DNA of 64,000 nucleotides from Bacteroidota bacterium (GTDB taxonomy: Bacteria; Bacteroidota; Bacteroidia; Chitinophagales; JADIYW01). A model generated the notes under the pieces. That model had not been told where the DNA came from. It did no database searches and worked only from the letters and a program-made list of their open reading frames with translations. Within the stretch, counting starts at the first letter, position 1; each line of letters starts with the position of its first letter. Shown piece by piece: positions 1 to 64,000 of this stretch. The DNA lies in contig JAGQYE010000042.1 in the NCBI GenBank assembly GCA_020436225.1, forward strand, positions 1-64,000. The letters are read 5' to 3'. Made by a program: the position numbers and the translations under genes.

Positions 1-158
1 GCTTCGCACGGCATTTCAAAAGTGGCTTTGTCTGATTCGAATTCTGCTATAGGTTGGTCTAAGTTGATGTATTCGCCATCTTCTACTAACCAAGATGAAA
101 GGGTTACTTCATTTACGGACTCACCTACGGAAGGAACTGTAATTTCTACTTTTGCCAT
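1..158 (-). CDS. odhB: 2-oxoglutarate dehydrogenase E2 (dihydrolipoyl succinyltransferase), N-terminal part only
   Basis: Reading leftwards from an ATG at 158, the frame stays open to the window edge and gives the first 52 residues of a lipoyl domain. The ESDKATFEMP segment around residues 41-50 is the classic DKA lipoyl-lysine motif of 2-oxo-acid dehydrogenase E2 subunits. The start MAKVEITVPSVGESV is typical of the succinyltransferase of the 2-oxoglutarate complex. It lies 83 bases downstream of the E1 gene on the same strand, which supports the 2-oxoglutarate assignment over pyruvate or branched-chain complexes. The subunit-binding and catalytic domains lie outside the window. Confidence 0.9.
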   Translation of the reverse strand, partial: MAKVEITVPSVGESVNEVTLSSWLVEDGEYINLDQPIAEFESDKATFEMPCE

Positions 159-241
159 GATTTATTTATATTTTCAAATTTAAGAATGTGTATGCTATTG
201 GCTTTTTATTATAACATAATGCTATTATTCTAAAAAATTAC

Positions 242-3004
242 TTAGTTAAATGCCAATTCTACTAATGCCTTTTGCTCTTTTTCGTGTAACTTACTAAACC
301 CTGTTGCCGGCGATGCCGCTTGTGGTCGAGCAATGCATTGCATATATTTCGCTTTATTGTAATTTAATAATAAAAATCCATAGGCACCCATATTTATCGG
401 CTCTTCTTGCACCCAATGATATGTTGCTTTATTATATTTTTTAATGATAGCATCTAATTGTTGTTGGGCAACCGGATAGAGTTGTTCAATACGTACAATA
501 GCAACATCGGTTCTGTTATCTGCTTCTTTTTTCACCAATAAATCATAGAAAATTTTTCCTGAACAGAATAGGACCTTCTTTACACTGCTTGCATCTGTCG
601 TATTTTCATCATCAATTACTTCTCTAAATTTTCCATCATATACTAATTCTATCGGATCCACACATTTTGGATGTCTTAGTAAAGATTTTGGCGACATATT
701 AATCAATGGTTTTCTAAATGGCCAAGCTAATTGTCGTCGGATAGCGTGGAAGAAATTTGCCGGAGAGGTAATGTTAGTAACAGCCATATTTAATTCACCA
801 CAAAGCTGTAAAAATCTTTCTAATCGAGCAGAACTGTGCTCTGGTCCTGCACCTTCAAATCCATGTGGTAATAATAAAACGATACCACTCTGTCTGTTCC
901 ATTTTGTTTCGCAAGATGCAATAAACTGGTCGATAACAATTTGTGCGCCATTATCAAAATCACCAAATTGTGCTTCCCAGATTGTTAATGCTGCCGGAGA
1001 TGAAATAGAATAACCAAACTCAAATCCTAAAACAGCATATTCTGATAAATGCGAATTCGTAATTCTGAATTTACCTTGTTTACCATCTTCAGCAATAAAA
1101 TCTAATCTATTGTATTCTTCATTTGTATTTTCATCATACAAACATGCATGTCGATGTGAAAATGTTCCACGTTTTACATCTTCACCACTAAGGCGTACAT
1201 CACTTCCTTCCAACAAAATAGTTCCATACGCTAAAAGTTCTGCCGCTGCCCAATCAACACTATTATTTTCACGCATCAACACGCGGCGATGTTCTAAATA
1301 TTGTTGTATCTTTTTAAGTGGTTTAAACCCTTCCGGAACTTTAATTAATGCTTTGATGACTTTCACCAAATCTTCTTTTGAAGCTTTTGTTTCCGGAGAA
1401 AATTCAAAATCTTCTTGTGTTGCTTTGCGCAATGCATTCCAAGCTAATTCGGTAGGTTGAGGTTCGTATTTTCTGGGTTGTTGTTTGTAATTATTCAATC
1501 TTGCTTGCAATTCTTCCCAAAATTCTTTTTCCATTTTTTTGGCAAACTCAGCTTCGGCCACGCCCCAATCGTACAATTTCTTTTGGTATAAATCTCTTAC
1601 TCCTTCATGATTTTTGATGAGTTTATACATTTGAGGTTGTGTATAAGATGGATCATCACCTTCGTTGTGTCCCCATTTTCTATAGCAAACCATATCTACA
1701 AAAACATCTTTATTAAAAAGCTGTCGGTATTCTGCAGCTAATTCAGCAACGTATGTTACACATTCAACATCATCACCATTAACATGAAAAACCGGCGCTT
1801 GTATAGTGGAGGCAATTGATGTACAATAGTTGGAAGTTCGCGCATCATCAAAATCCGTAGTAAACCCGATTTGGTTATTGATAACAAAATGAATTGTTCC
1901 ACCAACGGTATAACCTTTTAAAGACTCCATTTGCAATACTTCATACACGATACCTTGTCCGGCAATAGCCGAATCGCCGTGAATTGTAATAGGTAAAATC
2001 TTGTCGTAATCTTCTTGGTAGATAGCATTTGCTTTTGCTCTGCAATAGCCTTGCACAACAGGATTAACGGCTTCTAAATGAGATGGATTCGGTAATAATT
2101 TTATATATACTTCTTTGCCGTCCATTGTATCGTATTGAGATGAATAGCCTAAGTGATATTTTACATCGCCGGTGCCGGTGGAGAAATCGTCCGGTGCGAT
2201 ACCTTCAAATTCAGAAAAAATATCTTCATACGTTTTTCCTACGATATTGGTCAATATATTTAATCGACCACGATGCGCCATGCCAATTACAATTTCTTGT
2301 ACGCCATGATTAGCGGCAACATTTATCATAGAATCTAATGCCGGAATAGTAGACTCTCCACCTTCTAAAGAAAATCTTTTTTGACCTAAATATTTAGTAC
2401 CTAAGAATTTTTCTAAAACTTGCGATTCATTTAATTTAGATAAAATCCTTTTTTTCTTTTCTATTGGATGTTCATAAGCAATGTAACCATGTTCGATTTG
2501 CTCGCGCATCCAAGCACGCTCATCTCTATTTAAAATATAATTATATTCCCAACCGATAGTTCGGCAATAAATTTTCTTTAAACGTTCAATGATTGTTCGT
2601 AAAGCAGCTTTCCCAATTCCAATTTCATTTCCTGCATAAAATTCTGTATCTAAATCGGTTTCATCTAAACCAAAAAAATGTAAATCTAAATCTGCATGTC
2701 TATCTTTTCTCGGACGCAAAGGGTTGGTAGTTGCCACCAAATGTCCTTTATTGCGATAGCCGGAAATCAACTTTAATACACGAAATTCCTTCGGAGAAAC
2801 TGCACTTTCAATTTTTGTTTCACCCGATTCAGGCGTTGTAACTTCTGCTTGTTTTCCATTCACACCGTATTTATAGGCTAAATCAAAACCAGAAAAAAAC
2901 TTTTTCCATTCTACATCTACAGAATCTGGTTTTTTTAAATAATCTTGATATAAGGCATCAATGTAGCTTGGATGGGCATTGGATAAAATGGATAAATCTT
3001 CCAT
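242..3004 (-). CDS. odhA: 2-oxoglutarate dehydrogenase E1 component
   Basis: The 920-residue protein has the normal length of thiamine-diphosphate E1o, which decarboxylates 2-oxoglutarate in the TCA cycle and passes the succinyl group to the E2 lipoyl arm. The N-terminal E1o segment spans about residues 10-40. GMAHRGRLN (241-249), HGDSAIAGQG (about 343-352) and NNQIGFTT (about 376-383) are the conserved active-site and thiamine-diphosphate-binding blocks. The C-terminal third is the transketolase-like pyrimidine-binding part. The E2 gene follows at once, so the two form an sucAB-type operon. The divergent neighbour is rpsT. The assignment is firm. Confidence 0.97.
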   Translation of the reverse strand: MEDLSILSNAHPSYIDALYQDYLKKPDSVDVEWKKFFSGFDLAYKYGVNGKQAEVTTPESGETKIESAVSPKEFRVLKLISGYRNKGHLVATTNPLRPRKDRHADLDLHFFGLDETDLDTEFYAGNEIGIGKAALRTIIERLKKIYCRTIGWEYNYILNRDERAWMREQIEHGYIAYEHPIEKKKRILSKLNESQVLEKFLGTKYLGQKRFSLEGGESTIPALDSMINVAANHGVQEIVIGMAHRGRLNILTNIVGKTYEDIFSEFEGIAPDDFSTGTGDVKYHLGYSSQYDTMDGKEVYIKLLPNPSHLEAVNPVVQGYCRAKANAIYQEDYDKILPITIHGDSAIAGQGIVYEVLQMESLKGYTVGGTIHFVINNQIGFTTDFDDARTSNYCTSIASTIQAPVFHVNGDDVECVTYVAELAAEYRQLFNKDVFVDMVCYRKWGHNEGDDPSYTQPQMYKLIKNHEGVRDLYQKKLYDWGVAEAEFAKKMEKEFWEELQARLNNYKQQPRKYEPQPTELAWNALRKATQEDFEFSPETKASKEDLVKVIKALIKVPEGFKPLKKIQQYLEHRRVLMRENNSVDWAAAELLAYGTILLEGSDVRLSGEDVKRGTFSHRHACLYDENTNEEYNRLDFIAEDGKQGKFRITNSHLSEYAVLGFEFGYSISSPAALTIWEAQFGDFDNGAQIVIDQFIASCETKWNRQSGIVLLLPHGFEGAGPEHSSARLERFLQLCGELNMAVTNITSPANFFHAIRRQLAWPFRKPLINMSPKSLLRHPKCVDPIELVYDGKFREVIDDENTTDASSVKKVLFCSGKIFYDLLVKKEADNRTDVAIVRIEQLYPVAQQQLDAIIKKYNKATYHWVQEEPINMGAYGFLLLNYNKAKYMQCIARPQAASPATGFSKLHEKEQKALVELAFN

Positions 3005-3186
3005 GTTAAGTATTCATTAATTTGATAGTGCAAATATCGCTCTTTAAATAGATAAAATGCTATTTAAAAGCATTATTTTCTAATAGAAAAAATTGATAAA
3101 TTGTTCACGAAAAAGTAGAATTAACCTAAAATTCACTTTTTTAAATGTAAACTATTGATTATCTTTGCACACTCAATTTAAAAATT
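3005..3186. promoter_or_regulatory. Divergent promoter region between odhA and rpsT
   Basis: This 182-base AT-rich gap must carry the promoters of both flanking genes. On the plus strand TATCTTTG at 3160-3167 fits the Bacteroidota -7 consensus TAnnTTTG and lies 20 bases before the rpsT start. On the minus strand a weaker match, GATATTTG, covers 3031-3038 ahead of odhA. No convincing -33 TTTG box is visible for either, so both assignments rest on the -7 element and position alone. Confidence 0.5.
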
Positions 3187-3447
3187 ATGGCAAATCATAA
3201 GTCGGCAAAGAAAAGAATAAGACAAACTACAAAACGCAGATTGGACAATCGTTATTATGGCAAAACTACTAGAAATGCATTGCGCAAATTTTTAGGCTTG
3301 TCTGATAAAGGTGAAGCAGAAAAGTCAATGGCAAGTGTAGTAGCAATGGTAGATAAATTAGCTAAAAGAAATCAAATTCATAAAAATAAAGCGAGCCATT
3401 TAAAATCGCATGTAATGAAACATTTGAATGCGTTAAAAGCAAGCTAA
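3187..3447 (+). CDS. rpsT: 30S ribosomal protein S20
   Basis: The 86-residue, lysine- and arginine-rich helical protein starts [13 protein letters not shown], the hallmark of S20, a primary 16S rRNA-binding protein of the small subunit. Length and composition match the family. It has its own TAnnTTTG promoter element just upstream and is followed by a strong hairpin terminator at 3476-3512, so it is probably monocistronic. The assignment is firm. Confidence 0.97.
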
Positions 3448-3475
3448 TGTTACTCTCTTTTTATGGAAAATTTAG

Positions 3476-3512
3476 AATTGGTGTATCTCTATGATACACC
3501 AATTTTCTTTTT
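3476..3512 (+). terminator. Rho-independent terminator after rpsT, abutting radC
   Basis: A perfect 12-bp stem (3476-3487 with 3493-3504) and a 5-base loop are followed by TTTTCTTTTT. The T-tract ends on the base before the radC ATG. The hairpin therefore ends rpsT transcription and also occupies the position of the radC leader. Confidence 0.85.
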
Positions 3513-4208
3513 ATGTTTACCGAGAATAAGTTGAGTATTAAATTTTGGGCAGAAGAAGACCGTCCACGTGAAAAATTACTCTTAAAAGGAAAACATGTAT
3601 TATCTGATGCTGAATTGTTGGCGATAATACTCGGTTCCGGAAATAATGAACAAACCGCAGTGGAGTTGGCGCGTCAACTTTTAGCTTCTGTTCAAAATGA
3701 TTTGTTTGAGTTAGGTAGAAGACCTTTAGACTATTTAATGCAATTTAAAGGCATCGGCGAAGCCAAAGCTATTGCCATTGCTGCTACTATTGAACTGGGC
3801 AGAAGACGAGCACAAGCAGAAAATAAACCGCAACATAAAATAATTAATGACAAAGCTGCTTTTGAAATACTATCGCCCATTTTATCTGATTTGCCTCACG
3901 AAGAATTTTGGATAATTTGCTTGAACAGAAATAATCGTTTTATTTCCAAGCATAAAATAAGTAGCGGTGGCATTGCCGGCACCATTGCGGATATGAAATT
4001 AATTTTTAATGTAGCTATTAAAGAATTAGCGTGTGGTATAATTCTTTGCCATAATCATCCATCCGGAAATTTGCAACCCAGCGAGCAAGATAAGAAGTTA
4101 ACCAAAGTTGCTATTGATGCCGGAAAATTATTGGATATTTCTGTATTAGATCATATTATAGTTGCCCATAACCAATATTATAGTTTTGCTTCTAATGGAG
4201 AAATGTAA
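3513..4208 (+). CDS. radC: RadC family JAB/JAMM-domain protein
   Basis: The 231-residue protein has an N-terminal helical part with a helix-hairpin-helix-like FKGIGEAKA (about 78-86). A C-terminal JAMM metalloprotease-like domain carries H180-x-H182, S184 and D193, the zinc ligands of the family. RadC was linked historically to DNA repair, but its biochemical role is unsettled. The ATG at 3513 precedes the conserved SIKFWAEEDRPREK. An in-frame TTG at 3531 is an alternative start, made plausible because the ATG abuts the rpsT terminator. The gene is convergent with the amine oxidase. Confidence 0.92.
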   Translation: MFTENKLSIKFWAEEDRPREKLLLKGKHVLSDAELLAIILGSGNNEQTAVELARQLLASVQNDLFELGRRPLDYLMQFKGIGEAKAIAIAATIELGRRRAQAENKPQHKIINDKAAFEILSPILSDLPHEEFWIICLNRNNRFISKHKISSGGIAGTIADMKLIFNVAIKELACGIILCHNHPSGNLQPSEQDKKLTKVAIDAGKLLDISVLDHIIVAHNQYYSFASNGEM

Positions 4209-4263
4209 TTTAATTTAATAATGATTTGATTAGCTAATTAGCGAATTTTCTTTGACGTATCTA

Positions 4264-4307
4264 TTTAGTGTCTTCATAATTTACCAGGGTTCGTGTCTTT
4301 ACGAAAC
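4264..4307. repeat. Dispersed short repeat, copy A
   Basis: GGTTCGTGTCTTTACGAAAC at 4288-4307 matches the reverse complement of 6268-6287 at 17 of 20 positions. A related half, TTTAGTGTCTTCAT, lies at 4264-4277 in the same orientation. The same family recurs at 6236-6287, 6848-6938 and 58922-58973, always between genes. Here it occupies the convergent gap between radC and the amine oxidase. Confidence 0.6.
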
Positions 4308-4314
4308 ATGTATC

Positions 4315-5913
4315 CTAATTATCTGCCGTAATTTTTATCTTTTCTAAAACTTGCTCTGCTGCGGCTTTTCCGGTTTCTGCGGCGCCTTCCATAAAGCCTT
4401 GGAATTCTTCGCTACAATGTTCGCCGGCAAAGAAAATATTATCTATCGGTGTAGCGATGTGCGGTAAAATACGCACAATTTGTCCTTTCGTAAAACATGC
4501 ATAACTGCCTAATGTATAAGGTTGAGAGGGCCAAAGCATAAACGCTGTTTTTCCATTATGTGCAGCCTTCGTTCCGGGATAAGCTTTATCAACGCCGTCA
4601 ATATATTTTTCTTTATCAGCTTTGTTTAAATCATTGCCGGCTTTGCCACCCAAAAAAACAGTGTAACCGCCATAACCTTCATCATTGTTTTGTGCTAAGC
4701 TATTATCCCAACCATTTTGCACTAGGTTATTAAACAAATAACCGCCATAACCTTGCGCACGCCAAACACGTTTGTCCACGCCAAACATAAACTTGGCATT
4801 TGTTCCATATTTTAATTGCTCAATTGCATTTTTCTTTTCTTCTGACATGGTTACGTTCAGCTTAACTTTGCGTAAAGTTGTAAACGGAATAGCTAAAATG
4901 ACGAAGTCAGCAGTAACCTTTTTTCCGTTGGCAAATGTAAGTTGGTATTGCTTATCAATTTGGTCGATTTGAGTAAGTACATGTTCTTTTAAAATATTTT
5001 CTTTGTGTGCAAACGCCAATTTATCTACTACTTGTTGGTTGCCACCTTTCACTTTATAACGTTCATCGCTATCACCGAAATATTTGAATTCTCCTTTAGA
5101 AGTATCGGTGCCAATAAATGTTATCAAGTTTAAAGAAGATAACTCTGCCGTGCTGTAGCCAAACTCACTTTCATACGCCACTTGGATAAATTTCTTAAAC
5201 CAATTTTTGCAAGTAAATTTTGATAAATATTCATCAATAGAAAGCTGGTCGAGTTTGTCTGCATAACTTCCTATTTCATAGTTATCTCCAATTTTTTCTA
5301 AGTCGGCTTCTATGGTTTTGTTCATTTTGTTGAACTCTGTAATGGCATCTTTTGTTGTGTAATGTTTGCCATCTATAAAAATATCATCTAAAGCTTTATC
5401 TTTTATGCTTGGAAAAGTATCTAAAGTTTCCAAATTAAATTCTTTCATTAAAGCAAACATTTCTTTGTGGTTGGTGTCAATGTATTCGCCACCAAATTCT
5501 GTAACTAAATTATTGCCCATTACATTGTGTGCACTGAGCATGCGTCCGCCTGTTCGTGTAGAGGCTTCGTATATGGTTGAAGTAAATCCATTCTTTTTCA
5601 ATGTATGACAAGCATTTAGTCCTGCCATGCCACCACCGATTATGGCAATAGTCTGTGTTTGTTTTATGACGTTATCAGTTGTGTTATTATCATTCTCATT
5701 TGTTGTTTTACATGACGACAACATCGGGAAAGTGCTTGCAATACCAATAACCGCACCGGCTTTTGCTGTAGTTTCTAAAAAATCTCTTCGAGAAAATAAT
5801 GCTTGTTCTCTTTGAATTAACTCATCTGTTGAGATGCCTGTTTGTTTACTTGTATTAGAAATTATGGCTAATCTGCGTAAGATTCGCATGAAAGGCGTTT
5901 TAGTATTTTTCAT
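4315..5913 (-). CDS. Tat-exported flavin-containing amine oxidase, probable lipoprotein
   Basis: The 532-residue protein contains the Rossmann FAD motif IIGGGMAGLN at about 91-100, the FAD-ribose acidic residue E116, GGR shortly after it, and the C-terminal flavin-monoamine-oxidase signature around FFAGEHCSEEFQG (about 494-506). It should oxidise an amine or amino acid to the imine with release of hydrogen peroxide; the substrate cannot be read from sequence. SRRDFLE at 41-47 is a twin-arginine motif, followed by a hydrophobic stretch and MLSSC with C68 as a likely lipid cysteine. This suggests folded FAD-loaded export and membrane anchoring. The roughly 40 residues before the twin arginines are unusually long for a Tat signal. 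Confidence 0.88.
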   Translation of the reverse strand: MKNTKTPFMRILRRLAIISNTSKQTGISTDELIQREQALFSRRDFLETTAKAGAVIGIASTFPMLSSCKTTNENDNNTTDNVIKQTQTIAIIGGGMAGLNACHTLKKNGFTSTIYEASTRTGGRMLSAHNVMGNNLVTEFGGEYIDTNHKEMFALMKEFNLETLDTFPSIKDKALDDIFIDGKHYTTKDAITEFNKMNKTIEADLEKIGDNYEIGSYADKLDQLSIDEYLSKFTCKNWFKKFIQVAYESEFGYSTAELSSLNLITFIGTDTSKGEFKYFGDSDERYKVKGGNQQVVDKLAFAHKENILKEHVLTQIDQIDKQYQLTFANGKKVTADFVILAIPFTTLRKVKLNVTMSEEKKNAIEQLKYGTNAKFMFGVDKRVWRAQGYGGYLFNNLVQNGWDNSLAQNNDEGYGGYTVFLGGKAGNDLNKADKEKYIDGVDKAYPGTKAAHNGKTAFMLWPSQPYTLGSYACFTKGQIVRILPHIATPIDNIFFAGEHCSEEFQGFMEGAAETGKAAAEQVLEKIKITADN

Positions 5914-6412
5914 AGTAATAATTTTAAATGTAAGATAATGAAAATAATGGAATTTTATATAGATTAATTTTCAGTATTGCTTAGTATTAAATTGAAGGAG
6001 GAAATAATATAGTAAGATTTATTAATTGATTCTAAATAAGAATTTATGCTCATTTAATCCCATTTTAATTTATTTATGCTGGTCTGTGTTTTATTGTCTC
6101 AAAATGCGAGTATTTATTGGTTATTTTAAATTGTTAGTTTTTTCATTTTATTTCATTTATGCTCATTTATTTTCATTTTTTATAGATTGAGAATTTTTTA
6201 TCAACTAAAAATTAAAATTTATTTGCTTTAGCAAAGGTTCATGGCTTCAAGAAAAAAATAAAAATAAGTTTCGTGGGGACACGAACCATGGCAGTGTTTA
6301 TATATCTAAGGAAAACCCTGAATTATTATTTTCCCTATTTCTACTGAAGTTTTCATTTTGGAATAATTAGAATTTTACATCAACAAATTATTCATCTTAA
6401 AAAATTAAAACA
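5914..6412. other. AT-rich intergenic region of about 500 bases
   Basis: No convincing gene is seen. The gap contains dispersed repeat copy B (6236-6287). It also holds two copies of ATTTATGCTCATTTA about 100 bases apart, near 6042 and 6152, each followed by T-rich sequence. It must include the promoters of the divergent amine oxidase and small lipoprotein genes, but no clear TAnnTTTG box could be chosen. Confidence 0.5.
6236..6287. repeat. Dispersed short repeat, copy B (inverted pair)
   Basis: A left half beginning GGTTCATGGCTTCAAGAAA (6236-6254) faces a right half GTTTCGTGGGGACACGAACC (6268-6287). The reverse complement of the right half is nearly the same as copy A. The two halves could fold into an imperfect hairpin. 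The same sequence family appears in three other gaps of the window. Confidence 0.6.
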
Positions 6413-6829
6413 ATGAAAACAGTATTAAAATCTATAGCAGCACTTTGTATAGTGGTGTTTACTTTAGTAGGAACTTCGTCTTGCAGTAAAGACAATAAAA
6501 TTGGTGCAAAAGGAAATATAGATCAAGACTTGGTTGGCAAATGGGAAAAACAAAATTTCTTAGGCAATAACGTGTCTGTTATTCAAGAAACTTTTAATGC
6601 TGATGGAACAGGCACTGAACGCACTTTTCGTTTAGATGATGGCGCAACACAAATTTCTAATGAGCAGATTTTATCCTTTACATGGTTTGTAAAAAGTGAT
6701 GGCGTTATCAATATAAAATTACAAGGCAGTGATGCTCAAGATCTCAACTATTTTGTAACTGATGATAAAAGTGCTTTGCGCTTGAGCTTTTTAGATGGAA
6801 GTCAAATAATTCTTGGGAGGTTTAATTAG
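6413..6829 (+). CDS. Small lipoprotein with a lipocalin-like domain
   Basis: This is a 138-residue protein with an SPII signal peptide ending in TSSC (C24), followed by SKDNK. The mature part opens LVGKWEKQNFLGN and alternates short beta-strand patterns. This resembles the small lipocalin-like domains common in Bacteroidota lipoproteins, where a GKW motif sits in the first strand. A role in binding a small hydrophobic ligand would be typical but is not shown here. It stands alone, flanked by dispersed repeats on both sides. Confidence 0.75.
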   Translation: MKTVLKSIAALCIVVFTLVGTSSCSKDNKIGAKGNIDQDLVGKWEKQNFLGNNVSVIQETFNADGTGTERTFRLDDGATQISNEQILSFTWFVKSDGVINIKLQGSDAQDLNYFVTDDKSALRLSFLDGSQIILGRFN

Positions 6830-6847
6830 TGAGAATTTTCTCGCCAT

Positions 6848-6938
6848 AGTTCGTGTCTCACAAAACTTAAACTATAAAAAATGTGGTTGGTGAGGACACA
6901 ATCCATGTCAACTTTTTGTTCATTGAGAACATCAATCC
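6848..6938. repeat. Dispersed short repeat, copy C (three half-elements)
   Basis: Three related halves occur in succession. One is forward, AGTTCGTGTCTCACAAAAC (6848-6866). Two are inverted, at 6886-6904 and 6918-6938, whose reverse complements begin GGATTGTGTCCTCACC and GGATTGATGTTCTCA. The first two form an imperfect hairpin. The element lies between the lipocalin-like lipoprotein and the promoter of the RNA helicase gene. Confidence 0.55.
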
Positions 6939-7052
6939 ATGGCAAATATATTTTCAGTATTGTAACAGTTAGCAAAACTAATAGCGACTTTAATTAACTC
7001 AATCACAACATCATAGACACACACGAAATCAGAAACATTGTTACTTTAGCCG

Positions 7053-7060
7053 TATCTTTG
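7053..7060 (+). promoter_or_regulatory. -7 promoter element of the DEAD-box helicase gene
   Basis: TATCTTTG matches the Bacteroidota -7 consensus TAnnTTTG exactly and is followed by the usual GC-richer CGCCC. It lies about 20 bases before the start codon at 7080. No matching -33 TTTG is seen at the usual spacing. Confidence 0.6.
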
Positions 7061-7079
7061 CGCCCATAAAAAAACAAGC

Positions 7080-8771
7080 ATGGAAGGATTTAGAGCATTG
7101 GGATTGAGTGAAGATATCTTAGAAGCATTAGCAAAAAAAGGCTACGAAACGCCAACACCAATACAAGAACAAACAATACCTTTACTTTTAAATGGAGATT
7201 TAGATGTAGTAGGTCAAGCACAAACCGGAACCGGCAAAACAGCAGCTTTCGGTTTGCCTATCTTAGAAAAATTTGACTCAACACAAAAAAGTGTACAAGC
7301 GTTAGTATTAGCACCAACACGTGAATTAGCGATACAAGTAGCCGAAGAAATTAAAAGTTTTAAAGGCACTAAACGAATTTGGATTACGACTGTTTACGGT
7401 GGTTCTTCAATAGGTATGCAAATGCGTGAATTGGAAAAAGGAACGCATGTTGTAGTGGGAACACCTGGACGTGTTATCGACTTAATAGAACGAAAAAAAT
7501 TAATTTTAGATGAAGTAAAATATGTGGTGTTAGACGAAGCTGATGAAATGCTTAACATGGGCTTTATCGATGACATCGAGTTGATTTTGAAATCGTGTAA
7601 TGAAACGCGCAGAATGTTGTTGTTCTCTGCCACTATGCCGGATAGAATTTTGTCGTTGGCAAAACGCTATATGGGAAAATACAATATGGTGCGCATTGCC
7701 AAACAAGAAATTACCAATACCAACATTGAGCAATCATATTTTGAAGTGCCGGAAAGAGATAAGTTTGATGCTCTTTGTCGTGTGTTAGATGTGGAAGAAG
7801 ATTTTTACGGCATTATTTTTTGTAATACAAAAGCTGAAGTGGTAGAAATTTCCAATCACTTAAACGACAAAGGCTATACTTCCGATGCGTTGCATGGCGA
7901 CATCCAACAAAGTTTGAGAGAAAAAGTAGTAAAGCAATTTAAGTCGAATAAATTTGGTGTGTTGGTTGCAACAGATGTGGCTGCACGTGGAATTGATATT
8001 TCCGATTTAACACATGTAATCAACTATGGTTTGCCTCAAGATCCGGAATCGTATGTACATAGAATTGGACGAACAGGCAGAGCCGGAAAAGTCGGTAAAG
8101 CAATTGCAATTATTTCACCATCAGAAAAAAGAAAATTGTTGTTTGTTGAGCGTATTGCTAAAACAAAAATGCAGAAAGGTAAACTGCCTGATGCCAATGA
8201 TATGGTAAAGATAAAAACGCGCCGATTGACAGAACAAGTAGAATCTATTATAGAAACGGAACGTTACAGCGAATATATGGAATTGGCTTCGCAATTAATT
8301 AGCGATAATAGCACAGAGGTAATCGTTGCTGCTTTAATCAAACATTTTGCTAAAGATGAGTTGAATCCGAAAGCCTATAAACAAATAAAAGAAGCAGCAC
8401 CACGCGAAGAATTTGGACGTAATGATAGATTCGGAGATAAAGGAAAACGTGGCAATGATAGAGGAGGTCGATTTGGTGATAGACGCGAAAATAGAGATGG
8501 TGGACATCGAAGTAAAAGAGGTGGTTCATCCCAACGATTATTTTTTGCAAAAGGCAGAGCAGATGGCATGACACCGCGTGCATTATTAGATGAATTAAAA
8601 AACAATGCCGGCATTGAATCTCGCAGAATTGACGACATCAGAATATTAGATAATTTCTCCTTTTTTGCAACCAACAGAGAAGATGCAGAACAAATTTTAG
8701 CGGTTTATAAACGCAACAAAGGTAACGGCAAACCTATGGTAGATAAAGCCAGAGAAAGAGACGATAGATAA
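7080..8771 (+). CDS. deaD: DEAD-box ATP-dependent RNA helicase
   Basis: The 563-residue protein carries the full set of helicase motifs: Q motif (about 3-34), AQTGTGKT (47-54), PTRELA (79-84), DEAD (152-155), SAT (183-185) and HRIGRTGRAG (327-336). A basic stretch rich in Arg, Gly and Asp (about 440-480) follows. A C-terminal RRM-like module (about 483-550) resembles the RNA-binding domain of the DeaD/CsdA/DbpA group, which act in ribosome assembly, RNA decay or cold adaptation. CsdA/DeaD fits the length best, but the exact subgroup is not certain. It is probably monocistronic. Confidence 0.95.
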   Translation: MEGFRALGLSEDILEALAKKGYETPTPIQEQTIPLLLNGDLDVVGQAQTGTGKTAAFGLPILEKFDSTQKSVQALVLAPTRELAIQVAEEIKSFKGTKRIWITTVYGGSSIGMQMRELEKGTHVVVGTPGRVIDLIERKKLILDEVKYVVLDEADEMLNMGFIDDIELILKSCNETRRMLLFSATMPDRILSLAKRYMGKYNMVRIAKQEITNTNIEQSYFEVPERDKFDALCRVLDVEEDFYGIIFCNTKAEVVEISNHLNDKGYTSDALHGDIQQSLREKVVKQFKSNKFGVLVATDVAARGIDISDLTHVINYGLPQDPESYVHRIGRTGRAGKVGKAIAIISPSEKRKLLFVERIAKTKMQKGKLPDANDMVKIKTRRLTEQVESIIETERYSEYMELASQLISDNSTEVIVAALIKHFAKDELNPKAYKQIKEAAPREEFGRNDRFGDKGKRGNDRGGRFGDRRENRDGGHRSKRGGSSQRLFFAKGRADGMTPRALLDELKNNAGIESRRIDDIRILDNFSFFATNREDAEQILAVYKRNKGNGKPMVDKARERDDR

Positions 8772-8776
8772 AAAAA

Positions 8777-8807
8777 TGGACGAAATATGTTAAACATATT
8801 TCGTCCA
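8777..8807 (-). terminator. Hairpin terminator for the minus-strand lipoprotein island
   Basis: A perfect 14-bp stem (8777-8790 with 8794-8807) has a 3-base loop. On the minus strand it is followed by a run of Ts, so it should end transcription arriving from 8856. On the plus strand an A-run follows instead, so it is not a standard terminator for the helicase gene. Confidence 0.8.
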
Positions 8808-8855
8808 AAAAAAAATGAAAAATAGAAAATCTGACTAACTTGCTTTCACTCGTTT

Positions 8856-9281
8856 TCAGAATTTTATGATATAACCGCCTGGCTGGTCTATCTCGCCATC
8901 AATATCAAATTCTTGTTCGGTAGTTCCATCGTTAACCTTCACCGTAACAGAAGCCGGTGGATTGGTTCCTTCGTTATCTACTTTAATGCCAATCCAATTA
9001 TTTCCATCTTCAAGTTTTACATTAAAACATTTTTCTGCTATCGTCAGCTCGTGGTTTTCTATCAAGGCAATTCCATTAAACCATAAATCAATAATATCGC
9101 CATCTTCTACACTATTGTCATAAATACAAATGGAAATATTTTTGTTAGCCACATTAATGGTTCCTTGATTGCTGTATTCAGCCGGTAATTGTGTAATTAC
9201 TTTTATTTTATCTTTTTTGCAAGATGTGCTTAGTATTATAACAATTGAAAAAACTGCGATTAAAATTTTTGAGTTTTTCAT
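8856..9281 (-). CDS. Lipoprotein of unknown function
   Basis: A 141-residue protein with a clear SPII signal ending STSC (C21) and the charged run KKDK. That run fits the surface lipoprotein export signal described in Bacteroidota (charged residues just after the lipid cysteine). The mature part is acidic and beta-rich, without a recognised catalytic motif. It is the last gene of the minus-strand lipoprotein island, 18 bases after the broken lipoprotein gene, and is followed by a strong terminator. Function is unknown. Confidence 0.75.
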   Translation of the reverse strand: MKNSKILIAVFSIVIILSTSCKKDKIKVITQLPAEYSNQGTINVANKNISICIYDNSVEDGDIIDLWFNGIALIENHELTIAEKCFNVKLEDGNNWIGIKVDNEGTNPPASVTVKVNDGTTEQEFDIDGEIDQPGGYIIKF

Positions 9282-9299
9282 AATTATATAGTTTATATT

Positions 9300-10040
9300 T
9301 TAAAATTCTTCGTACGTAAATGTTTCTTTACTTCTGTTATTTGGTAAAGAATTTGTCAAATCATTCCTTTGTAACGGATAGCCTTTGAAATCACCTACAA
9401 AGGTGTAGTTTTTTACAAAGTAACCTGCTTCAGCTGTTTCAATAAATGGCAATAAAGCATTCAAAGCATTATTGTAATAAAATAAAAGACCCGTTGTATA
9501 TGCTTCTTTTTCGAAACCGGCAATTAAAAAAGGATTCTTTATGGTAGATGATAACTTATAAGTACCTCTTAAAACTTCAGGTGTAGAAACATCTTTATAA
9601 TACAACTTGATACTGTCGCCACCATAGACGTTTCTGAAATACGAACCATCGCTGTATGTTTTTCTATCTACAAAACCATCGCTATTATAAGTAAGTTGCG
9701 TACTATTGGTGCTTGTTATCTTATCACCAGTCCAACCTATTTTGTAATATTAAGTCATAATGCCTGCAGCATTTCTTTCTACAATACTATCTAAAATATT
9801 AGATGAATTATAAACACAGGTTAATGTTTGACATAGAGTACCATTGGTATCCAAAAGAACTTTAGAAATTTTATTTGCACTATTGTACTCAATGGTGTAT
9901 TTATCTACTGAAGACGGTGAGCGTTCGTAAAACTCATGTGTGTATGTTTTTAAACGAACTTGTTTTACTTTGTTGTCATCTTTACCACAACTGCTTATTA
10001 AAACAGAAATGACAGAAAGAATCAGAATTATTTTTTTCAT
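9300..10040 (-). pseudogene. Lipoprotein gene interrupted by an in-frame TAA
   Basis: Two open stretches on the minus strand, 10040 to 9753 and 9749 to 9300, lie in the same frame and are separated only by a TAA at 9750-9752. Joined, they give about 246 residues: an SPII signal ending ISSC (C18) and GKDD, then a part rich in Tyr, Asn, Ser and Thr with YNS-type strands (TIEYNSANKIS, LTYNSDGFV) resembling DUF4595 or YD-like Bacteroidota lipoproteins. The reading frame after the stop lacks an upstream ATG and continues naturally. A nonsense mutation, a sequencing error or readthrough are all possible; inactivation is the simplest reading. Confidence 0.75.
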
Positions 10041-10050
10041 GATGATAGTA

Positions 10051-10617
10051 TTAGTTTTTATAGATAGTTAATTCGCCTGAAATAGTTGCCGGTGCATCTA
10101 CATCGCCTTTGTTGTACATCATGCTGGGTTGCAACGTTAGATTTGAGAATGAACATTTTATTTCATTGCCATTTACTATAAAATCTAACTTACCAGTATT
10201 GTTGTCGCTTTCCCAATTCATAGGATGGGCTTGTCGCATATCAGTATAAGAAACTGATGCATGTGTAGCATCTTTATCATCATATACAGAGCCAACTAAA
10301 GTATAACTGCTTGTTGTTTCCGGCATTTTGTCTGTTGTGAAATTGATAGTAAACGTTTTTGCAGGAAAACTATCGTCAGGCACAGCAATTGTTAGTGTTC
10401 CCATTGATGTTACTGCACCACAAACGCCATTTATTTCATACGTTTTTCCATTGCATTGTAAAGAAATTTTCCCACGTCCTTCTTTGGCAACTACAGCGGT
10501 GGTTTCTTTTGCTTCTTGTATAACGTCATCAGCAGAAGTGGAAGTTGGTGTATTGTTCTTACAACTCAATAAGAAGACACACATACAAGCTAATAAAATT
10601 GGAGTTATTTTTTTCAT
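10051..10617 (-). CDS. Lipoprotein of unknown function
   Basis: A 188-residue protein with an SPII signal ending LLSC (C19) followed by KNN. The mature part begins with a low-complexity Ser/Thr/Ala linker. It continues as a beta-rich domain with an FTVNGKxY-like strand (KISLQCNGKTYEING), seen in many small Bacteroidota lipoproteins and also in the 11701 neighbour. No enzyme motif is visible. It is 10 bases upstream of the interrupted lipoprotein gene and probably shares its transcript. Function is unknown. Confidence 0.75.
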   Translation of the reverse strand: MKKITPILLACMCVFLLSCKNNTPTSTSADDVIQEAKETTAVVAKEGRGKISLQCNGKTYEINGVCGAVTSMGTLTIAVPDDSFPAKTFTINFTTDKMPETTSSYTLVGSVYDDKDATHASVSYTDMRQAHPMNWESDNNTGKLDFIVNGNEIKCSFSNLTLQPSMMYNKGDVDAPATISGELTIYKN

Positions 10618-10671
10618 TTTTTCATTTATTTATAGATTATCAATAACAACTACTTTTGGGAAGTAACTTGA

Positions 10672-11679
10672 TTAAAGATTCCAACCTTTGAATAAATTAT
10701 TTAGAGGTTGCCAAGAAGTAGTTAATAAAGTTTGTCTGCCTTTATCAGCACCATTTGTAGCATCATCTTCAGTATTGCGAAGTAAAATGACATAGGTTTT
10801 AGTATCCATATCTACAAACACCAACACTTTCACATTTTTGCCGTTGTATGTCATAAATTGCATAGCATCATTATAAGAAATACAAACTACAAAATCAGCT
10901 TTTGTCCAATCAATTGGGTCGGTATCCATATTGCCATTTGGCTTCTTTACTAAATCTGTTATTTTATATCCATAAATAGCCGGATTAGATGATATATTAT
11001 TTATATCTTTTTGAAACAAATACTCTTGCGTTTTAAAATTTAGATAGAAAGCATTGCGAGAATAATTTCCACCTGTTAAATTATAGTTTTCATATACTTC
11101 AAAACAACCATTAATAGTTCCGGCATTTCCCCATTGTGCTTTTCCTACATAATCAGAAAAGTAATTTGAATAAGTATAGAGTTTGCTTACACCTTCCGTT
11201 TCTTGATAGCTGGTATATAATTGGTTTACATTATTATTGTTCATTACAATATTCTCTGTAACTAATGAAATTGAAGTCCAATTAGGCCAATTTCTATCGG
11301 CTAAATACATTTCATTATTATGGTTAATTGATAAATCACCGTAGTTAGCTTTTATTGTTTTTGCTCCTATTGGTCTGCTTTTTATGTACTTAAAACTTAA
11401 ATTAGTTGCATTACCTTCAATAGAAAAAGCGGCTTTTTTAGGATTGAGCGTATCTCTTAAATCAAAAAACTCAAGTGATCCATCTTTCTCCATAGATAAA
11501 CTTGGAAGAATTTTTCCTTTTAAATTTTGTTCCGGTGTAACTTTTGAATCCGGATTGCAAGCTGTTGTTGCTAATAGTGTAATTGCAGATAAGAGTACAG
11601 TTGTTCGTAGATTACTGCATACTATATTTATTTTATTTAAAATAGATATAGTAACATCTCTTTTAATTTCATTTTTCAT
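10672..11679 (-). CDS. Large lipoprotein, diverged paralogue of the 13711 gene product
   Basis: A 335-residue protein with an unusually long N-region before an SPII-like signal ending ATTAC (C41), then NPDSK. The C-terminal half contains IDWTKADFVVC and DMDTKTYVIL. These line up with IDWKNIDAVTC and DFDAQKMYIL in the lipoprotein at 13711, so the two seem to be diverged paralogues. The fold may be propeller- or jelly-roll-like from its regular strand pattern, but this is a guess. It lies in tandem with other lipoprotein genes. Function is unknown. Confidence 0.72.
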   Translation of the reverse strand: MKNEIKRDVTISILNKINIVCSNLRTTVLLSAITLLATTACNPDSKVTPEQNLKGKILPSLSMEKDGSLEFFDLRDTLNPKKAAFSIEGNATNLSFKYIKSRPIGAKTIKANYGDLSINHNNEMYLADRNWPNWTSISLVTENIVMNNNNVNQLYTSYQETEGVSKLYTYSNYFSDYVGKAQWGNAGTINGCFEVYENYNLTGGNYSRNAFYLNFKTQEYLFQKDINNISSNPAIYGYKITDLVKKPNGNMDTDPIDWTKADFVVCISYNDAMQFMTYNGKNVKVLVFVDMDTKTYVILLRNTEDDATNGADKGRQTLLTTSWQPLNNLFKGWNL

Positions 11680-11700
11680 TTTTATAGAATTTTTGTGTGT

Positions 11701-12159
11701 TTAAAAATTGATACTTGCACTATTTATGGTAGGATGTTTAGAACCGCCGCCTGTCTGGTCTAAAGAAACATTACTGATAGTAATTTTTTTGCCTGAAACA
11801 GAAATGGTATGATTGCCATCTGGGTCGAATGTTAAACCATCAACGCCAATTTCAGCTTCACCAGTTGGTACATTTAAACTGAAGTCTGCAACATCAAATG
11901 TGCCGCCTGCTTCTGCTTCTGCTTTGTTGTGAAAAGTTACTTGTATTAATTTGAATGGATCATCTTGCTGGCAAACAATGGAATAATTATCATTTACAAA
12001 TGTTTGCGTTTCGGAGTTTCCAGTGTAGCTGGTTCCATCAATAGTGAAAGTGCCTGTTTTTCCTGATGTTTCTGTTTTGTCTTTTTTGCAAGCAGCTACA
12101 CTTAAAGTACAAAGTGCAATTGCAATTACCATGATTTGTTTTGTGATTAGATTTTTCAT
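11701..12159 (-). CDS. Small beta-rich lipoprotein
   Basis: A 152-residue protein with an SPII signal ending VAAC (C24), followed by KKDKTE, a good match to the lipoprotein surface-export signal. The mature part starts GTFTIDGTSYTGN, the strand pattern of small Bacteroidota beta-sandwich lipoproteins, and ends SASINF. There are no catalytic residues to name. It sits 21 bases upstream of the 10672 gene in the same orientation. Function is unknown. Confidence 0.75.
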   Translation of the reverse strand: MKNLITKQIMVIAIALCTLSVAACKKDKTETSGKTGTFTIDGTSYTGNSETQTFVNDNYSIVCQQDDPFKLIQVTFHNKAEAEAGGTFDVADFSLNVPTGEAEIGVDGLTFDPDGNHTISVSGKKITISNVSLDQTGGGSKHPTINSASINF

Positions 12160-12293
12160 TTTTTTTTAAATTTAGAGTTGAATATTTTGTTTATCAAAGT
12201 TGATTTATTTCTCATTTTCACACAAAGGCAATAAGTTGTTTTTGTGAGTGCACTTGTGTTTTAATTGTTTATAAGATATTGATTCATATAATA

Positions 12294-13373
12294 TTATGCT
12301 TGAATGTTCTTTCTGTAATCTGCTAAACAATTGGTATAATTTTCCCATTTTTCATCTGCTCCACCAGAAAATGATAATGGTAATTTTGGTAATGTTTTAA
12401 ATGCATCATTAATACGGCTCATAAAATCATTTTGATTCAAATATGTGTAGATGAAATAGGTAATTCCATCATCAGCTGACATAAGAAATGCTATAATTGC
12501 AGCTGCATCTTTCTCTAATGTATCCATTAAACATGTATGCATTTCATCTACTAATGCTTGTTCGTTCTTATCCGAATTAAATGTGGATGAATTATATTTT
12601 ACGTTCACCACTTGATTGTACTTTCCTGTATCTCTTATATTCTCTATGTTAGGACGCAAATGCACACTTGCATTTTTAATATCGAATGTTTGCCATTCGT
12701 CATTTAAAGAAATGCCATTTACTTGAAATAATTTCGGTGTAACTTCTTCTTTGATGTGTAAGATATTTTTATACATCCATTTCATTTTTCGTTTCAGATA
12801 ATTATAATATTTTCTATCTATTGAAAAAGTGGCAGTAACGCTATTGCATTGCATACGTTCTTTGCCTTCTGCATCAAAAATAAATTGAACATCAGTTGAT
12901 GATAATTCTATTCGCTCTACACCACCATAAAGACTAAATGATTGGTCGTTGATAGAGATATGCACTCTGCCATTAATGTAATTTTTTTCAAATGCATCAT
13001 TAGCTTCAAAGCCAAGTTGCAATACAATGTGTTGTTGTGTTGAGTTATTTATAAATTCAACCATCTGTACATCATACTCACTGACGTAAATGGAAACTTT
13101 TGTTGCATTAAAATCTGCGGGTGTACTATTTTTTTGAGTTACAGGTGGATTAGCAACTGGTGCAGCACCTTTCATCATCGCTGCAGAAAATGCCATAGCT
13201 GTTTTGCCCATATCTGAAGGGTCTTGCATTTTGGATGTGTAATAGTTTTTTGCTTCTTCCCACTGAGCCAAAGTGTAACCATGTGTTGTACAAATTTCTT
13301 GTTCTTTTTGTGCATTGCCTGCTGCCGAAATCATAGGCAAATAAATTGCTGCGTATTGTTCTAATGTTAGCAT
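12294..13373 (-). CDS. Unrecognised cytosolic-type protein in the lipoprotein island
   Basis: A 359-residue protein with no signal peptide or membrane segment, so unlike its neighbours it is not marked for export by Sec or SPII. The first 70 residues look helical (LEQYAAIYLPMISAAG, LAQWEEAKNYYTSKM). A linker near residues 68-85 is rich in Ala, Pro and Thr. The middle has alternating strands including VSIYVSEYDVQMVEF, and the end is helical again. I do not recognise the family. It lies 14 bases downstream of the 97-residue gene and the two are likely co-transcribed, so they may work together. Confidence 0.65.
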   Translation of the reverse strand: MLTLEQYAAIYLPMISAAGNAQKEQEICTTHGYTLAQWEEAKNYYTSKMQDPSDMGKTAMAFSAAMMKGAAPVANPPVTQKNSTPADFNATKVSIYVSEYDVQMVEFINNSTQQHIVLQLGFEANDAFEKNYINGRVHISINDQSFSLYGGVERIELSSTDVQFIFDAEGKERMQCNSVTATFSIDRKYYNYLKRKMKWMYKNILHIKEEVTPKLFQVNGISLNDEWQTFDIKNASVHLRPNIENIRDTGKYNQVVNVKYNSSTFNSDKNEQALVDEMHTCLMDTLEKDAAAIIAFLMSADDGITYFIYTYLNQNDFMSRINDAFKTLPKLPLSFSGGADEKWENYTNCLADYRKNIQA

Positions 13374-13387
13374 GTTATTTTATTTAT

Positions 13388-13681
13388 TTAGTGAATAATT
13401 TGTTTTTTATTGGAAGCAGGAGAATCAGGATGAATGCCCATAATTGCATCCTTGCATATATCGCAAACTAATCCTAATTCGGAGCCTACTTTTATATCTT
13501 TATAATTGTGTATAGTAATTGTTTCACCGAAATGAAATCGTTCTTTTAAACTTTTTGGATCTAATACCACATCATAATAAATCCACTCTCTACAATTTTT
13601 CGACCATACTTGTCCTCTGTAAATTTCATTTGCACCTTGGGTAATTAAATACTCTTCCAATGGTTTCAGATGTGAACACAT
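13388..13681 (-). CDS. Small unrecognised protein with a CxxC motif
   Basis: A 97-residue protein without a signal peptide. It has an N-terminal Cys-x-His pair (C2, H4) and a CDIC motif near residue 73, which could bind a metal, though this is only suggested by spacing. The centre is a short beta-rich stretch (YDVVLDPKSLKERFHFG). The N-terminal sequence is plausible with the ATG at 13681. It precedes the 359-residue gene by 14 bases. I cannot name a family. Confidence 0.6.
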   Translation of the reverse strand: MCSHLKPLEEYLITQGANEIYRGQVWSKNCREWIYYDVVLDPKSLKERFHFGETITIHNYKDIKVGSELGLVCDICKDAIMGIHPDSPASNKKQIIH

Positions 13682-13710
13682 TTCAAAATTTTTATAGTTG
13701 TTAAATGAGA

Positions 13711-14607
13711 TTATTTACTGAAATCAAACGGAGCATTTTCTTCTGCTGTACCTGATTTTCCTTTGAAATTCTCAGCAAAATTATAGACGTTGTAAGTATC
13801 AAAAGTGAAAGAAGGATTGTTGGTATTTTTATTTATCCTATTAAGAATATACATTTTCTGTGCATCAAAATCAAAGAAATAATATAAACTCTCGTTGTCT
13901 TTGTCGTTGGTGCAAGTAACTGCATCTATATTTTTCCAATCAATTTTGTTGGCGTTGACACACAAATCGGACAAAGGATATGATAACAATAAATCGGCAC
14001 CATCTCGAAATCCGTAATATAAGTATTTCTGATTTGGAAAATCATATAACATATATGTTTGGGTTTTGTCATTGTTGTCATACGCTTTTTCATAAGAATA
14101 GGTTGCTCCTGAAAATTTATTTATAGTATTAAAAGCCGGAGAAATATCTGTAAATACATTATTGAAATTTAAAGTGGCATTAAACAAAACAGGACTTCCT
14201 TCAATCCATTTTATTTTGTTTTGTGTGTGTATTTTATTGGTTTCAGGATCAAATAATTCTGCATCACAAGTCATAAATGCATTTTCATTTTTTATTGGTA
14301 ACATGTATTCATCAGGTGTAATAATTTCTTTTAAATAAAATTTTGTATAATCGTCCGGTTCCATTCTAACTATTCGCCACTCATTTCCTTTTTTTTGATA
14401 AAAATCTAAAGTCTTCATATAGCCATTATTGTCCGTAGCTATATTTACTATTTTGGTAAATTCCCATTTTTCATCAGGATTATTTTCTTCTTTTGAACAA
14501 GAAATAGTCAATATACTGATGACTAAAAAAAGAGAATAAAATTTTTTAAAAGAGAAAATGTTTTTAAAGTAAAAATAGTTGCTTGATTTGATAATTGAGT
14601 TTTTCAT
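13711..14607 (-). CDS. Large lipoprotein, diverged paralogue of the 10672 gene product
   Basis: A 298-residue protein with a long N-region and an SPII-like signal ending TISC (C37), then SKEEN, a surface-export-like charged run. Several segments align loosely with the 10672 product, notably IDWKNIDAVTC and DFDAQKMYIL. It is the most upstream gene of the lipoprotein island. No promoter box was identified in the 127 bases before it. Function is unknown. Confidence 0.72.
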   Translation of the reverse strand: MKNSIIKSSNYFYFKNIFSFKKFYSLFLVISILTISCSKEENNPDEKWEFTKIVNIATDNNGYMKTLDFYQKKGNEWRIVRMEPDDYTKFYLKEIITPDEYMLPIKNENAFMTCDAELFDPETNKIHTQNKIKWIEGSPVLFNATLNFNNVFTDISPAFNTINKFSGATYSYEKAYDNNDKTQTYMLYDFPNQKYLYYGFRDGADLLLSYPLSDLCVNANKIDWKNIDAVTCTNDKDNESLYYFFDFDAQKMYILNRINKNTNNPSFTFDTYNVYNFAENFKGKSGTAEENAPFDFSK

Positions 14608-14734
14608 AGCTTGTGTTTATTTGTTGAAACAAAGTTGTTACAACAAAAAAATATTATGAAATTAAAAAAATGAATTTCGTGAGAGGTAATGTATAAATTT
14701 ACAGATTTAAGTATCTATGAATCAATTGATTACA

Positions 14735-16210
14735 TTAAATTAATTCAGCGCAATTTTGATGTAAAATTTTAGAAATTTCATCTTTTAACCAAAGAAAAAC
14801 GGAAACGTTTCGGAATTCAACAGTGGAAGTTTTATCAAATTCTTGTATTGATTTTTTTATTTTTTCGCAATCAGAAATGGACCATTTTTTGAGCAAACAA
14901 TTTTTGGCAGCTAATGAATATAATAATTTATAGCTATTAGAAATCGGCTTATAATATAGCATATTTTCAGATGATTTTCCTTGCAATAAACTATTGATGA
15001 TGGAGAGTGCTGTATCGAATTCTTTTATTAAATAAAAATATGCCGACTTAATTACCTTCAACATGTAATTTTGAGGAAACGGTGCAGCATCTAGGTCATA
15101 AGAAATATATTTATTTAGGTTTTCTGTATCACGTAAATAGAGATAGCAAATAAGTTTATTATAAAGCAACATATTTTTATACAACGGATTTTCATTTGTA
15201 AACTCATTCTCTAAAATAAATAATGCTTCTTTATAAAATTTACATTTTACCAAATTAGTAATAAAGTTTACATAAAAAACTGTTCTAAAATGCACATTCA
15301 TTAATTGTGCTTCTTGTCTTATAGAACTTAATATTTCATGTGCTTCTAAAAAAAAACCATTGGCAGAAAGTTCTCTACCTTTCGCCATTATCGCTTGAAA
15401 TTGAGCTTCTTTCAAAAGTTTATTTTTTTCTGAAAGTGGCTTGATAATTTCTATTGCTTCATTCAAAAAATTTAGTTGCTTTGTAAACGCATTTGGGTCT
15501 GAAGTTATCGTTATCGATTGCGCATAATTATTATAAAAATTACTGATTGGATTTTTTATTAATTGCAAATGGTATTCATCTAAAAATAAGGACTCATGAT
15601 ATTCGTTGTTATGGCTGTAGGCTAACCAATTATGATACATTTTAAATTGGTTTAGTTTGGCACAATAGGTAGAAATCATATCATTTAACACTTGAGTAGA
15701 TTGTTGAATTATTTCCGGATATTGGTTCATTCGTTTGGCTAAATCTGATATTTTATAATGTAAATTATTTAATTGCAACAAACAAGCATCTAATACAAAA
15801 TTATAAGATGCAAAATTATCTTTCTCACTAATCAATGTATTATAAATTTCATCCATTCCATCAGAAAATTTCAGACGATCGTAGGCATGTATCAACAGCC
15901 AATTATTATACGCTTCATTATTTTTAGAAATATTTTCATGTTCTGTCTGAATAAGAAATTTCTCTAATTCTTCTTTTAACAAACGTATTTCATTACGCCA
16001 CAAATAGTCGTTTTTTTCAGAATAAGTTTTGCCAAATAATTTTCGGAATAACAATCCTCTTTCTAGTTGATCTTCATTTTTTGCAGCTATAATAAGTTTG
16101 TATAATTTCTCTGTTCGTTGCTTTTTTGAAAGAACTAAATATTTCTGGATTTCTTTTGAAAAAGATGATTCTACTTTCTGTACTAATTCAATAATAGGAT
16201 GAATTTGCAT
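14735..16210 (-). CDS. Helical-repeat protein of unknown function
   Basis: The protein is almost entirely helical, with regularly spaced aromatic and leucine positions that suggest TPR-like or other alpha-solenoid repeats. The frame is open from 16270, but the ATG at 16210 (MQIHPIIELVQKVE) is the better start, giving 491 residues; the upstream 20 residues look like non-coding AT-rich sequence. No catalytic motif or signal peptide is seen. It is transcribed away from the dcw cluster. An adaptor or scaffold role would suit the fold, but this is inference. Confidence 0.65.
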   Translation of the reverse strand: MQIHPIIELVQKVESSFSKEIQKYLVLSKKQRTEKLYKLIIAAKNEDQLERGLLFRKLFGKTYSEKNDYLWRNEIRLLKEELEKFLIQTEHENISKNNEAYNNWLLIHAYDRLKFSDGMDEIYNTLISEKDNFASYNFVLDACLLQLNNLHYKISDLAKRMNQYPEIIQQSTQVLNDMISTYCAKLNQFKMYHNWLAYSHNNEYHESLFLDEYHLQLIKNPISNFYNNYAQSITITSDPNAFTKQLNFLNEAIEIIKPLSEKNKLLKEAQFQAIMAKGRELSANGFFLEAHEILSSIRQEAQLMNVHFRTVFYVNFITNLVKCKFYKEALFILENEFTNENPLYKNMLLYNKLICYLYLRDTENLNKYISYDLDAAPFPQNYMLKVIKSAYFYLIKEFDTALSIINSLLQGKSSENMLYYKPISNSYKLLYSLAAKNCLLKKWSISDCEKIKKSIQEFDKTSTVEFRNVSVFLWLKDEISKILHQNCAELI

Positions 16211-16535
16211 ATTCTCAAATATATATAAAAAATAATATCCTAACGTTATTTTATGAAGCGCTGAATTCAAATGATAAATGCAATTTTATTTTAATGAACT
16301 TACCACATTCATAAATTAGAAACGTCTTCTCAAAATTCTAATTTATCAATGAACAAAACTCGATACTACAATTTTTGATTTTAGTGTTTATTTCTCTACA
16401 AATTCTGATTTGTGTTTATTCTACTATGTTGAAAAAATGCTATTGAAAATCATCAATTTATAATTGAAATTCACATTCAATGCACATAAAAACTAGAGAT
16501 ATACACATTTTTTGAGTTATTCACACTTTGGATAA

Positions 16536-16569
16536 TGGTAGAAAATGGGAGAAAGTGGTAAGAAATGGT
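16536..16569 (+). promoter_or_regulatory. Four direct-repeat MraZ boxes upstream of mraZ
   Basis: TGG occurs at 16536, 16546, 16556 and 16566 in repeats of the form TGGKARAAAN with an exact 10-base period; the fourth is followed by T-rich sequence. In Escherichia coli, MraZ binds TGGG repeats separated by 5-base spacers, which also gives a 10-base period. The array ends 11 bases before the -7 box and covers the -33 region. This fits autoregulation of the dcw cluster by MraZ. Confidence 0.78.
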
Positions 16570-16580
16570 AATTTTTCATT

Positions 16581-16588
16581 TACTTTTG
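16581..16588 (+). promoter_or_regulatory. -7 promoter element of the dcw cluster
   Basis: TACTTTTG fits TAnnTTTG and lies about 25 bases before the mraZ ATG at 16613. The expected -33 position falls inside the MraZ box array and shows no separate TTTG. Confidence 0.6.
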
Positions 16589-16612
16589 TCTTAGAAGATT
16601 CAATTTCTAAGT

Positions 16613-17074
16613 ATGTTCTCATTTACAGGTCAATATGAAGTTAAAGTGGATGGCAAAGGTCGTCTTCGTTTGCCGTCTGACCTGTTGCGCCAAATTCCGG
16701 AAGATACCAATACAAAATATGTCATCAACAAAGGATTGGATAAATGCTTACGCCTTTATCCGATGACGCAGTGGAATTCCGTTACCGCAGAAATGAACAA
16801 GAATTTAAGTTGGTTTCAATCAAAAGAAAGAACATTTGCGCGCTACTTTTTTCAAGCAGCAGCACAAGTTGAAGTAGATAGCAACGATAGAATTATTATT
16901 CCAAAAAGATTAATTGACGATATCGGCATCCAAGCAGAAGTAGTCATCATTGCGTTTGGCGAAGTGATTGAAATTTGGAACAGCGAAGAGTTCTACAACA
17001 ACATTGCAAAAGAACCGGAAGACTTTGCAAATATGGCAGATGAAATTTGGTCGAAGATAAATAACAATAAATAG
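16613..17074 (+). CDS. mraZ: Transcriptional regulator MraZ
   Basis: The 153-residue protein starts MFSFTGQYEVKVDGKGRLRLPSDL and has a second VDSNDRIIIPKRL block near residues 87-100. These are the two SpoVT/AbrB-like half-domains of MraZ, which forms a ring-shaped oligomer and represses its own operon. It is the first gene of the division and cell-wall cluster, as is usual. The box array directly upstream is the expected target. Confidence 0.96.
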   Translation: MFSFTGQYEVKVDGKGRLRLPSDLLRQIPEDTNTKYVINKGLDKCLRLYPMTQWNSVTAEMNKNLSWFQSKERTFARYFFQAAAQVEVDSNDRIIIPKRLIDDIGIQAEVVIIAFGEVIEIWNSEEFYNNIAKEPEDFANMADEIWSKINNNK

Positions 17075-17098
17075 TTCTTTAAACAAGCATAAACGTAC

Positions 17099-17992
17099 AT
17101 GTATCATATTCCGGTAATGTTAGACGAGTGTATAAATGGGTTGCAAATTTTGCCGGATGGAATTTATGTTGATGCAACTTTTGGCGGTGGCGGTCATTCA
17201 AAAGAAATTTTGAAACACTTAAATGAGAACGGAAAATTATTTGTGTTTGATGTGGACGATGATGTTCAACAAAATGTTCCGAACGACAAACGCTGCACTT
17301 GGATAAAAGCAAATTACAGACACCTAAAACGATTTTTGAAATTGTATAATGTTACTCAAGTAAATGGCATCTTAGCTGACTTTGGCATCTCATCACATCA
17401 GATTGATGAACCTGAACGTGGTTTCTCTACGCGCTTTGATGCTCCATTGGATATGCGCATGAATAGAAGTGAAGGTGTTTCTGCAAAAGATATCGTAAAC
17501 AATTATTCAGCCGAGCAACTGCAACACATCTTAGGAAATTATGGAGAAGTGATAAACGCCAAAACTTTAGCAAAAAAAATTGTTGAACATCGAACTGCTC
17601 AACCGATAGAAACAACCGGCGAATTAGTAGAAATATGCAAAAGTGTTTCAAGAGGAATTGAAGTAAAATATTTGTCGCAAGTTTTTCAAGCTATAAGAAT
17701 AGAAGTCAACGACGAATTAAATGCCATTAAAGATTTCTTGGAACAAAGCGAAGAAGTATTGGCAAAAGATGGTCGCTTAGTCATCATGAGTTATCATTCA
17801 TTAGAAGATAAGTTGACTAAAAATTTCATGAGAAACGGTGTGTTTGAGGGCGAACCGGAAAAAGATGTGTTCGGAAAATTTGAACATCATTTAAGAGTAA
17901 TTACTAAAAAACCAATTGAAGCATCATCAGAAGAATTAAAAAGAAATAAACGCGCACGAAGTGCAAAACTAAGAATAGCCGAAAAAATATAA
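17099..17992 (+). CDS. rsmH: 16S rRNA (cytosine-1402-N4)-methyltransferase
   Basis: The 297-residue protein has the SAM-binding motif DATFGGGGHSKEIL (about 25-38), DFGISSHQID (about 94-103) and YHSLEDKLTKNF near residue 238, all diagnostic of RsmH (formerly MraW). It methylates N4 of C1402 in the 30S P site. The start MYHIPVML is typical. It follows mraZ by 24 bases, the normal dcw order. Confidence 0.97.
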   Translation: MYHIPVMLDECINGLQILPDGIYVDATFGGGGHSKEILKHLNENGKLFVFDVDDDVQQNVPNDKRCTWIKANYRHLKRFLKLYNVTQVNGILADFGISSHQIDEPERGFSTRFDAPLDMRMNRSEGVSAKDIVNNYSAEQLQHILGNYGEVINAKTLAKKIVEHRTAQPIETTGELVEICKSVSRGIEVKYLSQVFQAIRIEVNDELNAIKDFLEQSEEVLAKDGRLVIMSYHSLEDKLTKNFMRNGVFEGEPEKDVFGKFEHHLRVITKKPIEASSEELKRNKRARSAKLRIAEKI

Positions 17993-18018
17993 ACCAACAA
18001 AAGCTGCTTTAGCTAAGA

Positions 18019-18408
18019 ATGATAAACGAAGACGAACATATAGAGCCAACACCTAAGAAAAACAAATTTCAATATGTAATTGAAAGTACATTGCGCATTT
18101 TAGGCGTCGAAGAATTTGTCAGCTATGCACAAGTCATGCACAATTTTATTTTCGTCTTAGCCATAGTGTTTATTGGCGTCTTAGAAATATTTAATACGCA
18201 TTTGGCTGTTCGTTTAAATAGAAATATTAGTAGAAAACAAAATCAAATAAAAGAATTGCGTTGGGAATATATCAGCACTAAAACAGAAATGAATTTGAAA
18301 AGCAAACAATCGGAATTGCAAAAAGTATTAGAACCATTTGGAGTAAAAGCATTGCAAGAACCACCAAAAAAAATTGAAATAAGCGAAGATGCTTTGATTA
18401 AAAAATAA
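18019..18408 (+). CDS. ftsL: FtsL-like cell division protein
   Basis: A 129-residue bitopic membrane protein. It has about 45 cytoplasmic residues, one membrane segment (around NFIFVLAIVFIGVLEIF, 47-63), and a periplasmic coiled coil (about 70-105) with basic and hydrophobic heptads. FtsL scaffolds FtsB, FtsQ, FtsW and FtsI in the divisome. Sequence conservation is low in the family, so the call leans on the position between rsmH and ftsI and on topology. Confidence 0.85.
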   Translation: MINEDEHIEPTPKKNKFQYVIESTLRILGVEEFVSYAQVMHNFIFVLAIVFIGVLEIFNTHLAVRLNRNISRKQNQIKELRWEYISTKTEMNLKSKQSELQKVLEPFGVKALQEPPKKIEISEDALIKK

Positions 18409-18430
18409 ACAGAATTGAAGAAAACAACTA

Positions 18431-20533
18431 ATGAACGTTAAGTCCAACATATTATTAAGAGTTTACCTTGTAGCAGGTTTATGCTTGTTGTTTGGTGTTA
18501 TTGTGTTGGGCAAGATTTATGAAATCCAAACGTATAAAAATGGTTATTGGAAATCTTTAGCCGATAGCTTAACTACAAATTATTTCGATGTTAAAGCAGA
18601 AAGAGGCAATATTTATTCTGCTGATGATAAATTGTTAGCAACGTCAATTCCTTATTTCGACTTACATGTTGATTTGGCTTCTTCTGCTATGACGCAAGAA
18701 ATTTTTCGAAACAATGTGGATTCATTAGCCTATTATATGTCCAAGTATATAGGTAAACTTTCAGCTAATGAATACAGACAACGATTAGTAAATGCTCGAA
18801 ATAAGAAAAATAGATATTACCCGATTTTTAAAGATGCAAATTACAATCAACTTAAATTTATCAAGCAATGGCCACTTTTCCGAGAAGGAAAATTTAAAGG
18901 TGGATTGATAGTTGAATCGCATCAAGAAAGAAAAAATCCGTATGGTTATTTAGCACAAAGAACTATTGGACTTGTTAGAGAAAATGCGCAAGATATAGGT
19001 TTAGAAGAAGCTGTTGATTCTTTATTGGATGGAGTAGAAGGAAAAGTTCTAAAACAAAAAATTGCCGGCGGAGAATGGATTCCAATTAAAGGTGCTAATC
19101 AAATAGAACCTAAAAATGGTTTTGATATTATAACAACCATCAACTTAGGCTTGCAAGATATTACAGAGTCAACCTTGTTACAAGCAGTTACAGAATATAA
19201 AGCAGATTTTGGTTGCGCTGTGTTGATGGAAGTGCAAACCGGAGCGATAAAAGCTATCGCTAATCTTGGCAAAAATAAAAATGAAACATATTCTGAGAAT
19301 TTTAATTACGCCATTGGATTGAGTAATGAGCCTGGTTCAGTATTTAAAACAGCCGGCTATTTAGCTTTATTTGATGATGGCTATATAACCTTAAACGATT
19401 CAATAAATACCAATCATGCAACCGCATTTTTTGCAGGAGTAAAATTAACTGATGATGGTCATAATTCTCAATATACTTTTTTAACTCCCGGAAAAGCGTT
19501 GGCTATTTCTTCAAACGTTGCAATTGCCAATTGGTTGGTAAAATATTATGGCAATAACAAACAAGCATATTATAACAAACTAAAACAATTCGGGTTAACA
19601 GAGCCTACAAATATTACTTTAAAAGGAGAGAGAAAGCCACTTATTCATAAGCCTGAACAATGGAGTGCAATTTCTATTCCTTGGATGGCACATGGTTATG
19701 AAGTGAAATTAACGCCATTGCAAATCCTAACATTTTACAATGCAATTGCCAACAATGGAACACGCGTTCGCCCATATTTAGTAGATAGAGTGGAAGATAA
19801 CGGCAAAATAATTCGACAATATGCTTTTGAAAAAAACAGCCAAAAAATCTGTAGTGAAAATGCTGCACAAATGGCAAAAGCAATTTTGTTGCGTGTAACA
19901 GAAGATAAAAATGGAACAGGTAGAAAAATTAGATCTCCATATTATAGAATTGCCGGAAAAACAGGAACAGCTAAAATGAGTTTCGGTAATACCGGTTATA
20001 CAGATAAAAATTTGTCCACGTTTGTAGGCTTCTTTCCTGCAAATCATCCAATGTACTCTTGTATTGTTGTGCTGGGCGGACCACAAGGTTTATTTACTTC
20101 CGGCGGCGTGGTGTCTGCTCCGGTTTTTCGAACAATGGCTGATAAAATTATTACATCCAACATCGCATCTAATACAGCCGTTAATAAAGATTCACTTTTA
20201 ACAAATCAACCTATTCCACCGGTTCTTGGAACAAGTACTTATGTAGAAGAATTGATGAAACGTTTAAAGATACGATTCAATTTCGGAGAAAATTGGAATT
20301 ATGCTTTGTTGCGCGCCGATGAACAAAATAAAAATTGGATTACGAAAATTTCTTATCCAAGCAATAATACGATTCCAAATGTCAAAGGTTTATTGTTAGA
20401 TGATGCTGTCAGCATTTTAGAGAATAAAGGATTAAAAGTTGTCTTCAGTGGAAAAGGAAAAGTGAGTCAACAATCATTAAACGCAGGAAGCCCTATAATA
20501 AAAGGAAATGAAATCTATTTAACACTGAATTGA
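18431..20533 (+). CDS. ftsI: Division-specific peptidoglycan transpeptidase (PBP3 type) with a PASTA domain
   Basis: The 700-residue class B penicillin-binding protein has an N-terminal membrane anchor (about 8-28) and a dimerisation domain starting at the RGNIY motif (about 58-62). The transpeptidase signatures are GSVFK (catalytic Ser near 303), SSN (near 360) and KTG (near 511). A C-terminal PASTA domain (about 650-700) begins TIPNVKGLLLDDAV. It cross-links septal peptidoglycan with FtsW. PASTA domains on division PBPs are common in Bacteroidota and Gram-positives. It lies 22 bases after ftsL. Confidence 0.95.
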   Translation: MNVKSNILLRVYLVAGLCLLFGVIVLGKIYEIQTYKNGYWKSLADSLTTNYFDVKAERGNIYSADDKLLATSIPYFDLHVDLASSAMTQEIFRNNVDSLAYYMSKYIGKLSANEYRQRLVNARNKKNRYYPIFKDANYNQLKFIKQWPLFREGKFKGGLIVESHQERKNPYGYLAQRTIGLVRENAQDIGLEEAVDSLLDGVEGKVLKQKIAGGEWIPIKGANQIEPKNGFDIITTINLGLQDITESTLLQAVTEYKADFGCAVLMEVQTGAIKAIANLGKNKNETYSENFNYAIGLSNEPGSVFKTAGYLALFDDGYITLNDSINTNHATAFFAGVKLTDDGHNSQYTFLTPGKALAISSNVAIANWLVKYYGNNKQAYYNKLKQFGLTEPTNITLKGERKPLIHKPEQWSAISIPWMAHGYEVKLTPLQILTFYNAIANNGTRVRPYLVDRVEDNGKIIRQYAFEKNSQKICSENAAQMAKAILLRVTEDKNGTGRKIRSPYYRIAGKTGTAKMSFGNTGYTDKNLSTFVGFFPANHPMYSCIVVLGGPQGLFTSGGVVSAPVFRTMADKIITSNIASNTAVNKDSLLTNQPIPPVLGTSTYVEELMKRLKIRFNFGENWNYALLRADEQNKNWITKISYPSNNTIPNVKGLLLDDAVSILENKGLKVVFSGKGKVSQQSLNAGSPIIKGNEIYLTLN

Positions 20534-20543
20534 AAATTGAATT

Positions 20544-22010
20544 GTGCTTAGAATTTTAAATGACATATTAGCAAATGTAAACATCCAAAAAATAATTGGA
20601 GATACAACTCTTGTTATTCAACAATTGAGATTAGATTCTCGTAAAGTTGAATCAGGCGATGTTTTCTTTGCTATAAAAGGCAATGCAGTTGATGGTCATA
20701 CTTTCATTTCTAAAGTAATAGAACAAGGCGCAATTGCAATTATTTGTGAAGAAATTCCAAGCACAATCAAGGAGAATATTGTCTATGTACAAGTGCAAGA
20801 CGCACGTAAAGCATCAGCAATTATGGCGTGCAATTTTTATCAGCATCCATCAAAAAAAATAAAGTTAGTTGGCGTAACCGGAACAAATGGAAAAACATCT
20901 ATCGCTACGTTGTTACATCAAATTTATCTTCAACAAAATTTTAAAAGTGGATTGCTTTCTACTATCGTCAACAAAATTGGAGATAAAGAAATTCCATCAA
21001 CGCATACAACACCTGACCCAATTGCTATTAATGCGTTGTTACAAAAAATGGTGGAAGAAGGTTGCGAATATGCCTTTATGGAAGTCAGCTCGCATGCCGC
21101 CGACCAAGATAGAATTTTTGGATTAGAATTTTGTGGTGCCATCTTTACTAATATCACACACGACCATTTAGATTATCACAAAAATTTCCAAGAATATATT
21201 TATGCAAAGAAAAAATTCTTCGACCAATTACCTGAATCTGCATTTGCATTAACCAACATCGATGATAAACGCGGCAATGTGATGTTGCAAAATACATCGG
21301 CAAAAAAATATACGTATGCTGTAAAAACCTTAGCCGATTTCCGTTTTAAAATTTTAGAAAATTCTTTCAGCGGTTTAGTCGTTGCATGCGATGATACAGA
21401 AGTGCATTTGCAAATGATTGGCCGCTTCAATGCCTATAATTTATTGGCAATTTACGCTACATGTTGCTTGTTAGGTATGCAAAAAGAAACAGCACTAAGT
21501 GCTATTTCCATGCTTAAAGGAGCAGAAGGAAGATTTGATGTGATACAATCTGCTACACAAATTAATGCTATTGTAGATTACGCACACACACCGGACGCAT
21601 TAAAAAATGTATTAGATACCATTAATGAAATTCGCACACACAATGAACAAGTCATTACTGTTGTTGGCTGTGGAGGCAATAGAGATAAAACCAAACGTCC
21701 TGAAATGGGATTAATCGCCAGCGAACTTTCTACCAAAGTAATTCTCACTTCTGATAATCCACGAAATGAAGTTCCGGAAACCATCATCCAAGAAATGAAA
21801 GCTGGTGTACCACCGCACAACTTCAATAAGATAATGACAATTACCGATAGGAGAGAAGCGATACGCGTGGCTTGCAACTTGGCAAATCCAAAAGATATTA
21901 TTCTGTTGGCAGGTAAAGGACACGAAAAATATCAAGAAATAAATGGCGTAAAACACGACTTCGACGACAAAAAAATAATTGTAGAAATATTAAAAGAGCT
22001 CAATAAATAA
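20544..22010 (+). CDS. murE: UDP-MurNAc-tripeptide synthetase (meso-diaminopimelate adding)
   Basis: The 488-residue Mur ligase has the ATP-binding GTNGKT (about 113-118). The DNPR motif near residue 404 in the C-terminal domain is the signature of meso-diaminopimelate specificity; lysine-adding enzymes differ here. It adds the third stem-peptide residue in the cytoplasm. The start is GTG at 20544: the first in-frame ATG lies well inside domain 1, so a non-ATG start is required. It begins 10 bases after ftsI. Confidence 0.95.
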
Positions 22011-22029
22011 CCAACATAAACTAAAAGAA

Positions 22030-23331
22030 ATGCTATACTATTTATTCAAATATCTACAAGAAAATTTCGGACTTTCAGGCTCGGGATTATTCCAATACAT
22101 TTCGTTTAGAGCCTCAATGGCTATTATACTTTCGCTCATTATTTCAATGTTGATTGGAAGACGCGTTATTCGTTGGTTGAGAAAAAAACAAATCGGCGAA
22201 TCTGTACGCGATTTAGGGTTACAAGGTCAAACAGAAAAGAAAGGAACACCAACAATGGGCGGCGTTATCATCATTGCAGCTATTGTAATTCCAACTTTAC
22301 TTTTTGCTCGTTTAGATAATATCTATGTAATTCTACTTTTGATTTCGACAATTTGGTTGGGTGCAATCGGTTATATTGATGATTATATAAAAGTATTTAA
22401 GAAAGATAAAGAAGGTTTGCGCGGTCGGTTTAAAATCCTGGCACAAATTGGATTAGGATTGCTTGTTGGATTTATCATGTATTTCCATCCTTCTGTTAAA
22501 GTGCGCGATTACAATACTGTTTTTGAATATAAAATTGAAAAAGACGGAAAAGTAAATTTAAATAAACCTATCCATGAATACACTGCGAGAGATAATCGAA
22601 TAAAAAATAAAGGTGAAATAGTTAATGATAAATTTTTATCACACGATACAAAAGAACTAAAAACAAACGTTCCTTTCTTAAAAAATAACTTAGTAGATTA
22701 TTCTTATATCATTTCTTTTATCACAGATGATTACCAAGATTGGGGCTGGATAATTTTTATTCCGATTGTCATTTTCATCATCACAGCTGTTTCTAATGCA
22801 TCTAATCTTACTGATGGAATAGATGGCTTAGCAGCAGGCGTTTCAGTTATTGTATTAATTACATTAGCCATTTTTGCTTATGTTTCCGGTAACGTAAAAT
22901 TCGCAGATTATTTGAATGTATTATACATTCCAAATTCCGGTGAAGTGGTAATTGTGTGTGCTGCATTAATTGGCGCAACCATAGGTTTTCTTTGGTACAA
23001 TTCTTTTCCAGCTACCGTGTTTATGGGCGATACAGGCAGTTTAATGTTGGGCGGAGTTATTGCTACTATAGCTATTATTGTTCGCAAAGAATTATTGATT
23101 CCGATTTTGTGTGGTATTTTCTTTATCGAGAATTTATCTGTTATTCTGCAAGTTTCTTATTTCAAATACACACGAAAAAGATATGGCGAAGGTCGGCGCA
23201 TTTTTAAGATGACACCAATACATCATCATTTTCAGAAAGCCGGTTATCATGAAGCAAAAATTGTATTGCGCTTTTGGATTATCAGCATTCTTTTAGCAGT
23301 CATCACATTTGTAACCTTAAAAATCAGATAA
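22030..23331 (+). CDS. mraY: Phospho-MurNAc-pentapeptide translocase
   Basis: The 433-residue polytopic membrane protein carries KKGTPTMGG (about 70-78), the [11 protein letters not shown] aspartate pair (about 116-125) and [12 protein letters not shown] (about 258-269), as well as FMGDTGS and the HHH block ([10 protein letters not shown]). It makes lipid I from UDP-MurNAc-pentapeptide and undecaprenyl phosphate. It is longer than the E. coli enzyme (360 residues) because of an insert around residues 160-230, typical of Bacteroidota MraY. Confidence 0.96.
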
Positions 23332-23358
23332 AAAAAACGAGCATTTCCAAGCATCAAA

Positions 23359-24696
23359 ATGAAAAAAAGAATAGTCATATTAGGAAGTGGTGAAAGCGGT
23401 GTTGGCGCTGCTATCCTTGCACAACAGCAAGACTTTGATGTTTTTGTTTCTGATTTTGGAACAATAAAATCGAATTACAAAGAAGAACTTACGCAACATC
23501 AAATTGCGTTTGAAGAAAATCAACATACAGAAGAAAATATTTTAAATGCGGATATCATTATCAAAAGTCCGGGCATACCTGACAAAGCTCCAATCATCAA
23601 AAAAATAAAAGAAAAAAATATTGAAATTATTTCAGAGATAGAATTTGCATCACGTTATTCTAAGGCAACAATTATTGCAATAACGGGAACGAATGGAAAA
23701 ACAACAACAACATCTTTAACTTATCACATATTATCTAATGCCGGTTTAGATGTTGGCTTAGGTGGCAATATCGGTACTTCGTTTGCGCGACAAGTTGCCA
23801 ACGGCGACAAGCAATATTTTGTATTAGAATTAAGCAGTTTTCAATTAGATAACTGTGTTACGTTCCGGCCACATATTGCTGTTTTGTGCAACATCACTGA
23901 AGACCATTTAGATAGATACGAGTATAAGTTCGAAAATTATATTCGTTCCAAATTCAGCATTACAAAAAATCAAACTAACGAAGATTATTTCATCTTTTGC
24001 CAAGATGATGAAACGACTATCAATTATTTTGATTTTGCTAACAATGCTGTTCAAAAAATTCCATTTTCTTATTTCCAAAAAGTAAGCGAGGGCGCTTATG
24101 TAGAAGACAAAAATATTATTATCCAACTCAATAAAACCAACTTTATTATGCCAATCAGCGAACTATCTGTACAAGGAATACACAATTCCTACAACTCTAT
24201 GGCTGCAGCCATTTCAGCAAAATTAGTAGGCGTGCGAAACGAAAAAATCCGAGAAAGTTTAGAAGACTTTAAAAGCTTAGAACATCGCTTGGAATTTGTT
24301 GCTACTGTCAAAGGTGTCGATTTTATTAATGATTCCAAAGCCACCAACGTCAATTCAACTTGGTACGCCTTAGAATCTATGACCAAACCTATCGTACTTA
24401 TTGCAGGTGGTGTGGACAAAGGAAACGATTACACACTGATTAAAGAATTAGTGAATCAACGAGTAAAAGCGATTATCTGTTTAGGAAAAGATAATGATAA
24501 ACTACACGAAGCATTTGCTTCTGAAGTCGGCTATATCGTTGATGCACGCAGTATGGAAGAAGCCGTTCAGTTAGCTTATAACATTAGTGAGAAAGGCGAT
24601 GCTGTGCTGTTGTCGCCTTGTTGTGCCAGCTTCGATTTGTTTGAAAATTATGAAGATAGAGGCAAACAGTTTAAACGTAATGTGTTCAATCTTTAA
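23359..24696 (+). CDS. murD: UDP-MurNAc-L-alanine--D-glutamate ligase
   Basis: The 445-residue Mur ligase has an N-terminal UDP-binding Rossmann motif (ILGSGESGVGAA, about 6-17), the GTNGKTT ATP loop (about 110-116) and a C-terminal block ending LSPCCASFDLFENYEDRG, typical of MurD. It adds D-glutamate to UDP-MurNAc-L-Ala. The position between mraY and ftsW matches the classic dcw order. Confidence 0.96.
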   Translation: MKKRIVILGSGESGVGAAILAQQQDFDVFVSDFGTIKSNYKEELTQHQIAFEENQHTEENILNADIIIKSPGIPDKAPIIKKIKEKNIEIISEIEFASRYSKATIIAITGTNGKTTTTSLTYHILSNAGLDVGLGGNIGTSFARQVANGDKQYFVLELSSFQLDNCVTFRPHIAVLCNITEDHLDRYEYKFENYIRSKFSITKNQTNEDYFIFCQDDETTINYFDFANNAVQKIPFSYFQKVSEGAYVEDKNIIIQLNKTNFIMPISELSVQGIHNSYNSMAAAISAKLVGVRNEKIRESLEDFKSLEHRLEFVATVKGVDFINDSKATNVNSTWYALESMTKPIVLIAGGVDKGNDYTLIKELVNQRVKAIICLGKDNDKLHEAFASEVGYIVDARSMEEAVQLAYNISEKGDAVLLSPCCASFDLFENYEDRGKQFKRNVFNL

Positions 24697-24735
24697 TAGT
24701 GAAAAATAAACATAAATCATTTTAAATAAATCATC

Positions 24736-25935
24736 GTGTTAGGAAGAATAATCAATAACATAAAAGGCGATAAATATATCTGGTATGTAGTCGGAGCACT
24801 CATATTTATTTCGTTGTTGTTGGTGTATAGTTCTACACGAAGTTTAGCATATCGACAATTAGGTGGCGATACGGAATATTATTTAATGAGACATGGAATT
24901 ATTTTGACAGTTGCTTTTTTTATCACCTTTATTATTCACCAAATCGACCATAGATATTTTTCAAGAATAGCACAAATGATGCTGATTTTGTCTGTGCCAT
25001 TATTAATCTATACTAAATTTTTTGGTGTTACTATAAATGAAGCCAGCCGTTGGATTCGTATTCCAATAATCGGGTTAACTTTTCAATCATCAGACTTTGC
25101 TCGTTTAGCATTAATCATGTACACATCGAGAACACTTTCTAAAAAACAAGGTGTTATAAAAGATATGAAAGAAGTGTTTATCCATCTTTTGTTGCCTATT
25201 GCTGTCGTATGCGCATTTATTATGTTTGAAAATTTTTCCTCAGCAGCAATATTATTTGCTACCTGTATGGTGATTTTATTTATTGGAAGAGTAAGTACAA
25301 AATTTATTTTGACGATAGGCTTGGGTGGCTTAGTAATGGGTGGATTAGTATTTGCTGCATCTTGGTTTTTTGCTGAAGATCACGGACGAGCAGACGAATG
25401 GATACAACGCGTGGAAAGTTGGCAAAATCCTGATGTAAATGCCGATGATTTCTATCAACAAAAACAAGCATTTATTGCCATCGCAAAAGGTGGTTTCTTT
25501 AGAATAGATCCGGGCGGTAGCACACAATGTAATTTCTTGCCGGATGCTTTTTCCGATTTTATATTTTCTACACTAATAGAGGAATACGGATTAGTTGGCG
25601 CCGCATTCGTGTTGGCTTTGTATTTGTTTTTTTTATGGCGAATAATTTTATTAGTCAAAAAATCACCAAGAGCATTTGGTGCATTAATGGCAGTTGGTTT
25701 AGGCGTCAGCATTGTACTGCAAGCCATTATACACATGGGCGTAAATGTGCATTTGCTACCGAATACAGGTATTACATTGCCTTTAATTAGTTGGGGTGGA
25801 AGTAGTATATGGTTCAATGCTTTTGCATTAGGAATTATTTTGAGTGTTAGTCGATATGTAGATGAACGAACAGATGCATCAAACACATCAGACAAAAAAG
25901 AGAAGAAAAAAATTGTGGATGAAATTCATGGATAA
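24736..25935 (+). CDS. ftsW: Septal peptidoglycan glycosyltransferase FtsW
   Basis: The 399-residue SEDS-family protein has about ten membrane segments and the conserved LLPNTGITLPLISWGGSS block (about 337-354). It polymerises lipid II at the septum with FtsI. The start is GTG at 24736. A later ATG would remove the first membrane segment, so the GTG start is favoured. The charged lysine-rich C-terminus is cytoplasmic. Confidence 0.95.
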   Translation: MLGRIINNIKGDKYIWYVVGALIFISLLLVYSSTRSLAYRQLGGDTEYYLMRHGIILTVAFFITFIIHQIDHRYFSRIAQMMLILSVPLLIYTKFFGVTINEASRWIRIPIIGLTFQSSDFARLALIMYTSRTLSKKQGVIKDMKEVFIHLLLPIAVVCAFIMFENFSSAAILFATCMVILFIGRVSTKFILTIGLGGLVMGGLVFAASWFFAEDHGRADEWIQRVESWQNPDVNADDFYQQKQAFIAIAKGGFFRIDPGGSTQCNFLPDAFSDFIFSTLIEEYGLVGAAFVLALYLFFLWRIILLVKKSPRAFGALMAVGLGVSIVLQAIIHMGVNVHLLPNTGITLPLISWGGSSIWFNAFALGIILSVSRYVDERTDASNTSDKKEKKKIVDEIHG

Positions 25936-25947
25936 AAAATAAAAACA

Positions 25948-27075
25948 TTGAATAAAACGATACAACATATTATCAATAAAAATCAACGTTATATAATTGC
26001 CGGTGGCGGAACAGGCGGACATATTTTTCCTGCTGTTGCCATTGCTGATGCATTAAAACAAGCACAACCGGAATGTGAAATTTTGTTTGTAGGCGCAAGT
26101 GGAAGAATGGAAATGGAGAAAGTGCCACAAGCAGGATATGAAATTGTCGGCTTAGAAGTAGTCGGTTTACAAAGAAGCTTAACATTAAAGAATTTATTAT
26201 TTCCATATAAATTATTGAAAAGTTTAGCGCAAGCATTTCGCGTGTTGCGCAATTTCAAACCTGCAGCATGTATTGGCGTTGGCGGCTATGCAAGCGGACC
26301 AATATTATTTATTGCAGCATTTCTTGGAATTGATATTTTTATTCAAGAACAAAATTCTTATCCGGGAATTACCAACAAGATTTTATCCAAGTTTGCCAAA
26401 AAAATATTTGTTGCTTACGATGGAATGGAGCACTTCTTTAAAAAAGAAAAAATTGTATTAAGCGGCAATCCGGTAAGAATAGACATTACAGGTAATTTGC
26501 CTTCAAAAATAGAGGCACTTCAGTTTTTTGGATTAGAAGAAAACAAAAAAACAATTTTAGTAATTGGAGGAAGTTTAGGCGCAAGAACTATCAACGAAGC
26601 CACTGAAATCAACATCGATTTTTATCATCAGAATCATTTGCAATTATTATGGCAAACAGGCAAAATATATTATGATGATATTATCCAAAGAACTCAAGAT
26701 AAATTTTCAACAGAAATAAAAATTCATCAATTTATAAAAGAGATGAACGTGGCTTATGCAGCAGCAGATATTATTATTTCGCGCGCAGGAGCTTTGTCTA
26801 TTTCAGAATTATGTATCATCGGAAAGCCTACAATTCTTATTCCTTCACCGAATGTTTCTGAAGACCATCAAACAAAAAACGCCATGGCATTAGTGCAAAA
26901 GAATGCAGCAATTTTAGTGAGAGATGTCGATGCAAAGGATAAATTATCTATCGAAGTGTTGAATTTAATTAAAGACGAAAACAAGCAAAAAATGTTGGCA
27001 GAAAATATCAAAAAATTAGCCAAGCAAAACGCTGCCACAGAAATTGTTCAAGATATTTTAAACCAAGAGAAATAA
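25948..27075 (+). CDS. murG: UDP-GlcNAc:undecaprenyl-PP-MurNAc-pentapeptide GlcNAc transferase
   Basis: The 375-residue GT28 enzyme has the N-terminal GGGTGGHIFPA loop (19-29) and GVGGYASGP (about 111-119), and in the C-terminal domain GGSLGAR and RAGALSISEL, which bind the UDP-sugar. It converts lipid I to lipid II on the inner membrane face. The start appears to be TTG at 25948, since no in-frame ATG precedes the glycine-rich loop. Confidence 0.95.
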   Translation: MNKTIQHIINKNQRYIIAGGGTGGHIFPAVAIADALKQAQPECEILFVGASGRMEMEKVPQAGYEIVGLEVVGLQRSLTLKNLLFPYKLLKSLAQAFRVLRNFKPAACIGVGGYASGPILFIAAFLGIDIFIQEQNSYPGITNKILSKFAKKIFVAYDGMEHFFKKEKIVLSGNPVRIDITGNLPSKIEALQFFGLEENKKTILVIGGSLGARTINEATEINIDFYHQNHLQLLWQTGKIYYDDIIQRTQDKFSTEIKIHQFIKEMNVAYAAADIIISRAGALSISELCIIGKPTILIPSPNVSEDHQTKNAMALVQKNAAILVRDVDAKDKLSIEVLNLIKDENKQKMLAENIKKLAKQNAATEIVQDILNQEK

Positions 27076-27081
27076 TAATTT

Positions 27082-28461
27082 ATGATTGATATAAATAACA
27101 TAAAACGCATTTATTTTTTGGGCATTGGAGGCATTGGCATGAGTGCGTTGGCTCGTTATTTTAATCAACATGGTGCTATAGTTTCCGGTTATGATAAAAC
27201 GCCGACAACGTTAACAGATACACTTATTCAAGAAGGAATGCACATTACTTTTGAAGCTAATTTAGATACTTTAGATAAGCAAACAGACCTCGTTGTTTAC
27301 ACGCCTGCAATTCCAATAAATCACGAGCAATTAAATTGGTATTTACAAAACGATTATACTGTTTTAAAACGAGCACAAGTGCTGGGCATGGTAGCCAATT
27401 CTATGTTTAACATTTCGATTGCAGGCTCACATGGAAAAACATCGACATCGTCAATAACTGCACATATACTTAAAACGGCACAAAAAAATGTGGCAGCATT
27501 TTTGGGTGGCATTTGTATTAACTATAATTCCAACTTTATAAATGGAAATGAAATAGCTGTTGCAGAAGCAGATGAGTTTGACCGTTCGTTTTTAAACTTA
27601 AATCCAAATATCGCTTTGATTACATCTGTCGATACTGATCATTTAGATATTTACGGCAACTTAGAAGCTATTGAACTTTCGTTCCAACAATTTTGCGAGA
27701 AAATAAAATCGAATGGCATTTTAATTACACATAAAAATGTTCCACAAAAAATAATCAACAAAAATGTTCAGCATTTTAGTTATAGTTTGGCAGATACTTC
27801 CGCTGATTATTACACACAAAATCTAAGTATCGAAAATGGAACTTATACTTTTGATGTTGTACATCCGAATGGAATTATAAAAAATATTGTTTCACATTAC
27901 GGTGGCAAACATAATATTGAAAATGCTGTTGGTGCTATCGCAATTGCAATAAATATTGGTGTTTCGGAAGATGCTATAAAAAATGCCGTGTCAACATTCA
28001 AAGGCGTAAAACGCCGTTTTGAAAAACATTTATCAAACGAAAAATTTATTTATATCGATGATTATGCACATCATCCACGCGAATTAGATGCAACCATTAA
28101 TGCAGTAAAAGAAGCTTATCCAAATAAAAAGCTGACTGTTGTTTTTCAACCACATTTATTCTCAAGAACAAAAGATTTATACCAAGAATTTGCTGCATCG
28201 CTATCTAAGGCAGATGAAGTTATCTTGTTAGATATTTATCCGGCGAGAGAATTGCCGATTGAAGGTGTAAGTAGTAAACTTATTTTAGATGAAATAACGA
28301 TTCAACAAAAATCAATCACGAGTTTAGAAAATGTAATAGATGTATTATCGTCAAAAAATGACATCGAAATTTTGCTGACTGTTGGAGCCGGAAATATCGA
28401 CACACAAACAGAAAAAATAAAACAATTATTAGAACAAAAAAGTAAACATCAAGCAGAGTAG
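27082..28461 (+). CDS. murC: UDP-N-acetylmuramate--L-alanine ligase
   Basis: The 459-residue Mur ligase has an N-terminal GIGGIGMSALA dinucleotide-like loop (about 12-22), the GSHGKTSTSS ATP loop (about 115-124) and DDYAHHPRELDATI (about 331-344), a MurC-specific block. It adds the first alanine to UDP-MurNAc. It starts 6 bases after murG, consistent with translational coupling. Confidence 0.96.
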   Translation: MIDINNIKRIYFLGIGGIGMSALARYFNQHGAIVSGYDKTPTTLTDTLIQEGMHITFEANLDTLDKQTDLVVYTPAIPINHEQLNWYLQNDYTVLKRAQVLGMVANSMFNISIAGSHGKTSTSSITAHILKTAQKNVAAFLGGICINYNSNFINGNEIAVAEADEFDRSFLNLNPNIALITSVDTDHLDIYGNLEAIELSFQQFCEKIKSNGILITHKNVPQKIINKNVQHFSYSLADTSADYYTQNLSIENGTYTFDVVHPNGIIKNIVSHYGGKHNIENAVGAIAIAINIGVSEDAIKNAVSTFKGVKRRFEKHLSNEKFIYIDDYAHHPRELDATINAVKEAYPNKKLTVVFQPHLFSRTKDLYQEFAASLSKADEVILLDIYPARELPIEGVSSKLILDEITIQQKSITSLENVIDVLSSKNDIEILLTVGAGNIDTQTEKIKQLLEQKSKHQAE

Positions 28462-28465
28462 AAAA

Positions 28466-29233
28466 ATGCAGAAAGCTGTAAAAAATATTATCATTCGTTT
28501 GGCTATGCTTGCAGGCTTAATGTTGTTTTTGTTTTTGATGATAATGGCAAAAATAAACAGAGACAATGCCGTTATCAAAAAAATTAATATTGAAATAGAT
28601 GATTGGAATGGAAACTTTTTAGTTGATAAACAACAAGTCTTACAGACCATCAATAATCGATTTGATGTACTTGATAAAAGTATAAACGGGAAAGAGCTTG
28701 AAAAAATCGAACAAGCTTTATATATCATTCCACAAATTAAAAGTGCAAATGCATTTGCTGATAAACAAGGAAACTTAAATATAAAAATTGAACAACGAGT
28801 TCCGTTGTTTAGAGTTTATAATTTGCAAGGACAAACTTTTTATGTAGATAATCAGATGCATAAATTTGCAACATCGCATACTTATTCAGCAAATGTTCCA
28901 ATTGTTACCGGAAATATTTCAGAAAAATTAGATACATCAAATAAAAAAATCCAAACAAAAATTCTTGCTCAACTTTTTAATGTTGCTTCTGCCATTCGTC
29001 AGAATACCTTATGGAACGCTATGATTGGACAATACAACATCAACGAAAAATTACAAATAGAACTTATTCCTCGATTAGGAAATGCAACTATACTTCTTGG
29101 AGATGATGCCAACATCGAACAAAAATTAAAACAACTAAACGTTTTTTATTTCGATGTATTGAGAAAAGAAGGCTGGAATAAGTATAAGGTTATAAACATA
29201 ATGTATAAAAATCAAGTCGTTTGTTTAAGATAA
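28466..29233 (+). CDS. ftsQ: Cell division protein FtsQ
   Basis: A 255-residue bitopic protein. It has a short cytoplasmic part, one membrane segment (about 8-27), then a POTRA-like region (IDDWNGNFLVDKQQVLQTI onward) and a beta-rich periplasmic domain. FtsQ links FtsL and FtsB to the divisome. Sequence identity in this family is low; the call rests on topology and the position between murC and ftsA. It starts 4 bases after murC. Confidence 0.88.
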   Translation: MQKAVKNIIIRLAMLAGLMLFLFLMIMAKINRDNAVIKKINIEIDDWNGNFLVDKQQVLQTINNRFDVLDKSINGKELEKIEQALYIIPQIKSANAFADKQGNLNIKIEQRVPLFRVYNLQGQTFYVDNQMHKFATSHTYSANVPIVTGNISEKLDTSNKKIQTKILAQLFNVASAIRQNTLWNAMIGQYNINEKLQIELIPRLGNATILLGDDANIEQKLKQLNVFYFDVLRKEGWNKYKVINIMYKNQVVCLR

Positions 29234-29244
29234 AAATAAGAAAT

Positions 29245-30723
29245 ATGCAAATTAATAATGTTACAACAAATCCCATGGAGAACCAATCACCAAAACCTAT
29301 GGAAAATATCGTATGTGCTATTGATATCGGTACATCAAAAATTGCTGCATTAGTTGGAAAGCGCAATCAATACGGTAAAGTTGAAATACTTGGCATTGGC
29401 AATTGCCCATCTTTTGGTGTGCAACGCGGTGCGGTTATCAATATTGCCAAAACGGTAAGTGCTATTCAGAAAGCCGTTGCTGATGCAGAAAGAATGTCCG
29501 GAATTAAATTCAAAAGAGTACATGTTGGTATTGCAGGTTCTCACATAAAAAGCTTACAACACCGAGGCATTTTAACAAGAAATAATAATGATACTTGGAT
29601 TGATCATGACGATATCAAAAAATTGAAAGATGAAATGTATAAGTTGGCATTGCCTCCCGGCGATCAAATTTTACATGTCTTACCTCAAGAATATATCGTA
29701 GATAACGAACCCGGAATTTACAATGAACCAATCGGCATGATGGGCGTTCGTTTGGAAGGAAATTTCCATATCATTACCGGCGCGGAAACAGCCATCAAAA
29801 ATATTGAACGCTGTATTACCATTGCAGGATTGGAGATTGCCAGTATTGAATTAGAACCTTTGGCTTCTGCAGATGCAGTATTAAGTGTTGAAGAATTAGA
29901 AGGCGGAGTATGTTTGGTTGATATCGGTGGCGGCACCACAGATATTGCCATCTTCGAGAATTTTGTAATCAGACATACAGCAGTAATTCCATTAGGCGGC
30001 AGTATCATCACTAAAGATTTATGTGATTTCAAAATTTTGAAAGAACAAGCAGAATTATTAAAAGTGAGATATGGAAGCGCAGTGCCAATGGATGAATACA
30101 GAAAACAACACGTTAGCATGCAAGGTGAAGGAAGTAGAGCAATAGGCAAAAAAGAAGTCAACTTATTGGCAGTTTCTAAAGTGATATCTGCTCGAATGAA
30201 AGAGATTCTCGCTCACATTTTATATCAAATCAACTTGTCCAAATTCGATAAGAAATTAATTGGCGGAATCGTATTAACAGGTGGTGGTTCACAGTTGAAA
30301 CATATTATTCAATTGACAGAATACGAAACCGGACACAGCGCCAGAATAGGATTGCCTAACGAACATTTAGCTACTTCTAAACTAAATTCCATCGGTGAGA
30401 ATCCAATATATGCAACAGGAATTGGTTTATTAATCAGAGCATTCAAAATGCTTGATGAAGAGATGTCTTCTCAACAAGAAAATAATTCTAAAATCGTTGT
30501 TAAAGATATCGAAGTAAAAGTAACAAATGAAACACCTGAAACTGTAGAAAAGTTAACACAAACTGAAGTTGAAGAAATCGAAGATGAGAAAGAATTAGAA
30601 TCTATTGACGAAACAGGGCAGCAAGGAGTAACACAAACCAAATCACCATCCATATTTTCCACATGGAAAAAGAATTTCAGCACGTGGATGAAACAAGATT
30701 TAGATGATTTTGAAAAAAAATAA
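29245..30723 (+). CDS. ftsA: Cell division protein FtsA
   Basis: An actin-like ATPase with AIDIGTSKIAALVG near its start, VDIGGGTTDIAIF in the middle and LTGGGSQLKHI later: the phosphate and adenosine loops of the family. An acidic linker leads to an amphipathic C-terminal helix (SIFSTWKKNFSTWMKQDL) that should bind the membrane and tether FtsZ. The frame is open from a TTG at 29221 overlapping ftsQ, but the ATG at 29245 is more likely. A further ATG at 29275 is possible. Confidence 0.95.
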   Translation: MQINNVTTNPMENQSPKPMENIVCAIDIGTSKIAALVGKRNQYGKVEILGIGNCPSFGVQRGAVINIAKTVSAIQKAVADAERMSGIKFKRVHVGIAGSHIKSLQHRGILTRNNNDTWIDHDDIKKLKDEMYKLALPPGDQILHVLPQEYIVDNEPGIYNEPIGMMGVRLEGNFHIITGAETAIKNIERCITIAGLEIASIELEPLASADAVLSVEELEGGVCLVDIGGGTTDIAIFENFVIRHTAVIPLGGSIITKDLCDFKILKEQAELLKVRYGSAVPMDEYRKQHVSMQGEGSRAIGKKEVNLLAVSKVISARMKEILAHILYQINLSKFDKKLIGGIVLTGGGSQLKHIIQLTEYETGHSARIGLPNEHLATSKLNSIGENPIYATGIGLLIRAFKMLDEEMSSQQENNSKIVVKDIEVKVTNETPETVEKLTQTEVEEIEDEKELESIDETGQQGVTQTKSPSIFSTWKKNFSTWMKQDLDDFEKK

Positions 30724-30738
30724 AAATTAAATAAAATT

Positions 30739-32367
30739 ATGGAATTCGAAATGTTCACAGAAAATACCTCTATCATCAAAGTATTAGGTGTAGGAGGCGG
30801 CGGTTGCAATGCTGTAAACTATATGTATGAGCAAGGCATACCGGGCGTAAATTTTGGAGTTTGCAATACCGACAAACAAGATTTATTGAAAAGTCCGGTG
30901 CCTACAAAAATACAATTAGGCACGAATTTATTGGAAGGCTTAGGTGCCGGCGCTGATCCTGAAGAAGGCAGAAGAGCAGCATTAGAAGCAGAAGAAGAAA
31001 TTCGCATGTATTTGTCTAACAACACAAAAATGGTGTTTGTTACTGCCGGAATGGGCGGTGGAACCGGAACAGGCGGTGCGCCAATTGTTTCTAAAATTGC
31101 TAAAGAATTAGGCATTCTAACTGTTGGTATAGTTACAATTCCTTTTTCTAATGAAGGCAAACCTAAACGCGATAAAGCAGAACGCGGTATCCAAAATATG
31201 AAAGAAAATGTAGATGCCTTAATCGTAGTATCGAATAATAAATTGTACGATATTTTTCCTGATTTAGATATCGACGAAGCATTTTCTAAAGCAGATGATA
31301 TTTTAACAACAGCAGCAAAAGGCATTACAGAAATTATTACCAAACCGGGTAAAATTAATGTGGACTTCAACGATGTTCGTCGCGTAATGTCAAATAGTGG
31401 CGTTGCAATCATTGGAATTGGAAAAGGCGAAGGCGAAAATAGAGCATCAGAAGCTATTAACGAAGCCATGAATTCTCCACTTTTAGAAGATGCCGATATT
31501 TTTGGAGCTAAAGGTGTTGTCTTATATATTACGTATGGCAACGGCATAAAAATGCGCGAGTTGGATTTGATTACAGAAACTATCCAAGATCAAACTCAAA
31601 CCGATTGCGAAATAATTTGGGGCGTTTGTAAAGATGATTCTTTGGAAGATAGCATCGCCATTACATTGGTAGCAACAGGATTTCAAAGTGGCGAAAGTAG
31701 TAAAGAGCGCAAGCAAGTAAAGAAATTAAAAGAAGAGAAGATTGTATATGCACTTCAGCCTGAACCTAAAGTTCAACAACAAGAACAAGTGCGAACAGAA
31801 GTAGAGCAAAAAGTGGAAGTTCCAAAAAATGAAACACCGATTGCTGAAGAAACTGATATTACTGTTTTTGACTTAGAACTTTCGAAAACAGATGTAAACA
31901 TGGAAGCGGATGATGTAACAGATGATTTGGATGAAGATACAAATGAGAATGAAATTGAGTTTGAAATAAATCTATCAGAACCGAAATTTGATATTCAATT
32001 GGTAGATAAACCAAGAAATCATTTTTTTGAAGAAGCAACGGACGAGCAGAAAAAACATACATCAACAAAAGAAAAACAATTTACACTTTTTGAAACTCCA
32101 AGTTCAGATTTTGAAGAAGAAATGGACACACAAGATTTAGAAAGAGATTTAATAAAAAAACGCATCACTTTAGATATGAAGAAACATCATATCAGCATTG
32201 ATGAATTAGAGAAAGAACCGGCTTATAAACGTTTTGGTTATACTTTAGACGATACGATTCCTTCGCATGAGTCTAACTTTTCAAACTATATGTTGTACCA
32301 AAATGCTAACGAGCCATCCAAAACCGAAATCGGACCCAATCCGATGAAGGATATCAAATTAGATTAA
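30739..32367 (+). CDS. ftsZ: Cell division GTPase FtsZ
   Basis: The 542-residue tubulin homologue has VGGGGCNAVNYM (about 16-27), the GTP-binding GGGTGTGGAP (about 107-116) and the T7-loop block NVDFNDVRRVM (about 209-219). It forms the cytokinetic ring. The globular part ends near residue 320. The remaining roughly 220 residues are a long acidic, low-complexity linker and a C-terminal tail beyond PAYKRFGYTLDD. This is longer than in E. coli (383 residues in all) but usual for Bacteroidota. It is the last gene of the cluster. Confidence 0.97.
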   Translation: MEFEMFTENTSIIKVLGVGGGGCNAVNYMYEQGIPGVNFGVCNTDKQDLLKSPVPTKIQLGTNLLEGLGAGADPEEGRRAALEAEEEIRMYLSNNTKMVFVTAGMGGGTGTGGAPIVSKIAKELGILTVGIVTIPFSNEGKPKRDKAERGIQNMKENVDALIVVSNNKLYDIFPDLDIDEAFSKADDILTTAAKGITEIITKPGKINVDFNDVRRVMSNSGVAIIGIGKGEGENRASEAINEAMNSPLLEDADIFGAKGVVLYITYGNGIKMRELDLITETIQDQTQTDCEIIWGVCKDDSLEDSIAITLVATGFQSGESSKERKQVKKLKEEKIVYALQPEPKVQQQEQVRTEVEQKVEVPKNETPIAEETDITVFDLELSKTDVNMEADDVTDDLDEDTNENEIEFEINLSEPKFDIQLVDKPRNHFFEEATDEQKKHTSTKEKQFTLFETPSSDFEEEMDTQDLERDLIKKRITLDMKKHHISIDELEKEPAYKRFGYTLDDTIPSHESNFSNYMLYQNANEPSKTEIGPNPMKDIKLD

Positions 32368-32399
32368 ATCTTTTTAGGTTTACAATCAGTTCCTCATGG

Positions 32400-32427
32400 G
32401 CTACATCTTTTAGGTGTAGCTTTTTTA
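32400..32427 (+). terminator. Terminator at the end of the dcw cluster
   Basis: A 6-bp stem (32400-32405 with 32415-32420) with a 9-base loop is followed by TTTTTTATTTT. It stands 33 bases after ftsZ and ends the cluster before the convergent hemerythrin gene. Confidence 0.75.
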
Positions 32428-32439
32428 TTTTATGCTGAA

Positions 32440-32949
32440 TTATTTACTGACTATCTCATCGAAATTGAAACCGGCTCTTTCCATAGCGCGTTTGGCAACA
32501 TCAATAACATAAGCCGCTTCATTAAACGGATGTACCGGCACCGGCGTTGCATTGTTTAAATCAGCTAAAATTTGCTGCGTTTCATTTTGCGTAAGCTTTT
32601 CACAAACTTCATACATGCCGCCATGTTCTTCTTCCAAAATATCGTGCAATTCTAAAATATGTTGAATGGCTTTTATAACCTCAGGACTTGGATAACAAAC
32701 CATCAAAGAAGTTAATGCGCCGTGGTCTAATCGCAACTTTGCTTGCAATGGAAGCGGCTCGCCATTGTTGGCTTTTTGTGCTGCCACAAACAAAATTTTT
32801 TCTTCCATTTTTATATGTGTCAGTAGGCCAACTCTAAATTGATGATACAATTCTAAATCGACTTGTTGCACATCTTTAATCGCATCATTAAAAATAGATT
32901 CTATTCGTCTGTGGTCATTCGTAAAAAAATCGTAGAGTGCTTTGTTCAT
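32440..32949 (-). CDS. Hemerythrin-domain protein
   Basis: The 169-residue four-helix protein has histidine and acidic residues in hemerythrin-like spacing: H13, H45 with E49/E50, H76, H102, E106-E108 and H109. It should bind a non-heme di-iron site. Such proteins sense or bind oxygen or nitric oxide, or store iron. It lies 18 bases after the AhpD-like gene and next to a cluster that looks like a nitric-oxide response, which favours a role there. The exact ligand set is inferred by eye. Confidence 0.82.
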   Translation of the reverse strand: MNKALYDFFTNDHRRIESIFNDAIKDVQQVDLELYHQFRVGLLTHIKMEEKILFVAAQKANNGEPLPLQAKLRLDHGALTSLMVCYPSPEVIKAIQHILELHDILEEEHGGMYEVCEKLTQNETQQILADLNNATPVPVHPFNEAAYVIDVAKRAMERAGFNFDEIVSK

Positions 32950-32967
32950 ATCGAAAAGAAAAATTTT

Positions 32968-33417
32968 TTATTTTGCTTGATAATGTCCGGGTTCACTTTG
33001 AAATGGAATAGCCAAGCGATTCCAACCATTTATTGACACAATAGCCATCGTCAAATCAACTAATTCTTTTTCAGAAAAATGTTGCAACATCGTTTCGTAT
33101 AATTGATCGGAAATATGTTGCTGTGCAATTAACGTTAATGCTTCTGCCCATTCTAAAGCAGCGCGTTCTTTGTCAGTGAAAAAAGGCGTTTCGCGCCAAG
33201 CAGAAAGTGTATATAAGCGCATTTCAGATTCGCCGCCTTTACGTGCATCTTTGGAATGCATATCCAAGCAATACGCACAATTATTTATTTGCGAAACACG
33301 CATTTTTACCAATTCCAACAAGCTGTGTTCTAAAGTTGAATTTCGAGTATATGTTTCGATATTCAGCAATCCTTTGATTGCATCGGGTGCTACTTCGTGA
33401 TAAATTAATCTGCTCAT
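32968..33417 (-). CDS. AhpD-like carboxymuconolactone decarboxylase family protein
   Basis: The 149-residue helical protein has the motif C47-A-Y-C50-x3-H54, the redox CxxC with histidine of the AhpD/CMD family, and a conserved WAEALTLI block. Proteins of this type act as alkylhydroperoxidase partners. It is co-directional with the hemerythrin gene. A 92-base gap separates it from the cupin gene, so it may start a second short operon. A role in peroxide or nitrosative stress is inferred from its neighbours. Confidence 0.87.
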   Translation of the reverse strand: MSRLIYHEVAPDAIKGLLNIETYTRNSTLEHSLLELVKMRVSQINNCAYCLDMHSKDARKGGESEMRLYTLSAWRETPFFTDKERAALEWAEALTLIAQQHISDQLYETMLQHFSEKELVDLTMAIVSINGWNRLAIPFQSEPGHYQAK

Positions 33418-33509
33418 ATTTTTATTTTAGCTTAACAAATACATTTAAAATTAGAAACAGCATCTAATTACTTTTGTTTTATCTTTTATAAGAATCGAAC
33501 AAGCAATAC

Positions 33510-33902
33510 TTATGCAGTAGGTACTGTTGTCAGTAAGAAAAACGATTCTTGAATGGCATCAACGCTGTGTTGAATTTTTGGTTGCAAGGTAATCATATTG
33601 CCTTTATTTAAAATATGCTCACCTTCGTCTGTTTTGAAATTGATTTCACCTTCTAATACTTGAACGCTGATAACTGCATTAGTTTGATGCGGTTTTATCG
33701 TAGCATGTTGATGAATGCCGATGAGCACAATGCGCATTGAATCGGATTTGAAAAGTGTGATAGAATTCAAATCGCTTTCTTTCCACGTTACTTCATCTTT
33801 GATTTGTTGAATGTATTTGTTCAAATCTATCTCCACTAAATTAGCGTTGAGTAAGCGTTCGCCTTGTGGGCGCAATGGTGTTGGGTCATTTGATTTTTTC
33901 AT
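33510..33902 (-). CDS. Cupin-domain protein
   Basis: The 130-residue protein has a single double-stranded beta-helix pattern. GIHQHATIKPHQTN (about 62-75) and the later IQHSV histidine match cupin motifs 1 and 2 and could bind a metal. Enzymatic activity cannot be assigned. It begins 6 bases after the DUF2249 gene, so it is part of the same operon. Confidence 0.8.
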   Translation of the reverse strand: MKKSNDPTPLRPQGERLLNANLVEIDLNKYIQQIKDEVTWKESDLNSITLFKSDSMRIVLIGIHQHATIKPHQTNAVISVQVLEGEINFKTDEGEHILNKGNMITLQPKIQHSVDAIQESFFLLTTVPTA

Positions 33903-33908
33903 GTCGAT

Positions 33909-34661
33909 TTATTTTGTTTTTATTACTCTTACTTTCCAAGCATCCGGACCTTTTTCTAAATATTCCCATTTGAATGGTTCTTTGCTTTCTGCTTCCATTT
34001 GGTAATATAAAGGTTTTGGGTCGTGGTCGTTGATGAATTCAAACGCTTCGCCCGGTTTGATGTCGGCAAATGCTTTATAGAACATCTCGTGTCGTTCGGT
34101 TGGCGGAAATGGTCGAATGTCGAATTCATTTACGACAGAAAAACCATCATCGCCTAAGCCACTGTTATCTTGTTTCGTGATGTGAATGACGTATTCATTT
34201 GGTTCTTTTTTCTTATAAACCCATTTGTGTTTGCCATCAAATTTATTGACGAAAATGCCATGTATTTCGCTTGGATCTTCGCTTGAGATTAATTCCATCG
34301 TGGTGCCTTGTTCCATCATGCCATATCTGTGAAATACAATTTGTTTCCAATCTTTTTTGTCGGCTTTTCTCAAATCTAAAAGTGTTGAAATGTCAGCAAA
34401 TTCCACACCTTTGGAGTCTTCTAATCGAGTTACTTTTACTTTCCATTCTCTGCCGCCTCTGTTCAAATAATCCCAGCCAACTACATCTCCATAAATGGAT
34501 CGAAACTCATAAAATAAAGGCAATGGGTCATGGTCGTTGATGAAAATAAAATGCTCATCAACCGGCAATTCTTTAAACATTTTTATTAATAATTGATGGC
34601 GTTGTATTGGAATTAAAACTCTCACATCAAATTCGCCTTCTATATTTTTTTCTAAAGTCAT
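33909..34661 (-). CDS. DUF2249 protein with two intact and one degenerate domain
   Basis: The 250-residue protein has clear DUF2249 units at about 9-77 and 179-247, each with an INDHDPxPLxY motif. The middle (about 86-163) aligns with them in length and strand order, but the motif is reduced to SSEDPSEI and lacks the histidine, so it looks like a decayed third copy. DUF2249 domains are small TusA-like alpha/beta folds often found beside hemerythrin and RIC genes; their biochemical role is not established. It sits in the middle of the nitric-oxide-type operon. Confidence 0.82.
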   Translation of the reverse strand: MTLEKNIEGEFDVRVLIPIQRHQLLIKMFKELPVDEHFIFINDHDPLPLFYEFRSIYGDVVGWDYLNRGGREWKVKVTRLEDSKGVEFADISTLLDLRKADKKDWKQIVFHRYGMMEQGTTMELISSEDPSEIHGIFVNKFDGKHKWVYKKKEPNEYVIHITKQDNSGLGDDGFSVVNEFDIRPFPPTERHEMFYKAFADIKPGEAFEFINDHDPKPLYYQMEAESKEPFKWEYLEKGPDAWKVRVIKTK

Positions 34662-34677
34662 TTTAATTTATTTTTTG

Positions 34678-35109
34678 TCAATCAATAATAAATGCCAATC
34701 CATGAGTTACCGGATCGCATAAATCTTTTACTTTTTTTTCTCTAAATAATTTTTCAGTTTGTTCTCGTATTACTTTGTATTCATTGTGAATTGGGCACGG
34801 ATGCAATTCCGAACATTTACTTAAACCAAGTCCACATTCTTTAAAAATGGCATCACCTTCAATCACTAAAATAATTTTAAGTATAGGTTGATTTTGTTGT
34901 TCGGGTGTAAGATAAAATCCGCCTGTTGGTCCTTTTAAACTATTTATTATTTTATGCTTTGCCAATAGTTGCAGCGTTTTACCGATGGTGTGTTCACTCG
35001 CATTAATTTGAGTCGATATTTCTTTTAAGCTTGTTTTTTCTCCACTTTCACTTTTGCTCGAAAGGTAAATAATTGCTTTTATGGCTGTTTTACAAGTATA
35101 GCTCAGCAT
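34678..35109 (-). CDS. Rrf2-family regulator, NsrR-like
   Basis: The 143-residue protein has an N-terminal winged helix and a C-terminal cysteine triad C92, C99 and C105 in the spacing used by NsrR and IscR to hold an Fe-S cluster. NsrR senses nitric oxide through loss of that cluster. Because it is encoded inside an operon of RIC, DUF2249 and hemerythrin genes, NO sensing is the best guess. IscR-like Fe-S sensing is the main alternative. Its likely target is the palindrome at 39141-39164. Confidence 0.85.
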   Translation of the reverse strand: MLSYTCKTAIKAIIYLSSKSESGEKTSLKEISTQINASEHTIGKTLQLLAKHKIINSLKGPTGGFYLTPEQQNQPILKIILVIEGDAIFKECGLGLSKCSELHPCPIHNEYKVIREQTEKLFREKKVKDLCDPVTHGLAFIID

Positions 35110-35121
35110 AATAGTTTTTTT

Positions 35122-35451
35122 TTAATGACCTAAAAATTCTTTTCCTTCCTGTGAAATTTTACTGAAATCCCAAGGTGGATCAAAAATCAAATTTATGTTC
35201 ACTTTCCATTCCGGAAATGAACTGCTTAACGAGTTGGTGGTGTCAGAAGTAATGGCTTCGCCCATCGGACAAAATTGAGAAGTTAACGTCATAATACATT
35301 CTACATTTTTATTTTCTTCGTTGAAATTAATTTCGTAAACTAAGCCTAAATCCACAATGTTTAAACCAACTTCAGGGTCATACACATTATATAAGTCCAC
35401 TAAAGCGTGGTCACATTTTTCTTGATTGTTTGTTTTAATATTCAAGTTCAT
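35122..35451 (-). CDS. MIP18/SufT-like Fe-S cluster assembly factor
   Basis: The 109-residue DUF59-type protein has a VDLGLVYEI strand, a conserved cysteine in QFCPMGEAI, and FDPPWDFSKIS at the end. These are features of PaaD, SufT and MIP18 proteins that help mature Fe-S proteins. Its start overlaps the stop of the upstream membrane protein gene by 4 bases, so the two are translationally coupled. In this operon it would repair or refill clusters damaged by nitric oxide (inference). Confidence 0.85.
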   Translation of the reverse strand: MNLNIKTNNQEKCDHALVDLYNVYDPEVGLNIVDLGLVYEINFNEENKNVECIMTLTSQFCPMGEAITSDTTNSLSSSFPEWKVNINLIFDPPWDFSKISQEGKEFLGH

Positions 35452-36731
35452 GTTAATTTTGGTTTATGCGTTAAAGTAATAAATACATTGTAAACATATA
35501 GAATTGCTGCAATGATTAATGCTATTGCACCAATTTTTAAAATAAGTTGTTGCAGTAACATAATGCCGACAATAAATGTTAGAAAACCTATCAAATAAAC
35601 ATACAACATTATTTTATAAACGTTGTCGTTAAACAATTCTTTAGGTGTCGGTGTCTTAGCACGATGTGCGTTGTTTCTATAGCTTCGATTCCAAACGATG
35701 AATGGCATTGTTTTAAATGTCATACCTAAGATAATAGCAGTTAGCCAACCAAAGAAAATACAGAAACCATATAGTATGGCAATGCTTGGATTGCTTTCGC
35801 TTGGAAGTATGGATAAAGCTACTATCAATGCGAAAATTGGCAACACCATTTGAGCAACAGAAATCAGTGACGTTGTTACTTGTTGGTCAACGCCTCTTCG
35901 AATTCTTACTTTGTAAGCTTTGTAGCAATGGTTGCCAAATAATAAAACGGCAATTAAACCCATACTAATTGGCAAGTAATAGAATATTGTTGGTGTTTCT
36001 AACAAGAATAAAAGAATGAATAAAATCAACGCACCATTCATCAACCCGAAAATCCACCAAAGTGTTTTATTGTTGGTATATTTTGAAATTAGAAACATGG
36101 GAATTAATCGAGAACCCACACCAATAACCAACAAAACAAACCAACCGACAATGCCTAAATGCGCATGTATTGCCAAAAAATCTAGAGAGTTTTTATTGAA
36201 GATTGGATAGCTGAAATTCAACACTAAAAGCAACCCAAAAAACGTAGTGGAAAATAACCAAACTGTTGCCATGATTACAAACCAAGCATGTACGTTTCTA
36301 TGCTTACTTTTGAACGAACTGGCGATAACATTAACCATATAAAAAATTACAGCAATGTTGATGAGTAGTCCACCGATTTGTAAGGTCAAACCCATATCAA
36401 AAATGTAAAAACCAAAAACGAGAATTGGAATACCAATAGCAGCAAATCCAAAAGTTAAATAAGCCAATAAATCGCTGTCTAATTTTCCTTCAATCAAGAC
36501 CGGTAGCAATTGATGCGATGCACCAAAAATAATCATCGTGCCCCAAGCTAATGCCATGGTGTGTGTAATGGCTAATGTTTGCGGATTGAAGTGATGTACA
36601 TTTACGGCATCTGTGCTAAAAAATAAAAGTATAGTACCAACTAGAAAGCCTATTGAAGCATATAAATAAAATGGCAACACTACTTTGTAGTTGGTTGTTT
36701 TTTGTAAGCCGCCGATTAATGGAGATATCAT
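35448..36731 (-). CDS. Heme-copper-oxidase-like polytopic membrane protein
   Basis: A 427-residue protein with about 12 predicted membrane segments and histidines within the membrane: VHHFN (H46-H47), ITHTMALAW, ASHQLLP and AIHAHLGIVGW. The layout resembles subunit I of cbb3 oxidases and NorB-like nitric-oxide reductases, but the protein is shorter and the full heme-copper ligand set cannot be confirmed by eye. It overlaps both neighbours by 4 bases. A heme-based NO sensor or reductase would suit the context. NnrS is another family of similar size with a related role. Confidence 0.7.
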   Translation of the reverse strand: MISPLIGGLQKTTNYKVVLPFYLYASIGFLVGTILLFFSTDAVNVHHFNPQTLAITHTMALAWGTMIIFGASHQLLPVLIEGKLDSDLLAYLTFGFAAIGIPILVFGFYIFDMGLTLQIGGLLINIAVIFYMVNVIASSFKSKHRNVHAWFVIMATVWLFSTTFFGLLLVLNFSYPIFNKNSLDFLAIHAHLGIVGWFVLLVIGVGSRLIPMFLISKYTNNKTLWWIFGLMNGALILFILLFLLETPTIFYYLPISMGLIAVLLFGNHCYKAYKVRIRRGVDQQVTTSLISVAQMVLPIFALIVALSILPSESNPSIAILYGFCIFFGWLTAIILGMTFKTMPFIVWNRSYRNNAHRAKTPTPKELFNDNVYKIMLYVYLIGFLTFIVGIMLLQQLILKIGAIALIIAAILYVYNVFITLTHKPKLT

Positions 36732-37567
36732 GAACGATTTCCATTTTTAAAAATCAACAAATATACTTCGCCATCTTGAACTTCTTTGATTCTATAATCA
36801 AATTCGCGTTCTTTCAATTCGGTAAGCAAGAAAACTGGAATGCGCTTGTGATAAACATATAATGCTTTTTCTTCGGGCAAGGTTTCTAAATTTTCCAAAA
36901 TTGTCATCATCGGCATTGGCATTTCTAAATGTCGCACATCTACTTCTACCAAATTATTTTCATATTGTTTAAGTAGTATTTCCCAATCGCCGGCATCTTC
37001 CGGAGTTGCTTCAAATTGCACATGTTGCTCGGAATTGCCTGCATCTGTTTTATAGAAATACGTTTCTATTGTGTCATCATCGATAAAATGGATATACGTT
37101 TGAAAACCTTGTTTTTCTAATAGTTTAATTAACGGCACCGGCTCAAAATTGTTAATGATTACCAACACTTGATTCGGTTGCAACTCTTTTACTTTTTGTT
37201 GTATGGAACGCAATGGATCGGTGCCGCTTGACAACATCGCACGTACATCAAAATTGACAAGTTGTTCCGGTTTTATATTTTGCAAATATTCCGGCTTAGG
37301 TGCATTTTTTGTTTGTGCATCTTCATTCTTAATCGGCGTTTTTGTGTCCACTTCAAAACCCAAAGGCGCTAATGCTTTAAAAAAATCTTCGGGTTTGCAT
37401 CCACCAATTTTTGATGCCATGGCAATGCTCGTTCGTCCTGCCATCAACTTTCGCAAAATCGGATTTCTCAACTTTTTAAAATCCGGACTTAATGTAACGA
37501 TAGTTTCCAATGCATCCGGATGATGTTTCAGTAATGCGGCAATTTTTGTTTGTTCGTTAATCAGCAT
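36728..37567 (-). CDS. DUF1858-DUF2249-DUF2249 protein
   Basis: The 279-residue protein begins with a DUF1858-like helical domain (about 1-75; HHPDALETI, GGCKPEDF). Two DUF2249 units follow, at about 105-175 and 205-276, whose central motif is weaker (NNFEPVPLI and YHKRIPVFL). DUF1858 is related to the ScdA N-terminal domain of RIC proteins, so the architecture echoes the neighbour at 37590 without the hemerythrin part. It overlaps the next gene by 4 bases. The activity is unknown. Confidence 0.8.
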   Translation of the reverse strand: MLINEQTKIAALLKHHPDALETIVTLSPDFKKLRNPILRKLMAGRTSIAMASKIGGCKPEDFFKALAPLGFEVDTKTPIKNEDAQTKNAPKPEYLQNIKPEQLVNFDVRAMLSSGTDPLRSIQQKVKELQPNQVLVIINNFEPVPLIKLLEKQGFQTYIHFIDDDTIETYFYKTDAGNSEQHVQFEATPEDAGDWEILLKQYENNLVEVDVRHLEMPMPMMTILENLETLPEEKALYVYHKRIPVFLLTELKEREFDYRIKEVQDGEVYLLIFKNGNRS

Positions 37568-37589
37568 GTCAACATATTTAAAAGATAAA

Positions 37590-39086
37590 TTAGCTCAACA
37601 GATTTTTTTCCATTTCTTTTGCTTTAACAAAAAGAATATTGTTTTCTAAATGTATATGAATGAACGTGTCGTTTTCAAATTCTTCCAACATTTTATATAA
37701 CAACGTATAGCTGGTGCAAGCATCTTGTGGAATTTCGTAGTTGTTGTTGAGTTGTCTGATTGCTTCTAAGGCGCGACCAACACTATCGTGTTCTTTTTCG
37801 GTTTGCTCAATAATTTCGCTAAATGTTTTTCCGGCTTCTTTTGCATAAACGATATTGTTTTTTTTGGCATTTACCATCTCTTTAATTAAAGGAAAAACAA
37901 CGTTTTCTTCTTCCACCATGTGTGCTGTCAATTCTGTATTAATTTTATCAACTTGTGTTTTTATGTCAGCCAATTCCGGATGATGCGGTCCATGAACTTG
38001 AGCAACTTTATTCATATATTGAACAATTTCAGGCAAGAATTTTCGAACATAATGATGATGTGTATTGACGATATAATCTGCCAAGAAACCTAAACTCCAA
38101 TCGTCGTAATTTAAGTTGCTGTTTCCGGTTACGGCTCCACTTACTTTCTTTAATTCTGCTTCCACTATTTTATAGTCGATTCCTTTTGTAGTGCAAGCTT
38201 CGCGTACGGTTCTATTGCCATTGCAACAAAAGTCGATGCCATATTTTTTGAAAACGGCAGTTTTGTTGATGTCTTTAGCCACAATTTCTCCGATAGTTTC
38301 TTTTATTTCATCTTCTTTTTTGGTTACGCGAATGTCCCACCATTGCGGTCCTTGTTGCAGGTATTCCCAAGTAAAACAATCTCCTTTTTCAGATTGCAAT
38401 TGATAATAAACCGGTTTTGGATCGTGGTCGTTATGGATAATCATACTTTCGCCAGCTTGCAATGCATCAAATGTTTTAAATATGGTTGGATGTTTTAAAC
38501 GCGGTTCTAAAGAAGGCACATCAACAATTCGTTCGCCATCTTTTGCTTGTACTGAAGTTGTGTTTGTTGGCTCATTAGCGTTTGTTTCAACGGCTTTTTT
38601 TTCATTTAGCGTAATTCTGATGTCCCACCATTGCGGTCCGTTATTCAAATATTCCCAAGAAAAAACATCGCCGTGTTTTTCTTTTAATTGATAATACAAA
38701 GGTTTTGGATCGTGGTCGTTGTGAATGATAAATGTTTCGCCAGGTTCTAAGTTTTCATAAATATGGAAAATTAATCCGTGTTTTTGGTGCGGTTCTACTG
38801 CCGGAATATTTAGGATAATATCTGATTCATTTTCTGTTTGAATGATAGGAACTTGACGAGTTACTTTAATGTCCCACCATTGTGGCCCGCTTTGCAAATA
38901 TTCCCAAGAGAAAATATTTCCGCGCAAATTCATTAATTGATAAAAAACCGGTTGCGGGTCGTGGTTATTATGAATAATCAAGTGTTCGCCCTCTTTAAGT
39001 GTATTAAATACATTAAATATGGTTTGATGTCTTAATCGCGGTTCTATTTCTTGAACGTTGATGATATTTTCACTTACTGTTTCCAT
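37590..39086 (-). CDS. RIC/YtfE-type di-iron protein fused to three DUF2249 domains
   Basis: The 498-residue protein has three DUF2249 repeats (about 8-77, 92-160 and 186-256), each with an IHNxHDPxP motif and a WWDI ending. A ScdA_N domain (about 264-315) carries CC at 287-288, and a hemerythrin-like domain (about 330-490) has H343-H345, H389, E392-E394, H433, H477 and H479. The last two domains make up a normal RIC (YtfE/ScdA) protein, which repairs Fe-S clusters damaged by nitric oxide or peroxide. The triple N-terminal fusion is unusual. It is the first gene of the operon, directly after the palindrome. Confidence 0.9.
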   Translation of the reverse strand: METVSENIINVQEIEPRLRHQTIFNVFNTLKEGEHLIIHNNHDPQPVFYQLMNLRGNIFSWEYLQSGPQWWDIKVTRQVPIIQTENESDIILNIPAVEPHQKHGLIFHIYENLEPGETFIIHNDHDPKPLYYQLKEKHGDVFSWEYLNNGPQWWDIRITLNEKKAVETNANEPTNTTSVQAKDGERIVDVPSLEPRLKHPTIFKTFDALQAGESMIIHNDHDPKPVYYQLQSEKGDCFTWEYLQQGPQWWDIRVTKKEDEIKETIGEIVAKDINKTAVFKKYGIDFCCNGNRTVREACTTKGIDYKIVEAELKKVSGAVTGNSNLNYDDWSLGFLADYIVNTHHHYVRKFLPEIVQYMNKVAQVHGPHHPELADIKTQVDKINTELTAHMVEEENVVFPLIKEMVNAKKNNIVYAKEAGKTFSEIIEQTEKEHDSVGRALEAIRQLNNNYEIPQDACTSYTLLYKMLEEFENDTFIHIHLENNILFVKAKEMEKNLLS

Positions 39087-39140
39087 ATAGTTTGACTTTT
39101 TAAGTTTATTAATAAGACAAATTTAGATAAAAATTTTCAA

Positions 39141-39164
39141 ATAAAAGTATTTTAGTACTTTTAT
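39141..39164. promoter_or_regulatory. Palindromic operator candidate upstream of the RIC/DUF2249 operon
   Basis: Perfect 9-base arms ATAAAAGTA and TACTTTTAT are separated by 6 bases. The site is 55 bases upstream of the RIC start codon, in the promoter region of that operon. A possible -7 box (TAAATTTG on the minus strand) lies about 20 bases closer to the gene. The NsrR-like regulator in the same operon is the obvious candidate ligand; an FNR/CRP-type protein is the alternative. Confidence 0.55.
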
Positions 39165-39300
39165 ACCTTTAATTTTGCATTAATTTTGATTTTTAGATGT
39201 AGTGTGGGTATATTTTATATGTTTTCTCCATCTCAAGAATGAAAATCCTATAAAAGCACCCTAAAAATTAACAATAAAACTAAATGAAGCTATGCTTGGC

Positions 39301-39332
39301 TTTGGTCTTTTTCAAATAAATCCGTATCTTTG
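39301..39332 (+). promoter_or_regulatory. Promoter of rpsF-rpsR-rplI
   Basis: TTTG at 39301-39304 and TATCTTTG at 39325-39332 are separated by 20 bases. This matches both boxes and the spacing of the Bacteroidota housekeeping promoter (TTTG, 17-23 bases, TAnnTTTG). It is the best full promoter match in the window. Confidence 0.8.
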
Positions 39333-39371
39333 CCAACCGAAATTTTTCGGAGTAAACTAAAATTAATCATT

Positions 39372-39725
39372 ATGAACAATTACGAAACGGTTTTTATTAC
39401 AACGCCGGTGCTCAGTAATGACGAGTACACAAGAACCGTAAAAAAGTTCACTGAGCTTATTGAGAAAGCCGGTGGCAAGGTGCTACACCAAGAAGATTGG
39501 GGTATTAAACAATTGGCTTATCCAATTCAAAAAAAGACAACAGGTTTTTATACCTTATTGCAATTTGAAGTGGACACGCAATTTATCCGCAAGTTTGAAG
39601 TAGAATTTAAACGCGATGAAAACATCATGCGTTTCTTAACGACAAGATTGGATAAATATGCTTTAGCGTATGCAGAGCAACGCAGAAACAAATTAAGTGG
39701 TAAATCTAAAAAAGCGGAGGTATAA
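39372..39725 (+). CDS. rpsF: 30S ribosomal protein S6
   Basis: MNNYETVFITTPVLSNDEY from the ATG at 39372 is the typical S6 start. The 14 codons open upstream of it are leader sequence containing the transcription start. The protein has 117 residues and the S6 beta-alpha-beta pattern, with LAYPIQKKTTGFY. S6 binds S18 on the platform of the small subunit. rpsR follows one base after the stop codon, as is common. Confidence 0.96.
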   Translation: MNNYETVFITTPVLSNDEYTRTVKKFTELIEKAGGKVLHQEDWGIKQLAYPIQKKTTGFYTLLQFEVDTQFIRKFEVEFKRDENIMRFLTTRLDKYALAYAEQRRNKLSGKSKKAEV

Positions 39726-39726
39726 G

Positions 39727-39993
39727 ATGGCAACTCAAGACGAAATCAAATTTTTGAATGCGCCTAAAATTGGCTCTAACAAGAAAAAATATTGCAGATT
39801 TAAGAAAAGTGGTATCAAATATATCGACTATAAAGACCCACAATTCTTATTGAAATTTGTAAACGAACAAGGTAAATTATTGCCACGTCGTTTGACCGGA
39901 AATTCATTAAAATATCAACGCAAAATTTCTCAAGCTGTGAAGAAAGCACGTCACTTAGCTATTTTGCCTTATGTTACTGACCTTTTAAAATAA
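39727..39993 (+). CDS. rpsR: 30S ribosomal protein S18
   Basis: The ATG at 39727 gives an 88-residue basic protein with YIDYKDPQFLLKFVNEQGK and LPRRLTGNSLKYQR, the S18 signature. S18 pairs with S6 in the small subunit. It lies directly after rpsF and 5 bases before rplI, so the three are one operon. The longer open frame that starts inside rpsF is not used. Confidence 0.96.
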   Translation: MATQDEIKFLNAPKIGSNKKKYCRFKKSGIKYIDYKDPQFLLKFVNEQGKLLPRRLTGNSLKYQRKISQAVKKARHLAILPYVTDLLK

Positions 39994-39998
39994 TCATC

Positions 39999-40445
39999 AT
40001 GGAAGTCATTTTATTAAAAGATATAGAAAATTTAGGTACTAAGTTCGACGTTGTAAACGTGAAACCGGGTTATGGTCGTAACTACCTAATTCCACAAGGA
40101 TTTGCTCAAGTAGCCAATGCTTCGAACAAGAAACACAACGAAGAAATTAAAAAACAACAATCTGCAAAAATTGCTAAGTTGATGGAAGAATACAAAGCAT
40201 TAGCAGAAAAGTTGAAAGCTTCTCATATTGTTGTTGGTGCAAAAGCAGGTACAACCGGAAAATTATTCGGAAGTGTAACGAATATTCAAGTAGCAGAAGC
40301 TTTGAAAAAACAATTTGACCTTACTGTTGACAGAAAGAAAGTGCATATTGTTGGTGAAGTAAAAGAAGTAGGAAAGTATAAAGCGAATGTAAGCTTGTAT
40401 AAAGAAATTGCTACTGAAATCGAATTTGAAGTGGTTGCAGAATAA
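39999..40445 (+). CDS. rplI: 50S ribosomal protein L9
   Basis: The 148-residue protein begins MEVILLKDIENLGTKFDVV and has GYGRNYLIPQGFA (about 23-35), the conserved N-terminal rRNA-binding block of L9. A helical connector and a C-terminal domain (KLFGSVTNIQVAEAL) follow. It is the last gene of the rpsF operon and has a strong terminator just after it. Confidence 0.97.
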   Translation: MEVILLKDIENLGTKFDVVNVKPGYGRNYLIPQGFAQVANASNKKHNEEIKKQQSAKIAKLMEEYKALAEKLKASHIVVGAKAGTTGKLFGSVTNIQVAEALKKQFDLTVDRKKVHIVGEVKEVGKYKANVSLYKEIATEIEFEVVAE

Positions 40446-40474
40446 TCTGCCTTACTTCTTCATACAATAAAAAA

Positions 40475-40502
40475 ATGCCGAACAAAAAGTTCGGCATTTT
40501 TT
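40475..40502. terminator. Bidirectional terminator between rplI and the convergent lipoprotein gene
   Basis: A perfect 9-bp stem ATGCCGAAC with an AAAAA loop is flanked by an A-run on the left and a T-run on the right. It can therefore end transcription from either side. Confidence 0.9.
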
Positions 40503-40515
40503 ATTTATACTTTTT

Positions 40516-41238
40516 TTAATGAATAGTTCCTTCCTGAAGGTATTGTGACCAAATTCGGATATAAATATTTTTGCCACCTAAAGTTTCTGAAGAAACTTTA
40601 TAGGCATTTACAATAATTCCAACAGATTCACCAACTGTAAAGTCACTTAAATCTGATGCGGAAAATGTCATACTTGTTGCAGATGTAGAAGATGCCCATT
40701 TTAATTTTAATTTGGAAGGAATAGCAGTCGAGCCAATAGTATATAATAATTTATCTGCGCCTGTAACTGCATTATTTGTTACTGTAAAACCACTTTTCGT
40801 TACGTTTGTACCACTAGTTATAACAGGAATTGACGGAAAAGTTAAACCTGATTTGGTAAAGGCTCCAAATCCGTTTCCTCCGGAAATTTCCCATTTTAAA
40901 TTACCTGATGTAAAGTTTGCGAAATAAGAACTATAAACATTTGAAATATTATTACAGGTAGCATCATTACATTTTACAGTTCCAACATTTACAAAATTTG
41001 CTGTAACACCAGGAGTATTTGAAAAAGCTGCACTTCCAATAAAAGACGGATCTGTTTCGCCTTGTATAGTTGCTCGGCTTGCAAATAGATAACCATCTGC
41101 ATCAGATGGAACAATTAAAGGTACACCATCACTTTCTATACCATCTTTTTTACAAGAAGATAAAGCTAAACTAATAAAGAGTGTTAAAATAAAAAATACA
41201 CTTCTTTTGTTTTTAAATTGGTTCATTGTGTTTTTCAT
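40516..41238 (-). CDS. Lipoprotein of unknown function
   Basis: The frame is open from 41307, but the ATG at 41238 begins a proper SPII signal peptide (about 28 residues, ending ALSSC with C29) followed by KKDG, so this start is chosen. The mature part is rich in Ser, Thr, Gly and Asn with strand-like patterns and one close cysteine pair (KCNDATC). No enzyme motif is seen. It is preceded by about 210 AT-rich bases that hold its promoter. Function is unknown. Confidence 0.72.
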   Translation of the reverse strand: MKNTMNQFKNKRSVFFILTLFISLALSSCKKDGIESDGVPLIVPSDADGYLFASRATIQGETDPSFIGSAAFSNTPGVTANFVNVGTVKCNDATCNNISNVYSSYFANFTSGNLKWEISGGNGFGAFTKSGLTFPSIPVITSGTNVTKSGFTVTNNAVTGADKLLYTIGSTAIPSKLKLKWASSTSATSMTFSASDLSDFTVGESVGIIVNAYKVSSETLGGKNIYIRIWSQYLQEGTIH

Positions 41239-41449
41239 GACGATATTTTTTTTGATTAATAAATGATAATTCAAATTTATATTATATAAAGAGCTACTAC
41301 AAATCAATAATTTATAGATTGTGATAAAAATTGATAAAATGATAATTGTAAATACTTAATAGTCAAATATTTAAGTGTTATTTATTATTTAGGATTAATG
41401 GTTAAAAAATGGATTAATCTAAGTGTTAGTAAAAAACCTGAAATGAAAA

Positions 41450-42685
41450 TTATTCGTATCGCAAAGCTTCAATAGGATTTAATTGAGATGCCTTAAATGC
41501 AGGATAAATTCCTGAAATTAAGCCGACAACTAAACAAAAACTTACACCAACTAACATCCACAACCAAGGAATAATAAATGTTCCTCCAGCTGACAGTGAA
41601 ACGATATTGCCTGCAATGATTCCTAAAATGATTCCGAGTAAACCTCCAAGCTGACAGATTACAACAGCTTCCAATAAAAATTGCATTCGAATAGTTTGGT
41701 TGTTGGCACCAATGGCTTTTAAAGTGCCGATTTCTTTGGTTCGTTCTGTAACACTCACCAACATAATATTCATCAGCCCAATAGCAGCGCCAATTAATGT
41801 AATAATGCCGATGATAAATCCGGCAGAAGTGGCATAACTCATTTTTTCTACAAACATACCGGATATGCTATCACTTTTTAAGATGTCGAAATTATTATCT
41901 TCGCCCGGTCGGAGTTTCCGGATATTGCGCATTTCTAATATCGCCGATTCTTCTACTGGTTGCATATTTTCCGGATCATTTCCTTTTACACTAATAATAT
42001 AATTAGGATTGGCATTTCCATAAAGTTGTCGTGCTTTATTAATTGGAATTACAGCAACGTTATCAGTCGTAATAAAACTTGATCCTTTTTCATCTAATAC
42101 GGCAATGACATTAAATTTTACATCATCAATTCGAACAGATTTGTTATGGATATCATAATCACTTCCAAATAATTTTTTGGCAACAGTATATCCAAGCATA
42201 ACAACATTAGTTCCGGTTTCTATTTCTAAAGGTGTAAAGTTTCTTCCTTGTGCAAGTTTATAGCCTTCGTTATTAATATAATTTTCATCTGTTCCCATAA
42301 TTATAATATTAGGGTTCGTTTTTACAGCATCGTATTTTATAGTAGCAGTTTGGTTGCCTAAGTATTGCAAAGAGGTTGAATATTGCTGATTGAATTTTTG
42401 TTTAAACTGCGTGGCTTCTAAATAAGAAATATTTCTAAATACTTTTTGAGGTTTATCTTCATCTTCATCCAAACTAAAACCTAAACTCATATTTCTAATT
42501 TTGAAAGTGCCGGCGCCCATACTGCTAAAACTTTGTGCCAAATAACCTTTCAAACCATCAACCGAAGTAAGAATACCAACTAATGCCATTATGCCAAATC
42601 CGATAATACAACATGTAATTATTGTTCGTACCAAATTTGCACGAATTGAACGAAATGCCAAGATGAATATCTCAAGTAAATTCAC
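41450..42685 (-). CDS. MacB-type ABC transporter permease
   Basis: The 411-residue protein has one N-terminal membrane segment (about 20-42), a large periplasmic domain (about 45-275) and three C-terminal segments. SVTERTKEIGTLKAIGA (about 316-332) and SGIYPAFKASQLNPIEALR at the end are the FtsX/MacB permease signatures. Such proteins work with a MacB/LolD-type ATPase in mechanotransmission, lipoprotein release or efflux. No ATPase gene is adjacent, so the partner must be encoded elsewhere. Confidence 0.9.
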   Translation of the reverse strand: MNLLEIFILAFRSIRANLVRTIITCCIIGFGIMALVGILTSVDGLKGYLAQSFSSMGAGTFKIRNMSLGFSLDEDEDKPQKVFRNISYLEATQFKQKFNQQYSTSLQYLGNQTATIKYDAVKTNPNIIIMGTDENYINNEGYKLAQGRNFTPLEIETGTNVVMLGYTVAKKLFGSDYDIHNKSVRIDDVKFNVIAVLDEKGSSFITTDNVAVIPINKARQLYGNANPNYIISVKGNDPENMQPVEESAILEMRNIRKLRPGEDNNFDILKSDSISGMFVEKMSYATSAGFIIGIITLIGAAIGLMNIMLVSVTERTKEIGTLKAIGANNQTIRMQFLLEAVVICQLGGLLGIILGIIAGNIVSLSAGGTFIIPWLWMLVGVSFCLVVGLISGIYPAFKASQLNPIEALRYE

Positions 42686-42744
42686 TGTTTAAAGATACGT
42701 GATGTAGAGTATATTATAAGATTTTGTTTCAAAATATTCAACAT

Positions 42745-42768
42745 AAAAAAAACATCCCGAAGGATGTT
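42745..42768 (-). terminator. Terminator of the 42926 gene
   Basis: A 7-bp stem (AACATCC, loop CGAA, GGATGTT; 42751-42757 with 42762-42768) is followed on the minus strand by a run of eight Ts. It lies about 160 bases beyond the stop codon of the hypothetical gene at 42926. Confidence 0.7.
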
Positions 42769-42925
42769 CCTCTCATAAAGAAATATTTGGCTAGATTTTA
42801 CGTAGCTAAAATAGATACTTTATTTGGTTAATAAAATGAAATCAGAAATTCTTGATTTATATTATTATCTTCCATCTTTTCTATACTTTATCAATATATT
42901 TTTTTTAGGATGACACAAATGAATA

Positions 42926-43372
42926 TCAAGTATTCTGGTCAAAGATATAAGCAGAATTATGGTTAGGATGTCGCCAATTTATATAAAATTCTGAGCAGAT
43001 AACAGTTCCGTTGATAAAATAATTTTCTTTCCCAATAATATTAAAAACAAATCCAAATACTTTTTTCTCCTCCGGAATTTCAATCTCTCTAAATTGTATG
43101 ATATCTTCTAATTCATCTTCTGTTAATAAAAAAAGTTGATCGGCATACCAAGCATCTGGCCAAGCAGCATCTGGTGAAATATTGGTATAAAAAACTTCTC
43201 GGAATTCCAAATCGACATTTACATAATAACTAAAATCAAAACTGGCTTGTACATACAAACAAGATGGTTCTATAGTATAAACTTTAAAATCAAAACCAAC
43301 GTTATAGGCTTGTTTATTAAATAATTCAACTGCTTTTTGAATAGTTGTATAGTTGGAGAATGTAGGCATCAA
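42926..43372 (-). CDS. Hypothetical protein
   Basis: A 148-residue acidic protein without a signal peptide. It has alternating strands in the first half (VGFDFKVYTIEPSCLYVQASFDF is split over two strands) and many aromatic residues. The acidic ITEDELEDI-like stretch (TEDELEDIIQF, about 85-95) is helical. I do not recognise the family. The gene is divergent from aconitase and has its own terminator, so it is probably real and monocistronic. Confidence 0.65.
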   Translation of the reverse strand: MMPTFSNYTTIQKAVELFNKQAYNVGFDFKVYTIEPSCLYVQASFDFSYYVNVDLEFREVFYTNISPDAAWPDAWYADQLFLLTEDELEDIIQFREIEIPEEKKVFGFVFNIIGKENYFINGTVICSEFYINWRHPNHNSAYIFDQNT

Positions 43373-43455
43373 CCTAAATTAAAATTAAATAATTTAATAA
43401 AGTGCATTTTTGATGAATTTGTGGCATCATTTATAAAGTTTTCTTCAGAATGTAG

Positions 43456-43463
43456 TACCTTTG
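43456..43463 (+). promoter_or_regulatory. -7 promoter element of the aconitase gene
   Basis: TACCTTTG fits TAnnTTTG and is followed by CACCC, the same kind of start region as the helicase promoter. It lies 43 bases before the ATG. No -33 TTTG at normal spacing was found. Confidence 0.6.
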
Positions 43464-43506
43464 CACCCGATTTCAATCTTATTTTAAATTTTTAAACACC
43501 AATTCT

Positions 43507-45774
43507 ATGACCTTTGATTTGGATATGATTAAAAAAGTCTATGCAGAGTTTCCTGCAAAAGTGGACAAAGCTAAAGCCCTTTTAAATAGACCTTTAACCT
43601 TAGCTGAAAAAATCCTTTTTGCACATTTACATGAATCGCAAAATTTAGAAAATTTCCAAAGAGGAAAATCGTATGTCGATTTTGCTCCGGACAGAGTAGC
43701 GATGCAAGATGCTACAGCACAAATGGCTTTGTTGCAATTTATGCAAGCCGGACGCAAAAAAGTAGCCGTGCCTTCTACAGTGCATGCCGACCATTTAATC
43801 CAAGCAAAAATTGGTGCAGATAAAGATTTGCAAGAAGCCATTAATTCTAATAATGAAGTATATAATTTCTTAGCTTCTGTATCTAATAAATATGGCGTTG
43901 GTTTCTGGAAACCTGGTGCAGGTATCATTCACCAAGTAGTGTTAGAAAATTATGCGTTTCCGGGTGGAATGATGATTGGTACCGACTCACATACAGTAAA
44001 TGCTGGTGGTTTGGGAATGGTAGCTATCGGTGTTGGTGGTGCTGATGCAGTAGATGTTATGGCAGGAATGCCTTGGGAATTAAAATGGCCAAAATTAATC
44101 GGTATAAAATTAACCGGAAAATTAAGCGGCTGGACTTCTCCAAAAGATGTTATTTTAAAAGTAGCCGGAATCTTAACTGTAAAAGGTGGAACTGGCGCAA
44201 TCGTTGAATATTTTGGTGAAGGTGCAACAGCTTTATCTTGTACAGGAAAAGGTACAATCTGTAATATGGGTGCAGAAATCGGAGCAACTACATCAACATT
44301 TGGTTACGACGATTCTATGTCAAGATATTTAAAAGGAACAGGTCGTGCTGATGTAGCAGAATTAGCTGATGTTATTAAGCCATATTTGAATGCTGATAAA
44401 GAATGTTATGATGAGCCAGAAAAATATTTCGACCAAGTCATCGAAATTAATTTGTCTGAATTAGAACCACATTTGAACGGACCTTTCACACCGGATTTGG
44501 CAACACCAATTTCAAAAATGAAAGAAGAAGCTGTGAAAAATGATTGGCCTTTAGATGTGAAAGTAGGCTTGATAGGTTCTTGTACGAACTCTTCTTACGA
44601 AGATATTTCGCGCGCAGCTTCTTTAGCGAAACAAGTAAAAGAAAAAGGCTTAAAATCTAAAGCGCAATTTACCATTACACCAGGTTCTGAGCAAGTTCGT
44701 TTTACGATTGAAAGAGATGGATTTATATCTTTATTTGATGAGATTGGTGCAAATGTTTTTGCTAATGCTTGTGGACCTTGTATCGGACAATGGAGCCGTG
44801 AAGGAGCAGAAAAACAAGAAAAAAATACGATTGTTCACTCTTTCAACAGAAACTTCGCTAAACGCGCTGATGGTAACCCAAATACGTATGCATTTGTGGC
44901 TTCACCTGAATTAGTTACAGCATTGGCAATTGCAGGTCGCTTAGATTTCAATCCAATTACAGATACTTTAACCAACGAAAAAGGCGAACAAGTAAAATTA
45001 GACGAACCAACCGGATTTGAATTGCCACCAAATGGTTTCTCTGTTGAAGATGCCGGCTATCAAGCACCGGCAGAAGATGGCTCTTCTGTAGAAGTAGTTG
45101 TAAAACCGGATTCTGAACGTTTGCAATTATTGGCTGGTTTCCAACCTTGGGAAGGCACAGATTTAACTGGCTTGAAATTGTTGATTAAAGCGAAAGGAAA
45201 ATGTACAACTGACCATATTTCTATGGCTGGTCCTTGGTTGCGTTACAGAGGTCACTTAGATAATATTTCTAATAATATGTTGATTGGTGCCGTAAATGCA
45301 TTTAACGATAAAACAGATAATGTATTGAACGAAGTAACTGGCGAATACGGTGCTGTGCCGGCAACGGCGCGTGCTTACAAAGCAGCTGGCTTAGGTTCTG
45401 TTGTATTTGGTGATGAAAACTACGGCGAAGGTTCTTCTCGTGAGCACGCAGCTATGGAACCACGTCATTTAGGCGTTCGTGCAGTGGTAGTAAAATCGTT
45501 TGCTCGTATTCATGAAACTAACTTGAAAAAACAAGGTATGTTGGGTCTGACTTTCGTAAATAAAGATGATTACGAAAAAGTACAGGAAACTGATACGATT
45601 GACATCGTTGGTTTAACTGAATTTGCACCGGGCAAAAACTTGACTATTGTTTTACATCATAAAGATGGAAGTACTGATAGTTTTGAAGTTGCACATACTT
45701 ATAATGAACAACAAATTGAATGGTTCAAAGCTGGTTCAGCATTAAACTTAATTAAGCAACAAGTTGCAGGATAA
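43507..45774 (+). CDS. acn: Aconitate hydratase (mitochondrial-type aconitase)
   Basis: The 755-residue protein is of the eukaryotic-mitochondrial aconitase type: [13 protein letters not shown] (about 158-170), SCTNSSYED with C359, and CGPC with C422 and C425 as ligands of the [4Fe-4S] cluster. The C-terminal swivel domain has [11 protein letters not shown] near residue 640. It interconverts citrate and isocitrate in the TCA cycle. The symbol acnA is used for more than one subfamily, so the neutral form is given. It is followed by a strong terminator. Confidence 0.95.
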
Positions 45775-45798
45775 ACACATCTTAATTTGTAATACTAA

Positions 45799-45828
45799 AA
45801 CCGCCAAATTTATCTTGGCGGTTTTTTT
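45799..45828 (+). terminator. Terminator after aconitase
   Basis: The stem CCGCCAA (45801-45807) with TTGGCGG (45815-45821), extended by A-T pairs, has a 7-base loop and a following run of seven Ts. It lies 25 bases after the aconitase stop codon. Confidence 0.9.
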
Positions 45829-45913
45829 ATGAGATTGTTTTTCTTTATGACAAAAATAAATTGCTTTTCATTTTCATTTTTTAGATGCTTATTTTTATGA
45901 AGATAATTTTTGT

Positions 45914-47407
45914 ATGCGACTAAAATTTTGTTGGATAATTGTTGTGCTTCTTTTGCTGTTTGGCTGCACAAAAGATGTTATAAAAGTTTCTGAGAAACTA
46001 TTGTATGCCAGAAAAGGAACAAATGCAGGAATATACGACCAACAAGGCAGATACGTCATCTTGCGAGGTGTAAATTATAATGTTTTAGGTGATTATTGGC
46101 AAGCAAATCCAAGCATTCCAACTACTAAATCTTTCGATGAAGAAGACTTTAAAATGATGGCTTCTTATGGTATTAATTGCGTCCGATTAATTTTTAGTTG
46201 GAGCCAATTAGAACCGCAACGCGGGCAATATAATCAAGCATATATCAACCGAATTATACATGCCATCGAGATTGCGGATAAGTATAATATCTATGTTTTA
46301 TTGGATATGCATCAAGATGCCTTTACAAAATTTATCTTTTCATCTGCAAACGAAAACTGTACAAATCCTTTAAATGGTTGGGATGGCGCACCTCAATGGG
46401 CAGTTTTTACAGATGATAAACCAACGTGTATGTCAAGCTCAAATGGAGTTGGAGGAAGAGAAAGTAGCGTGGCAGTTATACATGCTTGGCAAAATTTCTG
46501 GGATAATAAAAATGGTATTCAAGACGCTTGTATCCAAGCATGGAAAACCTTAGTAAAACAAACGGCAAAGTACGATAATGTGGTTGGTTACGATTTATTG
46601 AATGAGCCGAGTTTAGGTTATAAACCTATCAATGAAGAATCGTATAAATTAGGTAAATTTTATCGACAAACAATCAATGTCATTCGCAATACAGAAAAAG
46701 AAGTAAACGCTAACCAACATATTATTTTCTTTGAGATGAGCGTTACTTGGAATGGGCAAGCAATTCCTTTTATTCCAATGCCTGATTTTACCAATGAAGA
46801 AAATATCATCTTTGCACCACATCATTATTTTGAGTCAATTTCCAATTTATTTACAATAGAACAAGGATTGGATTTGTTGTATGGTCTTTCAAAATTATAT
46901 CAAACAACAACGTTTATCGGAGAGTTTGGTTTCTTTGGAAATCCAAGTGATGATGTCAATAAATTCAAACGTTTTGCTAAAAAAGAAGATGCCAATTTTA
47001 CTTCTTCTACATGGTGGCAATGGGCACAGGCACCCGGCGATCCACATGCAATCAGCTGGGACGGAACGCAATACGAACAAACATCCATGCACTTGATTGA
47101 GCTAAATAAGAATGCACAATTTACAGGCAATAAAAATGAATTCTATCTCGATGTATTAAGTAGAACAAGACCCAATGCGATCTGTGGCAAACCAATAAAA
47201 TTGGTTTCTAATCCTGATGATGGAACAATGGAATTACAAGCAAATACAAATTCTCCGGGCATTACAACACTTTGGATTCCTAATAGATTCGGTGTACCCA
47301 AATTTTCAGGTTCAAATAGTAAATTAGAAAAATTAGATGAAGTAGAAGGAGGTTATATAGCAACAATTAATGCAGAAGGAACGTATATTATAAAGGTTAA
47401 CTATTGA
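45914..47407 (+). CDS. GH5-family glycosidase lipoprotein (endoglycoceramidase-like)
   Basis: The 497-residue protein has an SPII signal ending FGC (C18). It then shows a TIM-barrel glycosidase pattern: LRGVNYNVLG (about 50-59), LLDMHQDAF (about 129-137), DLLNEPS with acid/base E231, and FIGEFGF with nucleophile E337. This resembles GH5 endoglycoceramidases and related cellulase-clan enzymes. A C-terminal beta-sandwich (about 400-497) follows. The substrate is probably a glycan or glycolipid, but it cannot be fixed from sequence. The gene has its own terminator. Confidence 0.88.
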   Translation: MRLKFCWIIVVLLLLFGCTKDVIKVSEKLLYARKGTNAGIYDQQGRYVILRGVNYNVLGDYWQANPSIPTTKSFDEEDFKMMASYGINCVRLIFSWSQLEPQRGQYNQAYINRIIHAIEIADKYNIYVLLDMHQDAFTKFIFSSANENCTNPLNGWDGAPQWAVFTDDKPTCMSSSNGVGGRESSVAVIHAWQNFWDNKNGIQDACIQAWKTLVKQTAKYDNVVGYDLLNEPSLGYKPINEESYKLGKFYRQTINVIRNTEKEVNANQHIIFFEMSVTWNGQAIPFIPMPDFTNEENIIFAPHHYFESISNLFTIEQGLDLLYGLSKLYQTTTFIGEFGFFGNPSDDVNKFKRFAKKEDANFTSSTWWQWAQAPGDPHAISWDGTQYEQTSMHLIELNKNAQFTGNKNEFYLDVLSRTRPNAICGKPIKLVSNPDDGTMELQANTNSPGITTLWIPNRFGVPKFSGSNSKLEKLDEVEGGYIATINAEGTYIIKVNY

Positions 47408-47476
47408 TTTTCCATATATTTTCCTGTTTGATTTATACCTAATCTTGAAGAATATTTTGCTATTAATCAATTAATT

Positions 47477-47507
47477 TTGATACTTAACAAAAGTATCAAG
47501 TTTTTTT
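47477..47507 (+). terminator. Terminator after the GH5 gene
   Basis: A 9-bp stem TTGATACTT (47477-47485) pairs with AAGTATCAA (47491-47499) across a 5-base loop. It is followed by G and seven Ts. It separates the GH5 gene from the first secreted-protein cassette. Confidence 0.85.
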
Positions 47508-47542
47508 ATTAATTTTATTACAATCTATTAAACATTTATTGT

Positions 47543-48052
47543 ATGAAAAAATATCTACATATCATCATTTTTTTTGGCTTAATGACAGCGCAAGTTGTCT
47601 TAGCACAAGATGATCAATCATCACCAAATAATAAAATTGCACCTACTGTTACAGGATATTATCAATCCATAAACTTGGATGAGGATACACCTTGTACGTG
47701 CGATACAAAAACACAACGTACACATGACTTAGCAAAAGGACTAAGACCTTATGATGTAATTAATTACAAATTGCATGCATATAAATTTACTTTTGGTAGC
47801 TCAACAGTTGGAGTTTCTAAATTATTCAAAGCATTTGAGAACGATAAATCAGTTTATAAGGTTTCCATGAAAGAATGGGATTCATTTATGTTGTTAACTG
47901 ATGATACTTTTAATGTTACTTCGTTTGAAAGTGCTGCAAAATCTGTATTTGCAACATTCGAACCTATAGATGTAGAATCTTTCCTTCAAAGAAAGAATAC
48001 TACTTCTTATAATGAGTATGTAAAGTATAAACAAGAATCCTCAAAAAAATAA
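47543..48052 (+). CDS. Small secreted protein with a CTC motif, cassette copy 1
   Basis: The 169-residue protein has a SPI signal (MKKYLHIIIFFGLMTAQVVLA, cut near residue 21). The mature part contains GYYQSINLDED, then CTC at 52-54, and a conserved block GVSKLFKAFENDKS, VYKVSMKEW and SFMLLTDDTF. The predicted order strand-helix-strand-strand-helix-strand after residue 80 suggests a ferredoxin-like (HMA-like) fold, but this is inference. A close homologue lies at 59978-60469. Both are followed at once by a giant secreted protein gene, here after a 32-base gap. I do not recognise a named family. Confidence 0.8.
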   Translation: MKKYLHIIIFFGLMTAQVVLAQDDQSSPNNKIAPTVTGYYQSINLDEDTPCTCDTKTQRTHDLAKGLRPYDVINYKLHAYKFTFGSSTVGVSKLFKAFENDKSVYKVSMKEWDSFMLLTDDTFNVTSFESAAKSVFATFEPIDVESFLQRKNTTSYNEYVKYKQESSKK

Positions 48053-48084
48053 TTCGATTTAAAACCAATTAATATTTTTTGCGG

Positions 48085-51000
48085 ATGAAATCTAATTACA
48101 AATATTTTTCATTTTTTCTTTTACTCCTTCTTTTAGGATGTTCGTCAAATAGTTTTGCGCAGAAAACATTGCGATTAAGAATCATAAGCATTAGTGCCAA
48201 TAATACTGCCGGAACAGACTGTGATGCCAATTGCATAGGTACATCAGATAACCAGTTAGACTGGGTTTTTGATATTGATGATGGAGGAACAGATGTAGAT
48301 GAAGATTGTTATAACCTGAGTGATGACCAAAATAGCAACACTACTTATCCCAATTATGTTGTTTGGGATAGAAGCTATGATTTTGCTTGTCAATGGCCAA
48401 GTGGAGCGATAGATTTTAACGTAGAAGGTTGGGATCAAGATTGTGCAGATGCTTGTATAGGAGGAGGTTTCGGAAATGTAGTCAGCGATTTAGCCTGCAC
48501 TGTTAATGTAAATCGGGCATATCCTGCTAATAATGCAACAAGTGGAACCTACGGACCATATACAGCAACGTGCAATTATAATAGTGGATTTAATGGAGGT
48601 TGGAATTGTGCCGGAACGATAACAGTCACATATCAATGGGAAGTTTCCGGCAGTTATCGCTCACAAACGAATGATAACTTTATTTGTGGTGCTTATAATA
48701 TGGGAACAGTGGGCGCAGGAGGAACTATAAATAGGAATAATTTTACAAATATAAACTATACAACGGAAGATATTTGTGCTTCGAATGAACCAAATAATGA
48801 TTCAGGAGATGAAACAGTTTGGATGAAATTTACAACGAGTGCAGACCCGGGAACCGAAGTAACAGTGGATGTAGATGCAATAGGTGGTTCGGGTACAGGT
48901 GGGACATTATGTATTGCAGGAGGTACAGTTTTTGGTTGGACAAGAGTATATGAAGGTCCGACATCTTTATCAGGTTGTCCATTTACGTATACTACTAATC
49001 CTTTTACACAAATATCTCAAGTGGGTTCAGTTGCCTCTTTAGGAACGGATAATAGTAAAATTGAAATTAGCTGTCCGAAACCTAATCAAACGTATTATGT
49101 ACAAGTAGAAATGCAAGGTATAGCTACTTGTGATATGGGTCGATTTAATTTATCAGTTTCTGATAATGGTGTTCACGCTGGTCCTGATTATATTTGTATG
49201 CCTGCAAGTTCAACTACTCCTGGGGTAAATGGTTTTATGGGAACATTAAATAGTTCTTATGACCCACGAACTTCAACAGGCTCGCCAACATCGTGGGATG
49301 GAGGAGATTATGATTTAGCTATTTTTAATCAATCTACAGATTGTGCATCAGAAAGTACAGGTTGTTGTAGTGAACCAGATCATACAACAATTTTATCTGG
49401 CTTAAATAAAACCGTGTGGTATCGTTTTAGAACGCCGGCACCAGACTATCCGTCTGCTCCACCTTTAGCACAATTAGCACATACGTATAAAGTGCTAGTT
49501 GAAAGACTTGGATCTTCAGGAACTTTAACCTATCCTGCTGTCTATGTTTATGAAGAATCTGCAGTTACTACTAGAAATTGTCCAAACAATAACGGAGATT
49601 ATGCTAACCTTACTTTCTTAGAACGAGATGAAATAGACCCATTGAATATAGTAAATGGTGGCGATGCAGAAGTTGAACGTCTATGCCTAAAACCAAATAC
49701 AAACTATTATATTCAAGTTGATCCGGTGGGCACAACGAATAGAGTTGATTTTAATATTAAAGTTGTTAAAGACCAATTCCGACCATCTGATATGATTTGT
49801 GATGCAGTCGATTTAGGCTATATAACCACTAACGGACTACAGAATGGACCAACAACAGGAGTTAATTGGTCAAATAATGGACCTTCTTCAAAATTGGGTA
49901 CTGCAAAATTCTTTGGATTGCCACATACTAATAAATGTACTTCTGGAGAACCTGGAGAACCGGGTGCATCACCGGGTGGCCCAAACCCAAATTCAGGCTC
50001 ACATACGGCTACTGTTTGGTATAAATTTACTACAGGCAGTAATGTTCCACCGGATTGGATTTATTGGTATGAGGATGATAATACTTTAAACCATGCTAAT
50101 AGAGGAACGGTTTGTATTGGTACACTTTTCCAAAGTCGTGTTACTTTCTATAAAAATGCTACCTCTTATGCTTGTCCTGTTGGTGGCAATTTAGTAGAAG
50201 CTTCTGAAATGAATATTCCTGGAGACTTATGTGATGCAACAACAGGTATAGGTTTTGGAGCACCATGCTATGCTGATATGTTCCGATTAAAATGTCCGGA
50301 ACCCAATACAACCTATTATGTTCAAGTGAAAGATGCAGGTGCCATTACACCTTGTTACGAAGGTCAATGGAGTTTCGACAATGGATCACATAAAATTACA
50401 TCGGCACCGACCTTAGGAGGTGCGCCTTCAAATGATAGTATATGTGGTGCTATTAATTTAGGAACAGTTCCAAATGGAGGTCAAATCAATAATGGCGTTA
50501 TTTATGATAATTTCTGTGCTACTCCGGATTTGTCTTGGAGAGCAGATTTTACTCAATCTTTAGATGCAGATGTTTGGTTTAGATTTAGACCGCCTGCTTC
50601 AGGTTCTGTCCGTATTACGGCACAATCAGCACCACCTGGTTCTCCGGGGATAGATGATGATCTAGATATACAAGCAGCAATTTGGGAACCTATTTTAGGA
50701 GATGGAACAGATGCGCATTGTTCAGATCCTCGTTTCTTATGGACGCCAATTATTTCGCAAGACCATGGAATTCAAGAAGCCACCGAGGCTGGTGTAGTTA
50801 CAGCTTTCTATTATGATATTTATAATACTTGTGGAAATAGTTTACTTTGTAATGAAGGAAATAGTTTAATTGCCACTTGCTTAGACCCGAATAAATATTA
50901 TTATTTACAGATTGATGGAGGAAGTTATGCCACTTGTGATTTAATAGACGCGGGCGATTGTGTTATGGGATATTTCAGACTACAAGTTACAGATGCCGGT

Positions 51001-54000
51001 TTAGGCTTATACAATAATGCAAGTCCGGGCGATGTGGGCTCACCTTATACAACTTTAGGAATGCCAAATGCTACTTTGAAACATGATGAACCTTGTTTTG
51101 CTCAACCGCTTACGATGAATAATGCATCTACAAGCTATGGTTCGTTGACTTGGGTAAATATGACCAATAGATGTGCAACTTCAATAAATGACCCAATTCC
51201 GGCAGAATGGAATGCAAAGAATTCATCAACGGATAAAACAGTTTGGGCAAGATTTGTTGCACCGCCAAGCGGTAAAGTTAAAATACGTGCAGAAAATCGT
51301 TCTCAATTAAAAGGAGATGCAGATTATCATGAAAATATAAATATTCAGTTAGCCTTATATCAAACTACAAATTGTTATGATAAATATCGACTTGTAGAAG
51401 TTGGCAATGGCAATGGATTTGATGGCGGAGGTGTAGAAATAGATCCATTAAATGATGACGATTATACAGGGATTTGCGTACCATGTACTGGTACGTGTGG
51501 TTTTGATGAATATTATGTAGGTCGTTGTTTAATTCCGGGACAAACCTATTACATCATGATAGATGGAGAAGCAGGATATACGTGCGCTGCAGATGTGGAA
51601 GATGTTGAAGGAGATTTTAGAATTTCTGTACAAGAATTAAATGGAATTCCGGCATCAACTAACGATTCTATATGTGATGCCTATTTAATGACACCAATCT
51701 CTAATACTGTTGGTGCAGTCTATAATTCACCTATCGCATTTAATAATGAATGTGCTTCTATTGATATGTCGTATGAAGGTAACGGAAAAATTGCAGACGA
51801 AATTGAGGGAGCTGTGTTTGATATTGACGTTGAACACACATTGTGGTTTAAATTCGTTGCACCTTCAACAGGAAAAGTAAAAATTGAAGCGTTGGAAGAT
51901 GGTGGAATTGATGACATTGATTTAGGTATTGCAATTTATGATATTCCAACACAAAATTGTGCAGATATACAAACAAACGGATTCAAATTTGATGACGATT
52001 ATGACCCAGCAGTATTTGGAATTGCCAATTCTGATGATGAAGAAATCACAGTTTCTTGCTTAGTTCCGGGAAGAACGTATTGGGTACAAGTAGATGGTGA
52101 AAGCAACATGACTACATGTGGTCCTGCATTTTCCGGAACAGATTGTAAAACTGGTCAATTTAGAATGAGAATAACTACTTTAGCCTCAGACCCAACTTAT
52201 GCTTCGAATGTTAACTATTCAAGTCCTGCAGGATCTTCAGCTGGAGGAAATGATATGTTTTGCGAAGCACATCAAGTAAGAAATGCCGGAGGAACCTATA
52301 ATCCGGTTAATCAAAATACATATTTAAACCCTGGCGAGACCATTACATTTAATCATAATAATAGATGTGCAACTGCAGAACAGAATGAACCGGAAGCTAA
52401 TGGATGGGATTTGAATCCTTTTGATTCAGACTCCGACCCGACAGTATGGTACACCTTCAACACTGGTCCGGCTTTAGGTCCATTACGTCCGGGTGATATT
52501 ACGATTAGAGTTACAAATCCTTCAGGTACATGTTTTGATCCGGATGTAGATTTATATGAATATAATGGTACGTTTACTTCAAGTGCATGCGATGCACAAG
52601 CAGTAACACATGCACAGTTTAATTCATTAACACGAATCGGAGAAGGAAAAGTATTTAATGTTTTAAAACCAAGAGAAGAAGAAATAAAAATCTCTTGTCC
52701 AAAACCTAACACACGTTACTTTTTGCGAATTTTAGGATCAAGTGCTTGTCCTTTATTTGGTTCTGACCAAGGTGATTTTGATGTTTCTATCTCAATGAGT
52801 AGTGTTAATATAAATTTCCAAACCAATGATAATATTTGTGGAGCATCAAATGTAGGAAGTGGAACATTAAATTCAGGTTCAACTCTGTCACTAACTAATC
52901 AAAATAATATTTGCGCAACTCAAGAATTTAATGAACCAAATACTTCTCAAGGATGTGTTCAAAATGAACCATGCTATGATGAAACAATGTGGCATAAATT
53001 TACGACAGGTCCAAATCCTGGCGCAGTAGAAGTTGAGATAACTTCACTCGTAGGAATTGGTGGTTTCTTTACTGTTCCATCTGTAACAGTATATAAATAT
53101 GTTCCTTCCGGAGATCCATGTTCTTCAACACCATTTTCAAATATTGTTGCTTTAGATGATGATATGGGATTTGCAACATTATTGGGTGGAATAATTGATC
53201 CAACAGCTAAAGTTACCCTAAATTGTGTTTCTCCAAATACAACATATTATATTCAAGTAGATGGAGCAGATGTAAGTTTATTCGGCTTTACTTTCCCTGG
53301 CTTTACAGATAATTATTATTATAATGTTGATGTAAGAGATTTGGGAAGTGGCACAGGAAGACCGGCAAATGATAATCTGGCATTTGCAATTCCGGCAGAC
53401 GATGTAGCTCCTATTGATGGTATGCTTCCGGCAAGTGGTTCACTAACAGTATCAGGACATAACAGATGTGCTACGTGCGAAAATGGAGAAAATGGAGATT
53501 ATTGTGGAAATAATACTACTGACCATACAGCTGCTTTTGGAGCAGAAGATGAAACTGTTTGGTATTATTTTACAACACCGGCAACTCCGGGTACAACTAC
53601 TATAACTGTAGCTGATGATCCTGCAGTAAGCGGAACGTTTAGTCCTAATTTTACTTTATATTACAACAATGGCTCTTATCCACTCTTTAGAAATACAAGT
53701 GGCATTAGTAACAATCTAATTCAAGAAGGTTCAACAAAGAGTTCATTATACGGTACTGCATCGGGAAGCTATACATGTTTATTACCGAATACGAAATATT
53801 ATTTACAAATTGATGGAAACGATAATGTTCCCGGAACAGATGACCAAAATAATTTCTTAGTTACCATTACAGATGATGGTTCCGGTACACCTGGCCCAAC
53901 ATCTCCAACTAATTATGATTTAATTTGCTCTTCAGAAAATTTAACTATTCCAACCAATGGAACAAACGGAAACTTAACTAGAACCAATAAATGTGCTTGG

Positions 54001-56961
54001 GAAGAAGCGGGTGAGCCGAATACAAGCAACAATATGGGAAATACCGGAGATGATGTTACTTCAAATGATTATGACGAAACAGTATGGTTCACATTTGTTC
54101 CGCCGACTGATGGCGATATTAACCTTACTTTGGAACCAACAAGTGGCATTACCGGAGGAATCAATTATGTATTATACAAGATGCCGAACACATCAACAAT
54201 TTCTTGTAGTGGTACACCTGCAGATATTCCAAATTGGAGTCAATTAACAGAAATTGCGAGTGGATCAGGGTTAGCATTAAATACGGTAGGTACTACTGAT
54301 AGAATAAGTGAAACTTGGCCATGCCTAAGTACAGGAACGCGATATTATTTGCAAGTAGATGGCAATGACTGGCCGGCAACTGCTGATGTAGGTAACTTTA
54401 ATATACAATTATCACATACATCAAAAGCTACACCTGTAAATGATGATATATGTGGAATTGGTTCAACAGCAAATACTGGAAATTTTGGAACATTCTCTTC
54501 TTCAAATACTGTAACAGCAACCAATCAAGATAATAGATGTGCAACACAAGAAGTAAATGAACCAAATATTAATGGGCCGATGAATGATATAACAGATGCT
54601 TCTTATGACCATACACTTTGGTATAAATTTACGGCAAGCAATACAGATGGAACTTATACTGTTTCGGTTACTAATGTTGGTGGAGATGCAATTAATGGCT
54701 CAATAGTAGTGTATAGAGAAGATGGCACGATTTGTCCAACTACAAACTTTTCTAATTTAGTAGAAGTTAAATCATCACCAACCACAGGTTCTGTTTCTAA
54801 TAATGAATCTTTGACATTAGAATGTTGGGAAATAGAAGAAGGAAGAACATATTATGTTCAAGTTCAAGGCTGGGACGGCATTGGAGGTGGAGATGTTGGA
54901 GATAACTTTAACGTTTCCGTTCAATTTAATAGCGGCACGACGAATCCGGCAGATAATATTTGTACTGCACCAATGGTTACTGTCGGAGGTGGAAATGTAT
55001 CAGCAGATAATCGATGTGCAACTACTCAACCAAACGAACCAAATATTTCGCCATCACCTCAATCACCTACAAATGGAGATGATTACGACGAAACGCTTTG
55101 GTATTCATTTGTTGCGCCACCATCAGGTGAAGTACGCTTAAATACTTCTTCTTATAGTCCTTCTACTTTGACTTTAAATGCGGATCTATATAGCGTGCCT
55201 GCAGGTTATAATTGTTCAGTGTCCGGATTTTCAGGATTGACTAGAGATGATAATACGACCTTCTTGACATCAATTTCTAATTCTTGGGATTTAAGATGTT
55301 TAATTCCAGGCAATACCTATTACATCCGATTTGATGGAAACGATGGTGTATTAAGTGTTCCACCGGATAGAGGAACATGGAATTTTAACTTAACTAATTT
55401 AGATAATACGAATATTTATCCTACAGTAGTTAACGATGAACCTTGTGGTGCTATTGATGTTACACAGTTTGTACGCACACAAGCACAAGGACCTTGTTCA
55501 AGTGATAATCAATATTACAATAACAACTACAGTATTTTAAATGCAGCTACTGATGTTGATGAAGCAACGCGTTCTGTTCAAGCATTTGGATGTAACGGAG
55601 AGTCAAATTGCAACGATTATTGGTTCAAATTTACTGTGCCATTAGATGCTACAGGAATTCGAATTCAAGGAAATGACGAATATCCTATCGGCGCTATAAC
55701 TAATAACTCTCACCAGCATATTGGTATATATAGAGCAACCGGAGGTTGTGGAGGCACTTTACAACAAATTAATTGTGACGATGGTGGATTTGGAAATGAT
55801 GTTGATTTCTCTTTAGCAGCGTATCCGGGAGAAACTTTATACGTTCAAGTATTCGACGAGAATGCACCGGCATCTCCTACAAATCCAACATTTGGGTTCT
55901 GTATTTCGGTAGATTGCCCACCAAAACAAAATTGTGCTCCAAATAATATTGTTTATGGACAAGCACAATGCTGGAACTTAAATACAAATGGTGTTGATAT
56001 ATCACCTCAATATTATGATTGTTTGCCTGGTAGTAATAATTCAGTTAACTACGTATCATTTACAACAGACTGCGATGGAACGCCTGTTGATACAGTAACT
56101 GTTGTTTTCTCGGTTACTGAAATAGGTTGTGGCTCAACTGCCATGTCGATGTTCTTAGATCAAACACCATGCGCGTCTCCGTTAGGACAGTATGATGATA
56201 TCTTAATTAACTGCGCCGTATTTGAAGAAGTTACGGGTGGAACAACTGCTACAAACTTCTCTTCAACTTTTATATTACCTGCATGTGCCACTTATGTAAT
56301 GCAAATTATAGGTGATGAAAATACGCCGGATTGTGCTTCTGCAGGTCAAGTATTGATTCTAAAATCTACCTTACCACCAACACAAGTATTACCGGTAGAA
56401 TTGACGAGCTTTACAGGTTATAATGATGGAGATGTGAACATTCTAAATTGGACGACCGCTTCAGAATCTAATTCGTTGAAATTTGAAGTGGAGAAGAGTT
56501 TAGATGCTATCAACTTTACATATATCGGTGAACGTCCTGCAGCAGGGAACAGCAGTGTTCCATTGAGTTATACATTGACAGACGAACATCCTGTTTTGGG
56601 ATATAATTATTACAGATTAAAAATTATCGACCAAGATGGAACGTATGAATATTCAAAGATTATTCCAATAAAAGTAACAGAAGTTGGAACCAATAACACA
56701 GATGGAATTGTTCAAGTATATCCTAATCCAACTAATAATCAATTGAATATTGTGTACCAAGCAAGCAAAGATCAAAAATTAAGCTTGGATGTTTATAATG
56801 TGATTGGACAAACAATGCAATCAACAATTTATGAGATAAATGAAGGCATCCAAACAATCACGATAGATGTACACAATTATGCAAAAGGCTTATATATCTT
56901 GGATTTGAAGAATACATCAAATGGAAATAGATATCAAACTAAGTTTATAAAAGACGAATAA
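48085..56961 (+). CDS. Giant secreted repeat protein with a T9SS C-terminal sorting domain, cassette copy 1
   Basis: The 2,958-residue protein starts at the ATG at 48085; the open frame also includes an upstream TTG. After a signal ending SFAQ comes an Asp/Cys-rich domain (about 28-195; DIDDGGTDVDEDC, GWDQDCADAC). About 13 repeats of 160-220 residues follow, beginning near residues 195, 365, 564, 780, 998, 1190, 1386, 1579, 1760, 1942, 2117, 2287 and 2447. Each has NDxIC, CAT-xxNEPN, DETVWYKF and YYxQVDG blocks, resembling PPC-type beta-sandwiches. An Fn3-like part (about 2768-2866) and a type A T9SS tail (from about 2872) close it. It is probably a surface adhesin or fibre; no enzyme domain is seen. 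Confidence 0.88.
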   Translation: MKSNYKYFSFFLLLLLLGCSSNSFAQKTLRLRIISISANNTAGTDCDANCIGTSDNQLDWVFDIDDGGTDVDEDCYNLSDDQNSNTTYPNYVVWDRSYDFACQWPSGAIDFNVEGWDQDCADACIGGGFGNVVSDLACTVNVNRAYPANNATSGTYGPYTATCNYNSGFNGGWNCAGTITVTYQWEVSGSYRSQTNDNFICGAYNMGTVGAGGTINRNNFTNINYTTEDICASNEPNNDSGDETVWMKFTTSADPGTEVTVDVDAIGGSGTGGTLCIAGGTVFGWTRVYEGPTSLSGCPFTYTTNPFTQISQVGSVASLGTDNSKIEISCPKPNQTYYVQVEMQGIATCDMGRFNLSVSDNGVHAGPDYICMPASSTTPGVNGFMGTLNSSYDPRTSTGSPTSWDGGDYDLAIFNQSTDCASESTGCCSEPDHTTILSGLNKTVWYRFRTPAPDYPSAPPLAQLAHTYKVLVERLGSSGTLTYPAVYVYEESAVTTRNCPNNNGDYANLTFLERDEIDPLNIVNGGDAEVERLCLKPNTNYYIQVDPVGTTNRVDFNIKVVKDQFRPSDMICDAVDLGYITTNGLQNGPTTGVNWSNNGPSSKLGTAKFFGLPHTNKCTSGEPGEPGASPGGPNPNSGSHTATVWYKFTTGSNVPPDWIYWYEDDNTLNHANRGTVCIGTLFQSRVTFYKNATSYACPVGGNLVEASEMNIPGDLCDATTGIGFGAPCYADMFRLKCPEPNTTYYVQVKDAGAITPCYEGQWSFDNGSHKITSAPTLGGAPSNDSICGAINLGTVPNGGQINNGVIYDNFCATPDLSWRADFTQSLDADVWFRFRPPASGSVRITAQSAPPGSPGIDDDLDIQAAIWEPILGDGTDAHCSDPRFLWTPIISQDHGIQEATEAGVVTAFYYDIYNTCGNSLLCNEGNSLIATCLDPNKYYYLQIDGGSYATCDLIDAGDCVMGYFRLQVTDAGLGLYNNASPGDVGSPYTTLGMPNATLKHDEPCFAQPLTMNNASTSYGSLTWVNMTNRCATSINDPIPAEWNAKNSSTDKTVWARFVAPPSGKVKIRAENRSQLKGDADYHENINIQLALYQTTNCYDKYRLVEVGNGNGFDGGGVEIDPLNDDDYTGICVPCTGTCGFDEYYVGRCLIPGQTYYIMIDGEAGYTCAADVEDVEGDFRISVQELNGIPASTNDSICDAYLMTPISNTVGAVYNSPIAFNNECASIDMSYEGNGKIADEIEGAVFDIDVEHTLWFKFVAPSTGKVKIEALEDGGIDDIDLGIAIYDIPTQNCADIQTNGFKFDDDYDPAVFGIANSDDEEITVSCLVPGRTYWVQVDGESNMTTCGPAFSGTDCKTGQFRMRITTLASDPTYASNVNYSSPAGSSAGGNDMFCEAHQVRNAGGTYNPVNQNTYLNPGETITFNHNNRCATAEQNEPEANGWDLNPFDSDSDPTVWYTFNTGPALGPLRPGDITIRVTNPSGTCFDPDVDLYEYNGTFTSSACDAQAVTHAQFNSLTRIGEGKVFNVLKPREEEIKISCPKPNTRYFLRILGSSACPLFGSDQGDFDVSISMSSVNINFQTNDNICGASNVGSGTLNSGSTLSLTNQNNICATQEFNEPNTSQGCVQNEPCYDETMWHKFTTGPNPGAVEVEITSLVGIGGFFTVPSVTVYKYVPSGDPCSSTPFSNIVALDDDMGFATLLGGIIDPTAKVTLNCVSPNTTYYIQVDGADVSLFGFTFPGFTDNYYYNVDVRDLGSGTGRPANDNLAFAIPADDVAPIDGMLPASGSLTVSGHNRCATCENGENGDYCGNNTTDHTAAFGAEDETVWYYFTTPATPGTTTITVADDPAVSGTFSPNFTLYYNNGSYPLFRNTSGISNNLIQEGSTKSSLYGTASGSYTCLLPNTKYYLQIDGNDNVPGTDDQNNFLVTITDDGSGTPGPTSPTNYDLICSSENLTIPTNGTNGNLTRTNKCAWEEAGEPNTSNNMGNTGDDVTSNDYDETVWFTFVPPTDGDINLTLEPTSGITGGINYVLYKMPNTSTISCSGTPADIPNWSQLTEIASGSGLALNTVGTTDRISETWPCLSTGTRYYLQVDGNDWPATADVGNFNIQLSHTSKATPVNDDICGIGSTANTGNFGTFSSSNTVTATNQDNRCATQEVNEPNINGPMNDITDASYDHTLWYKFTASNTDGTYTVSVTNVGGDAINGSIVVYREDGTICPTTNFSNLVEVKSSPTTGSVSNNESLTLECWEIEEGRTYYVQVQGWDGIGGGDVGDNFNVSVQFNSGTTNPADNICTAPMVTVGGGNVSADNRCATTQPNEPNISPSPQSPTNGDDYDETLWYSFVAPPSGEVRLNTSSYSPSTLTLNADLYSVPAGYNCSVSGFSGLTRDDNTTFLTSISNSWDLRCLIPGNTYYIRFDGNDGVLSVPPDRGTWNFNLTNLDNTNIYPTVVNDEPCGAIDVTQFVRTQAQGPCSSDNQYYNNNYSILNAATDVDEATRSVQAFGCNGESNCNDYWFKFTVPLDATGIRIQGNDEYPIGAITNNSHQHIGIYRATGGCGGTLQQINCDDGGFGNDVDFSLAAYPGETLYVQVFDENAPASPTNPTFGFCISVDCPPKQNCAPNNIVYGQAQCWNLNTNGVDISPQYYDCLPGSNNSVNYVSFTTDCDGTPVDTVTVVFSVTEIGCGSTAMSMFLDQTPCASPLGQYDDILINCAVFEEVTGGTTATNFSSTFILPACATYVMQIIGDENTPDCASAGQVLILKSTLPPTQVLPVELTSFTGYNDGDVNILNWTTASESNSLKFEVEKSLDAINFTYIGERPAAGNSSVPLSYTLTDEHPVLGYNYYRLKIIDQDGTYEYSKIIPIKVTEVGTNNTDGIVQVYPNPTNNQLNIVYQASKDQKLSLDVYNVIGQTMQSTIYEINEGIQTITIDVHNYAKGLYILDLKNTSNGNRYQTKFIKDE

Positions 56962-56983
56962 AATTGAATTGAAATGGATATTA

Positions 56984-57016
56984 AAATCTCGGTAATTTTT
57001 ACCGAGATTTTTTTTT
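56984..57016. terminator. Bidirectional terminator between the giant gene and the TMTC-like gene
   Basis: A perfect 12-bp stem (56984-56995 with 56999-57010) has a 3-base loop and a T-run on the right. It overlaps the stop codon of the minus-strand gene at 57015. Confidence 0.88.
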
Positions 57017-58853
57017 ATTGTAAGAATGTTGGAACGCCGTTTTTGTTCATTCCTTTTTGAACTGCTTTATCAAAAAATTGTTTGGCGCGAGAAGTATCTT
57101 TTTTTATCAAAAATAAATAGCCTAAATTTTCATAAGGCGCAAATAAATCTTGTTTCGATTTTATTAGATTTTTGTTGTATTGTAAAACGCTATCTTCTCC
57201 TTTTGTTTCATAAATTAAAGTCGATATTTTATTGACGATAGCATTGTTTGAATTATCTTTTTCCCAAATCTTGTTGTATAAATATAAGGCAGAATCTTTT
57301 TGGTTTTGTTCGTAATATAAATCGCCAATAAGCTCAGTTGCATCTGTTAAAGTGGTGTCATTTTGCTGCGCAAGTTGATATTGATGTAAGGCTTTTTGAA
57401 TTTTTCCGGATTTATAATAAATAATACCTTCAAAGATATGACAAACAGAATTTTCGGGATAAATGGCATTTGCTTTTTGGATATGATAAAGTGCTTTGTT
57501 TAAGTAATCAGCATTTATTGTTGCATCATATTTTTCTTTGTATGTCATTGCAGCGATGCGTTGTCCTTCATAAGATTGCTCTAATTGTGGTGCATCATTT
57601 TCTACTAAGGTAATGCTGTCTTTCCAAACCTCAGCACGTTGATAGGAAAATATTGACCAGATAACCACAATTGCAAAACTCACTTGAAGTACACGATTCA
57701 TATTGTCATTAAAAACGCCAAAAAGTATAGCTACCACACAAATACAAAAACCTAATGAACCTATAAATGCATATCTATCGGCGATGATGCCTGCAACAGG
57801 AACAATAAAATTTAAACAATACAACAAGAAAATCAACAATGAAATAAAGCCAAATGCAAGCAACTTATTTCGCTTAAAATAATAAATTATTATTCCAAGA
57901 ATAGTGCATCCTAAAAGAAGACAAGCAATTGCTTGCCAACTAAAAAATGGAAATAACTCAACTTGATTAAATCCAAAATAATACCAATAACCATAAGGTA
58001 CAGCTAAAAACTTTAGATAATAATAAAACGTTACTGCGGTTGCAGCAATCTTATCAAGTAAAAAGGTAGTGTTAAAAAATGGATTTTCTGTATATGAAAC
58101 ATACGAAATGATTTGTTCGTTTGTTGGCTTTGGAATCAGTATGTCTGGCAATGTTGAATGAAAAAATGTTTGCAGTATATGTAATAAAATGAAAATAAAA
58201 ATTGCGTGTTTTATTTTTGATTTTCCATAAAAGAAAATTAAAAGAAATGGAATAAAAAACATAAATCCAACAGCATCGTATTTGCTGAGAATAGCACAAA
58301 CAAACAAGAAGGAACTAAGCAAATATCCGACTATAATATTTGACTTATTTTGATTTTGTATCATTAAAATTGGAATGCAAGAAAGAATTCCAAAAAGCAT
58401 ACTCAAAATATTATCTCGGCTTTTTAAATTACAAATTACGTTTGTATGAATTGGATGAACTAAAAATAAAATGGTAACAATTAATGCAATCAGTTTCTTG
58501 TTTTTCTCTAAAGGTAATGCACACATAAAAGCATAAATACTGACACAAAGAAGATAATACAACACAACATTTACAATGTGTGAAATCGGTGCGCTGGGTT
58601 CTCCAACAACATAATTTTCTATTGCATAAGAAAGAATTAAAAACGGACGATAATCGCTTTTGTTAAATGGAGTTTTAAAAATATGCAATAATCCTTCTAT
58701 GCCTTGACTTCGTTGCGGCAAATCAGTATTGATAAAATAATCATCCAAGGCATAGTCATAAGAAAAAGTTTTGGCATATAACAATAATACCAAACCTAGC
58801 AATAATAAACATACACCAAATTTATTCTCGTAGATTTTTGCCGGAAATTTCAT
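57015..58853 (-). CDS. TMTC-like membrane glycosyltransferase with C-terminal TPRs
   Basis: The 612-residue protein has about 10-12 membrane segments up to residue 400. Early loop motifs are YALDDYFIN and, near 135-150, HPIHTNVICNLKSRDN, which match the DD and HPxHTE/GR motifs of GT-C O-mannosyltransferases of the TMTC/DUF1736 group. The last 200 residues are TPR repeats (for example NAIYPENSVCHIFEGIIYYK). This architecture suggests dolichol- or polyprenyl-linked sugar transfer to secreted proteins. It lies between the two secreted-protein cassettes, but the link is only by position. Confidence 0.75.
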   Translation of the reverse strand: MKFPAKIYENKFGVCLLLLGLVLLLYAKTFSYDYALDDYFINTDLPQRSQGIEGLLHIFKTPFNKSDYRPFLILSYAIENYVVGEPSAPISHIVNVVLYYLLCVSIYAFMCALPLEKNKKLIALIVTILFLVHPIHTNVICNLKSRDNILSMLFGILSCIPILMIQNQNKSNIIVGYLLSSFLFVCAILSKYDAVGFMFFIPFLLIFFYGKSKIKHAIFIFILLHILQTFFHSTLPDILIPKPTNEQIISYVSYTENPFFNTTFLLDKIAATAVTFYYYLKFLAVPYGYWYYFGFNQVELFPFFSWQAIACLLLGCTILGIIIYYFKRNKLLAFGFISLLIFLLYCLNFIVPVAGIIADRYAFIGSLGFCICVVAILFGVFNDNMNRVLQVSFAIVVIWSIFSYQRAEVWKDSITLVENDAPQLEQSYEGQRIAAMTYKEKYDATINADYLNKALYHIQKANAIYPENSVCHIFEGIIYYKSGKIQKALHQYQLAQQNDTTLTDATELIGDLYYEQNQKDSALYLYNKIWEKDNSNNAIVNKISTLIYETKGEDSVLQYNKNLIKSKQDLFAPYENLGYLFLIKKDTSRAKQFFDKAVQKGMNKNGVPTFLQ

Positions 58854-58921
58854 TAAGTAATGATACTAATTTCTACCTAATTAGTAATAAGTTTCTTCTT
58901 AATTTTTTGGAATAAAGCCAT

Positions 58922-58973
58922 GGTTCATGTCCACACGAAAAAGGTTACTTATTGGTTTAAGAAGACACTAAAC
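58922..58973. repeat. Dispersed short repeat, copy D (inverted pair)
   Basis: GGTTCATGTCCACACGAAA (58922-58940) faces GTTTAAGAAGACACTAAAC (58955-58973). The first half matches copies A and B; the reverse complement of the second, GTTTAGTGTCTTC, matches the left half of copy A. It lies about 50 kb from the other three copies, between the TMTC-like and ferritin genes. Confidence 0.55.
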
Positions 58974-59042
58974 AAAGCTATAGTATGAAGCTTTATAGAC
59001 GATAAAATCTATAAATTACAAACAAAATACAGATTAGAATGT

Positions 59043-59050
59043 TACCTTTG
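59043..59050 (+). promoter_or_regulatory. -7 promoter element of the ferritin gene
   Basis: TACCTTTG fits TAnnTTTG and lies 17 bases before the ATG at 59068. No -33 box was found at usual spacing. The short leader leaves little room for a separate operator. Confidence 0.6.
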
Positions 59051-59067
59051 AAGAGAAAATATGTAAT

Positions 59068-59595
59068 ATGATTATTCCAAAGAAAGTAGAAAAAACACTA
59101 AACGCTCATTTAGAATTAGAAGCCGATGCCTTTTTTAGTTACCTTGCTGTGGCAGCTTGGTGCGAGAAAGAAGGTATGGAAGGCTGTGCTAAGTTTTTCC
59201 GTAAACAATCAGATGAAGAACATGTTCATTTTATGAAATTCTTTGACTATATCAACGAAGTTGGTGGACATGCCATTGTGCCTTCTGTGAAACAACCAAA
59301 AATTGATTTTAAAGATATCTTAGAGATATGCCAACACGCACTAAATGGTGAAAAGAAGGTGACTAAATCTATCTATAATGTTTTGAAAGTTACCCAACAA
59401 GAAGAAGATCACGCAACAGAAGAATTTCTTCAATTTTTTGTGATGGAACAACGCGAGGAAGAAGTGCAGTTTAATAGAATTATAGACAAGATAAAACTCA
59501 TTGGTAAAGGTCCGCAAAGTTTATATTACATCGATAAAGAATTTGAAAAATTAGTTGCTTCAAAAGGAAAAGATGGCGGAGAAGGAAATGAATAA
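59068..59595 (+). CDS. ftnA: Non-heme ferritin
   Basis: The 175-residue four-helix ferritin has ferroxidase-site residues in the expected spacing: E18 (ELEAD), E51 and H54 (EEHVH), and later QQEEDHATEEF and EQREEEVQF supplying the remaining carboxylates. It oxidises Fe2+ and stores iron in the cytoplasm. The start MIIPKKVEKTLNAH is typical. It has its own promoter and terminator and is probably monocistronic. Confidence 0.95.
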   Translation: MIIPKKVEKTLNAHLELEADAFFSYLAVAAWCEKEGMEGCAKFFRKQSDEEHVHFMKFFDYINEVGGHAIVPSVKQPKIDFKDILEICQHALNGEKKVTKSIYNVLKVTQQEEDHATEEFLQFFVMEQREEEVQFNRIIDKIKLIGKGPQSLYYIDKEFEKLVASKGKDGGEGNE

Positions 59596-59620
59596 TAAAC
59601 TTTCTTGCTCCTTTTTTTTT
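59578..59620 (+). terminator. Terminator overlapping the end of the ferritin gene
   Basis: GGAGAAGGAAA (59578-59588) pairs with TTTCTTGCTCC (59601-59611) with one mismatch and one wobble, across a 12-base loop. About nine Ts follow. The left arm lies inside the last codons of the ferritin gene. Confidence 0.7.
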
Positions 59621-59977
59621 GCATATCATTTCATATTTTTATCTGCCAATATTTAATTTCCTTTTTCTCTATTAAAGTAATTCCAAGACGTAGATTTCCC
59701 ATTGATTTCTTGAATCCCTTGTCATTTTTATAAATGACAAATAGCAATTTTGTTAATGTACATTATATTAATATTCACTCAGTTAAATATTACTATTATT
59801 CTAACTTATTTAGTACAATTACACTAATTATTTAGATTTTATATAAATAAAGTGTTTTTAATTAAAACCGAAAAATAATTGTGCAAATTTGTAAAATTAA
59901 TGTTAATTTTATTTTTGTTTACTTTAGGTGAAAAACTATTTATTTTAGGAGTAATATTAGAAATAAGTATAAAGATT
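59621..59977. other. AT-rich gap upstream of the second cassette
   Basis: About 360 bases with no convincing gene. A perfect 9-bp hairpin lies at 59719-59740 (TTGTCATTT, loop TTAT, AAATGACAA) without a T-run, so it is not a standard terminator. The frame of the next gene is open from 59879, but that part reads as AT-rich non-coding sequence. The cassette promoter should lie here; no TAnnTTTG box could be chosen. Confidence 0.45.
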
Positions 59978-60469
59978 ATGAAAAAATTTTACAAAGTTAT
60001 TCTAACTTCTTGTTTCTATCTTTCCTTTTGTGCAGGTTTTGCAGAGTCAGGTTATTACCAAAAAATTGATTTAGATTTAAATACTTCTTGTACATGCAAA
60101 GATAAAACAACACGTACGTATGAATTAGCCAAAGCGCTTCAGCCGGAAGATTTTAGCAAGTATAATTTTTATGCATATACTTTCCAATTTCCTGAAAATA
60201 TAAACGGCGTTTCAAAATTATTCAAAGCTTTTGAAAATGATTTGTCTGTGCATAAAATTTCAATGATTGAGTGGAGTTCATTTATGCTTTTAGTTGATGA
60301 TACTTTCGACAAGAATTCTTTTGAAATTGCAGCAAACAAAATCTTTAAAACGATAACACCAATTTCTTACTCCGAATTTTTAAACAAGAAAGTAAGAGAT
60401 AAAACATTGCTGAGTGAATATCTCAATTTAGCAGATAAGCAACAAAATATTATAAATACTAATAAATAA
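59978..60469 (+). CDS. Small secreted protein with a CTC motif, cassette copy 2
   Basis: The ATG at 59978 starts a proper signal peptide (MKKFYKVILTSCFYLSFCAG) and gives 163 residues; the 33 codons open upstream are rejected as leader. The mature protein aligns along its whole length with the 47543 product: GYYQKIDLDLN, CTC, GVSKLFKAFEND, KISMIEW and SFMLLVDDTF are all kept. The giant gene starts 15 bases after its stop codon. Conservation of the CTC pair and of the partner gene suggests a joint function, for example as a chaperone or anchor for the giant protein (inference). Confidence 0.8.
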   Translation: MKKFYKVILTSCFYLSFCAGFAESGYYQKIDLDLNTSCTCKDKTTRTYELAKALQPEDFSKYNFYAYTFQFPENINGVSKLFKAFENDLSVHKISMIEWSSFMLLVDDTFDKNSFEIAANKIFKTITPISYSEFLNKKVRDKTLLSEYLNLADKQQNIINTNK

Positions 60470-60484
60470 GTAAAAAGTAAACCT

Positions 60485-63400
60485 ATGAATACATTTTACA
60501 AAAAGCTATTTCCTTTATTCTTGCTAACACTATTAGCATGCATTTCAAATAATAGTTATGCGCAGAAGAATTTAAAATTAGTTATTACTAAAATTGAAGC
60601 CAGCAATTCGTCGGGAACTGATTGTGATGCGGCATGTTTAGGAGGAGATAATGAAATAGACTGGGTTTTTGATATTGATGATGGTGGTACTGATGTGGAT
60701 GAAGATTGTTATAATCTGTCTGATGATAATAACTCAAATTCTACTACTCCAAACTTTAGTGTATTTAATAGAAATTACGATTTTGCATGCCAATGGCCAT
60801 CAGGAAATATAGATTTTAATGTAGAAGGTTGGGATGAAGATTGTGCTGATGCATGTATTGGCGGAGGATTTGGAAATACTGTGAGTGATTTAGCCTGCAC
60901 TGTAAATGTAAACAAGCCATATCCTTCCAGCACAAACGGAACATATACATATACAGCCACGTGCAATTATGATAAAAACTTTGATGGAACTCCTAATTGT
61001 GGTGGTACTATAACGGTAACTTATCAATGGGTAGTTTCGGGTAGTTGGAAAGCGCAAACCGGTTTTAATTATATATGTGGAGCAGCAGACTTTGGAACAC
61101 TTGCATTAGGAGGAACAAAAACAAATGGAGCTTTTTCCAATTCTGGAGCTAACACAGAAGATATATGTTTTTCTAATGAACCCAATGTAACTACAGATGA
61201 TGAAACTGTTTGGTTCAAATTTACTTCAAGTGCTACGCCGGGCTCTAATATAAATGTAGATGTAACCGCAAGTGGAGCATTATGTGCCGGCTGGGTAAAA
61301 GTCTATGAAGGTCCAAGCTCACTTTCGTGTCCATTAGATTATTCTACAAATCCATTTTCTGTTCTTACACAAGTTGGTTCAGCCGGTGTCGATTTAAGTG
61401 ATGTTGATATCAATTGCCCGAAAGCTAGTCAAGCATATTATGTACAAGTCGAGATGTGTACACCTGGTTTACAGGCTGGCTGCATTGGTACTTGCGATGC
61501 CGGAACTTTAGGTATTGTCATAAAAGATAATGGTGCACCAAGAGCTGCAGATATTTGTTCTCAGGCAATCGACTTAGGTACACTTTCTATTGGTGGAACT
61601 ATCGGAGACGCCGCCGGAAATAATAAATGGAATAACTTCTGTGCAGGTACAACTGGAGATCCAAATCCGAATTGGACTTTATTGGGTGTATCTACAGATC
61701 CTTATCAAACTGTTTGGTTTAAATTCAACACAGGCGCAAGTGGGGCTGGTAGAAATATTTCGATTGATGGATATAATGATCCACATAGTTGGGGTGACCA
61801 AATTGATTTAAAATTAGCTCTATATAGTGGAACTTGTGGAAGCATGACCTTAATCGATAAAGATTATGATACACCTCCATATAGTGAAACATTAGATGTA
61901 ACTTGCTTACAGCCAAATACAGAATATTATATTCTCGTCGGAGGTAGTAATATCGAACCGATCACGGGTTCTTCAAAAGAGGGTTATTTCGGGTTGACTG
62001 TAAAAGATAACGGACCATATCCGGTAAATGACCTTATATGTGATGCCAAAAACATAACTGTTCAAACTAAATATACTTATAATTCTTATTCACTCAATAG
62101 TGAATCAAATGTTAGTGGTACGAACTGCTGGGAACCAAATCCAAATTGGACAGCAGAAGTTTGTCAAGATAACGATGCCGCAGTTTGGTATAAAATTGGG
62201 CAAGTTCCCGGACGAACAATTGTAGTAGATGCTAATGATAATGGAAGCGATGACATCAGTATTCAAATGGCATTGTATTCCTCTACAACCAACGATTGTA
62301 ATGCAACAAAAACTTTAGTTCAAACAGAAAATAACATTTCGTCTAACGATGAAGATGCCTACTTTAATTGCTTAAATCCAAATTTATATTATTGGTTAAT
62401 GGTTGATGGTGGTGATTATGATCCGACATGCTTAGGTATAGCAAAAGCGTTGGAAGAAGGCGATTTCTCATTGCGATTCTGGTTTCCTGAAGAAGGAGAA
62501 ATTACAGGTTGTGCTGCTGAATATTTAGGAGCTGTTCCGGATGGCGGTTCTATAACGATTAAAAATTTATCGAATATTTGTGGAGCAGGTTCAATAACAA
62601 ATTTCCCTGCACCATCTTCCTTCTCTTTTGATAAAGCAGTGGTCTATTCTTTCACAACGCCTCCTGCAGTCGGCTATACAGATGCAAGTGTGAAAATTGA
62701 AGGATTTACTAACCCTTATTATTCTTATTCATCCGGAGGAAATATGGATCCAACTTTCCTTTTAGCAGGTGATGAAATTGATATGCAATTAGCACTCTAT
62801 TCAGATGGTGCTTGTAGTGCATCTCATTTTGTAGTAGGAAGTAATTATGATGTAACTGTAGGAACAAATGTCCGAACGGGTTCAGATGAATCCTTAATCG
62901 TAAATTGTTTAAAACCAAATACAGTATATTATTTAGTAGTAGATGGAAGTCCTCTAAATTCTAATGGTTATTATGATTTAAAAATTTCTGATTATGGAAA
63001 ACACACACCAAACGATTTATTGTGTCAGGCTATCGATTTAACAGCTACCAATTCTGCTCCATGGACAAACTGCAATAGTAATACGGTTGTCCAATTAAAT
63101 AATCAGAATAATTATTGTGCAACAACGACAAACGATATACCGGCATCTTTAGGAATTCGACCACCAAATTGGGGTGAAATTAATAGCCCGGTTTGGTATA
63201 AATTCAAAGCACCAAAATCCGGTAAATTAAAAATAGAAGCCAATAATTCTATTTCAGATGTTGTTCCTCCATTTGATGAACCGGAAATTAGTGCACAGTT
63301 AGCTGTTTTCTTCTTGCCTGGTGGGTATCGAGGTACTTGTGCAGATTTATCTACAGAAAAAGATAGATTGCAATACATAGGTTCCAATCACGATGCCTTA

Positions 63401-64000
63401 TTGCATGATGAAGAATATACTATTGAATGTTTAATGCCGGATTCTATTTATTATTTATTAGTAGATGGAAGTTCTGAAACTCTTTGCCCTACTTGTACAC
63501 GTGGAGAATTTTATTTGAAATTAACAGCCGATCCAAGAGATAGACCGGCAACCAACGATTTACCTTGTGATGCTATCGACTTAGGTACACCTGCAGTTTG
63601 GACAACGCCTGCAATTTATGATACTAGAGTTTCTCCTGCAAGCGGTGCCGGAACATATCCTTCTCCAACGACTGGTTATCCAACAACAACAGGTTTGCAT
63701 AATGGACCAAGAAATAATGCTGGTTCGTGTATGCGAGTGGAAAATAATTTCTGTGCCGGTATAGATAATGAACCGGCTGTAAATGGAGGTAACTTCTTTA
63801 CAGATTTCTCACCAGACGGAACTGTATGGTATAAATTTACTGCACCAAGCACCGGAGAAGTAAAAATAAATACAATCAGCGACCCGGATAGTAGAGGAGA
63901 TTTATTATATACGCAAATTGGCGTTTTCGAAACATCTGACAATACGTGTACTGGAACGATGGTTGGTATCGCAGCAGACGGACTTCCGGATAATTTAGAC
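60485..64000 (+). CDS. Giant secreted repeat protein, cassette copy 2 (truncated by the window edge)
   Basis: From the ATG at 60485 the frame is open to the last base of the window (1,172 codons) with no stop. The signal peptide ends NNSYAQ. The Asp/Cys-rich N-terminal domain is nearly the same as in copy 1, with DIDDGGTDVDEDCYNL, ACQWPSG and FNVEGWDEDCADAC kept. PPC-like repeats follow, with at least six starts (YICGA, DICSQA, DLICDA, GCAAEYLG, DLLCQA, DLPCDA) and VWYKFTAPSTGEVKI near the end. The repeats are more diverged than the N-terminal domain. A T9SS tail is expected beyond the window but is not seen here. Confidence 0.87.
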   Translation, partial: MNTFYKKLFPLFLLTLLACISNNSYAQKNLKLVITKIEASNSSGTDCDAACLGGDNEIDWVFDIDDGGTDVDEDCYNLSDDNNSNSTTPNFSVFNRNYDFACQWPSGNIDFNVEGWDEDCADACIGGGFGNTVSDLACTVNVNKPYPSSTNGTYTYTATCNYDKNFDGTPNCGGTITVTYQWVVSGSWKAQTGFNYICGAADFGTLALGGTKTNGAFSNSGANTEDICFSNEPNVTTDDETVWFKFTSSATPGSNINVDVTASGALCAGWVKVYEGPSSLSCPLDYSTNPFSVLTQVGSAGVDLSDVDINCPKASQAYYVQVEMCTPGLQAGCIGTCDAGTLGIVIKDNGAPRAADICSQAIDLGTLSIGGTIGDAAGNNKWNNFCAGTTGDPNPNWTLLGVSTDPYQTVWFKFNTGASGAGRNISIDGYNDPHSWGDQIDLKLALYSGTCGSMTLIDKDYDTPPYSETLDVTCLQPNTEYYILVGGSNIEPITGSSKEGYFGLTVKDNGPYPVNDLICDAKNITVQTKYTYNSYSLNSESNVSGTNCWEPNPNWTAEVCQDNDAAVWYKIGQVPGRTIVVDANDNGSDDISIQMALYSSTTNDCNATKTLVQTENNISSNDEDAYFNCLNPNLYYWLMVDGGDYDPTCLGIAKALEEGDFSLRFWFPEEGEITGCAAEYLGAVPDGGSITIKNLSNICGAGSITNFPAPSSFSFDKAVVYSFTTPPAVGYTDASVKIEGFTNPYYSYSSGGNMDPTFLLAGDEIDMQLALYSDGACSASHFVVGSNYDVTVGTNVRTGSDESLIVNCLKPNTVYYLVVDGSPLNSNGYYDLKISDYGKHTPNDLLCQAIDLTATNSAPWTNCNSNTVVQLNNQNNYCATTTNDIPASLGIRPPNWGEINSPVWYKFKAPKSGKLKIEANNSISDVVPPFDEPEISAQLAVFFLPGGYRGTCADLSTEKDRLQYIGSNHDALLHDEEYTIECLMPDSIYYLLVDGSSETLCPTCTRGEFYLKLTADPRDRPATNDLPCDAIDLGTPAVWTTPAIYDTRVSPASGAGTYPSPTTGYPTTTGLHNGPRNNAGSCMRVENNFCAGIDNEPAVNGGNFFTDFSPDGTVWYKFTAPSTGEVKINTISDPDSRGDLLYTQIGVFETSDNTCTGTMVGIAADGLPDNLD

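Follow-up and report, generated by a model that had tools for sequence, protein, structure and literature searches.

The stretch of DNA analysed here (the window, 64 kb in full) belongs to a genome of 2.69 Mb in 141 contigs and carries mraZ and dcw-type genes on its forward strand. The mraZ gene (16613..17074, +) encodes a 153-aa protein in which PF02381 was matched over two stretches (2.3e-27; 95.2 bits against a cut-off of 23), and both copies of the domain exceeded the curated cut-off in the genome search as well. Solved Mycoplasma-type MraZ chains (PDB 1n0e, 9qlg, 9qlr and 9sx6), with which the protein was compared by sequence and molecule name alone, matched it over 129–138 residues, at E values between 4e-14 and 8e-13. 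Its D13-x3-R17 and D89-x3-R93 segments do not vary among 15 relatives and align with identical residues of those chains. The MraZ of the window is intact. The nearest named records, with 59–78% identity in MraZ, are assemblies from metagenomes that bear the labels Bacteroidota, Sphingobacteriales or Chitinophagales, which places the window in an uncultured Bacteroidota lineage close to them. In the ORF list mraZ is followed by the next ORF of the dcw (division and cell wall) cluster (17099..17992, +), which we take to be rsmH/mraW-like from its position and motifs, and by further dcw-type ORFs (18019..24696, +), presumably, as judged by gene order, for a small membrane protein, a PBP-like protein and murE-, mraY- and murD-like products.

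Upstream of mraZ, four TGG trinucleotides start at 16536, 16546, 16556 and 16566, spaced by exactly 10 bp as a preliminary description of the locus had reported, and the pattern TGGN7TGGN7TGGN7TGG was found once in the 64-kb window against none in 100 dinucleotide shuffles. The spacing is exact while the units are non-identical: in the AAAGTGG register, the predicted MraZ boxes on the forward strand read ATAATGG (box 1, 16532..16538, the weakest), AAAATGG (box 2, 16542..16548), AAAGTGG (box 3, 16552..16558) and GAAATGG (box 4, 16562..16568), only the third being the family consensus. Counted from the T of each TGG, base 4 is T, G, T and T and base 5 is A in all four units, so the TGGKA core proposed earlier is right. 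Four units were readable in seven aligned genus members (own included), box 1 being CGG or GGG in two of the seven and the counterpart of box 4 being TGT with TTTG before it (TTTGTGT) in five. The array precedes the mraZ -7 box, as had been claimed, with TACTTTTG (16581..16588, +) beginning 15 bp after the last TGG start; this element has the TAnnTTTG form of a Bacteroidota housekeeping promoter at -7 and aligns as TAnTTTTG in 7 of 7 genus members. Setting the T of TAnnTTTG at -12 (PMC6847099, in excerpt) predicts the transcription start at 16593 (+) and would put the TGGs of boxes 1 to 4 at -57, -47, -37 and -27, respectively. The locus thus holds what marks an MraZ box operator, namely direct TGG[G] or AAAGTG[T/G] repeats at 10-bp spacing in the mraZ promoter region. 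An Rfam search of 16000–17200 gave no match.

Conservation of the array upstream of mraZ

For comparison, 155 mraZ upstream regions were collected with one genome per species, comprising 56 from the same order (own included), 36 from the same class and 63 from other classes. In the first set, mraZ was found in 57 of 60 genomes and 50 were used (G013, G015, G027, G038, G041, G050 and G053 left out), and in the second set it was found in 206 of 218 genomes, which contributed 25 of 30 loci (the other five had been included before) plus 80 additional stretches. Low-scoring mraZ matches without coordinates, the large family f36 among them, lie outside the sample, family f25 dominates the class set, and the counts do not represent independent events since the sampled genomes are related. 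Where one upstream region held several chains, the best-scoring one was taken, which favours GTGG-like chains; one of the 63 outer-class regions held no TG[GT] pair, so that geometry counts there refer to 62. Another phylum, that of Ignatzschineria (L206), which we take to be Pseudomonadota, was represented by 30 loci from 39 genomes with a match among 60 genomes searched. In all eight sampled genomes of family f43 (G084, G114, G140, G155, G159, G167, G190 and G198), which are 99–100% complete, no mraZ match was found at E 0.001, and the gene has therefore apparently been lost in this family.

The preliminary description had proposed to compare the mraZ upstream regions of relatives, where a lack of the repeats would count against its reading, and the comparison revealed an array that is conserved across the phylum. 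Chains of at least three TG[GT] units at exactly 10 bp were detected in 53 of 56 order members, 34 of 36 class members and 34 of 63 members of outer classes, compared with 1.2–1.5% of shuffles. Chains of at least two units were present in 56/56, 36/36 and 62/63, respectively, and in 27–33% of shuffles, so that a two-unit chain alone is weak evidence. When GTG[GT] was demanded, chains of at least three units were still found in 45, 28 and 15 regions (of 56, 36 and 63) against ≤0.03% of shuffles. Four TG[GT] units are present in 29 of the 56 order members, so that this number, which had been noted as a difference from E. coli, is not special to the genome. Distances between TGGs peaked at 10 and 20 among the 155 regions, and also at 30 in the order and the outer classes.

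Across the sampled regions the unit consensus is (A)AAGTGGK (GTGGKAAAAA / AAAGTGG), with AAAGTGG as the majority box in Bacteroidia, and the invariant letters are TG and the preceding G, not the A-runs alone. The base after TGG is T in 66–85% of class members, depending on the unit, whereas in units one and two of the outer-class members it is G in 77–78%, which is also the E. coli base. Covariation of this base with residues of MraZ is conceivable. In the other phylum, a chain of at least two units was found in 27 of the 30 regions and one of at least three in 25, while the Ignatzschineria region itself (L266) gave no chain.

The wider MraZ regulon was sought in the own genome by three TGGs at 10-bp spacing, which yielded 16 matches in the whole 2.69 Mb; 14 fell inside open frames of 120 codons or more, including a four-TGG run within a 1007-codon frame (C62), and the remaining two are the mraZ array, so that no second three-box array was found outside such frames. 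This negative refers to three-box arrays, and further two-box sites may exist: the two-box pattern RTGGKARRAARTGG has five exact matches in the genome, three in the mraZ array and two elsewhere (C69 and C119), and with at most one mismatch it has 59, versus 20 for the pattern read backwards.

Position of the array relative to the promoter

Bacteroidia have the array upstream of the -7 box and in one helical register. In the outer classes, E. coli and other Pseudomonadota, by contrast, it comes after a TTGACA-type -10 wherever a promoter can be recognised. In 56 of 92 Bacteroidia a TAHHTTTR begins 13–15 bp past the last box T (shuffle mean 0.9, max 4), and in 36 it is absent at that distance; with T at -12, the boxes fall at -25 to -27, -35 to -37, -45 to -47 and, if there are four, -55 to -57. 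Among the 65 Bacteroidia with TAHHTTTR 2–30 bp past the last box T (first such match taken), all 65 hold it in register, at 5–7 modulo 10, part of which may stem from the box itself, since TGGTA supplies a TA in step; the looser TAnnTTTR added two off-register matches, one at 12 and one at 20 bp. On the other side, 38 of 62 outer-class regions carry TTGACN{16-20}TANNNT close to the first box (shuffle mean 0.2, max 2), and the distance from the -10 T to the first box T is 5–7 or 14–19 bp in 35 of them, while this E. coli-type placement just before the first box was seen in 0 of 92 Bacteroidia. Of the 30 regions of the other phylum, none showed TAHHTTTR at 13–15 bp and 12 had a TTG[AC][CA]-type promoter immediately ahead of the array.

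In family f20, TG[GT] units stand on both sides of a TATTTTG element in six of seven sampled genomes (G031, G056, G145, G169, G180 and G204; not G044), as if the promoter lay inside the array, and this fits an array that shifts by gain and loss of whole boxes. The f20 element, TATTTTG(T), is similar to a motif of F. psychrophilum, SM5, with the sequence TAnnTTGY (PMC9723704, in excerpt). We infer that the upstream position in Bacteroidia is derived.

The array was further compared with the -33 zone in the 56 Bacteroidia having a -7 box at 13–15 bp. TTG starts between -38 and -30 in four of them and TTTG in six, and neither stands near -33 in the promoter of the window; with so few cases, the array occupies the -33 place. 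The earlier proposal that the array replaces a -33 box therefore holds for the covering of the zone, while 'replaces' exceeds the data. That wording is weakened by what excerpts of the literature say of the -33 motif, namely that it is "much less evident" in F. johnsoniae RNA-seq (PMC6847099) and that the element is non-essential, though required for full activity (PMC2483708); for B. fragilis the motif was deduced from 23 promoters (PMC7366714, in excerpt). Replacement of a -33 box by the array is thus possible. The possibility that the last spacer conceals a -33 TTTG was considered as well; a TTTG placed 4 bp ahead of the T of the last box was found in 14 of 56 order members and in 0 of 36 class members, and it was rejected as a general feature.

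A DnaA-box-like element upstream of the array

A putative DnaA-box-like 9-mer, TTATTCACA (16517..16525, +), which matches TTATNCACA, was found 19 bp before the first TGG, and a genus-conserved AGATATACACA block (16497..16507, +), possibly a second DnaA-like site, lies further upstream, the AGATATNCACA block being present in 7 of 7 genus members. Within 120 bp of the first box and on either strand, the relaxed TTWTNMACA occurs in 38 of 56 order and 31 of 36 class members (shuffle means 5.2 and 3.6, max 10 each), and in 11 of 62 outer-class regions against a shuffle mean of 4.4 (max 11). The strict TTATNCACA is present in 18 of 56 order members (0.8 expected) and one of 36 class members (0.3 expected), and TTATNMACA in 24 of the 36; relatives carry TTATYAACA or its reverse, or TGTGGAWAA (e.g. 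L004, L005, L008, L009, L079 and L082). Upstream of the array, the relaxed 9-mer reaches 8.0 and 8.9 per kb (32 and 23 loci longer than 2 kb), compared with a 20- to 24-fold lower density, 0.33 and 0.44 per kb, elsewhere in those mostly coding loci.

Genome-wide, the own genome has 133 TTATNCACA versus 103 for the pattern read backwards, which is little excess, and TTATCCACA is rarer than its control (12 versus 27). Near dnaA one TTATCAACA was found, inside the upstream reading frame (oriC was not located), and among the dnaA loci of 13 genomes the 9-mer matches were scattered, a single outer-class genome having three of them close together. The literature search, mostly of titles and abstract starts, returned no paper evidently on a DnaA box at mraZ in Bacteroidota. 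The element is a lead, read from sequence, and its TTATYAACA form departs from the usual DnaA box.

Discussion

The array of the window resembles that of E. coli Pmra in having GTGG repeats at exact 10-bp spacing upstream of mraZ, yet it does not simply mirror it, as had been suggested. In E. coli K-12 (L213) three GTGGG boxes, at 292, 302 and 312, lie downstream of TTGACA-N18-TAAACT (TTGACA at 254, TAAACT at 278; the promoter is our own reading), the first box 38 bp after TTGACA, whereas in the window four GTGGK/ATGGK boxes lie upstream of TAnnTTTG. Eraso et al. (2014) reportedly gave the MraZ boxes of Pmra as TGGGN repeats. The Mollicutes MraZ site, AAAGTG[T/G] direct repeats (Fisunov et al. 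2016, via PMC8475190, in excerpt), has the same unit as the Bacteroidia majority box AAAGTGG and the TGT form of the last box within the genus, although the promoter type differs from that of Bacteroidia. A search of the literature, mostly titles and abstract starts, yielded no paper on MraZ boxes in Bacteroidota. The operator is of a type known in kind, and its placement in Bacteroidia is lineage-specific and without an earlier description in the literature searched.

The four repeats are very probably an MraZ operator, with binding predicted from sequence, a reading supported by the conservation of the array upstream of mraZ across the phylum; that this operator sits at the dcw promoter and serves negative autoregulation from the upstream side we regard as likely. 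Such autoregulation is reported for the MraZ of E. coli and M. genitalium, and here it would act from upstream of the promoter instead of downstream. MraZ would bind as a ring whose adjacent subunits hold one box apiece along the same face of the DNA, covering about -60 to -23. Bound MraZ would then keep away sigma region 4 and the alpha C-terminal domains, with which RNA polymerase contacts the -33 zone, and transcription of mraZ and the genes behind it would be lowered, the promoter being free when MraZ is scarce.

The strict register exceeds what simple steric repression needs and would also fit a contact with RNA polymerase, that is, activation, in which MraZ at -27 to -57 would hold the polymerase at a promoter without a -33 element. 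The fixed register to the -7 box in 65/65 and the mostly missing -33 TTG (a start between -38 and -30 in 4/56) speak for activation, and activators usually sit upstream. So does M. gallisepticum, where MraZ overexpression went with more FtsZ, from which the sign of the MraZ effect may vary; however, the same source calls E. coli MraZ a repressor and states that dcw transcripts rise when MraZ is lost in M. genitalium (PMC8475190, in excerpt). Moreover, the proximal box, at -27, would lie partly within the footprint of the polymerase, and the -33 element is weak across Bacteroidota (PMC6847099, in excerpt), so that we consider activation unlikely and favour repression, the sign of regulation being what we infer.

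A further reading, in which another protein binds the array or the repeats are phased A-rich bent DNA with MraZ uninvolved, could appeal to the A-runs phased at 10 bp and to the helix-phased AT-rich motifs at -18 and -28 of F. johnsoniae promoters (PMC6847099, in excerpt). It appears very improbable, given that TG and the G before it are invariant rather than only the A-runs, that the unit is the Mollicutes MraZ repeat (PMC8475190, in excerpt), and that it also precedes mraZ in the 27 of 30 regions of the other phylum. Three-TGG patterns do occur in coding frames of the genome (the 14 matches above), yet a chance or codon-derived repeat is practically inconceivable at this locus, being ruled out by the 0/100 shuffles, the conservation in relatives and the non-coding location.

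Beyond the MraZ operator itself, it is conceivable, though on the doubtful side, that the Bacteroidia dcw promoter is a two-input switch, in which the relocated MraZ array is combined with a DnaA-like site coupling the division genes to replication initiation. The array would in that case have moved by whole boxes, on the same face of the DNA, from the downstream to the upstream side of the promoter.

MraZ is a widespread bacterial regulator whose boxes are known in kind. The survey points to a single operator type that changes sides without losing its helical register to the promoter, standing after the -10 in Pseudomonadota and the outer classes and before the TAnnTTTG box in Bacteroidia, which offers a testable pair for one protein controlling two promoter types. 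If the DnaA-like site is real, division-gene expression would be tied to replication initiation. For a phylum whose housekeeping sigma factor is unusual, the locus provides a one-operon model of how division genes are regulated.

Follow-up and report, generated by a model that had tools for sequence, protein, structure and literature searches.

The window analysed here, a stretch of 64,000 nucleotides of Bacteroidota DNA, contains two pairs of genes on the same strand and in the same order, each made of a small gene for a secreted protein followed by a gene for a giant repeat protein (Table 1). The coordinates of both pairs given in the preliminary description were recovered, with spacings of 32 bp (pair 1) and 15 bp (pair 2) between the small gene and the giant gene. 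Giant 1 would measure 2960 aa if started at an upstream TTG, and giant 2, which runs beyond the window, is complete on the parent contig C126 (60485-67990, 2501 aa). Directly 3′ of giant 2 lies a terminator-like hairpin with a T run (contig 68008-68035), and no terminator was predicted inside either pair, between the small gene and the giant; given that the overall number of predicted sites is not above that in shuffled sequences, these predictions are suggestive only. The search for a conserved Bacteroidota-type promoter motif 5′ of the small genes gave inconsistent results across genomes.

Table 1. Genes and features of the two pairs and of the DNA between them (window coordinates).
Feature	Position	Strand	Description
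Small protein 1 gene	47543..48052	+	169 aa; Sec signal peptide
Giant protein 1 gene	48085..56961	+	2958 aa; predicted T9SS type A substrate
Head of giant 1	48157..48648	+	~aa 25-188; Cys-rich; DIDDGGTDVDEDCYN motif
13 repeats of giant 1	48646..55971	+	galactose-binding-like, GBD_T9SS_assoc type
Type A sorting domain (Por_Secre_tail) of giant 1	56716..56958	+	PF18962, TIGR04183
Predicted intrinsic terminator, pair 1	56983..57011	+	13-pair stem and T run, just 3′ of giant 1
Multi-membrane-segment protein with TPR repeats	57015..58853	-	612 aa; recurrent neighbour of giants
Ferritin gene	59068..59595	+	PF00210, 122 bits; directly 5′ of small 2
Small protein 2 gene	59978..60469	+	163 aa from ATG
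Giant protein 2 gene	60485..64000 within window	+	first 1172 of 2501 aa
Head of giant 2	60560..61039	+	75% identical to head 1, 40% to KLAP121 positional orthologue
Crossover zone in giant 2	61475..61565	+	~aa 330-360; copy-1-type before, locus-2-type after; first-repeat end

Some of the flanking genes are found beside giants elsewhere. A protein of 610-660 aa with many membrane segments and C-terminal TPR repeats, like the one encoded between the two pairs, adjoins giants in four genomes of the genus and in G001 (L024:5486-7324, L025:290-2122, L026:2590-4527, L078:4588-6504, L088:519-2492), and it also occurs near another T9SS gene of the window's genome. By eye it resembles a membrane glycosyltransferase, TPR being the only family matched, and it could modify the giants. 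Upstream of pair 1 (window 45914-47407) is a gene for a secreted protein of glycoside hydrolase family 5, which is a neighbour in G008 and G006 as well. Finally, a beta-barrel-like gene of 270-285 aa with no clear family follows the locus-2 giants, and also the single giant of G006, in four genomes (L003:8052-8864, L026:13690-14517, L075:12307-13152, L082:1117-1974).

The giants share a common architecture: a hydrophobic, signal-peptide-like start (read by eye), a head of ~160 aa and an array of galactose-binding-like repeats, which are ~160-220 aa long across giants and number 11 in giant 2; giant 1 ends with a sorting domain. Both heads are rich in cysteines, nine of which are invariant, and carry the DIDDGGTDVDEDCYN motif; the model of the head (pLDDT 51) is too poor for structural reading. 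The repeats of giant 1, of about 190 aa each, match Pfam PF23759 with 33.3 bits (cutoff 27), and its sorting domain matches PF18962 with 43.5 bits (cutoff 27) and TIGR04183 with 34.8 bits (cutoff 23). The C-terminal region of giant 2 is homologous to this tail (~52% identity over the last 190 residues). Similar T9SS tails are present on many other genes of the window's genome, which also encodes the SprA translocon (TIGR04189, 2420.9 bits, G000:C71). The type A sorting domain and the SprA gene support the T9SS export proposed in the preliminary description and, judged by these signals, the giants are T9SS type A substrates, predicted to be exported to the cell surface.

The small proteins display a CTC (CxC) motif, at residues 51-53 of small 1 and 38-40 of small 2, and this CxC is invariant across all six proteins of the CTC type. 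They have a Sec-type start without an obvious lipobox; since a sorting domain and a barrel were not seen in them either, a role of the small protein as outer-membrane anchor for the giant is unlikely. No Pfam or NCBIfam family was found for these proteins, permissive cutoffs included, and neither small protein of the window gave a match to any family, Pfam HMA (PF00403) included, at E up to 10. The only match by sequence in the PDB, adiponectin (4dou, E 0.0027), was set aside as a chance one, with no stretch passing alone. AlphaFold models of three small sequences predict a β-α-β-β-α-β arrangement over residues 76-142, followed in small 1 by C-terminal helices, and local confidence is good across most of residues 61-169. 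The top matches of the model in a Foldseek search against the PDB are HMA domains (Ccc2a, 1fvq: probability 1.00, target TM 0.72, E 0.015), and the small protein is predicted to have a ferredoxin/HMA-like fold nearest to HMA domains, bearing in mind that E-values of this size are modest and that the ferredoxin-like fold is common. None of the viral fold matches was credible. The HMA-like loop of the CTC-type proteins contains no CXXC and therefore a metal role is unsupported.

By sequence, homologues of the small protein were found at six loci in 5 of the 13 genomes of the family, which is uncultured, all in the window's genus. The possibility, raised in the preliminary description, that such homologues mostly stand without a giant did not hold: at each of the six loci a giant lies directly downstream. 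The profile of the head detects exactly the same five genomes and is absent from the other eight, an agreement with a chance of 1 in 1287 if kinship is ignored, all five genomes belonging to one genus. No credible homologue of either the small protein or the head was found in the ~300-400 genomes sampled from the order and class. The weak matches of the small-protein profile elsewhere in the class were rejected as chance, being out of frame or inside unrelated proteins (ornithine carbamoyltransferase-like, peptidase-like, methyltransferase-like and TPR-like). The earlier proposal that the small protein serves the giant is thus partly supported by gene order and by the co-occurrence of small protein and head, and the small protein may bind the giant.

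The preliminary description had also regarded both members as homologous between copies, and the pair as having been kept through duplication of a whole cassette. The first claim is correct for the small proteins (~50% identity, E 3.9e-39), whereas high similarity of the giants is confined to the 5′ ~1 kb: identity is ~62% up to about residue 385, drops to ~25-30% across the repeats, and rises again only in the tail. The second claim is contradicted by an abrupt break at about residue 345 in giant 2. This break can be followed by comparison with KLAP121 (G008), where both loci are present. Giant 1 and the first giant of KLAP121 share 87% identity; giant 2 has its positional orthologue in the second one, which bears a different head and goes with a different small partner. 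From about residue 345 on, giant 2 is mostly 70-96% identical to the second giant of KLAP121, and its body shares ~25-30% with copy 1; over the first 330 residues, instead, identity is ~25-50% to the second giant of KLAP121 versus ~50-90% to giant 1, the head alone giving 40% versus 75%. Likewise, small 2 shares 50% identity with small 1 versus 20%, which is background, with the second small protein of KLAP121. A simple tandem duplication was therefore discarded, since close resemblance to copy 1 stops after the small gene and some 345 residues of giant 2. Pair 2 is a chimera: its small gene and the start of its giant, up to about residue 345, are of copy-1 type, and the remainder is an older, different giant body.

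The giant of G010 combines the same body (~55-80%) with a head and a small ORF of a third kind. Hence, the small gene and the head change together while the body persists, a joint exchange which suggests that the small protein and the giant may work as a pair. Because the small gene and the head are contiguous, a single recombination suffices to generate the chimera, which is compatible with an interaction of the two proteins and does not demand one. In G002 and G005, too, ferritin immediately precedes the small gene, so that the tract moved may consist of ferritin, small gene, head and first repeat; in pair 2, ferritin probably travelled with the small gene and the head. The position of ferritin relative to the small gene shifts among members of the genus, tracing recombination (window 59068-59595, L024:18441-18968, L025:11656-12183, L027:4987-5514).

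The comparison was extended to giants bearing repeats of this kind from other genera (G001, G010, G011 and G012) and from G003. A small ORF of 142-199 aa with a signal-peptide-like start lies directly 5′ on the same strand, at a gap of about -14 to +59 bases, in 12 of the 14 family giants whose upstream side is visible; the small proteins of G008b, G010, G011 and G012 measure 142-151 aa. By comparison, such an ORF precedes none of 13 further genes with T9SS tails in the window's genome, a contrast to which no p-value is attached, related genomes being non-independent. The two exceptions are giants G001b, which follows a vitamin K-dependent carboxylase-like gene, and G001c, which follows SecG. 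On contig C90 of G001, the vitamin K-dependent gamma-carboxylase-like gene directly 5′ of a T9SS giant without small partner (L078:1547-3007 and L078:3017-4612, both on the minus strand) matches HTTM with 187.6 bits and the VKGC lumenal domain with 94.4 bits, and stands behind a weak LMF1-like gene. Among the small proteins, the CTC type, the G011/G012 type and the second small protein of KLAP121 show a weak mutual similarity in profile comparisons, which beats 58-60 of 60 shuffles. Convincing profile similarity to other small proteins was not obtained for the small ORFs of G010, G003 and G001; those of G003 and G001 (183 aa and 199 aa) have no similarity to other small ORFs. The small proteins may share one fold. 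Related heads are also found on proteins without a small partner, in G001c, G407 and G640. The G640 protein, from another family, is 1240 aa long with a related head, repeats and an apparent type B tail, and the next gene resembles a PorP/SprF-OmpA fusion (L097:3300-7022 and L097:1932-3296, both on the minus strand). The presence of this head on an apparent type B substrate indicates that related heads may serve both types of T9SS substrate.

Overall, the pairing of small gene and giant gene is real and conserved within a narrow lineage, where the chimera is informative. To explain these data, we propose that each pair is a two-gene surface-fibre unit, whose small protein is a dedicated partner predicted to bind the head of the giant; the co-occurrence in its favour is confined to one genus, and we give this reading about an even chance. 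The giant would use its signal peptide and then cross the outer membrane through the T9SS by means of the type A sorting domain, displaying a chain of 11-13 galactose-binding-like repeats with the head at the N-terminus; provided that the C-terminus is anchored, the head would form the outer tip. The small protein, presumably ferredoxin/HMA-like and without metal site, would be exported by Sec only and would bind the head in the periplasm, where it would act first, either as a chaperone keeping the head export-competent or as a tip cap leaving with the giant. By sequence these two roles look alike, and a dedicated periplasmic partner, chaperone or cap, is most likely. Head and small partner would then represent one exchangeable module, the body being more conserved. 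As a tentative and rather unlikely extension, the pairs could belong to an undescribed, family-wide system, in which a T9SS giant fibre bears an exchangeable co-exported tip (the head plus its HMA-like partner) that is swapped between loci as a unit, like a replaceable tip adhesin.

Alternatively, small and giant could be mere co-transcribed neighbours, with a small protein that is periplasmic or secreted and independent of the giant, and a joint exchange that reflects hitchhiking of adjacent DNA. Indeed, as the small gene adjoins the segment encoding the head, one recombination moves both and interaction is not required; one contiguous tract accounts for the chimera, ferritin seems to have moved as well, and G001b and G001c do without a small partner. 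However, a small ORF is kept directly 5′ of giants that differ in body and head across three genera, even as the flanking genes change, and no comparable ORF precedes the 13 other T9SS genes. We consider this explanation unlikely, and keep to a dedicated partner of the head.

The rates of evolution bear on a further possibility, namely that the small protein sits at the tip as a secreted adhesin or as a subunit that binds ligands, fast-evolving by contact with the host or the environment, with the giant as its stalk. In close copy-1 pairs, dN of the small gene is ~2-3 times that of the giant body, and it is the head and the small partner that vary while the body is conserved. Nevertheless, dN/dS (NG86) is ~0.13-0.26 for the small gene versus ~0.06-0.09 for the giant body; these figures are rough, synonymous sites being near saturation, yet they stay well below 1 and give no sign of positive selection. 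Purifying selection acts on the small gene. In addition, the small protein has no T9SS sorting domain and would need to be co-exported, and an adhesive role appears distinctly unlikely. A redox helper, whose CxC forms or rearranges the disulphides of the Cys-rich head, would fit the invariant CxC of the six CTC-type proteins and the nine invariant cysteines of the head; yet cysteine is missing from the mature part of the small proteins in G010, G011 and G012, where the heads are Cys-rich as well, and the HMA-like loop is devoid of CXXC, so that this role is very unlikely. The idea of a mixed disulphide is weakened likewise, other small proteins having no cysteines. That the variable N-terminal head is a polymorphic toxin and the small protein its periplasmic immunity protein, which would explain why the two vary together as toxin/immunity modules do, is highly improbable: no toxin domain was found in Pfam and no match in PADLOC, related heads occur without a small partner on the G001c, G407 and G640 proteins, and the small gene is upstream of the giant while immunity genes usually sit downstream of toxin genes.

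A T9SS surface giant with a dedicated partner remains our preferred reading, and the mechanism proposed for it is plausible. To our knowledge, how proteins of ~300 kDa stay competent for T9SS export is not settled, and small protein plus head, if the reading is true, would offer a simple two-protein system open to testing. The chimera, in turn, illustrates a route by which surface fibres may change their tip and keep the stalk.

The layout of a small gene upstream of a T9SS giant was not found described in the open-access literature, and the components resemble known ones to different extents. The small protein recalls HMA domains and copper chaperones (Ccc2a, Atx1) in its predicted β-α-β-β-α-β ferredoxin-like fold; it differs from them in having neither a Pfam HMA match nor a CXXC metal loop, and its domain is preceded by a signal peptide and an additional CxC segment. 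The giants have the repeat type of GBD_T9SS_assoc (PF23759) proteins, and are distinguished by the length of the arrays (11-13 copies) and by the distinct Cys-rich head in front of them. Giant 1 shares with T9SS type A substrates a sorting domain of that type, scoring over the curated cutoffs, in a genome that encodes SprA; the hydrophobic start of the giants, read by eye, would be a signal peptide. We know of no gene-specific small secreted partner encoded upstream of a type A substrate. In giant 1, only the type A model was matched among NCBIfam and Pfam, with no type B sorting domain (TIGR04131). No PorP/SprF-like shuttle was found directly downstream of the giants: there is no barrel gene after giant 1, and the 270-aa barrel-like gene after giant 2 was rejected as such a shuttle, having only a sub-cutoff OMP_b-brl match. 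Type A substrates reportedly rely on the general shuttle PorV, while type B substrates such as SprB often have PorP/SprF-like shuttles encoded adjacent to them and matched to the C-terminal sorting domain, the SprB-type shuttle gene lying directly downstream of the substrate (PMC12618676). Like SprB/SprF, the pairs described here combine a huge adhesin-like T9SS substrate with a putative dedicated partner; in SprB/SprF, however, this partner is a downstream shuttle matched to the C-terminus, whereas in the present pairs a small soluble protein takes its place, with a gene that lies upstream and a link to the head at the N-terminus, which, if true, would make the small protein a second kind of substrate-specific helper.
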